Made by a program: the position numbers and the translations under genes
In this document: piece by piece, positions 1 to 35,512 of the stretch
How positions within the stretch are numbered: position 1 is the stretch's first letter
Layout: the number at the start of each line of letters is the position of its first letter
Source: Rhodospirillales bacterium RIFCSPLOWO2_02_FULL_58_16
Lineage (GTDB): Bacteria > Pseudomonadota > Alphaproteobacteria > Rhodospirillales > 2-02-FULL-58-16
Length of the DNA: 35,512 nucleotides
Direction of reading: 5' to 3'
Assembly: GCA_001830425.1 (NCBI GenBank)
Contig: MIAA01000012.1
Coordinates: 5,001 to 40,512 of the forward strand
The notes under the pieces: model-generated
The model's database searches: none
The model's input: only the letters and a program-made list of their open reading frames with translations
Told to the model about the DNA's origin: nothing

Positions 1-1
1 C

Positions 2-1609
2 AATCCTGACGACCTTGCAAAGATCGAGGCGCGAATGGGGGAAATCGTCGCCCGCGACGAGGTCATCAGCCGCGAAGTGTGGGACCGGGACAAGGCCATC
101 GCCTTTTTTCAGGGCCTGGGCGAGAAATACAAGGCGGAGATTATTTCCGACCTGCCCGAGGGAGAGGAAGTATCCCTCTACCGCCAGGGAAATTTCGTCG
201 ATCTGTGCCGAGGTCCGCATCTGCCGTCAACCGGCAGGGTGGGCAAAGCCTTCAAGCTGATGAAACTGGCCGGCGCCTACTGGCGGGGCGATTCCCGCAA
301 CGCCATGCTGCAACGCATCTACGGCGTCGCCTGGCTCGACGCCAGGCAACTCAGGGACTACCTGCATCTGCTGGAGGAGGCGGAAAAGCGGGATCATCGG
401 CGGCTGGGCCGGGAGATGGAGCTGTTCCATCTGCAGGATATCGCCCCCGGTGCCGCTTTCTGGCACGCCAAAGGCTGGACTCTGTATCGCACCATTCAAA
501 ATTACATGCGGCGGCGGCTGGAGAAAAACGGCTATGTCGAGGTAAACACGCCGCTTCTGGTTGACCGCTCGCTGTGGGAAGACTCGGGACACTGGGAAAA
601 GTTCCGCGAGCATATGTTCACCGTCGAAGCCGAAGACAAAGTGCTGGCGATGAAGCCGATGAATTGCCCCTGCCATGTGCAGATATTCCGCCACGGCGCC
701 AAGAGCTACCGCGACCTGCCGATCCGCATGGCCGAGTTCGGCTCGTGCCATCGCAACGAGCCGTCCGGCGCGCTGCACGGACTAATGAGGGTTCGCGCCT
801 TTGTCCAGGACGACGCCCACATCTTCTGCACCGAGGAACAAATCACCGCCGAGACCAGGGCCTTCTGCACGCTGCTGCTGGACGTTTACAAAGACTTCGG
901 CTTTACGGAAGTGGTCATCAAGTTCGCCGACCGGCCCGATGTGCGCGCCGGCTCCGACGAAACATGGGACAAGGCCGAGGCCTCCCTCAGGGAAGCCGTC
1001 GCCGAGACCGGGCTTACGGTTGAGATCAACCCCGGCGAAGGCGCCTTCTACGGACCAAAGCTGGAATTCGTGCTGCGCGACGCCATCGGCCGCAATTGGC
1101 AATGCGGAACCTTGCAGGTGGACTTCGTTCTGCCCGAACGACTGGACGCCGCCTACATCGGCAAGGACGGCGCCAAACACCGCCCGGTGATGCTGCACCG
1201 GGCCATCCTCGGCTCGTTCGAGCGGTTCATCGGCATTCTCATCGAGAATTACGCCGGTCACTTTCCGCTGTGGCTGGCGCCGAGGCAAGTAGTGGTCGCC
1301 ACCATCACCAACGATTCCGACGACTATGCCGTTCAAGTGCAGGCGGCGCTGGAAGCGGCGGGCCTGCGAAGCGAGATCGACCTGCGCAACGAAAAGATCA
1401 ACTACAAAATACGCGAACACAGCCACGCCAAGACGCCGGTGATACTGGTCGTCGGCGCCCGCGAGGCGGAGAACAAAACCGTCGCCGTCAGACGCCTCGG
1501 CGGCAAAGATCAAGAAATTGTTGCACTTACGGAGGCAGTTGCTAGACTTGTCAAAGAAGCATCGTCGCCGGAATGCGCGCAGTCACTAACAAAAGGAGAA
1601 TTTAAATAG
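2..1609 (+). CDS. thrS: Threonine--tRNA ligase, 5' end outside window
   Basis: Charges tRNA-Thr with threonine in the cytoplasm. The reading frame is open from base 2, so the gene starts upstream; 535 residues are present against about 640 in the family, so the TGS domain and the start of the editing domain are missing. Visible marks are the editing-domain end ([12 protein letters not shown], about nt 194-230), the zinc/active-site segment MNCPCH, class II motif 2 ([16 protein letters not shown]), the [18 protein letters not shown] strand pair and motif 3 ([17 protein letters not shown]), then the C-terminal anticodon-binding domain. It is the first gene of a translation operon. Its stop TAG (1607-1609) overlaps the proposed AUA start of infC, which suggests translational coupling. 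Identity is certain. Confidence 0.97.
1591..1608 (+). promoter_or_regulatory. Shine-Dalgarno and AUA start of infC
   Basis: AAAAGGAGAA is followed after a 7-nt spacer (from GGAG) by ATA at 1606. The codon just before it in frame is a TAA stop, so the reading frame cannot extend upstream. This site decides the infC start and is read directly from the sequence. Actual use of AUA is inferred. Confidence 0.75.
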
Positions 1610-2142
1610 CGAGATCCCCTAACGGCCAGTCGCCGGATCCGAAAGGTCCGCGCGTCAACGAGATGATAGAATCCAGGAATGTCCGCGTCGTCGATGCCGA
1701 TGGTGAAATGGTCGGCGTCGTTACCAAGGAAGAAGGAATAGGGATGGCCTTCGAGGTCGGCCTCGACTTGGTCGAAGTGTCTCCCAATGCTGATCCTCCG
1801 GTATGCAAAATCCTCGACTACGGCAAGTTCAAGTACGAGGAACAGAAGAAAAAGAACGAGGCCCGGAAGAAGCAGAATGTCATCGAAATCAAGGAAATCA
1901 AGATGCGTCCCGGCATTGATATCCATGACTACGATGTCAAGTTGCGCAACGCCCGGCGCTTTATCGACGAAGGCGACAAGGTCAAGCTGACCATACGTTT
2001 CAGGGGGCGCGAAATGTCCCACCAGGAACTGGGAGGAAACCTTCTTAAACGTATCCAAGCGGATATGGACGAGATCGCCAAGGTCGAGCAGCATCCGAGA
2101 CTGGAAGGCCGCCAGATGATAATGCTCATCGCGCCCAGGTAA
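1606..2142 (+). CDS. infC: Translation initiation factor IF-3, probable AUA start
   Basis: IF-3 binds the 30S subunit, keeps subunits apart and checks the start codon. The first ATG in frame (1663) would cut off conserved N-terminal residues, because the segment before it reads [17 protein letters not shown] and matches the conserved RVNxxI start of the IF3 N domain. Upstream of it there is no ATG, GTG or TTG. An in-frame TAA lies at 1603-1605, immediately followed by ATA at 1606, which has a GGAG Shine-Dalgarno (1595-1598) at 7-nt spacing. Starting there gives 178 residues, normal for alphaproteobacterial IF-3. E. coli infC uses the rare AUU and represses itself through start-codon discrimination; an AUA start would fit the same logic (inference). 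The body shows [17 protein letters not shown] and the C-domain segment [15 protein letters not shown]. Confidence 0.9.
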
Positions 2143-2214
2143 ATTACGCACACTGCCTTGCAATCGCCGCAGGCTGTAGTTATAACCCTCGCCTTCGCCT
2201 TAGATAAGAGCGGT

Positions 2215-2242
2215 GCGGCTATAGACGGGCATGCCCAGCCGC
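2215..2242 (+). promoter_or_regulatory. Hairpin in the rpmI leader, possible autoregulatory structure
   Basis: GCGGCT (2215-2220) pairs with AGCCGC (2237-2242), and GGGCATGCCC between them can close as a second short stem. No T-run follows, so it is not an intrinsic terminator. The position, 35 nt ahead of rpmI and between infC and rpmI-rplT, is where L20-binding leaders occur in other bacteria. That role is only a guess here. Confidence 0.35.
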
Positions 2243-2276
2243 TCATCAGGACGCCCCTTAAAGAAAGGAACGCAAA

Positions 2277-2474
2277 ATGCCCAAGCTGAAAACAAAGTCC
2301 AGCGCCAAGAAGCGCTTTCGCCTCACCGCGACCGGCAAGGTACGGGGAAGCCCGGCGGGACTCCGCCATATGCTGAGGAGGCGGTCCCAGAAGATGAAAC
2401 GCCAGGCGCGCGGCACCATGATTCTGTCGGACGCCGACGCCCGCATCGTCAAGACCTATTTACCATACGGCTGA
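2277..2474 (+). CDS. rpmI: 50S ribosomal protein L35
   Basis: Small basic protein of the large ribosomal subunit, 65 residues, the usual length. It begins [20 protein letters not shown], the family signature, and continues with [20 protein letters not shown]. The ATG has an AAAGGAA ribosome binding site (2264-2270). It lies between infC and rplT, the standard order. Identity is certain. Confidence 0.97.
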
Positions 2475-2486
2475 GGGAGGACACAT

Positions 2487-2852
2487 ATGCCGCGAGTTAA
2501 AAGAGGCGTTACCAAGCACGCCCGCCATAAGAAGGTAGTTGACAGGGCTAAAGGCTTTCGTGGCCGTCCCAACGCCAACTTCCGCATCGCCACGGGCCGG
2601 GTCGAGAAGTCTCTGCAATACGCCTACCGCGACCGTCGCACCTGCAAGCGCCAGTTTCGCCGTCTGTGGATCCAGCGCATTAACGCCGGAGCGCGTGGTA
2701 ACGGAATCACCTATTCACAGTTCATGAACGGCTTGCTGAAGGCCGGGATCGAACTCGACCGCAAGGTGCTGTCGGATATTGCGACCAGAGAACCGGAGGC
2801 TTTTAAGGCGTTGGTGGATCAGGCCCAGGCCGCTCTCGCCAAGACCGCTTAA
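2487..2852 (+). CDS. rplT: 50S ribosomal protein L20
   Basis: L20 is needed for early assembly of the large subunit and in several bacteria represses its own operon by binding the leader RNA. The protein has 121 residues and starts [17 protein letters not shown], followed by [15 protein letters not shown] and the conserved [19 protein letters not shown] segment. It starts 12 nt after rpmI behind a strong GAGGGAGGA Shine-Dalgarno. The intrinsic terminator before pheS lies 26 nt after its stop, so it may mark the end of a ribosomal-protein transcript. Confidence 0.97.
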
Positions 2853-2858
2853 CCGCAG

Positions 2859-2876
2859 ATGACGTTTCGGTTTTGA
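2859..2876 (+). CDS. Possible five-codon leader peptide MTFRF ahead of pheS
   Basis: ATG ACG TTT CGG TTT TGA begins 6 nt after the rplT stop and ends 2 nt before the 5' arm of an intrinsic terminator. Two of five codons are Phe. In E. coli the same place (between rplT and pheS) holds pheM, a Phe-rich leader controlling pheST by attenuation. I see no good Shine-Dalgarno, so translation would depend on reinitiation after rplT. No convincing antiterminator pairing was found, and the spacing to the terminator is far shorter than in classical attenuators. It could be a chance ORF. Confidence 0.3.
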   Translation: MTFRF

Positions 2877-2878
2877 TT

Positions 2879-2916
2879 AGGGAGCCGGCCCCCGGGGTAC
2901 GGCTCCCTTATTGTTT
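2879..2916 (+). terminator. Intrinsic terminator or attenuator between rplT and pheS
   Basis: AGGGAGCCG (2879-2887) pairs perfectly with CGGCTCCCT (2900-2908) around a GC-rich loop, followed by TTATTGTTT. The 9-bp stem with a T-rich tail is a good rho-independent terminator shape. It lies inside the operon, 12 nt before the pheS ribosome binding site, so partial read-through or attenuation is likely. Confidence 0.7.
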
Positions 2917-2927
2917 GGGAAGTAAAG

Positions 2928-4004
2928 ATGGAAAGCTGGGAAGACGAGCTGACCGATTCTCTGAAAATGGTTGCCGCCGCCGGCGACCTCGCCGGCCTGG
3001 AGTCCGTCCGGGTCACGCTGCTGGGCAAAAAAGGCTTGATCACGCAACTGACCAAGAGCCTCGGCGGGCTGCCGCCCGAAGAACGTAAAATCGCCGGTCA
3101 AAAAGCCAATGCTCTCAAAGACACCATCACCACGGCTCTTGAAAAGCGCAAGGCCGAGTTGGAATCGTCGGCGTGGGACGCTCGGCTCGCGGAAGAACGA
3201 ATCGATATAACGCTGCCTGTGCGCCCGCAATCCCAGGGACGCATTCACCCCATCAGCCGCACCATCGACGAGGTGATCGCCATTTTCGGCGAAATGGGGC
3301 TGTCCGTAGCCGAGGGGCCGGACATCGAGACCGACTGGCACAACTTCACGGCGCTTAACATCCCCATGGACCATCCGGCGCGTCAGGAGCACGACACCTT
3401 CTATCTTCCCGGCGCCGACGGCGATAAACGCAAGCTGTTGAGAACCCACACCTCGCCGGTGCAAATCCGCACCATGCTTGAAACCAAGCCTCCCATCCGC
3501 ATCATCGTTCCGGGACGGACATACCGTTGCGACTATGACGCCACCCACTCGCCGATGTTCCATCAGGTGGAAGGCCTGGTAATCGATGAGAACACCCACA
3601 TGGGCCACCTTAAGGGCTGTCTGATTGAGTTCTGCCGGGCTTTTTTCGGCGTTGATGACTTGCCCGTGCGTTTCCGCCCCAGCTATTTTCCCTTCACCGA
3701 GCCTTCAGCGGAAGTGGACATCGGATGCACCCGCCAAGGCGGCGAGTTCCGCATCGGACGCGGCGACGACTGGCTGGAAATTTTGGGGTGCGGCATGGTC
3801 AACCCCAACGTGCTGGAGAACTGCAACATCGACTCCACAAAATACCAGGGCTTTGCCTTCGGCCTCGGCATCGAGCGCATCGCCATGCTGAAGTATGGAA
3901 TACCTGATCTCAGGACGTTCTTTGAATCCGACCTGCGCTGGCTCAGGCATTATGGATTTTCAACGCCGGACATCCATTCAATAGGCGGAGGAATGAACGG
4001 GTGA
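2928..4004 (+). CDS. pheS: Phenylalanine--tRNA ligase alpha subunit
   Basis: Catalytic subunit of the alpha2-beta2 PheRS that attaches phenylalanine to tRNA-Phe. It has 358 residues, normal for the bacterial type. The N-terminal coiled-coil tRNA-binding region (about 1-90) is followed by the class II core: [28 protein letters not shown], motif 2 ([16 protein letters not shown]) and motif 3 ([18 protein letters not shown]). The ATG at 2928 follows GGGAAGTAAAG. Its TGA overlaps the GTG start of pheT (GTGA, 4001-4004), which fits equal synthesis of the two subunits. The terminator just upstream may control it. Confidence 0.97.
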
Positions 4005-6385
4005 AGATCACTCTAAGCCGGCTCAAGGAACATCTGGATACCGACGCCTCGATAAACGAGATCGTCGAGAGACTGATTATGATCGGCCTCGAAGTAGGCG
4101 GCGTGATTGATCGCGCCAAGGGATTGGAAGGCTTCGTCGCCGCCCGCGTCCTTGAGGCGAAAAAACACCCCGACGCCGACAAGCTCCAGGTATGCAAGGT
4201 CGATACCGGCTCGAAAACGGTGGAAGTGGTCTGCGGCGCGCCCAATGCGCGGACCGGCATGATGGGCGTCTTCGCCGGTTGCGGAAGCTATATCCCCGGC
4301 CTCGACCTCACCTTGAATAAATGCAAAATCAGGGGGGTGGAAAGCAACGGCATGCTGCTTTCCGAACGCGAGATGGGCCTCGGCGAAAAACACGAGGGCA
4401 TAGTCGAATTGCCCGATGACGCTCCGCTCGGGGCGCCGGTCGCCGCCGTGATGGGCATTGATGACCCCGTTATTGATATTGAAATCACCCCCAACCGGGG
4501 CGACTGCCTGGGAGTTCGCGGCATCGCCCGTGATCTGGCGGCGTCCGGAATGGGGACGCTCAAGCCCTTGAACCTGACCCCGACGCCGGGAACCTACCAA
4601 AGCCCGATCAAAGTGAAGTTGGATTTCAAAGACGCCTGTCCCTATTTTATCGGTCGCCATGTGCGCGGGGTAAAAAACGCCGAAAGCCCCAAATGGCTCA
4701 AGGACAACCTGCTGGCGGTCGGGCTGCGTCCCATTTCAGCCCTGGTGGACATCACCAACTTCATGACCATGGATCTGTGCCGGCCGTTGCATGTCTTTGA
4801 CGCCGCCAAGCTTGTCGGCGACATCCATGTGCGTCCGGCGCATTCCGGCGAGATGCTGCATGCCCTTGACGGCAGGATATATGAGCTGGACCCCGAAATG
4901 ACGGTCATTGCCGACGACAAAGACGCAATGGCGCTGGGCGGCGTTATCGGCGGCGAAAAGACGGGATGCACGCAGGAAACCGTCGATGTTTTCATCGAGG
5001 CCGCTTATTTCGATCCGGCGCGCACGGCGGCGACGGGACGCAAGCTCAATCTGATTTCCGACGCCCGCTTTCGTTTCGAGCGCGGCGTCGATCCGGCCTT
5101 TCTCATCGACGGCATGGAGATCGCCACCCGTCTGATTCTCGACCTCTGCGGCGGCGAGGCATCGGAATTGGTTATCGCCGGCGACGAACCGAAATGGCGC
5201 CGCGAAATCCTGTTCCGTCCCGGACGCCTTAAGGGACTATGCGGCGTCGAGATTCCTGTCGACGAAGTAAAACGGATTCTGGACGTGCTTGGGTTCACGC
5301 TAAAGCAGGATGGTGAAAACTACCGCGTCGGCGCCCCGTCGTGGCGCATGGACATCGTCGGCGAAGCCGATTTGATCGAGGAACTGGTGCGCATCCACGG
5401 CTATGATCGAATTCCGACGGTTCCCATGGAACCGCTGCCCCGTCCGCCTCTTTCACCTGCATATCGCCGTCGCTCCACCGCCCGGCGGGCGCTTGCCGAA
5501 CGCGGGCTGGTGGAGGCGGTCACTCTTTCCTTCATGTCGTCCGGACAAGCCGACCTGTTCGGCGGCGTTCCGCCGTCCATCCGTCTGGTCAATCCCATCA
5601 GCAGCGACCTGGATGTAATGCGTCCGTCCATTTTGCCGAATTTAATCGCCGCCTGCGGACGCAACGCCGACCGGGGAATCATTGATGCCGCTCTTTTCGA
5701 GATCGGCCCCCAGTACTCCGGCGATGCTCCCGCAGATCAGGCAACGGCGGCTTCGGGGGTGCGCTCCGGTCGAACCGGACACAAGAACTGGGCGGAGCCG
5801 TCGCGTCCGGTGGACGCTTTCGACGCCAAGGCCGACGCCTTGGCGGTGATCGAGGCGCTGGGCCTGGACGCAGACAAGGCGCAGGTGAAAGCCGAGGCCC
5901 CGTCCTGGTATCACCCCGGACGTTCGGGCGTCCTGCAACTTGGTCCCAAGACGGTGCTGGCCGCATTCGGCGAGATTCATCCCAAAACGCTTTCCATGAT
6001 GGGCGTCAAAGGGCCGGTTGCCGGGTTCGAGGTGTACCTGGATAATCTGCCCAAGCCCAAGCCGAGGAAAAGCGCCGCCAAGCCCTATTTGAAACTGTCA
6101 TCGCTGCAACCGCTGTGGCGCGATTTTGCCTTCGTGATGGATGAGAGCGTAACTGCTGCCGGCGTGTTGCAGGCGGCCAGGACGGTTGACAAGAACCTGA
6201 TCGCCGAAGTGCGCGTGTTCGATGTGTTTTCCGGCGGCGCCCTGGGCGCGGGCAAGAAATCACTGGCGATCAACGTCACCTTGCAGCCTGTCGAGAAAAC
6301 CCTCACCGACGCCGAAATCGACGCCGTCGCCAAAAAAATCATCGCCGCTATTGAAACGGCTACCGGCGGTATACTGAGGACTTAG
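4001..6385 (+). CDS. pheT: Phenylalanine--tRNA ligase beta subunit
   Basis: Partner of PheS, carrying the editing site and tRNA-binding domains. The protein has 794 residues, the usual bacterial length. Domains in order are an OB-fold tRNA-binding domain near 40-150 ([20 protein letters not shown]), the B3/B4 editing domain near 210-370, the B5 domain near 400-475, the core-like region ([17 protein letters not shown]), and a C-terminal FDX-ACB anticodon-binding domain near 700-794 ([18 protein letters not shown]). The start codon is GTG overlapping the pheS stop. It is the last gene of the translation operon and is followed by an intergenic repeat region. Confidence 0.97.
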
Positions 6386-6393
6386 CGGTTCGC

Positions 6394-6422
6394 CGTCATT
6401 GCGAGCAGAGCGAAGCAATCCA
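6394..6422. repeat. Short GTCATTGCGAG...GAAGCAATCC palindromic repeat
   Basis: GTCATTGCGAGCAGAGCGAA followed by GCAATCCAG forms an ATTGC/GCAAT stem. Sequences of this kind recur in intergenic DNA of many bacterial genomes (recalled, not searched). This is the only copy in the window. It lies just after the pheT stop. Confidence 0.5.
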
Positions 6423-6458
6423 GATGGCAATAATTATTGACCCATAGCTACCTCAGCA

Positions 6459-6541
6459 CTTTCCCCTCCTTACCAAGGAGGGGCAAGGGGAGGTTACTCT
6501 TACCCCCTCCTGACCTCCCCCTTGAAGCAAGGGGGAGGAAT
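6459..6541. repeat. CCCCTCC-type palindromic intergenic repeat, copy 1
   Basis: Two adjacent hairpins, CCCCTCCTTACCAAGGAGGGG and CCTCCCCCTTGAAGCAAGGGGGAGG in outline, joined by a GGGGAGGTT linker. It is nearly identical over about 83 bp to 22730-22812, differing mainly in the linker. It lies in the 272-bp gap between pheT and the MoxR gene. The rest of that gap shows no gene. Confidence 0.8.
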
Positions 6542-6657
6542 TTTTCTCTACCCACTGACGATGAATCACTCTTTAAAGCCGCTGGTATAAGATCATGGCT
6601 ACCGCCGACGGGCCGATTGTTTTATGATCGGCCTCTGCCCAATGATCGGGGATTGCC

Positions 6658-7647
6658 ATGAACGAATCAGCCGACAAGCTTGTCGCCGATATTGACGCCC
6701 TGGCCGGGAACATCGCCAAGGCCCGCGAAGAAATAGGGCGGATTATTTTCGGACAGGAACGGGTGATTGAAGAGACGCTGATCACCCTGCTGGCCGGCGG
6801 ACATTTGCTGTTGATCGGTGTGCCGGGGCTGGGCAAGACGCGGCTGGTGGAAACGCTGGGCTGCGTCTTCGGGCTGGAGGAACGGCGGGTGCAGTTCCCC
6901 CCGGACCTGATGCCCGCCGATATTCTCGGCTCGGAAGTGCTGGAAGAATCCGAGTCCGGCAAACGTTCCTTCCGCTTCATCAACGGGCCGGTGTTCTGCC
7001 AGCTTTTGATGGCCGATGAAATCAACCGGGCCAGCCCGCGCACCCAGTCGGCCCTGTTGCAGGCGATGCAGGAGCACAGGGTATCGGTAGCCGGCCATTA
7101 CCACTCCCTGCCCAGCCCTTTCCATGTGCTGGCCACTCAAAACCCGCTGGAGCAGGAGGGAACCTATCCGTTGCCCGAGGCCCAGCTTGACCGCTTTTTC
7201 ATGCAGGTCGATGTCGATTATCCGGAATCGGAGGCGGAACGGCGAATCATCTCCGACACCACCGGACCAAGCTCCAGAACTCCATCACGGGTGATGACCG
7301 ACAAGGAATTGCTCAAGGCCCAGGCCCTGATCCGCCATGTGCCGGTGGGCGAGAGCGTCGCCGACGCCGTTCTTCAACTGGTGCGCGCCGGACGCCCGGA
7401 GACCTCACCCTTGGATGACGTTAAAAAGAACGTCTCGTGGGGACCGGGGCCGCGAGCCGGCCAGGCGCTGATGCTGGCGATCCGGGTCAAGGCCGTCATT
7501 ACCGGAAGGCTGTCGCCGTCGGTCGATGACGTGCCGGCGCTGGCCCACCCGGTGCTGCGTCACCGCATGGCTCTTAATTTCGCCGCCCGCGCCGACGGCG
7601 TCACCATCAGCGGCGTCATCGACAGACTGTGCGAAACCATTGCATAG
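6658..7647 (+). CDS. MoxR-family AAA+ ATPase
   Basis: MoxR ATPases act as chaperones that activate or assemble protein complexes, usually with VWA-domain partners encoded beside them. The protein has 329 residues. Walker A is GVPGLGKT (residues 54-61), Walker B LLMADE (116-121), and the family signature NRASPRTQSALLQAMQE follows, then ATQNPLEQEGTYPLPEAQLD with the sensor and arginine-finger region. The C-terminal lid region follows to residue 329. The ATG follows GGGGATTGCC. It heads a four-gene cluster with a DUF58 protein and two membrane proteins, a common alphaproteobacterial set. The client complex is unknown. Confidence 0.93.
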   Translation: MNESADKLVADIDALAGNIAKAREEIGRIIFGQERVIEETLITLLAGGHLLLIGVPGLGKTRLVETLGCVFGLEERRVQFPPDLMPADILGSEVLEESESGKRSFRFINGPVFCQLLMADEINRASPRTQSALLQAMQEHRVSVAGHYHSLPSPFHVLATQNPLEQEGTYPLPEAQLDRFFMQVDVDYPESEAERRIISDTTGPSSRTPSRVMTDKELLKAQALIRHVPVGESVADAVLQLVRAGRPETSPLDDVKKNVSWGPGPRAGQALMLAIRVKAVITGRLSPSVDDVPALAHPVLRHRMALNFAARADGVTISGVIDRLCETIA

Positions 7648-7653
7648 GGTCTA

Positions 7654-8547
7654 ATGGCCGCCGATAAACATCATTCCCGGCATAGGGACAATCACCACCG
7701 GGCCGAGGCGCTGGCGGCGAAGTTCCCGCCGTTGCTGGTCGCCGCCGAGCGGGTGGCGGCCACCGTCGCGCAAGGAGTGCACGGACGGCGGCGCGTCGGC
7801 CAAGGCGAGACCTTCTGGCAGTTCCGCCGCTATCAGCAGGGCGACTCCGCCCGGCGCATCGACTGGCGGCAGTCGGCCAAGTCCCAGCCCGTTTACATCC
7901 GCGAGACCGAGTGGGCGGCGGCGGAAAGCGTTTGGTTGTGGAGGGACGCTTCGTTTTCAATGGACTACCGTTCATCGACGAAATTGCCGTCCAAGGCGGA
8001 ACGCGCCAAGCTGCTGCTGCCGGCGCTGGCCTCGCTTCTGATCAGGGGCGGCGAGCATGTAGCCCTGCTCGGCTCGGGACGACCGCCGACTGCCGGGCGC
8101 GCCGTTCTCAACCATCTGGCCGAGGCGATGGAGAAAGTTGACGACATGACCGGCCTGCCCGCCTTTGAGTTCCTGCCCCGCCAAGGACGAATCGTCCTTA
8201 TCGGCGACTTCCTGTCGCCGTTGGAGGAGGTGGAAGCCGCTGTTTCCGCTTTCGCCGCTCGCGGCGTACGCGGCCATCTGATGCAGATACTGGACCCGGC
8301 GGAGGAAACCCTGCCGTTTTCGGGAAGGGTGCGCTTTCAAGGCATGGAGGGCGAGCAGTCCGTCCTAATTCCAAGGGTGGAAAGCGTACGCGAAGACTAC
8401 CGCCGGGTTTTTGCCGGCCACCATGACGGGCTGGCGGCGCTGGCCCGCTCCCTGGGCTGGAGTTTTGCCGTCCACCATACCGACCGGCCTCCCGAAACGG
8501 CGTTGCTCGCCTTGTTCATGGCGCTGTCTGTATCGGTGAGGAACTGA
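7654..8547 (+). CDS. DUF58 domain protein
   Basis: 297 residues with the DUF58 signature: GRRRVGQGETFWQFRRYQQG then DSARRIDWRQSAKS and YIRETEW, near residues 45-90, followed by a VWA-like half starting WLWRDASFSMDY. DUF58 proteins are encoded with MoxR ATPases and are thought to be their partners; the molecular role is not settled. No signal peptide or membrane segment is evident. The ATG follows ATAGGGTCTA 6 nt after the moxR stop, and the TGA shares one base with the next ATG (TGATG), so the three genes are probably translated together. Confidence 0.9.
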   Translation: MAADKHHSRHRDNHHRAEALAAKFPPLLVAAERVAATVAQGVHGRRRVGQGETFWQFRRYQQGDSARRIDWRQSAKSQPVYIRETEWAAAESVWLWRDASFSMDYRSSTKLPSKAERAKLLLPALASLLIRGGEHVALLGSGRPPTAGRAVLNHLAEAMEKVDDMTGLPAFEFLPRQGRIVLIGDFLSPLEEVEAAVSAFAARGVRGHLMQILDPAEETLPFSGRVRFQGMEGEQSVLIPRVESVREDYRRVFAGHHDGLAALARSLGWSFAVHHTDRPPETALLALFMALSVSVRN

Positions 8548-11174
8548 TGCTTTCCATCGGCCTCCTGTCATTCGCCCAGCCATGGGCGCTGGCGGCTCTG
8601 CTGCTTTTGCCGGCGCTGTGGCGGCTGTTGCGCCTGACCCCGCCGACGCCGCTGACCGTTCGCTTCCCTCCGATGCGCCTGCTGGGAATGGTGCAACGGC
8701 GCGACGCCGTCCCGACCGGGACTCCGCCTTGGCTGGCGCTGTTGAGGCTTCTGCTGGCGGCGGCGGTTATTCTTGCCGCCGCCGACCCGCTGCTTAACGC
8801 CTCCACCGTGCTGAGAGGACAGGGGCCGCTGACCCTTATTATCGACGACGGCTGGGCCGCCGCCGCCGATTGGCGCAAAAGGCTGTCGGTACTAAACAGT
8901 CTTGTCGATCAGGCGGAGCGGCAGGATAAGCCGGTAATCGTCATCACCACCGCCCCCGCCGAGCCGGGTGGACCGCCGCTGCCCTTGATGATGCGCGCCG
9001 CCGAGGCCGGGAAGGCGCTGGCCGCGCTACAACCGAAGCCATGGCCTACCGACCGCAAGGCGGCGCTGGAGCCGCTGTTCGGCCTTGATAACATTCAGCC
9101 GGGCCATGTGGCGTGGTTAAGCGACGGTCTGGAGGAAGGCGGCGCCGAAGAGCTTATAGTTCGTCTGCAAAAACTGAACACGATGACTATTTTCAGCGAT
9201 CCGCCTGAAAAGGCGCCGACCGCGCTGCTGGAGCCTCGCGTGGAAGGCTCGGCGCTGATAATTACGACAATGCGCCCCGGGACCGGGGCCGATGCGCCGC
9301 GCCGGATTCGCGCCGTCGCCGATGACGGCCATTTGCTGGGAAGCGTCGAGGTCGTCTTTACCCCTCAGAGCAAGCGCGGCGAAGCGCTGCTCGATCTGCC
9401 GACGGAGATGCGCAACCGTCTGGCCCGCCTGGAGATCGAAGGCGAAACCACCGCCGCCGCCGTGTTGCTGATTGATGAGCGTTGGCGGCGGCGGCCGGTA
9501 GGGCTTGTTTCGACCGAAGAACCGGGAAGCGGTCAACCGTTGCTGAGCAGCCTGTATTACCTGGAACGCGCCCTTGATCCGTTCACCGAAATCCGTCGCG
9601 GCCCGCTTGCCGAATTATTGAAGAGAAAACTGTCCGTCCTGATAATTACCGACTCCGAAAGGCCGGGGGAAGGCGACCACAAAATCCTTGAAAAATGGAT
9701 CGCCGACGGCGGCGTCGCCGTGCGCTTCGCCGATGGTTCAATAAATGGCGCGGAACGCGCCATCGGCGGCGCCATGTCATGGAGCAAGCCGGCGGCATTG
9801 GCGCCCTTTGCCGAAGACAGCCCGTTTTTCGGCTTGGCCATACCCGACGACGTCAGGGTTAGCCGCCAGGTGCTGGCTTTGCCCTCGCCTGACCTCGCCG
9901 CCGAAACATGGGTGCGCCTCGAAGACGGCACGCCGCTGGTAACCGCCGAAAAGCGGGGCATAGGCCGACTGATCATGATCCATACCACATCCACCCCGGC
10001 ATGGTCGAACCTTCCGCTTTCCGGGCTGTTCGTCCACATGCTGCGACGCATCGTTGATTTGAGCCGAGGCGTAGAAACCAAGCCGGACGGACCGCCGCTT
10101 ATGCCGCGACAAATCATAGACGGCTTTGGACGGCTGCAAGCGGCGCCGCCGGCTTTGCCGGCAATTTCCCCCGATAATTTCGATAAAACAGTCGCCGGGC
10201 CGGGCCATCCGCCGGGGTTTTATGGCGACGAGACGGCGCAACGCGCCTTGAATCTTGCCGGTCATCTGCCCGATATCCGGCCTTTCCGCACTCCCGGCAT
10301 TACCCCCCTGACTTACGATATGCCCGGCGAAACCGGTCTCAAGCCGTTGCTGCTGGGGTCGGCGCTGATATTGGCGGCGATCGATCTGGCCGTCAGTATT
10401 TTCCTACGCGGCCTGCTTCGCGCTGCGGCGATATGGATAATGTTTCCGGCGATGCTGCTGACGGCGGGAAAAGCAGGGGCCGACGCGACGGATGAAAAGG
10501 CTATGGCCGCCGTCCTCGCCACTCATCTTGCCTATGTGATGACCGGAGATGAGGCCACCGACAAGATCAGCCGCGCCGGTTTGTCCGGTCTGGGCGTCAT
10601 GCTCAATCGCCGCACGGCGATTGAGCTGGGCGAGCCGCTGGGCGTTGATCCGCAGTTTGACGAGTTGAACTTTTTCCCGCTGATTTACTGGCCGATTGAT
10701 TCCTTGCCGCAACCGCTGCCGCCTGATGCCGCCGCCAACCTCAATGCCTACCTGCAAAACGGCGGCGTCATTCTTTTTGATACCCGCGACGGCGAATATA
10801 ACTTGGGAGAATTGGCCGCCAAGCTGAACATTCCGCCGCTGGAGCCGATCACGCTCGGTCATGTGCTGACCCGCGCCTTCTATCTGCTGAAGGATTTCCC
10901 CGGACGTTGGAACGGCGGCGCGGTGTGGGTCGAGCGTTCCGGCAAAAGAGTCAACGACGGGGTCTCGACAATCATCGCCGGAAGTCACGACTGGGCCGCC
11001 GCCTGGGCCATGGATGACGCCCAACGCCCCCTGTATGCAGTGACGCCGGGAGGCGAGGCCCAGCGCGAGTCGGCATATCGCTTCGGCATCAATCTGGTGA
11101 TGTACACCCTGACCGGCAACTACAAGGCCGACCAGATTCACCTGCCGGCGATACTCGAAAGGCTGGGCAAATGA
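8547..11174 (+). CDS. BatA-type N-terminal and DUF4159 C-terminal membrane protein
   Basis: 875 residues. The N terminus has two hydrophobic helices in the BatA-like arrangement (about 5-25 and 60-80, with LTVRFPPMRLLGM between). A long periplasm-type region follows with a GATase1-like fold (LLSSLYYLERALDPFTEIRR, VLIITDSERP). A hydrophobic stretch lies near 600-645, and the last 220 residues match the DUF4159 pattern (THLAYVMTGDEATDKISRAG, FDELNFFPLIYWPI, NGGVILFDTRDGE). Together with MoxR and DUF58 it probably forms a membrane-anchored assembly; its function is not known. It overlaps the next gene by ATGA (11171-11174). Confidence 0.85.
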   Translation: MLSIGLLSFAQPWALAALLLLPALWRLLRLTPPTPLTVRFPPMRLLGMVQRRDAVPTGTPPWLALLRLLLAAAVILAAADPLLNASTVLRGQGPLTLIIDDGWAAAADWRKRLSVLNSLVDQAERQDKPVIVITTAPAEPGGPPLPLMMRAAEAGKALAALQPKPWPTDRKAALEPLFGLDNIQPGHVAWLSDGLEEGGAEELIVRLQKLNTMTIFSDPPEKAPTALLEPRVEGSALIITTMRPGTGADAPRRIRAVADDGHLLGSVEVVFTPQSKRGEALLDLPTEMRNRLARLEIEGETTAAAVLLIDERWRRRPVGLVSTEEPGSGQPLLSSLYYLERALDPFTEIRRGPLAELLKRKLSVLIITDSERPGEGDHKILEKWIADGGVAVRFADGSINGAERAIGGAMSWSKPAALAPFAEDSPFFGLAIPDDVRVSRQVLALPSPDLAAETWVRLEDGTPLVTAEKRGIGRLIMIHTTSTPAWSNLPLSGLFVHMLRRIVDLSRGVETKPDGPPLMPRQIIDGFGRLQAAPPALPAISPDNFDKTVAGPGHPPGFYGDETAQRALNLAGHLPDIRPFRTPGITPLTYDMPGETGLKPLLLGSALILAAIDLAVSIFLRGLLRAAAIWIMFPAMLLTAGKAGADATDEKAMAAVLATHLAYVMTGDEATDKISRAGLSGLGVMLNRRTAIELGEPLGVDPQFDELNFFPLIYWPIDSLPQPLPPDAAANLNAYLQNGGVILFDTRDGEYNLGELAAKLNIPPLEPITLGHVLTRAFYLLKDFPGRWNGGAVWVERSGKRVNDGVSTIIAGSHDWAAAWAMDDAQRPLYAVTPGGEAQRESAYRFGINLVMYTLTGNYKADQIHLPAILERLGK

Positions 11175-13204
11175 CCGCCGCCGTCAGTTTTGACTTATTG
11201 CTTCCCTGGCCGTTCATCGCCGTGACGGCGGCGGCGGCCTTTTTATTGCCGGTGTTAGCCGCCTTGCGAAAAGGCCGTGGCGTTATCCCGCGTTGCGTAG
11301 CGCTGGCGACGCTGGTGCTGGCGTTGCTCAATCCCCGCGTGGTGCGCGAGGAACGGACCCCCCAGGACGACGTAGCCGTGGTAGTGATCGACCGCTCCGA
11401 CAGCCAACGGGTAGGCGAACGCCGGGCGCAAAGCGAGGCGGCGCTTGAGGCCGTCCGGCTGTCGTTGTCACAGTTCAAAAATCTGGAAGTCAGGGTGGTG
11501 AGCGCCGGTGATTCAACCGAAAAAGACGGCGGCACCCGCCTGTTCGCCGCCCTCGCCCGGACCGCCTCCGAATTGCCCGGCAACCGCTTCGCCGGCGCCG
11601 TTCTGATAACCGACGGTCAGGTCCACGATCTCCCCCATGGACCGTTACCCGGCCCGGTGCATGTGCTGCTCAGCGGCAAAAGAGGCGAGAGCGACCGCCG
11701 TCTGGTTGTCGAAAAAGCCCCCGGCTACGGCATCGCCGGCAAGGAGGCGACCATCGTTTATCGGATCGAAGATAATCAGAACAAGGCCGGCGGACAGACG
11801 GCGCGGGTGCGCCTGAGCATCGACGGCAAGTCGATGTTTGCCGCCGATGTCGCCATCGGCGCCGCCGAGCGCTTTACTTTCCCCATTGAACACGCCGGCA
11901 AGACGGTGGTCGAACTGGAGGTAGAATCTCGCCAGGATGAGTTATCGACCATTAACAACCGGGCGGCAGTCGTCATCAACGGCGTACGCGACCGGCTTCG
12001 CGTGCTGCTGGTCTCGGGCAGGCCCCACTCCGGCGAACGCGCATGGCGTAATCTGTTAAAGTCGGACCCGGCGATTGATCTGGTTCACTTCACCATCCTG
12101 CGGCCGCCGGAGAAAGCCGACTTCACGCCGTTGAAGGATTTGTCGCTGATCGTCTTTCCCGTCAAGGAGCTGTTTGAAACCAAGGTGGCGGAGTTTGATC
12201 TCATCATCTTTGACCGCTACTCCATGCTTGACGCGCTGCCCGCGCCCTACATCGACAACATCAGGAACTATCTGCACGGCGGCGGGGCGATCCTGCTGGC
12301 TTCGGGGCCTGAGTTTGCCGGTCAGGACAGCTTGTTCAGGACCTCCCTGGGCGAAACGATGCCGGCCGCGCCGACGGGCCGAGTCATGAATCGCGGCTTC
12401 GTCCCCGAACTCACCGCCGACGGGCGGCGTCATCCGGTAACCGCCGCTCTTCCGCCTCCTCCCTGGGGCCGCTGGTTTCGTCAGGTCGAGGCGGAAAGAC
12501 GCAGCGGCAACGTACTGATGAGCGGACCCGATAATAACCCGCTGCTGGTGCTGGACAGGGTCGGCAAGGGACGCATCGCCCAGACCATGAGCGACCATAT
12601 CTGGCTGTGGGCGCGCGGCTTTGAAGGCGGCGGCCCTCACGGCGAACTGATGCGCCGCCTCGCCCACTGGCTGATGAAGGAGCCTGACCTGGAGGAGGAA
12701 AGCCTCAGGGCGCAGGTCAAGAACGGACATCTCGGCGTCGAGCGGCGCAGCCTGTCGGCAAAAACCCCCGAGATAACCGTCACCACTCCCTCCGGCGCTA
12801 CGCGCACGTTGAGCCTTGAGGACAAAGGAGATGGAACCGCCACGGCTGAAATGCCTGTCGATGAGACCGGTCTCTATCGCGTAAATGACGGCGCCGCAAC
12901 GGCGCCGGCCGTCGCCGGCGCCCTCAATCCCCTGGAGTTGGCCGACCTGAGGGCAACGGCTGAAATACTGACGCCCCCGGCCAAGGCCTCCGGCGGCGGC
13001 ATTGCCTGGATCGCCGACGGCATTCCCGGCTTCAGGCGCACCAGGCCCGGACTTGACGCCGCCGGACGCGGCTGGTTCGGATTCAGGCGCAATGAATCCT
13101 ATCTCGTCACCGGGGCGGCGCAAACTTCCGTGCTGTCCGGCTTTATGATCATCGTCCTGGTAATCGGCGGCCTGGCGGCGGCATGGTGGCGGGAAGGAAA
13201 ATAG
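11171..13204 (+). CDS. VWA/GATase-like membrane protein of the MoxR cluster
   Basis: 677 residues. Two N-terminal helices (about 7-27 and 37-55) precede a VWA-like region (VAVVVIDRSDSQRVGERRAQ near 76, and FAGAVLITDGQVHDL near 140). A GATase1-like region follows from about 285 (VLLVSGRPHSGERAWRNLL, LIIFDRYSMLDALPAPYIDN, GGGAILLASGPEFAG). One C-terminal helix (VLSGFMIIVLVIGGLAAAWW) near 654-674 anchors the tail. The MIDAS-like DRSDS matches D-x-S-x-S only loosely (D-R-S-D-S), so metal binding is plausible but unproven. It starts by ATGA overlap and is the last gene of the cluster; the DUF4175-type gene seen in some relatives is not present. Confidence 0.8.
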   Translation: MTAAVSFDLLLPWPFIAVTAAAAFLLPVLAALRKGRGVIPRCVALATLVLALLNPRVVREERTPQDDVAVVVIDRSDSQRVGERRAQSEAALEAVRLSLSQFKNLEVRVVSAGDSTEKDGGTRLFAALARTASELPGNRFAGAVLITDGQVHDLPHGPLPGPVHVLLSGKRGESDRRLVVEKAPGYGIAGKEATIVYRIEDNQNKAGGQTARVRLSIDGKSMFAADVAIGAAERFTFPIEHAGKTVVELEVESRQDELSTINNRAAVVINGVRDRLRVLLVSGRPHSGERAWRNLLKSDPAIDLVHFTILRPPEKADFTPLKDLSLIVFPVKELFETKVAEFDLIIFDRYSMLDALPAPYIDNIRNYLHGGGAILLASGPEFAGQDSLFRTSLGETMPAAPTGRVMNRGFVPELTADGRRHPVTAALPPPPWGRWFRQVEAERRSGNVLMSGPDNNPLLVLDRVGKGRIAQTMSDHIWLWARGFEGGGPHGELMRRLAHWLMKEPDLEEESLRAQVKNGHLGVERRSLSAKTPEITVTTPSGATRTLSLEDKGDGTATAEMPVDETGLYRVNDGAATAPAVAGALNPLELADLRATAEILTPPAKASGGGIAWIADGIPGFRRTRPGLDAAGRGWFGFRRNESYLVTGAAQTSVLSGFMIIVLVIGGLAAAWWREGK

Positions 13205-13281
13205 GACAACATTTTCCTGTTCATCCGGCCGATCGTGCATAACAATAGCGTTAGGACGCAAAAACACCGGCGGAATAATCA

Positions 13282-14136
13282 ATGGAAAGAAGAATAGTCT
13301 CCCGACCGAAGCTGAAGGTTCCCAAAAAACTGGACCATAAAAAAATCCCGGGGTGGAACGAGCTTGGCCAATATCCCTACAAGCAGAAAATGAGGCGCAA
13401 GGAATACGAGCGCCACAAACAGGAGCTGCAAATCGAGCTTCTGAAGGCGCAGCGCTGGGTCAAGGAAACCGGCGAGAAGGTCATCGCCCTGTTCGAGGGC
13501 AGAGACGCCGCCGGCAAGGGAGGCGCCATCAAGCGTTTCACCGAGCACCTCAATCCTCGCGGCGCACGGGTCGTCGCCCTGGAAAAGCCGACCGAGACGG
13601 AGCGCGGCCAATGGTACTTCCAGCGCTATGTCCGCCATCTGCCGACGGTCGGCGAGATCGTCTTTTTTGACCGTTCCTGGTACAATCGCGCCGGCGTCGA
13701 GCGGGTGATGGAATTCTGCAAGCGAAGCGAATACGACGCCTTCATGCTCCAGGTTCCGGAATTTGAAAAAATGCTGGTCGCCAGTTCCAACCGCCTGTTC
13801 AAATACTGGTTCTCGGTCAGCCACGCCGAACAGCTTCGCCGCTTCGGCTCACGGCGCAAAGACCCGCTCAAGCAATGGAAACTAAGCCCCGTCGATATTG
13901 AATCCCTGAACAAATGGGACGCCTATACGGAGGCCAAGGAAACCATGTTTCTCCGCACCCACACCGATATCGCGCCGTGGACGGTGATTCGCTCGGACGA
14001 CAAGAAGCGCGCCCGCGTCAACTGCATATTGCATTTTCTGCATAACCTTCCCTACCCCGACAAAAACACAAAGGTTATAAAGGCGCCTGATCCCCTTATC
14101 ATCGGAAGTCCGATTGTTATTGAAGGAAACACTTAG
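13282..14136 (+). CDS. ppk2: Polyphosphate kinase 2, class I
   Basis: PPK2 transfers phosphate between polyphosphate and nucleotides, usually making GTP or ATP from polyphosphate and NDP. The protein has 284 residues, typical of the single-domain class I form. Walker A is EGRDAAGKGG (72-81) and the Walker B/lid segment is VFFDRSWYNRAGVE (127-140); PTETERGQWYFQRYVRHLP and the C-terminal WTVIRSDDKKRARVN are family marks. It stands 77 nt after the MoxR cluster, and 14 nt separate it from the next small gene. NDP specificity cannot be read with certainty. The final residue of the motif set is intact, so it should be active. Confidence 0.93.
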   Translation: MERRIVSRPKLKVPKKLDHKKIPGWNELGQYPYKQKMRRKEYERHKQELQIELLKAQRWVKETGEKVIALFEGRDAAGKGGAIKRFTEHLNPRGARVVALEKPTETERGQWYFQRYVRHLPTVGEIVFFDRSWYNRAGVERVMEFCKRSEYDAFMLQVPEFEKMLVASSNRLFKYWFSVSHAEQLRRFGSRRKDPLKQWKLSPVDIESLNKWDAYTEAKETMFLRTHTDIAPWTVIRSDDKKRARVNCILHFLHNLPYPDKNTKVIKAPDPLIIGSPIVIEGNT

Positions 14137-14150
14137 CGGAGAGAACTCCT

Positions 14151-14528
14151 ATGCCCTTTGTCAGATTCGACGCCGACGGCGAGGTGGAAGCTATCTTCGG
14201 CAAGATGATTGATGACAGTCTGGTGGAAATCGACGCCTTCGACCCCCGGCTGGACAATTTTCTGCGCCGGCAACAGGTAACCGCCGCCATCAACGCAAGC
14301 TTTATCGAATCCGATTTAAGCATCGTTCGCATATTGGAAGATTTGATCGACGTGCTTATCGAGAAGGGAGCCTTCCGCTTTACCGATCTGCCCGAGATGG
14401 CCCAGGAAAAACTGCTGAAACGCCGGGGCTTGCGCAAAGAGTTCGCCTACATGGCGACCTTGTTCGCCACCACGGAAGACGACGAATTCCCGACCATCGA
14501 CATGGATGGCGAAGGCGGGCTGCTTTAG
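14151..14528 (+). CDS. Conserved small hypothetical protein
   Basis: 125 acidic residues starting MPFVRFDADGEVEAIFGKMI, without signal peptide or membrane helix. I recognise it only as a conserved alphaproteobacterial type sometimes labelled tryptophan synthase beta-like; nothing in it supports that enzyme activity. The middle (FIESDLSIVRILEDLIDVLI) is predicted helical, and the tail ([19 protein letters not shown]) is acidic. The ATG follows GGAGAGAACTCCT and lies 14 nt after ppk2, so the two are probably co-transcribed. Its stop overlaps the gcvPB stop on the other strand by 4 nt. Confidence 0.75.
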   Translation: MPFVRFDADGEVEAIFGKMIDDSLVEIDAFDPRLDNFLRRQQVTAAINASFIESDLSIVRILEDLIDVLIEKGAFRFTDLPEMAQEKLLKRRGLRKEFAYMATLFATTEDDEFPTIDMDGEGGLL

Positions 14529-16012
14529 AGCGGCGTCCAGCGCAACACGGGTTTTCTGGCCGCCATGGTTTCATCGAGACGGCGGCGCGGGGTTAATCTC
14601 GGAGCCTGCTTGAAAAATTCGGCGTCGCCGTTCCTGGCCCGCTGCGCCAGTTTCCTGATCGTATGGATGAACTGGTCCAGCGAGGCCTTGCTTTCGGTCT
14701 CGGTCGGCTCCATCAGCAGGGCGCCGTGAACGACCAGCGGGAAATACATGGTCATCGGATGGAACCCCTCGTCGATCATCGCCTTGGCGAAATCAAGGGT
14801 GGTGACGCCGGTATCTTTAAGAAAGCCGTCGTCAAACAGCGCCTCGTGCATGCAAGGCCCCTCGAACGGCGCGCTCAGCACGTCCTGCAACTCCGCCAGC
14901 AGATAGTTGGCGTTCAGCACCGCGTCCTCGGCCACCCGGCGCAAGCCGTCCGCGCCCATGCTCATCATATAGGCCAGCGCCCTGACGAGAACGGCAAACT
15001 GGCCGTGAAAGCCCTTAACCCGCCCCAACGACTTGCCCCCGGCGCCTGCGGCGTCCTCGATCAAACGCCGACCGTTCGCGCCATGCGCTACCCATGGCAG
15101 CGGCGCAAACGGCGCCAAAGTCTCGGAGAACACTACCGGCCCGCTGCCGGGGCCGCCGCCGCCGTGGGGCGTCGAGAATGTCTTGTGCAGATTCAGGTGC
15201 ATGGCGTCGATGCCCAGGTCACCGGGCCGCACCAGACCGATGAGAGCGTTAAAGTTAGCGCCGTCGCAGTAGAAAAAGGCGTTGTTGCCGTGCACCGCCT
15301 CGGCGATATCAAGGATTTCGTTTTCAAACAGTCCGCAAGTATTGGGATTGGTCAGCATAACGGCGGCGACATCCTGGTTCAGTTTGCTCTTCAACGCCGC
15401 CGGATCGACGCGGCCGCGATCATCGGCGGGAATGGATTCAACTTCATAGCCGCAGGCATGGGCGCTGGCCGGGTTGGTGCCGTGGGCCGATTCCGGCGCC
15501 AATACCACCTTGCGGGCATCGCCCCGATCCTCCAGCGCCGAATGAATGGCCATCAAGGCGCACAACTCGCCATGAGCGCCGGCGGCCGGCGACATGGCCA
15601 CCGCCGGCATGCCGGTGAGCGTTTTCAGCCAATGGGCGCATAGATCAATCACCTCAAGCGCCCCCTGCACCGTCGCCTCCGGCTGCAAAGGGTGCAGACC
15701 GGCAAAGCCGGGAAGCCGCGCCATTTTCTCGTTGAGTCTGGGATTATGCTTCATGGTGCATGAGCCGAGGGGATAAAACCCGGCGTCGATAGAGTAATTC
15801 TTCTGACTGAGGCGCAGATAGTGACGCACTACCTGAGGCTCGGACAGCCCCGGCAAGCCGATGGCTTCCTCGCGGCCAAGCCCGCCCAGGCGGTCATCGA
15901 ACGCCCCCGCATCAGGCAGATCAACGCCGGAAGCGCCGGGCGAATCCTGCTCGAAAATCAGCGGCTCTTCCAGTTGCAGACCGCGATTGCCGGTGATGGA
16001 GCCGCTATTCAC
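14525..16012 (-). CDS. gcvPB: Glycine dehydrogenase (decarboxylating) subunit 2
   Basis: One of two halves of the split P-protein, which uses PLP to decarboxylate glycine and load the aminomethyl group on GcvH. From the GTG at 16012 it has 495 residues. The PLP lysine is K277 in [19 protein letters not shown], and [19 protein letters not shown] (80-97) and [14 protein letters not shown] are family signatures. A longer open frame runs to 16360, but its extra N terminus lies inside gcvPA and is arginine-rich shadow. The GTG has GGGGG at 7-nt spacing and overlaps the gcvPA stop (GTGA). It is the last gene of the gcv operon, converging with the hypothetical gene at 14151. Confidence 0.95.
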
Positions 16013-17352
16013 AATATATCCCCCATCGCTTCGGCCAGGGCGTCCATATCGGCCTCGGTAGCGGTCTCGGTCGCCGCCGTCAGCAACAAACACTCGGCAT
16101 CGGCGATTCCGGGATAAAGGCGGGAAACCGGCACGCCGCCGAGGATTCCCCTTTCCGCCAGCGCATCCACCACCCCGCCCGCCGGTTTCGACAAGCGCAT
16201 GGTGAACTCGTTGAAAAAAGTATTGTTGAGCACCTCCACCCCATCGACGGCGCCCAGCTTGCCGGCCAACTTCACCGCCGCTCCGTGATTGAGCCTGGCC
16301 AATCCGGCGAACCCGACCTCGCCGAGCTGAGTAAGATGAATGGAAAAGGCCAGTGCACACAGGCCGGAATTGGTGCAGATATTGCTGGTCGCCTTTTCCC
16401 TGCGGATATGCTGCTCGCGGGTTGATAAGGTCAACACATACCCCCGCTTGCCGTCAACATCGACGGTTTCGCCGACCAGCCGCCCCGGCATCTGGCGCAG
16501 CAGCTTGTGGCGCGCCGCCAGCAAGCCGACCGTGGGGCCGCCGAAGTTAAGCGGATTGCCCAATGACTGTCCCTCGCCGGCGACGATGTCGGCGCCCATC
16601 GAACCGGGAGACTTTACGGCGCCGAGCGACACCGCCTCGGTGACCACCGCCACCAGCAGGGCGCCGGCCTGATGACAGGCCTCGGCAAGGGCGCTCATGT
16701 CCCGGAGATGGCCGAAGAATCCGGGATTCTGAACCACCACGCATGAGGTATCGACGTCGATCAAGCCGATCAAGTCTTCCTCGCCTTTCCAATCGGGCGC
16801 GGCGGCCGTCACCCGCGAACCGGCGAAACGCGCCATGGTGGCGGCAACCTCCCGGTAATGAGGGTGCAACCCGCCGGAAAGCACCGCCTTGTTCCGCTTG
16901 GTGACGCGCCCGGCCATCATCACCGCCTCGGCGCAGGCGGTGGCGCCGTCGTACATAGAAGCATTGGCCACATCCATGCCGGTGATCAGCGCCACCTGGG
17001 TCTGGAACTCGAACAGATACTGGAGCGTCCCCTGGGATATCTCGGGCTGATAGGGCGTATAGGCGGTGAGGAACTCACTGCGCTGGATAATATGATCGAC
17101 GGCAGCCGGAATATGATGGCTGTAGGCGCCGGCGCCGAGAAAGGAAGGGGCGCAGGCAGTGCTGAGATTCTTCATGGCCATGGCGGTGAAGGCCCGCTCC
17201 ACCTCCATCTCGCCCTGATGAAGGGGCAGATCGACCAATGTCTTCAACAGCGCGCTTTGCGGAACATCCCGAAACAAATCGCCGACCGCGCCGACGCCGA
17301 TGGCGGCCAGCATCCGTTGACGGTCGTCATCGGTAAGCGGCAGGTAACGCAT
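16009..17352 (-). CDS. gcvPA: Glycine dehydrogenase (decarboxylating) subunit 1
   Basis: The second half of the split P-protein, forming the alpha2-beta2 enzyme with GcvPB. It has 447 residues, the normal size for subunit 1. Recognisable segments are [57 protein letters not shown] and [20 protein letters not shown], followed by [19 protein letters not shown]. It carries no PLP lysine of its own, as expected. The ATG lies 5 nt after the gcvH stop, and its TGA overlaps the GTG of gcvPB. The tight spacing fits equimolar production of the two halves. Confidence 0.95.
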
Positions 17353-17357
17353 CAGAC

Positions 17358-17732
17358 CTACTCGATGCCCTTGATATATTCCTTGTAGGCGGCTTCATCC
17401 ATAAGGTCGTCCAGTTCCCCGGCGTCGCTTATTTCCAACGTGAAAAACCAGCCCGCGCCCGTGGCGTCTTCGTTGACGTTGCCGGGGCTGTCCTCAAGAT
17501 CGGCATTAACCTCGACCACCTTTCCGCTGACGGGCGAATAGACTTCGCTCGCCGCCTTGACCGACTCGACGACTGCCGCCTGTTCGCCCTTATCCAGAAT
17601 TTTTCCGACGGCGGGCAGTTCCACAAAAACAATGTCGCCGAGTTGCCCCTCCGCGTATCCGGTTATGCCGACGATGCCGGTTTCCCCTTCTATTCGGACC
17701 CATTCGTGTTCCCTGGTGTATTTGGTTGTCAT
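17358..17732 (-). CDS. gcvH: Glycine cleavage system H protein
   Basis: Lipoyl carrier that shuttles the aminomethyl group between the P, T and L proteins. It has 124 residues, the normal size. The lipoylation site is K59 in [19 protein letters not shown], and the start [14 protein letters not shown] and the end ([13 protein letters not shown]) are typical. The ATG at 17732 has an AGGAAAA ribosome binding site. It lies 8 nt after gcvT and 5 nt before gcvPA. Lipoylation and the L protein are provided by genes outside the window. Confidence 0.97.
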
Positions 17733-17740
17733 CGGTTTTC

Positions 17741-18856
17741 CTATCTCTTGACGTATCGGTGTTCGACGAAAGGCAGCTTCTCGACCCGTCCCGGCAACGG
17801 TCGGTCACGGACCATAAGATTGACCTCGGTTCCCGGTTCGGCGCACTCGCCGCCTACATATCCCATGGCGATGGGGCCGCCCACGGAAGGACCGTAACCG
17901 CCGCTGGTGACCTCGCCGATGACGGCGCCGGTCCTGTCGGTTATCAAGGCGTGGGCGCGGGCCGGAATTTTACCCTCAAGACGGATGCCGACCCGTCGGC
18001 GGCCTACGCCCTCGTTGATCTGGCGGATGATAACGCCGGCGCCGGGAAATCCCCCCTCGGCGCGGCGACGCTTGGAAATGGTCCAGGTCAAGCCGGCCTC
18101 GACCGGCGTAGTTGTCTCGTTGATATCGCTTCCATACAGGCACAGCCCCGCCTCCAGACGCAGGGAATCGCGGGCGCCCAGGCCGATGAGCTTCACTTCC
18201 GGCTCGTCAAGCAACAGACGGGCCAGATGTTCGGCCTCTTCGGCGGGAACTGAAATCTCGTATCCGTCCTCGCCGGTGTAGCCGGTGCGGCTGACCAGAC
18301 AAGGCACGCCGGCGACTTTCAGGGATTCGGCAGTCATAAACAACAGATGCCGGCAGGCCGGCGCCAGGCGTCCCATAACATCGGCCGCATCCGGCCCCTG
18401 CAAGGCCAGCAACCCCCTGTCCTCGCGTTTTTCCAGGGCGCATCGCCCTTCGAGCCTTGACACGATGTGCCTGTAGTCGCCTTCCTTGCAGGCGGCGTTG
18501 ACCACCAGATGAAGATGATTGGCATGGTTGGTGACGATCAGATCATCAATAATGCCGCCGTCCTCGTTGGTGAGCACGGTGTAGCGGGACTTGCCGACGG
18601 AAAGGCTCTGAATGTCGCCGGGCGACAGGGTCTCAAGCGCCGCCGCTGCGTCGTCGCCGCGCAGGATGGCCTGCCCCATGTGAGAAACATCGAACAGCCC
18701 CGCTTCTTTCCGCGTGTGCAGGTGCTCGGCGATTATGCCTTCCTTGTACTGCACCGGCATCTCGTAACCGGCGAACGGAACCATCCTGGCGCCGCGCTCA
18801 CGATGCAAGGCGTCAAGGGGACTCCGCTTGAGGATTTGACCCTCGCTTTCGCTCAT
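17741..18856 (-). CDS. gcvT: Aminomethyltransferase (glycine cleavage T protein)
   Basis: Transfers the aminomethyl carbon from lipoyl-GcvH to tetrahydrofolate and releases ammonia. It has 371 residues, normal for the family. Visible are MVPFAGYEMPVQYKEGIIAE, the folate-site stretch HLHTRKEAGLFDVSHMGQ, LALQGPDAADVM, RTGYTGEDGYEISVPA with the E of the pterin site, GLGARDSLRLEAGLCLYG, and the C-terminal domain (YVGGECAEPGTEVNLMVRD). It starts 4 nt after the lipoprotein gene, so it sits inside a longer transcript. I found no glycine riboswitch directly before it. Confidence 0.96.
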   Translation of the reverse strand: MSESEGQILKRSPLDALHRERGARMVPFAGYEMPVQYKEGIIAEHLHTRKEAGLFDVSHMGQAILRGDDAAAALETLSPGDIQSLSVGKSRYTVLTNEDGGIIDDLIVTNHANHLHLVVNAACKEGDYRHIVSRLEGRCALEKREDRGLLALQGPDAADVMGRLAPACRHLLFMTAESLKVAGVPCLVSRTGYTGEDGYEISVPAEEAEHLARLLLDEPEVKLIGLGARDSLRLEAGLCLYGSDINETTTPVEAGLTWTISKRRRAEGGFPGAGVIIRQINEGVGRRRVGIRLEGKIPARAHALITDRTGAVIGEVTSGGYGPSVGGPIAMGYVGGECAEPGTEVNLMVRDRPLPGRVEKLPFVEHRYVKR

Positions 18857-18860
18857 TTGA

Positions 18861-19451
18861 TCATTTTCTCACGCCGCTCCCGATTTCGCGCTGACGCCTG
18901 TTGAATTCCAGTTCGCTTTCAGACAACTGGAAACCGATGAAAATATGGAAATCCTTGCCCGCCTGTTCGGGCTTCAACTTGATTTCCAGGACTACCGGCG
19001 GATTGTTATCGGTAAAGTTGCGACGGGTGCGATTTTCGGGAAAGTCGATCACGACGTTGAACAGCCCCTTGCTGAGAATATTCTGTTCCGGGTCGGCAAC
19101 GCTGATGAAATAGTCGAACATGGCTTTGCGATCCTTGTCGGCGGAACCGCGTTGCGCCTCGAATTCGACGGCGACCTCCACCGTCAGGAGGGCTTCTCCC
19201 GTTTTCATGTCGAAATCGTAATGGCAGCCGCCGCCGTAACCGGAAATCTTGCCCTCGGCGACGATGTCGATGAAATCCCGACCCGGACCTTCCCGGAACC
19301 TGGTGACCGTAGCCGCGTCGTCAAGAACGGAAGAAGGCGGGCAAGGCGGTTGCGGAGGGGGACTGGCCACCATTTCGCTGACCGTATCGCACCCGGCGAG
19401 AAGCAGCATCAGGCCCGACAACAACCCGGCGAATGTTATGGATGTTTTCAC
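18861..19451 (-). CDS. Lipoprotein of unknown function in the gcv operon
   Basis: 196 residues. The N terminus MKTSITFAGLLSGLMLLLAG followed by Cys-21 is a clear lipoprotein signal with lipobox LAGC. The mature part is proline-rich at first, then a beta-rich domain (GPGRDFIDIVAEGKISGYGG, LLTVEVAVEFEAQRGSADKD, FNVVIDFPENRTRRNF, FHIFIGFQLSESELEFNRRQ). I do not recognise a family with known function. The start is a GTG overlapping the CDGSH stop (GTGA), and the stop is 4 nt before gcvT, so it is translated within the operon. A link to glycine cleavage is not obvious. Confidence 0.85.
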   Translation of the reverse strand: MKTSITFAGLLSGLMLLLAGCDTVSEMVASPPPQPPCPPSSVLDDAATVTRFREGPGRDFIDIVAEGKISGYGGGCHYDFDMKTGEALLTVEVAVEFEAQRGSADKDRKAMFDYFISVADPEQNILSKGLFNVVIDFPENRTRRNFTDNNPPVVLEIKLKPEQAGKDFHIFIGFQLSESELEFNRRQREIGSGVRK

Positions 19452-19687
19452 GGCTTGTTATGAGTCCCGTCGCAGAAAGGAGTGTTTTTAGTCTTCAAAC
19501 AGCCGCAAAGATGAACGGTCTCCGTTTTCTTGGCGACAAACGCGACCGGCTTGTATGGAGTGCTTTTATGCGAACCGTCGCACCACGGCGGATCGGCGCT
19601 CTGTCCGCACCGGCACCAATGATATTCCTCGCCGCCCTCGACTGTTACGGCGTGCGGACCCTTCGGCGCTTTTTTAGACTCGTTCAT
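19448..19687 (-). CDS. Twin-CDGSH iron-sulfur protein
   Basis: Small protein expected to bind two 2Fe-2S clusters, one per CDGSH motif: CRCGQSADPPWCDGSH and CGCLKTKNTPFCDGTH, each with the three-Cys one-His ligand set intact. Roles proposed for the family are electron transfer or iron-sulfur handling. The open frame extends to a GTG at 19759 (103 residues), but I place the start at the ATG at 19687 (MNESKKAPKGPHAVTVEGGE, 79 residues), which has AGGGGG 9 nt upstream and the usual family length. The GTG option would overlap the upstream repeat-protein stop by GTGA. Its own stop overlaps the lipoprotein start. Confidence 0.9.
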   Translation of the reverse strand: MNESKKAPKGPHAVTVEGGEEYHWCRCGQSADPPWCDGSHKSTPYKPVAFVAKKTETVHLCGCLKTKNTPFCDGTHNKP

Positions 19688-19755
19688 GAAACACATCCCC
19701 CTGATGATTCCGCGTCGCCGTCTGACTTTAGAGAAGACCGCCGCCGGGAACAAGG

Positions 19756-21498
19756 TCACTCGAAGGGCTGTTTTTCCACATTATCCACAGATAATTCGAT
19801 CAGGGTCGAGGCGACCTTGCTTAACGCCCGCGCCCGACCCCAGGCGTTCTTTATGTCTTTCGCCTCCGCCAGGGCGCGTCCGAAAGCCGTCCGGGCGCTT
19901 TCCCTTTCGCCGTCCGCGAACCGGCCGGCGGCGATGTCGCAGAACATCCACACCCGGCTGAGTGAGCTTTTAATCGCTGCGGTCGCCTCGTCGGCCGGCT
20001 TTTCCGTCAGCGCCGCCCCTTCCTCAAAACCGGCGCGCCGCTGTTTGCCGGCGATGGTCCACAACACGGTCGCCCGCAGCTTGGCGTCATCGATATTCCC
20101 GGCTTTTTGCGCCGCCGCCGCGTATTCATTGTCGCCGATTTCGATCATGGCCAGGGCAATGCGGCTGAACGCATAGTCACGGGCAAAAGGAAGCTTGATT
20201 TCCCCGGTGGCGACGAAGGCCTTGTCCATGGTGTTCTGCGCCGCCGCCCTGTCGCCGGACCCGGCCTGGGCAACGGCGATCTTGCTCAGCATAACGGCGC
20301 GATAGCGCTCCGCCTCGATGGCGGCGGCGATGGACAAGGCCTCATCGGCATCGCCGGCGCGCATCCGCGCCGTGGCCGCCGACACCAGAACCGGGGTGTG
20401 ATCGGCCTTGTCGTCAACTTCCTTCAACAGGGCCAAGGCCCGCTCCGGATCGCCGGTTTCAGCTATTGCCGAGACGACGCGACGCAGCGCCGCGCCCCGT
20501 TGCGACGCCTCCGGGATAGCCCGCGCCGAGGCTTCAGCCTCGGTCAGGTGCGACAACGCCGCCGCGTTATCGCCGGAGCGACTCATGATCTCCGCCAGAC
20601 GGGCGCGGAAGGCGACCTGTTTTCCGGCGTCGTCAATATCCTTCAATGCCGACAGGTAGCGTTCCACCGTCGGCTTCAGGCCGGAGTCCCCGCTCCGCTC
20701 CGCCTGGGTCGAGGCAATCGCCTCCAGCGCCTCAAGCCGGCGCAGGGCATCGGGGATGATCTCCACCGCCGCGAGGGCGTCGTCGCTGCGTCCGGCTACG
20801 GCCTGGGCCTTGGCGATGTCGCGAAGGGCGACCATAATCAGACGCGGATCATGGATGCGCCGCGCCGAATCCATCGCCTCCTCGGTCAGACCCGCCTTGG
20901 CCTGCGCCGCCAACACCTCGCCGAGCGCCCAGTCCCGCATTTCAGGCTTGAATACCGCCATGGCGCTCTCCGCCGCCTCGGCAAGAAGACAAAACGCCGT
21001 CGGATTGCTGAAACAGGGCGCGGCGTCGCGGGTCGGATCGGCGACAGGCTCGTCGCCGCCTTCCAGAAGACGCCGCGTCGCCGGACGGCTCAACAAGGCC
21101 CGTCTGGCTTCGTCGATGTTGGCGCTGCGGGCGCCGGCGAGACGCAAAAGCAACGCCCCCACCTTTTCCCCTGTTTCAAGATGATCCGCCAGCGCCTCGG
21201 TCAACAGGCCGTCAACCTTCAGGCCCGACTCTTTCTGATAGGCGCGCGCCGCCCTGTCCAGATCGGCGTTAAAGCGGCCGTCAACCGGCCCGAAATAGCG
21301 CCTCGCCGCCGCCAAAGCCTCCTGAATGCGCCGCACCAGCGGATCAGGAGCCTTAACGGCGTCATCTCTGGAACCCGCCGCCGGATTCTCAGGAATCGCC
21401 GCCGGGGCCGGGGCCGCCGAGACCGCGAACATAACCAGCGCCGGCATAAGCGCCGCCGCGAGACGGTGACAGAAAAGGCGCGACCGGGTTTTAACCAT
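19756..21498 (-). CDS. Secreted peptidoglycan-binding-like helical repeat protein
   Basis: 580 residues from the ATG at 21498 (a TTG at 21513 would add five). It has a signal peptide (hydrophobic LAAALMPALVMFAVSAAPAP), then a PG_binding_1-like segment near 50-110 (LVRRIQEALAAARRYFGPVD, AYQKESGLKVDGLLTEALAD). The remaining 400 residues are Ala-rich helical units resembling TPR or Sel1-type repeats (AKAGLTEEAMDSARRIHDPR, AIAETGDPERALALLKEVDD, ARMRAGDADEALSIAAAIEA). It is probably periplasmic and may scaffold cell-wall factors (inference). It is the first gene in the long minus-strand run ending with gcvPB. Confidence 0.85.
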   Translation of the reverse strand: MVKTRSRLFCHRLAAALMPALVMFAVSAAPAPAAIPENPAAGSRDDAVKAPDPLVRRIQEALAAARRYFGPVDGRFNADLDRAARAYQKESGLKVDGLLTEALADHLETGEKVGALLLRLAGARSANIDEARRALLSRPATRRLLEGGDEPVADPTRDAAPCFSNPTAFCLLAEAAESAMAVFKPEMRDWALGEVLAAQAKAGLTEEAMDSARRIHDPRLIMVALRDIAKAQAVAGRSDDALAAVEIIPDALRRLEALEAIASTQAERSGDSGLKPTVERYLSALKDIDDAGKQVAFRARLAEIMSRSGDNAAALSHLTEAEASARAIPEASQRGAALRRVVSAIAETGDPERALALLKEVDDKADHTPVLVSAATARMRAGDADEALSIAAAIEAERYRAVMLSKIAVAQAGSGDRAAAQNTMDKAFVATGEIKLPFARDYAFSRIALAMIEIGDNEYAAAAQKAGNIDDAKLRATVLWTIAGKQRRAGFEEGAALTEKPADEATAAIKSSLSRVWMFCDIAAGRFADGERESARTAFGRALAEAKDIKNAWGRARALSKVASTLIELSVDNVEKQPFE

Positions 21499-21548
21499 CA
21501 ATCCTGCAAACAAAGTTACCCCCGGATATACGGTTCAGGCCGCAAGAT

Positions 21549-21872
21549 TCAAAGCTCGACAGATAATACTCCCTCTCTCAAGGCTTCGACATCCATATTC
21601 CCATGTAAAACGCGGACGATTTCCAATTCGGTTTGCGTTTCGCGATAAAAAATAATGTGCCGTTCAGCCATGAGGGCGCGGAGGCCTGCGGCGATATCGT
21701 TGCGAGATGCGCCGAGACCGGGCATTCGCCGGAGCGCATTGAATTTATCCTTGATCAGGCCGAGATATTTGTGCTTTTGCGCCGCCCCCCACACGCGCCG
21801 GGTATGGTCGCCGATGTGGGCAAGATCGGCCTTGGCGGGGGCGGAAACGCGCAGACGTTTACATATCGTCAA
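21549..21872 (-). CDS. parE: ParE/RelE-type toxin
   Basis: 107 residues. It starts MTICKRLRVSAPAKADLAHI and shows the ParE pattern: DHTRRVWGAAQKHKYLGLIK, a GLRALMAERHIIFYRE strand pair, and IVRVLHGNMDVEALRE at the end. ParE proteins poison gyrase and are blocked by ParD. The only start giving the full fold is a TTG at 21872, inside the parD end (14-nt overlap), with no strong Shine-Dalgarno, so it should be made by coupling with the antitoxin. The toxin appears intact. Confidence 0.88.
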   Translation of the reverse strand: MTICKRLRVSAPAKADLAHIGDHTRRVWGAAQKHKYLGLIKDKFNALRRMPGLGASRNDIAAGLRALMAERHIIFYRETQTELEIVRVLHGNMDVEALREGVLSVEL

Positions 21873-22107
21873 AGAAGGCGTCCAGGTCTTCTTCGGAGGC
21901 GATCTCCGTGAATTCGCCCCGCTTCAAAGCCTCGTCGCCGCCGGCGACCGCCGTACGCAGACGCTCCAGTTTCAATGCGCGTTGCTCCTCGGTGCGTTTC
22001 AGCAGCCGGATCGCCTCGCGCACCACTTCGCTGGCGTTGTTATAATCCCCGGACGCGGCGCGGTCGCGGACAAACTGTTCAAGATTCGGCGTCAGGCTGA
22101 AGTTCAT
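21859..22107 (-). CDS. parD: ParD-type antitoxin, ribbon-helix-helix
   Basis: 82 residues starting MNFSLTPNLEQFVRDRAASG, a ribbon-helix-helix N terminus, then YNNASEVVREAIRLLKRTEE and an acidic C-terminal toxin-binding tail (EIASEEDLDAFFDDM). The open frame extends to 22158, but the ATG at 22107 has a perfect AGGAGG nearby and matches the family start. Antitoxins of this type neutralise ParE and repress their own promoter. A TTGACA/CATATT promoter lies directly upstream. The gene order (antitoxin then toxin, overlapping) is standard. Confidence 0.9.
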   Translation of the reverse strand: MNFSLTPNLEQFVRDRAASGDYNNASEVVREAIRLLKRTEEQRALKLERLRTAVAGGDEALKRGEFTEIASEEDLDAFFDDM

Positions 22108-22129
22108 GGCGGGGCCTCCTTTTCCTGAA

Positions 22130-22158
22130 AATATGGGCCTCCCGCGACCCGATGTCAA
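22130..22158 (-). promoter_or_regulatory. Candidate sigma-70 promoter of parDE
   Basis: On the minus strand a perfect TTGACA (22158-22153) is followed after 17 nt by CATATT (22135-22130), a four-of-six match to the -10 box. Transcription would start near 22123, just before the AAGGAGG of parD. Autoregulation by the ParD-ParE complex here is likely by family analogy. Confidence 0.5.
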
Positions 22159-22249
22159 TCTTCGCTATCATAGCCTGACACAACCGCGTAGCATTATTGC
22201 GCAAACGAAGTTACATTAGGGGGCTGTTAAACTTAAACAGAGCGTGACC

Positions 22250-22705
22250 ATGAAGAACGACAAAAGCGACACTGTTGACCTGTTCACCGACGGGGCATGC
22301 AGCGGCAATCCCGGCCCCGGCGGCTGGGGCGCTCTCCTGCGCTGGAAAGGCCACGAGAAGGAACTGTCCGGCGGCGAGGCCGAGACCACCAACAACCGCA
22401 TGGAGATGATGGCCGCGATCAGGGGAATCGAGGCCATAAAACGCGGCCCCGACATTCGCCTGCACACCGACAGCGCCTACTTGCGCGACGGCATCACCAA
22501 GTGGATTCACAACTGGAAGCGCAACGGCTGGAAAACCGCCGGCAGGAAGCCGGTCAAGAACGAAGACCTGTGGCGACGCCTGGACGAGGCGCTGCTGGGC
22601 CGCGACGTGGAATGGCTGTGGATCAAGGGCCACTCCGGCCACGAGGAAAACGAACGCGCCGACGCCCTGGCCCGCGAGGCCATCGCCGGGAATAAAACAA
22701 AGTAA
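22250..22705 (+). CDS. rnhA: Ribonuclease HI
   Basis: Cleaves the RNA strand of RNA-DNA hybrids, removing primers and R-loops. It has 151 residues from the ATG at 22250. All catalytic residues are visible: D14 in [18 protein letters not shown]52 in [11 protein letters not shown]74 in HTDSAYL, H128 and D138 in [17 protein letters not shown]. An alternative GTG at 22244 would add two residues. It is divergent from parDE, and a repeat pair lies after its stop. Identity is certain. Confidence 0.97.
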
Positions 22706-22729
22706 CACCCGCAGTTGGCGACCCCAACG

Positions 22730-22812
22730 CTTTCCCCTCCTTACCAAGGAGGGGTTAGGGGAGGTTGCTCAATACCCCCTCCTGACCTCCCCCTTGAAGC
22801 AAGGGGGAGGAC
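22730..22812. repeat. CCCCTCC-type palindromic intergenic repeat, copy 2
   Basis: Near-identical to the copy at 6459-6541, with the same two hairpins (CCTCCTTACCAAGGAGG and CCTCCCCCTTGAAG with its GC-rich partner). It lies between the convergent ends of rnhA and dsbD. Both hairpins are GC-rich, so it could stop transcription from either side. Confidence 0.8.
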
Positions 22813-22869
22813 TTTTCCACATCTAACCCAACCGACAACGAATCATCGTCAATGGTCGTTGGCATAATT

Positions 22870-25002
22870 TCACCGCAACGAAGCCGACGGAGATAGGGCC
22901 GCCTTGTCGAGGGCGGTCAGCACGGCGTCCTGCGTCAGCAGTTCCGGCAAGGGCAGGCCGTCCGCCGCCCCCGGCCCGTAAACGACGTTGAACGGAATGC
23001 CGTAACGCCCGAAGCCGGCCAGATACCTGGAGATATTTTCGTCGGGCAGCGTCCAGTCGGCCTTCATGAGCGTCACCGAATCGCCGGACAGACGAGCGAA
23101 GGCCTGCCCCTTGGCAAGAACGAATCTCTTGTTGACGATGCAGGTGATGCACCAGTCGGCGGTGACATCGACAAAGACCACCTTGCCGCCGGCGACCAAC
23201 CCGGCGATGGCCGCCTCGTCAAAGGGCGTCCACCGAAGTTCCGGTTCTCCATTGCCGCCGGCGACGGACGGCGGGGCGACTGAGAAAAGCACATTAGGCG
23301 TTACAAAGGCCGCCGCTGAAAGCGCGATCACAACCATGGCCGAAGCGCGCCCCAGGCGACGACCGGCGTAAAGAGCCGCCCCGACGAAGGTCATCATAAC
23401 CCCGATCACGACGGCGGCGACAATGCCGACCTGGGCGACAAGAACGGTGAGCAGCCATGCCGCCGTCGCCGCCATGGCCACGCCGAGGACGCGCCGCAGA
23501 CTATTCATCCACGGTCCCGGCCTGGGCAGCCGCGTCGCCAGTCCCGGCGCCGCCGCCATCGCCAGAAAGGGCAGCGCCAAACCGACGCCGAGCGCCGTGA
23601 AAACGGCAAAGATTTCGGCGGCGCCGCGAGTCATGGCGAAGCCGACGGCGGTTCCGAGGAACGGCGCCGAGCACGGCGTCGCCAGCAGGGTGGCGAAGAC
23701 GCCGGAGACGAAGGAGCCGCCGAGGCCGTGCGCATGGCTGGAATGTTCGCCGATATTGTAAATGCCGTTCGGCAGCCTGAACTCGAAAAAGCCCCACAGG
23801 TTACAGGCGAACAACGTCACCAGCAGGGTCAGGGCGATCAGAAACCACGGATGCTGGAACTGAATGCCCCAGCCGACGGAAGCCCCAGCCGCCTTTAACG
23901 CCGTCAGAACGCCGGCCATAACCAGAAATGAAAACAGGATGCCGGACGCCGAAGCGATGAAGTCGAGACGCACCTTGCGCCGCTCGCCGCCGCCGTGGCG
24001 AATGACGCCGAGCAGCTTGATCGACAGGACCGGCAACACGCAAGGCATGAGGTTGAGGATCAGGCCGCCGATCAGCGCCATAACCAGAATCAGCGGCAAC
24101 GACGGCTGACCTGCCTTCTCCGCCGCCGGGAGGGCGGCGCCGGGGAGCGCCGTAAGCGACCGCTCGGCGGAACGCGCCCCGTCAACGATGGTGATGGTCA
24201 GGTTTTTGCCGACAAGCCCGCCGTTTCGGTCTTTACCGCCGCTGACGGAAACCTCCAGCAGGGCGCTCCGCCCGCCGTCGCTCAAGCGCACCCTGGGCGC
24301 TGAAAACTGTAGTTCCTCAGGCCCTTCGATATACATGTCGGGTTTAACAAAGGGGATAATGCCGGATGCGCTGACTCTCAGCGCCGCATCCTTTCCTCCG
24401 CCCGACGCCTCGGCGCGCTCGATGGTCACGCCGTGGGCGGCGCCGTCGCCCGGCACACGCACGGCATAACGGTGGATGGAATAAACGAAGGCGCTCGGCA
24501 GCGGCGGTCCCGCCGGAAGGTCAAGGGTCAGTTCCGCCCGGACGGGAATGCAAATCTTGTTGCACGCCAGATAATCGACGGCGGCGGCGAAACTTACAGG
24601 CTCGCCGATGCGTGAAGGAATCGCGCTGATCGGCAGCACCACCTCGTCCTTGTAGCCCAGCGTCTCAAATCCCAGGATCGAGAACCGCTCGGGCGCCGGC
24701 CACGACAAAACGGCCTTTTCAAGATTTTGCGAACCCGCCCAATCAACGCGCGGCGGAAAGCCGGCGTCTCCCGGCGAACGCCAATAGACCTTCCAGCCCT
24801 CCTTGAGACGGAAATGCAGCCCCAGCGACACCGACTCCAGCCCGCCCGTCGCCTCGACGGCGGAAATCAGCCGAACGCCGGTAAAGTCGGAATCGGCCCA
24901 CTTCGAGGCCGCCGCTTCGGCAAGGGCGTGGCCGGGCATAAACGCCGCCAACAACGCCGCCGCCGACGCCCACTGCGTCTTTATTGATCCGAGATAAAAC
25001 AT
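22870..25002 (-). CDS. dsbD: DsbD/ScsB-type thiol-disulfide interchange protein
   Basis: Moves reducing power from the cytoplasm across the inner membrane to periplasmic thiol proteins. It has 710 residues and three parts. A signal peptide (1-30) is followed by a periplasmic DsbD-alpha-like domain with C147 and C151 (DYLACNKICIPVRAELTL). A polytopic membrane domain follows with the redox cysteines C321 (LILNLMPCVLPVLSIKLLG) and C444 (TLLATPCSAPFLG). A C-terminal thioredoxin-like domain carries C618 and C621 (VDVTADWCITCIVNKRF). All three cysteine pairs are present, so a full electron relay is expected. The family layout looks closer to ScsB than to E. coli DsbD, so the gene symbol is a guess. 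It is transcribed away from yqgE. Confidence 0.92.
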   Translation of the reverse strand: MFYLGSIKTQWASAAALLAAFMPGHALAEAAASKWADSDFTGVRLISAVEATGGLESVSLGLHFRLKEGWKVYWRSPGDAGFPPRVDWAGSQNLEKAVLSWPAPERFSILGFETLGYKDEVVLPISAIPSRIGEPVSFAAAVDYLACNKICIPVRAELTLDLPAGPPLPSAFVYSIHRYAVRVPGDGAAHGVTIERAEASGGGKDAALRVSASGIIPFVKPDMYIEGPEELQFSAPRVRLSDGGRSALLEVSVSGGKDRNGGLVGKNLTITIVDGARSAERSLTALPGAALPAAEKAGQPSLPLILVMALIGGLILNLMPCVLPVLSIKLLGVIRHGGGERRKVRLDFIASASGILFSFLVMAGVLTALKAAGASVGWGIQFQHPWFLIALTLLVTLFACNLWGFFEFRLPNGIYNIGEHSSHAHGLGGSFVSGVFATLLATPCSAPFLGTAVGFAMTRGAAEIFAVFTALGVGLALPFLAMAAAPGLATRLPRPGPWMNSLRRVLGVAMAATAAWLLTVLVAQVGIVAAVVIGVMMTFVGAALYAGRRLGRASAMVVIALSAAAFVTPNVLFSVAPPSVAGGNGEPELRWTPFDEAAIAGLVAGGKVVFVDVTADWCITCIVNKRFVLAKGQAFARLSGDSVTLMKADWTLPDENISRYLAGFGRYGIPFNVVYGPGAADGLPLPELLTQDAVLTALDKAALSPSASLR

Positions 25003-25029
25003 GCCAGCTTAAACTAGCCCTTTAAAAAG

Positions 25030-25053
25030 GCGGAAAAAAGGCGGAAAACCGCC
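25030..25053 (-). terminator. Possible intrinsic terminator in the dsbD leader
   Basis: Read on the minus strand, GGCGG-TTTT-CCGCC (25053-25040) is followed by TTTTTT (25039-25034) and then a second CCGCC plus TTTTT. The stem is only five base pairs, but all G-C, with a T-run directly after. It ends about 30 nt before the dsbD ATG, so it could attenuate transcription or end a short RNA from the palindrome upstream. Confidence 0.4.
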
Positions 25054-25107
25054 ATCCGCACGGCGAGCCGGATCGGTCCTGATTGAAACGGCGAACCGGG
25101 TTGTTTT

Positions 25108-25394
25108 TGCTGAGGGCCAAGACTCATTAAATTCATGAATTCTGCGCGAAGCAGAAAAGGCGGCCCGGCTATGAAAAGGCCGAAAAGCGTAGTATTTGCT
25201 ACGGTTGAGGCCTTTGAAGACGTCCGGTCGCCTTTTCCGCCGCGCCCGAGAAGGGTGACATCAGAATGACCGAATGGGTAGCGGAAAATCGGCTCGCCGG
25301 GGGCCTTCAGGCCCGCCTTCGCCGATTCTCCTTGCCCCTCGGTCATTTTGATGTCACAGAATTTCACGAATTTAATGAGTTTTGGCCCTGGGCA
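25108..25394. repeat. 287-nt nested palindromic element, three-way junction on paper
   Basis: Long imperfect inverted repeats (25108-25144 against 25357-25394) enclose two further long hairpins. The first spans 25144-25245, with arms GCGCGAAGCAGAAAAGGCGG and GTCCGGTCGCCTTTTCCGCC and a CGTAG/CTACG apex. The second spans 25255-25357, with 19 matched positions, GTGACATCAGAATGACCGA against TCGGTCATTTTGATGTCAC, and a C(TTCA)G apex. It fills most of the 407-nt dsbD-yqgE gap and has no convincing ORF. It may be a non-autonomous mobile element, a structured RNA or a leader element. Confidence 0.7.
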
Positions 25395-25409
25395 AGGCGT
25401 TAGGGTGAA

Positions 25410-25979
25410 ATGATGATTCAATTAGGAAAAACCCTTACCGGACAACTGCTCATCGCCATGCCGGGGATGATGGACCCTCGTTTTGCCGAAACGATAATCT
25501 GCGTATGCGCCCATGGCGCCGAGGGGGCCATGGGCCTTGTCATTAATCGGTCGCTGAACGCCATGACCTTTCCCGATCTTCTCGGGCAACTGGGCATCGA
25601 AGCCGTCGGCAGCTATGAGCAGATCATTATCCACTCCGGCGGCCCCGTGGAGTCCGGTCGCGGATTTGTTCTTCATTCTCCGGACTACAGCCGGGAAACA
25701 ACGCTTCATGTAAACGAAGAGGTGGCGCTGACCGCCACCGTGGATATCCTCAGGGATATCGCCGGGGGCGCCGGCCCGCGCCGCAGCCTTCTGGCGCTCG
25801 GCTATTCCGGCTGGGGGCCGGGACAACTGGAATCAGAAATCAAAGCCAACGGATGGCTTCACGTTGCGCCCGACGACGATCTTATTTTCGGCCCCGACCT
25901 GGACAACAAATGGCGCCGGGCCATGGCCAAGATCGGAATCGACCCCAGAATGTTGTCCGGGACCGCCGGCCACGCCTGA
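25410..25979 (+). CDS. AlgH/YqgE family protein
   Basis: 189 residues, the usual family size. It starts MMIQLGKTLTGQLLIAMPGM, then DPRFAETIICVCAHGAEGAM, GLVINRSLNAMTFPDLLGQL, IHSGGPVESGRGFVLHSPDY and ALGYSGWGPGQLESEIKANG, all strong family marks. The family is widespread but without an established biochemical role; the name AlgH comes from a Pseudomonas alginate regulator. The first ATG (25410) follows AGGGTGA and is preferred. The palindromic element ends 15 nt before this start and may form part of its leader. Confidence 0.93.
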   Translation: MMIQLGKTLTGQLLIAMPGMMDPRFAETIICVCAHGAEGAMGLVINRSLNAMTFPDLLGQLGIEAVGSYEQIIIHSGGPVESGRGFVLHSPDYSRETTLHVNEEVALTATVDILRDIAGGAGPRRSLLALGYSGWGPGQLESEIKANGWLHVAPDDDLIFGPDLDNKWRRAMAKIGIDPRMLSGTAGHA

Positions 25980-26045
25980 ATAATATAAACTTCTGACAAG
26001 AATGGAGTTCCCGGATAATTTAAAGCGGGTTGCGATCAGATGGCG

Positions 26046-26141
26046 CCCCCCTCACCCTCCCCCCGCAAGCGGCGGGGGAGAGGGATGCGAAGGGTTGGTG
26101 CGTCGGCACGACGCGCCTTACCCGAAGCCGGGTGAGGGGGG
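26046..26141. repeat. CCCCCTCACCC...GGGTGAGGGGG intergenic repeat
   Basis: CCCCCCTCACCC (26046 onward) and GGGTGAGGGGGG (26130-26141) form the outer arms. An inner GCCGCTTGCGG-type hairpin (CCCCCCGCAAGCGGCGGGGG) and a GCGTCGGCACGACGC stem lie between. This type is common between genes of alphaproteobacteria (recalled). It lies in the 241-nt gap after yqgE; the rest of that gap (25980-26045 and 26142-26220) shows nothing I recognise beyond the kinase start region. Confidence 0.65.
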
Positions 26142-26220
26142 ATGATTCTATTCGGTCGCAAACCGCTCTGGAAAGTCGATTATCCTTGTCGTCCCAAGCC
26201 GTTTAAAAGGTTCGATTCAG

Positions 26221-29190
26221 TTGCGTGATCTGTTCATCAAGTACCGGGTTGTCAGTTACGCCGTCATTGTCGGCGTTATGGTGGCGGCTTTTTCTTTTGT
26301 TTGTTTTTCGCTTGATCAGCTCATCTCCGTTCAAGAGAGCGCCGGCGCCCGGATAAACATCAGCGGTCGCCAACGCATGTTGTCCCAGCGGATTGCCCTT
26401 CTCGCCAAGGAAATTCAACATCTCGGCGGTCCGACGGAGGACGTGAAATTATACGGCGATTACCTCGACGCCGTTAAGGCCATGGATCAATCGCACCATG
26501 GGCTGGTCAATGGAGATAAGCAGCTCGGCCTTGCGGGAGACCTCTCCGCAAGCATGAGGTCGCTGTATTTCGGCCCGAACGCTTACGTTGACCGCGACGT
26601 CAAGGCGTTTCTCAAGGTTGCCCGCGATCTGTTTCAAGAGAAGGCCTCGGATGATGAGAGCCGCAGGAATGAGGCGGGCGTTAAAATTCTGTCGGAGATG
26701 GCGCGGGGCGAGTTGCTCGCCGACCTGGACGCCGTCGTCCGTCAAGACGAACTGGAGAGCGCAAGCACGATTAACGCCCTCCGACTGAGAACCATTTTGA
26801 CCGCAGCCCTGACCACGATTTTGATTGCGGCATCAGTGATGGCGCTGTCCGCGCTTCTTATCAAGAGGGTTCGCTTTGAACTCGGCGACCTTAAAAAGTC
26901 CGCCTACAGCCGCAAGAACATAATGGTTCTGATCTTCATCATCGGGATCATTGCCGTAACCAACGGGGCCGCGATAATCGGCATTTTATACAATACCGCA
27001 TTCGAGGAACAGCGGTCGCGTCTGATCGAAGCGGCGCAAAGCCGGGCGCGTCTGATCGAAGCCATGGCCCGATTCGATAAACAATACAGCAACGACTACC
27101 CCGGAGGCGCCGCCGCCGCGACCCTTGCGCAAATCAGGGATGCCCACGACAGGTTAAAGGGCTTCGGTGAAACGGGGGAATTCATGATGGCCCGCCGGGA
27201 CGGCGACCGGATCGTCTTCATACTGAGACACCGGGATTCAATCATGAACCATCCGGAGACGGTTCCCTTCTTTCATTCGAATCTGGCTGAACCCATGCGC
27301 CAGGCGCTTCAGGAGCGATCCGGGTCGATAGTCGGCCTTGATTACCGTGGCGCCAAGGTTCTCGCCGCATATGAACCGGTGGCGGTTCTAAACCTGGGGA
27401 TCGTCGTCAAGATTAACCTGTCCGAGATTCGCATGCCGTTCGTCAAGGCTACGGCAATTATTATTTTGATCACCCTTGTCGCCATTATCCTGGGGGCGGT
27501 TATTTTCTACCGCATCAGCAATCCTGTGCTGCTGAGGCTGTCGGAAAGTGAAAATCGTCTTGCCGATGCGCAGCGCCTCGCCCACATCGGCAGTTGGCAA
27601 TGGGACATCGGCACCAGTCAACATTCATGGTCCGAGGAAACCTACCGAATTCTGGGGGTTCCTCCGGGCGCTCCCCCTACCCAGGAGATTTTTGAAAACA
27701 CCATCCACCCTGATGATCGGGAGCGTGTTTTCGAATCCATGGCGAATTGCCTGCTTGCCCATTCAGTCAAGGATATTGAATACAGGATTATCCGTCCGAA
27801 CGGCGAGGTTCGGTACATGCATGACATCATTGAGACTATCGGGGACAAAATGAAGCCGGTGAATTACGTCATCGGCACCATTCAGGACATCACCGAACGC
27901 CGCCTGGCCGAGGAAGAGGTTAAAAAACTCAACGAAGAGCTTGAGGCGCGGGTCAAGCGGCGGACCCAGCAGCTATCCCTCGAAAGCGACAGCCACAAGC
28001 AGACAGCCGCGTTCCTGCAAGACAGCAAGGCGAGGCTGGCCGAGGCCCAACGCATGGTCAAGCTGGGCAACTGGGAATGGAACATGTTAACGGACGAACT
28101 TGTCTGTTCCGATGAGGCTGTCCGCATCTTCGATCTGAAGCCCCGGCAGGGCAAGATTACCCGCGCTCCCCTCACAAAACTCGTGCATCCTGAAGACCGC
28201 TTGCTCGTGCATCAGGCGGTCGAGAAGGCTCTCGCCGACAGAACGCAATATGACATCAGTTACCGCATCGTTCTGAAAGATGGAACCGTCAAACATATCC
28301 GTGAACAGGGCGAAGTGCATAGCGAGGTGAAATCCGTCAATCATGACGATCCCGTCAAGATATTCAGCACCGTTCAGGACATCACCGAACAAGTTCGGCG
28401 CGGGAAAGAAAAGGAAGACCTTGAGGAGCAGCTCCGACAATCCCGGAAAATGGAATCGCTGGGGCAACTCGCCGGCGGCATCGCCCATGAGTTCAACAAT
28501 ATGCTGGTTCCCATTGTCGGCATCACCGAGATGATCGTTGATGACCTTCCGCCGGGAAGTCCCATGCGGGAGGACCTGGGAGTCGTTATGGATGCCGCCG
28601 ACAAGGCGCGGAAACTGGTCCAGCAAATCCTCGCCTTCAGCCGGGTGGACAAAATAGAAATGAAGGCCGTGGATATCGCCGATATATTCCAGAATGCCCT
28701 AAAACTTCTGCGGGCGACGATTCCGACCACCATCGAAATCGAGGCCGATGTTTTAATCCTCGGCAAGACGGTCATGGCCAACTCGACGGAAATTCACCAG
28801 GCCATCATGAACCTCGGCACGAATGCCTGTCATGCCATCGGCAAGGAACATGGAACGATCAAATTCACGCTTGAGGAAATCGAACTGCATGAAGGCGACG
28901 AGGTCCGCATTGCGGACCTGGAACCGGGCCGTTATGTGAAACTGACGGTCAGGGATACCGGTTGCGGAATGGACGAGGCAACCCTGGAGCGGATTTTCGA
29001 TCCCTTCTTCACGACCAAGGAGGTCGGGAAGGGAACAGGCATGGGCCTGCCTATGGTTCTCGGCAGCGTCAAGGGAATGGGAGGGGCGATTACGGTCAGC
29101 AGCAAGAAGGACGAGGGAACGACCTTCGAGATTTACCTTCCGCTGATAATGGACAACGATAACACCTCGAATTCAAGCCCCATGAGTTGA
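26221..29190 (+). CDS. Multi-sensor PAS histidine kinase
   Basis: 989 residues. A first helix (about 10-33) precedes a PilJ-type sensor (SAGARINISGRQRMLSQRIA, 40-60). Helices follow near 190-217 and 235-258, then a Cache-like periplasmic segment near 260-400 (GETGEFMMARRDGDRIVFIL, GAKVLAAYEPVAVLNLGIVV) and a helix near 413-433. Two PAS domains (about 450-560 and 610-725) flank a coiled coil. The HisKA domain has H756 in LAGGIAHEFNNML, and the ATPase domain has NLGTNACHAIG, DTGCGMD and GTGMGLPMV. There is no receiver domain, so the partner is separate, most likely one of the two regulators downstream. The TTG start is needed to keep the first helix; the next ATG is at 26278. Confidence 0.9.
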   Translation: MRDLFIKYRVVSYAVIVGVMVAAFSFVCFSLDQLISVQESAGARINISGRQRMLSQRIALLAKEIQHLGGPTEDVKLYGDYLDAVKAMDQSHHGLVNGDKQLGLAGDLSASMRSLYFGPNAYVDRDVKAFLKVARDLFQEKASDDESRRNEAGVKILSEMARGELLADLDAVVRQDELESASTINALRLRTILTAALTTILIAASVMALSALLIKRVRFELGDLKKSAYSRKNIMVLIFIIGIIAVTNGAAIIGILYNTAFEEQRSRLIEAAQSRARLIEAMARFDKQYSNDYPGGAAAATLAQIRDAHDRLKGFGETGEFMMARRDGDRIVFILRHRDSIMNHPETVPFFHSNLAEPMRQALQERSGSIVGLDYRGAKVLAAYEPVAVLNLGIVVKINLSEIRMPFVKATAIIILITLVAIILGAVIFYRISNPVLLRLSESENRLADAQRLAHIGSWQWDIGTSQHSWSEETYRILGVPPGAPPTQEIFENTIHPDDRERVFESMANCLLAHSVKDIEYRIIRPNGEVRYMHDIIETIGDKMKPVNYVIGTIQDITERRLAEEEVKKLNEELEARVKRRTQQLSLESDSHKQTAAFLQDSKARLAEAQRMVKLGNWEWNMLTDELVCSDEAVRIFDLKPRQGKITRAPLTKLVHPEDRLLVHQAVEKALADRTQYDISYRIVLKDGTVKHIREQGEVHSEVKSVNHDDPVKIFSTVQDITEQVRRGKEKEDLEEQLRQSRKMESLGQLAGGIAHEFNNMLVPIVGITEMIVDDLPPGSPMREDLGVVMDAADKARKLVQQILAFSRVDKIEMKAVDIADIFQNALKLLRATIPTTIEIEADVLILGKTVMANSTEIHQAIMNLGTNACHAIGKEHGTIKFTLEEIELHEGDEVRIADLEPGRYVKLTVRDTGCGMDEATLERIFDPFFTTKEVGKGTGMGLPMVLGSVKGMGGAITVSSKKDEGTTFEIYLPLIMDNDNTSNSSPMS

Positions 29191-29201
29191 TCATAATCGT
29201 A

Positions 29202-29402
29202 CTTTCCCATCCTTACAAAGGAGGGGAGGTTGCCGCCGATACCCCTAACGCCCGGCGCGTTGAGTGAAAAAAGCGCCGTTTTTTGGACCACAGAGGCTCA
29301 GAGACACAGAGGAGAATAAAAAAAGGCAGGAAGAAAAACCTTTGCTTGGTCTTCTCTGCGCCTCTGCGCCTCTGTGTCAAAACACACAGGCCGGTAATTC
29401 TC
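29202..29402. repeat. Composite intergenic repeat: CCTCC hairpin, GCGCGTTGA box and CACAGAGG palindrome
   Basis: The 5' part (CTTTCCCATCCTTACAAAGG, then AGGGGAGGTTGCC) is a degenerate CCTCC hairpin. TAACGCCCGGCGCGTTGA follows (29246-29263). An inverted repeat CCACAGAGGCTCAGAGACAC / CGCCTCTGCGCCTCTGTGTC then encloses a 40-nt A-rich centre, and CACACAGGCCGGTAATTC closes it. It lies between the convergent histidine kinase and response-regulator genes. A shorter relative lies at 34116-34222. Confidence 0.7.
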
Positions 29403-29443
29403 TCTTCGACTCCGGATTTTATCCGTTAATAACCACTCAGGCA

Positions 29444-29872
29444 TTAATCAATCTTGATATGATCTTGCTCTTCACTCTTGTCGTCTTTCTTGGGTTTTAA
29501 CAGGGACAATATCTTTTCGGTCAACTGTCTCGGCGACGACGGCTTGTAAATGAAAGCGGAAACGCCGGCCTCCTTGGCCTGGAGCGCGGCGTCAACATCG
29601 CCCCGTCCCGTCAATATGATAAAGGGAATTTGACTGATTTTCCGGACAGCCTGAAGGAACTCGATGCCCGCCATTCGCGGCATATTCCAGTCGCAGATTA
29701 TCAGGCCCAGTTCCCTGTTGTGATCCCTGAACGTCGCCCAAGCCTCCAAGCCGTCACGGGCCGTCCGGATTCGGGAAAATCCGATCCTTTTCAGCACCAT
29801 GATGATGACGCTCATAACGACCGCTTCGTCTTCAACAACGAGGACGCCGGTGTCGATCAGATCATTTTCCAT
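29444..29872 (-). CDS. Single-domain response regulator (CheY-like)
   Basis: 142 residues with one receiver domain. The acidic pair is E14-D15 (VLVVEDEAVV), the phospho-acceptor is D61 (LIICDWNMPRMAGIEFL), the switch Thr is T88 (IILTGRGD) and the lysine is K110 (FIYKPSSP). A lysine- and acid-rich tail of about 20 residues follows (PKKDDKSEEQDHIKID). There is no output domain, so it works by protein contact or phosphotransfer. It is transcribed towards the kinase gene and divergently from the second regulator, with a 123-nt AT-richer gap between them. Confidence 0.92.
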   Translation of the reverse strand: MENDLIDTGVLVVEDEAVVMSVIIMVLKRIGFSRIRTARDGLEAWATFRDHNRELGLIICDWNMPRMAGIEFLQAVRKISQIPFIILTGRGDVDAALQAKEAGVSAFIYKPSSPRQLTEKILSLLKPKKDDKSEEQDHIKID

Positions 29873-29995
29873 GGAATCAATCTATCATGCCTTGCAATGG
29901 CGAGAAGTGCTAATTTTATAGGCTCGCCCTACAATGGACGGGACATCGCCGGGGAAAGCGATTATAATGCAGTCAACCATTAGGAATGAGGCCAA

Positions 29996-30367
29996 ATGAC
30001 CCACGTTCTTGTAATTGATGACGAAGAAATGGTCCGCAAGACCATCAAGATGATCCTGGAAAAGGTCGGCTTTGAAGTGTCCTTGGCCGGCAACGGAAAG
30101 CAGGGAATGGAGATGGTCGTTTCGCGTCCGCCGGAGCTTATCATTACCGATATGATCATGCCGGAAATGGACGGCGTCGAAACAACCATGGAAATCAGAA
30201 GCAAATATCCCGATATTAAAATCGTGGCGATTTCCGGCGGAGGGCGCGTTCATAATCTGGATTTCTTGAAATATGCCAAGGAAATGGGGGCGCACGCCAT
30301 TCTCCCCAAACCCTTTACCAAAGAGGAACTCCTCGGCGCCGTGTTGATGGCGATGGAGAACGGATAA
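29996..30367 (+). CDS. Single-domain response regulator (CheY-like)
   Basis: 123 residues: acidic pair D8-D9 (VLVIDDEEMV), phospho-acceptor D52 (ELIITDMIMPEMDG), switch residue S80 (IVAISGGG) and K105 (ILPKPFTKEEL). There is no output domain. A TATAAT at 29963-29968 lies shortly upstream, but I see no matching -35 box. The stop lies 8 nt before the next gene, so the two are probably one transcript. Receiver-domain sequence differs clearly from the 29444 regulator, so they are not a recent duplication. Confidence 0.92.
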   Translation: MTHVLVIDDEEMVRKTIKMILEKVGFEVSLAGNGKQGMEMVVSRPPELIITDMIMPEMDGVETTMEIRSKYPDIKIVAISGGGRVHNLDFLKYAKEMGAHAILPKPFTKEELLGAVLMAMENG

Positions 30368-30375
30368 GCCTTCTC

Positions 30376-31887
30376 ATGACTATTGCGGCTCGCCTGATAA
30401 GGCTTTTCACTAAAGCGTTTCAAACTCATGACCAGGGAGAGGCAAAGCGCCCCGCAGGGCCTCCCGTTAAAACCCCGGTCATAAGCCGTAAAAGCGCCGC
30501 CCGGGAAAAATCCTGCTATCTCCCCCTGGAGGCCGCTGATTTCGCCCATAAAATCAAAGAAATAGCGGGAAATAGCCCAAACCTGGCGGCGGGGGGGATC
30601 AATATCATCGGGTTGTCCAATATTAAAAAGCATTTCGGCGAAAAGTGGCCGAGGATGGCCGATAAAGTCCACGCCATAATCCACCAATCCATCAGCAGGC
30701 ATACTTCCCGCGATGATGTTTTCACGTCCTATCAGGATACCGCCTATGTCATTATTTTCTCCCGGCTTACGCCGGAGCAGGGGCAACTCAGATGCGTCCT
30801 GATCGCCGAGGAGATTTCCCTGAGAATTTTCGGCGAAAAAGCCAACTCGTCGCTCATCGAAGTCGCCGCGACGACCATGGACCCCAAAAAAGGGCTTTCC
30901 ATCAGCAGGCTGGACCTTGAAGAATTCTCCCAAAAAATCGACCATGGCCAATTGAAAGGCATTAAACGTCACGAGATATTTACGCCTTCGGACCTGCCTC
31001 GCGCTCTTCCTTCCCAATCGGACGATTCAGTGGAGGAAACCTCCGGCGAGGAAGCGATTGACGAAAAAGTCGCCAAGTTCCGCGAGGAAATTGAATTCCT
31101 GGCGAGGCTGTCCCCCCACGAAAAAAAGAAATATTCGTTCGGCCATCTGAAATTTGTCTATCGGCCCATGTGGCTGGTGAAGAAGGGAGTCACGGCGGCT
31201 CATGTCTGCATTCCCGCCCGGGTCTCTTCGGAAGGAGCCTTTTTGGTAGGAAGCGCGGCGGTGCTGACAAGTCCCGGGTCGCACGCCAACGCCGAGCATG
31301 ACGGCTCCTGCCTTCTTGAGGCCGCGAATGAACTCAATCTGTTGATGTCACAGGGGAGAAAAGCCGTTCTGATCGTTCCCGTTCACTATGTGACCCTGAC
31401 CGAACCCAACCATCGGAGCGAGTACAGGAAAATCACCAAATCCACGCCTAAAGAATTTCATGACAGTCTTTTGTTTGAACTGATCGGCATTCCCCAGGGG
31501 GCGCCCCGCAATCGCCTGGAAGAAGCCATACTTCTGTTAAAATTATCCAACGATAACGCATTCATCCGCGTTCGTTTGGACAACAGGGATTTTACGAAAT
31601 TTGCGGGACTCGGCTTTTACGCCATAGGATTCGATATTTCAAATTTGAACGAACCCGAAGCCAAACTCGTTGACGGCATCAACAAGTTTGCCGAACGGGC
31701 GGAACAACAAGGCTTCAAAATTTACGCGCGCGGCCTAAAAACAAGAAGCCTCATCAGCGCCGCAGTATGCGCGGGGTACGACTACATAGACGGCGACCCC
31801 GTCACCTCCCCGGTTGGGACGCCGGGCGAAATGGCTCCCTTTAACATCAAGAACCTGTACAATGCTAAAAACAGGCATCCCCATTGA
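30376..31887 (+). CDS. Probable degenerate GGDEF-EAL-type protein
   Basis: 503 residues, with no signal peptide. The first half (about 45-210) has the look of a GGDEF fold, but the signature position reads FTSYQDTAYVIIFSRLTPEQ, with no GGDEF motif. A linker of about 40 acidic residues (SDDSVEETSGEEAIDEKVAK) follows. The second half (about 250-485) resembles an EAL fold: YRPMWLVKKGVTAAHVCIPA near the start and IYARGLKTRSLISAAVCAGY then DYIDGDPVTSPVG at the end. The EAL and DDFGxG-type motifs are absent, so c-di-GMP synthesis and breakdown are both unlikely. A sensing or scaffold role tied to the upstream receiver is inferred. The fold assignment is by eye only. Confidence 0.6.
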   Translation: MTIAARLIRLFTKAFQTHDQGEAKRPAGPPVKTPVISRKSAAREKSCYLPLEAADFAHKIKEIAGNSPNLAAGGINIIGLSNIKKHFGEKWPRMADKVHAIIHQSISRHTSRDDVFTSYQDTAYVIIFSRLTPEQGQLRCVLIAEEISLRIFGEKANSSLIEVAATTMDPKKGLSISRLDLEEFSQKIDHGQLKGIKRHEIFTPSDLPRALPSQSDDSVEETSGEEAIDEKVAKFREEIEFLARLSPHEKKKYSFGHLKFVYRPMWLVKKGVTAAHVCIPARVSSEGAFLVGSAAVLTSPGSHANAEHDGSCLLEAANELNLLMSQGRKAVLIVPVHYVTLTEPNHRSEYRKITKSTPKEFHDSLLFELIGIPQGAPRNRLEEAILLLKLSNDNAFIRVRLDNRDFTKFAGLGFYAIGFDISNLNEPEAKLVDGINKFAERAEQQGFKIYARGLKTRSLISAAVCAGYDYIDGDPVTSPVGTPGEMAPFNIKNLYNAKNRHPH

Positions 31888-31894
31888 TCATCCG

Positions 31895-32071
31895 TCAATG
31901 CCCCGGCGTCTGTCCGGCGTCCTCGGCGAGAACGTAGCGGCGCGAGCAGTAGGGGCAGACGATCTTTCCGTCTTTTCCCATCATCAGGTAGACCTTGGGA
32001 TGGCCCAAAGGGCCGCCTCCATCGCAACTGACTCCGGCGCTTGTTACGACCTCATATTCTTCCGGCATCAT
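31895..32071 (-). CDS. NDUFS6-like zinc-finger miniprotein
   Basis: A 58-residue protein on the minus strand: MMPEEYEVVTSAGVSCDGGG, then PLGHPKVYLMMGKDGKIVCP and YCSRRYVLAEDAGQTPGH. The putative zinc ligands C16, H24, C39 and C42 (C-x7-H-x14-C-x2-C) match the zf-CHCC family, related to the NDUFS6 subunit of complex I. The ATG at 32071 follows AAGGGTAAACATC; a second ATG is at 32068. It stops 8 nt after the convergent end of the GGDEF-EAL-like gene and is divergent from the ABC ATPase. Small genes of this kind are conserved in alphaproteobacteria; function is unproven. Confidence 0.88.
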   Translation of the reverse strand: MMPEEYEVVTSAGVSCDGGGPLGHPKVYLMMGKDGKIVCPYCSRRYVLAEDAGQTPGH

Positions 32072-32156
32072 GATGTTTACCCTTAAGAAGCGTTGACCGG
32101 CAGGACGCCCTGATGATAGCGATTGGCCTTGATGCTTTCAATGCCGTTGGCTGTTC

Positions 32157-33113
32157 ATGATCAAAAATGCCCCCGAGAATGCCGTTGAGACCGTGGGTCT
32201 CTGTAAAACTTACGCCGCCCCCGGCGGCAATAAAACCAACGAGGCGCTCAGGGACTTCTCTTTGGCCATCCCGCGAGGTTCGTTTTTCGGGCTGCTCGGA
32301 CCCAACGGCGCCGGCAAATCCACGCTGATCAATATCCTCGCCGGGCTGGTCATCAGAACCTCGGGAGAGGCGCGGGTATGGGGCTATGATATCGAGGCGG
32401 ACATGCGCGCCGCCCGCCGCGCCATCGGCGTCGTCCCCCAGGAGCTGAATATCGACCCTTACTTCTCGCCGCGTGAAGCGCTGGACCTGCAAGCGGGCCT
32501 TTACGGCGTTCCCCGGCGCGAGCGCCGCATCGACGAGGTGCTGGCGGCGGTCGGTCTTTCCGAGCAGGCCGACATCTACGCCCGCCGCCTGTCCGGAGGC
32601 ATGCGCCGCCGTCTGCTGGTGGCCAAGGCGATGGTGCATTCGCCGCGTGTGCTGGTGCTGGACGAGCCTACCGCCGGCGTCGATGTCGAGTTGCGCCGGC
32701 AACTGTGGAGCCATCTGCGCAAGATGAACGAAAACGGCGTCACCATCCTGCTTACCACCCACTACCTGGAGGAAGCCCAAGAGCTTTGCGACAAGATCGC
32801 CATTATCGACCACGGGCGGCTGATCGCCTGTGATTCTACGCCGACCCTGTTGCGCCACATTGACGCCAAGGAGATGACGGTAACGCTGGCCGAAGACATC
32901 GACGCCGTCCCCGAAAGTCTCGGCAGATTTAATGTCGAGCGTCGAAATGCCCGCCGACTGGTCTTTCGTTATCCCCCCAGCAAGGTCAACTGCGGCGAGA
33001 TTCTGGGCGCTTTGCGGGACGCCGGCCTTACCATCGTCGATCTGACGACCAGGGAGACGGAACTGGAAGACATCTTTCTGCATCTGACCGGCCGCCACGG
33101 AGATAAAGAATGA
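32157..33113 (+). CDS. ABC transporter ATP-binding protein, ABC-2 type
   Basis: 318 residues with a full ATPase domain: Walker A GLLGPNGAGKST (about 46-56), Q-loop near VVPQELNIDP, signature RLSGGMRRRLLVAKAM (about 145), Walker B VLVLDEPTAGVD (about 165) and switch His in TTHYLEEAQELCDK (about 201). The layout and C-terminal extension (about 230-318) match exporters of the YadG/ABC-2 drug or polysaccharide kind. No permease gene adjoins on either side in the window; the next gene is a lipoprotein hydrolase overlapping by ATGA. Its permease must be elsewhere or it acts alone. Confidence 0.92.
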   Translation: MIKNAPENAVETVGLCKTYAAPGGNKTNEALRDFSLAIPRGSFFGLLGPNGAGKSTLINILAGLVIRTSGEARVWGYDIEADMRAARRAIGVVPQELNIDPYFSPREALDLQAGLYGVPRRERRIDEVLAAVGLSEQADIYARRLSGGMRRRLLVAKAMVHSPRVLVLDEPTAGVDVELRRQLWSHLRKMNENGVTILLTTHYLEEAQELCDKIAIIDHGRLIACDSTPTLLRHIDAKEMTVTLAEDIDAVPESLGRFNVERRNARRLVFRYPPSKVNCGEILGALRDAGLTIVDLTTRETELEDIFLHLTGRHGDKE

Positions 33114-34093
33114 AACAGCGGATATCAGCCATCATGCTGTTGATGGTCGCCGCCTGCACGCCGACCGTGCTGCCGCCGGGACCGGAGATAGCCGGCCCGG
33201 TTCTTTCCACGGACGGCTTCATCGCCGCCGACGGCGCCTCCCTGCCTGTGCGTAAATGGCTGCCCGACAGCGGGCCGAAAGCCGTGGTCATCGCCCTGCA
33301 CGGCTTCAACGACTACAGCAACTTTTTCACCGATCCCGGAACCTTTCTGGCCGGCCACGGCATAGCCGCCTATGCCTTCGACCAGCGCGGCTTCGGCCGG
33401 GCGCCCAATCGCGGACTGTGGCCCGGCCCTGCGGCCTACGTCAATGACCTCAAGGCGTTTGTCGGGGAAATGCGGATTACCCATCCCGGCGTTCCCCTTT
33501 TCCTGCTCGGCGAAAGCATGGGCGGCGCCGTGGCGATAGCCGCCATGACCGGCAAGGACGCGCCCGAGGTTGACGGCGTCATCCTTTCGGCGCCGGCGGT
33601 GTGGGGACGCGAGACCATGCCCTTTTACCAGACATGGGCGTTGTGGATCGGCGCCCACACCGTCCCGTGGGCGGAACTGACCGGGCGCGGCCTCAAGCTC
33701 AAGGCTTCCGATAATATCGAGATGCTGCGGGCGTTGGGACGCGATCCTCTGGTCATCAAGAAGACCCGCATCGACGCCATCTACGGCCTGGCCGATCTGA
33801 TGGACGAGGCGCTGGCCTCATCGGCCCGCCTCCACGCGCCTACGTTGATCCTCTACGGCGAAAAGGATGAGATCATCCCCAAGAAGCCCACATACAGGAT
33901 GCTGGAAAGCCTGCCCGCCGGCAACGCCGACAAGTTCACCGTGGCCCTCTACGAAGAAGGCTATCACATGCTGCTGCGCGACCTGAAAGCCGAAACCATA
34001 TGGCGCGACATCGCCGCCTGGATCGCCGACAAGACGGCGCCGCTGCCTTCCGGCGCCGACAAGCGGGCGCGGACAGTATTGGCCGGCGGATAG
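33110..34093 (+). CDS. Lipoprotein-type alpha/beta hydrolase (monoacylglycerol-lipase-like)
   Basis: 327 residues. The start MKQRISAIMLLMVAA and then C16 is a lipoprotein signal with lipobox VAAC, so the enzyme is likely anchored outside the cytoplasm. The core has HGFNDYSNFF (oxyanion region, about 64-73), the nucleophile elbow GESMGGA with S136, and acid D254 (YGEKDEIIP) and base H287 (EEGYHMLLRD). This is the serine hydrolase_4 arrangement of monoacylglycerol lipases. All triad residues are present, so it should be active; substrate is unknown. The ATG overlaps the ABC gene stop (ATGA), indicating coupled translation. Confidence 0.9.
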   Translation: MKQRISAIMLLMVAACTPTVLPPGPEIAGPVLSTDGFIAADGASLPVRKWLPDSGPKAVVIALHGFNDYSNFFTDPGTFLAGHGIAAYAFDQRGFGRAPNRGLWPGPAAYVNDLKAFVGEMRITHPGVPLFLLGESMGGAVAIAAMTGKDAPEVDGVILSAPAVWGRETMPFYQTWALWIGAHTVPWAELTGRGLKLKASDNIEMLRALGRDPLVIKKTRIDAIYGLADLMDEALASSARLHAPTLILYGEKDEIIPKKPTYRMLESLPAGNADKFTVALYEEGYHMLLRDLKAETIWRDIAAWIADKTAPLPSGADKRARTVLAGG

Positions 34094-34115
34094 CCGCCTT
34101 ATGGCAGCCACTGCA

Positions 34116-34222
34116 CTTTCCCCTCCTTACGAAGGAGGGGGCGGGGGAGGTTGCCGTAAGCTAACGCCCGGCGCGTTGACCGGAATAAGCACTGTTTTAT
34201 GAAACACAGAGGCCGATAATCC
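34116..34222. repeat. Composite intergenic repeat, shorter relative of 29202-29402
   Basis: CTTTCCCCTCCTTACGAAGG then AGGGGGCGGGGGAGGTTGCC, followed by TAACGCCCGGCGCGTTGA, and a tail ATGAAACACAGAGGCCGATA. The ends match the copy at 29202-29402, but the CACAGAGG inverted repeat in the middle is missing. It lies between the convergent hydrolase and acyl-CoA dehydrogenase genes and contains a strong CCCCTCCTTACGAAGGAGGG-type hairpin. Confidence 0.7.
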
Positions 34223-34225
34223 CCC

Positions 34226-35512
34226 CTAAAACGCTTCCTCGTCGAAATCCATCACCGCGCTTTTGCCGGACATGATTGCGGATAATAAACCGCCGGTTTG
34301 GGGCAACAGGCGTTGCATGAAGAAACGCGCCGTCGCCGTCTTGTTTTTGTAAAAGCCGGTCGGGTCGTTATCCGCCTTGGCCGAGGCCGACTTGGCCATC
34401 ATGGCCCAGACATAGGCCAGCGCCGTCAGGGCGAACAGCTTGAGGTAATCGGTGGCTGCCGCCGCCGCCTCTTCGGGGTCGGCGAGACCTTTTTGAGCGA
34501 TCCGGCCGGTAGCCAGTTGCAGGCGGGAGAAGGATTTGGCCAGCGGCCCGATGAATTCCTCCATGGCCCCGTCTCCCTGATGCGCCTCAATAAAGGCGGC
34601 GACGGGGTGGAAGAAACTCCTGAGGTAGCGCCCGGTATGAGCGCCCAGCTTGCGCCCCACCAGATCGAGGGCCTGAATGCCGTTGGCGCCTTCGTAAATC
34701 TGGGTGATGCGGGCGTCGCGCACATACTGTTCCATGCCGTTCTCGCGGATATAGCCGTGACCGCCGTACACCTGAACCCCCAGGTTGGCCGCCTCGAAAC
34801 CCATGTCGGTGAGATGGGCCTTGACGATGGGGGTAAGCAGCGCCACCAGGTCTTCGGCCTTGCGGCGCTCCTCCGGGTCGGCGTGGCGCTCCATGATGTC
34901 CATGTTGCGGGCCGTCCAGCCCGCCAGCGCCCGGCAGCCCTCGATGTTGGCGCGCATGGTGAGCAGCATGCGCCGGATGTCGGGGTGGACGATAAGGGGA
35001 TCGGCCGGTTTGTCGGGGTATCTGGGACCGGCAAGCGCCCGCCCTTGCAGACGCTCGCGGGCGTAAGCGACGGCGCCCTGGTAGGCGGCCTCGGCGACGC
35101 CGAGACCCTGAACGCCGACGGACAGCCGCGCCATATTCATCATGACGAACATGGCCCGCATGCCCTTGTTCAATTCGCCCACCAGGTAACCGACGGCCCC
35201 GTCAAAGTTAAGGACGCAGGTGGCCGACGCCTTGATCCCCATCTTGTGTTCGATGGAGCCGCAGGCAACGGCGTTGGCTTCGCCGAGCGAGCCGTCGGCG
35301 TTAACCTTGCGTTTGGGCGTCAGAAACAAACTTATTCCCCGAATGCCTTGAGGAGCGCCGGGGACGCGGGCCAGCACCAGATGGACGATGTTATCCGTCA
35401 AGTCATGTTCGCCGGAGGAAATGAATATCTTGGTCCCGGTGATGACATAGCTGCCGTCGCCTTGCGGCTCGGCCTTTGTGCGCACCAGCCCGAGATCGGT
35501 TCCCGACTGCGG
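34226..35512 (-). CDS. Acyl-CoA dehydrogenase, 5' end outside window
   Basis: FAD enzyme of fatty-acid or related acyl-CoA oxidation. The last 428 residues are present, and the frame stays open to the window edge (PQSGTDLGLVRTKAEPQGDG). Visible are the beta-sheet domain (ITGTKIFISSGEHDLTDNI), VHLVLARVPGAPQGIRGISL, IEHKMGIKASATCVLNFDGA, and the C-terminal catalytic helix with RDARITQIYEGANGIQALDL, whose E is the usual base. The C-terminal 150 residues (YLRSFFHPVAAFIEAHQGDG) fit the extended DmdC-like subfamily with an extra acyl-CoA-dh C domain. Substrate is not defined; the family includes 3-methylmercaptopropionyl-CoA dehydrogenases. Confidence 0.93.
   Translation of the reverse strand, partial: PQSGTDLGLVRTKAEPQGDGSYVITGTKIFISSGEHDLTDNIVHLVLARVPGAPQGIRGISLFLTPKRKVNADGSLGEANAVACGSIEHKMGIKASATCVLNFDGAVGYLVGELNKGMRAMFVMMNMARLSVGVQGLGVAEAAYQGAVAYARERLQGRALAGPRYPDKPADPLIVHPDIRRMLLTMRANIEGCRALAGWTARNMDIMERHADPEERRKAEDLVALLTPIVKAHLTDMGFEAANLGVQVYGGHGYIRENGMEQYVRDARITQIYEGANGIQALDLVGRKLGAHTGRYLRSFFHPVAAFIEAHQGDGAMEEFIGPLAKSFSRLQLATGRIAQKGLADPEEAAAAATDYLKLFALTALAYVWAMMAKSASAKADNDPTGFYKNKTATARFFMQRLLPQTGGLLSAIMSGKSAVMDFDEEAF

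Follow-up and report, generated by a model that had tools for sequence, protein, structure and literature searches.

RUP is a short non-coding intergenic repeat that targets TA and whose ends match those of IS630-Spn1 in the same genome, NEMIS/Correia and ERIC are repeats of MITE type with TA ends, the transcripts of which form long stem-loops and influence the mRNAs next to them, and the CIR repeats of the alphaproteobacteria Caulobacter and Brucella consist of two hairpin arms and a linker with TA termini (PMC2229807). Hairpin pairs are also known from the REP sequences, dimers of which lie within longer palindromes in Anabaena variabilis and Halothiobacillus neapolitanus; the CGTC REPs, which are chiefly alphaproteobacterial and are known from Bacteroidetes as well, have stems of 8–9 bp that start with AT, loops of 4–5 nt and CCA tails (PMC3733652).

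The palindrome analysed here lies in a 35,512-nt stretch of the genome of Rhodospirillales bacterium RIFCSPLOWO2_02_FULL_58_16 (the window, to which positions refer unless a contig or locus is named) and resembles NEMIS/Correia, ERIC and RUP in its size range, its TA ends and its folding. NEMIS/Correia and ERIC differ from it in that each forms one end-to-end stem-loop, lacks an inverted pair of inner domains and is lineage-restricted. The likeness to RUP and IS630-Spn1 extends to the mobiliser, in that here, too, an IS630 element has ends in common with related MITEs; however, RUP is 107 bp long, occurs only in pneumococcus and has no reported signature of structure or function beyond its ends (PMC2229807), whereas the present element contains a structured domain that crosses phyla, and no IS630 in the genome matches the ends of the window subfamily. 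CIR elements share the two-arm layout in alphaproteobacteria and the TA at the termini but, judged by their description, differ in a length of about 110 bp, the lack of an outer stem and a conserved GANTC at the terminal loop. REP dimers of the GTAG and CGTC groups are alike in being inverted hairpin pairs. A CGTC-like box (GACG when read from the opposite strand) occurs in the domain too, which is nevertheless set apart from the CGTC REPs by its AGG box, its G.G mismatch and its multi-loop stems with ~26 pairs; we rejected membership in that group because the AT-started single stem and the CCA tail are missing.

Borders, fold and copies of the element

In the gap between dsbD and yqgE, the window contains a near-perfect nested palindrome of 277 bp (Table 1), where the sequence-only reading had placed it and with borders that could now be refined. 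The predicted RNA fold of the plus strand has an MFE of −177 kcal/mol compared with a mean of −102 (sd 4.7) for shuffled sequences (z = −15.9), and the minus strand folded as DNA also departs from its shuffles (z = −10.7); judged by these z-scores, the palindrome is not a chance observation. The outer stem comprises 30 pairs. The outer arms of ~37 nt described before included it, together with five nucleotides per side (25108–25112 and 25390–25394) that belong to the flank, since the repeat common to the other copies stops at AGGGCC...GGCCCT. Both of the abutting hairpins were recovered as well, but the joint between them, previously seen as almost unpaired, contains a mini-hairpin, and similar CCC...GGG joints were also seen in relatives.

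Table 1 Features of the element and its flanks in the window.
Feature	Position	Strand	Basis
dsbD (DsbD_N, DsbD_TM and thioredoxin domains), flanking gene outside the element	22870..25002	-	
yqgE (AlgH-like, DUF179), flanking gene outside the element	25410..25979	+	
Whole element, MITE copy, ends AGGGCC...GGCCCT	25113..25389	+	alignment of eight same-genome copies
Outer stem, left arm (terminal inverted repeat)	25113..25143	+	fold; end motif recurs at both copy ends
Outer stem, right arm (terminal inverted repeat)	25358..25389	-	fold; end motif recurs at both copy ends
Hairpin 1	25144..25245	+	fold
Conserved structured domain (model R1), 70.3 bits	25158..25233	+	model match; covariation
Core string CGAAAAGCGTAGTATTTGCTACGGTTGAG, tip of hairpin 1	25181..25209	+	pattern search; fold
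Mini-hairpin CCC-GAGAA-GGG at the joint	about 25246..25256	.	sequence reading; predicted fold contains two of its pairs
Hairpin 2	25255..25357	-	fold; minus strand 25346-25266 is related to the domain in inverted, degenerate form (12.7 bits)

GANTC sites (CcrM-type methylation) were noticed at 25119–25125 in the window and in many left arms, including those of a second subfamily (b, see below); right arms of the window subfamily often appear to have lost it.

The sequence-only reading had reported no open reading frame. A 135-aa minus-strand frame (25014–25421) does span the element and is open in 7/7 uninterrupted copies, but it gave no Pfam match and no excess of variation at third codon positions (13/11/9), for which reasons we do not regard it as a gene; taken literally, the earlier statement is not correct. 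A protein-coding repeat comparable to the Rickettsia-type coding palindrome (RPE) was rejected, as the eight copies are intergenic and the open frame has neither a codon-position signal nor a family match.

A new MITE had been among the options first proposed, together with a search of the genome for other copies. Sequence searches found eight of them in the 2.73-Mb, 53-contig source genome, seven full-length and one interrupted by a run of N, plus fragments, and with their terminal inverted repeats and TA-type target they bear this option out. Where intact, the copies are 94–97% identical to the window copy, and the AGGGCC...GGCCCT ends are common to all, with one or two letters changed in a few. 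All eight are intergenic, and their neighbours are divergent, convergent and same-direction gene pairs, following no orientation rule. Outside the ends, most copies are preceded by YT and followed by AR, consistent with insertion at TA; TA is present on both sides in five of the eight copies and imperfect on one or both sides in the other three, including the window copy, and a palindromic TA duplication is indistinguishable from none without an empty site. The feature has generic properties of a MITE: it is short and non-coding, its terminal inverted repeats are long, and it occurs in several dispersed copies that end alike. The flanks are compatible with insertion at TA. We regard the window feature as one copy of such a non-autonomous transposable element with a probability of about 0.87.

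Copy numbers are probably underestimated, because assemblies break or carry N inside palindromes of this sort, which calls for caution wherever they occur. The run of N lies inside the copy at C16:163515-163816 of the source genome, and many loci are found at contig ends (e.g., L071, L096, L109 and L131).

Second subfamily and candidate transposase

A covariance model of the hairpin 1 tip (R1) led to the second subfamily in the same genome, subfamily b, which has ends like TAGAGCATTATCCGACCAAATTG and is represented by at least six full copies of 270 bp, plus deletion forms. Arm-only palindromes of this subfamily, from which both hairpins are gone, were seen at C40:5368-5413 (46 bp) and C16:312210-312266 (57 bp).

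The sole DDE_3 match found in the source genome belongs to an IS630-family element of 1050 bp (C10, about 1450–2850, L247), which lies at TA and has ends that match at 18 of 18 positions. It ends in TAGAGCACGTCAGG, of which the terminal eight letters, TAGAGCAC, are common to some subfamily b copies. The corresponding situation in a Bacteroidota genome (G881) involves an IS630 of ~1.2 kb and a domain-bearing element of ~160 bp, both of which end in TAGTGCTGCGTCAAG, with 15 identical terminal bases. Because this evidence of shared ends is the same in kind as that for RUP and IS630-Spn1, we interpret the element as a MITE of the IS630 type, which a transposase of the IS630 family would mobilise in trans. 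That such a transposase moves elements of this kind is well supported for the family, though not for the window subfamily's own ends, for which no transposase with the same ends was found in the source genome. IS1380 was rejected as a mobiliser, its transposase (PF13701) being present in 0/9 carrier genomes.

A conserved structured domain inside the elements

MITE interiors are usually regarded as disposable filler that differs between families. Unexpectedly, the interior is the conserved part here and the ends are the part that changes. An exact pattern for the hairpin tip was found in 77 stretches in GTDB species, with taxa that include Rhodospirillales, Kiloniellaceae, Pelagibius, Defluviicoccus and Saprospiraceae. 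One relative is present in Pelagibius marinus, a cultivable bacterium. Model R1 matched in 26 of 385 alphaproteobacterial and 6 of 296 Bacteroidota genomes and, at a stricter threshold, in 12 of 398 Pseudomonadota genomes, seven of which lie outside Alphaproteobacteria. Searches of phages, plasmids and IMG/VR yielded no occurrence. In the window and at eight loci with relatives, the elements gave no credible match in Rfam 15, the only hits on them being weak microRNA-model matches in the window, far below threshold. With R1, this structured domain, which is missing from Rfam 15, can be searched for. No description of the domain turned up in the sources read, nor through literature searches on its core string and on alphaproteobacterial IS630 MITEs, which did not reach most subscription literature, so an earlier description is possible.

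Most of the inspected domain carriers are inverted-repeat elements, the ends of which are unrelated from family to family. In the Saprospiraceae carriers, 22 of 26 copies have an exact 3-bp ANT target duplication, compared with a mean of 10 in shuffled data, where 0/5000 were as high. Given TA-type duplications in some elements and ANT duplications in others, along with the unrelated ends, the domain is associated with two kinds of ends or more. In 20 of the 28 sources searched, R1 matches both strands ~105 nt apart, forming a dyad in which the right half, together with its hairpin, is related to the left half in inverted orientation. Most alphaproteobacterial elements contain the domain twice, in inverted orientation, with a degenerate second copy in the window, and the inspected Bacteroidota elements have a single hairpin, with one possible exception, as do some of the deletion forms.

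For the analysis of covariation we used 95 distinct model-found sequences (E up to 0.001 accepted) in an alignment fitted to the model, in which related sequences are not independent. Compensatory changes were observed at 26/26 modelled pairs, and 799 cells were changed on both sides, compared with at most 189 in slid-partner controls. The highest conservation is seen, among others, at letters that are unpaired, namely A16 (99%), G17 (95%), G18 (93%), G30 (97%), A87 (97%), A99 (96%) and C103 (97%), although a pair between G17 and C103 is possible. Two non-canonical positions outside the modelled pairs flip jointly from A.G to C.A (58/30 and 50/29, with few mixed states), and the second of these switches is not imposed by the model, because it was fixed as A.G in the model-building sequences. 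Exchange between sheared-type pairs is expected of a three-dimensional motif. The option of a structured ncRNA thus gains support for the inner domain, through covariation and internal loops kept across phyla, but not on the grounds on which it was first proposed.

Role of the domain and alternative readings

We favour a role of the domain as RNA, with slightly less than even confidence. The internal hairpin domain would work as folded RNA once transcription of a neighbouring gene runs through the element, and action in such read-through transcripts is our best guess. Since the domain stands once on each strand in most alphaproteobacterial elements, a transcript of either direction would hold one copy. 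The RNA might bind a host protein or alter the fate of the transcript, which would make insertions tolerable. In a wider and more tentative reading, the hairpin may represent a hitherto undescribed kind of structured nucleic acid (most probably RNA) that has an evolutionary history of its own. It would be borne across Alphaproteobacteria, other Pseudomonadota and Bacteroidota by transposons whose ends are unrelated and would interact with a conserved host factor, the inverted pair that is usual in alphaproteobacteria giving one copy from either transcript direction.

Base-pair departures and insertion strands bear on the choice between RNA and DNA. Within genomes, the ratio of G.U to A.C departures, counted in columns and summed over families, is 24:16 for hairpin 1 and 25:23 for the arms, which is not significant, and the G-T pairs formerly taken as a hint of selection on RNA lose their weight. 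In the inner stems of the cross-genome alignment, G.U exceeds A.C (53:28 cells, not independent), most strongly in helix 3 (36:5), with a reversal in helix 5 (11:21). Insertions with a single hairpin initially appeared to prefer the sense strand (13 vs 4), but the count became 15 vs 12 with another gene call and more elements. The lack of a within-genome G.U bias and of a sense-strand preference of insertions argues against an RNA function.

Alternatively, the hairpins could act as DNA, extruded or single-stranded near the transposon ends and, while the element transposes, bound by a transposase or by a host factor, as has been proposed for REP hairpins and tyrosine transposases. The dyad, which places one hairpin beside each end in most alphaproteobacterial elements, would suit such a role, as would the strength of the structure as DNA and the absent G.U bias, but the Bacteroidota elements and some deletion forms make do with one hairpin, and the domain is missing from the examined IS630 elements, even from those with matching ends. 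Moreover, binding by a transposase poorly explains the conservation of the domain, because the same domain occurs in elements with unrelated ends and with either TA-type or ANT duplications. We therefore consider a DNA role rather unlikely.

Even less probable is that the interior is a functionless passenger, alike among elements through recent common ancestry and horizontal spread. It is true that MITE interiors are commonly unconstrained and that hairpin-less deletion forms persist in the source genome. However, stems and ends have diverged beyond recognition, yet the internal-loop letters are kept at 93–99% and the pairs are compensated, a pattern that drift from a recent ancestor would not yield.

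That the element arose as a leader or regulator of dsbD and yqgE, the sequence-only reading having also considered a shared leader, is suggested by its position where the promoters of these divergent genes lie, with yqgE starting 20 nt away, but is highly improbable, as the other seven copies adjoin other genes in every relative orientation and nine sampled genomes of the same family gave no full-element DNA match, one of them (G006) having relatives of the domain. A secondary effect of the MITE on the expression of yqgE or dsbD is possible, and the effect of a transposon-borne structure for or on its host becomes a testable question.

In the source genome, ends that stand alone, ~22 nt long and reading AGGGCCAAAACTCATTAAATTCA or a variant of it, are located at C39:53799, C32:89694, C15:17261, C30:12729 and C19:20009 (L046, L050, L054, L055 and L061); most of them stop near one same letter, and they are either deletion remnants or independent sites. 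At L090 (PL23a_bin.98, about 2083–2436), two related elements adjoin, and one seems to have inserted within or next to the other.
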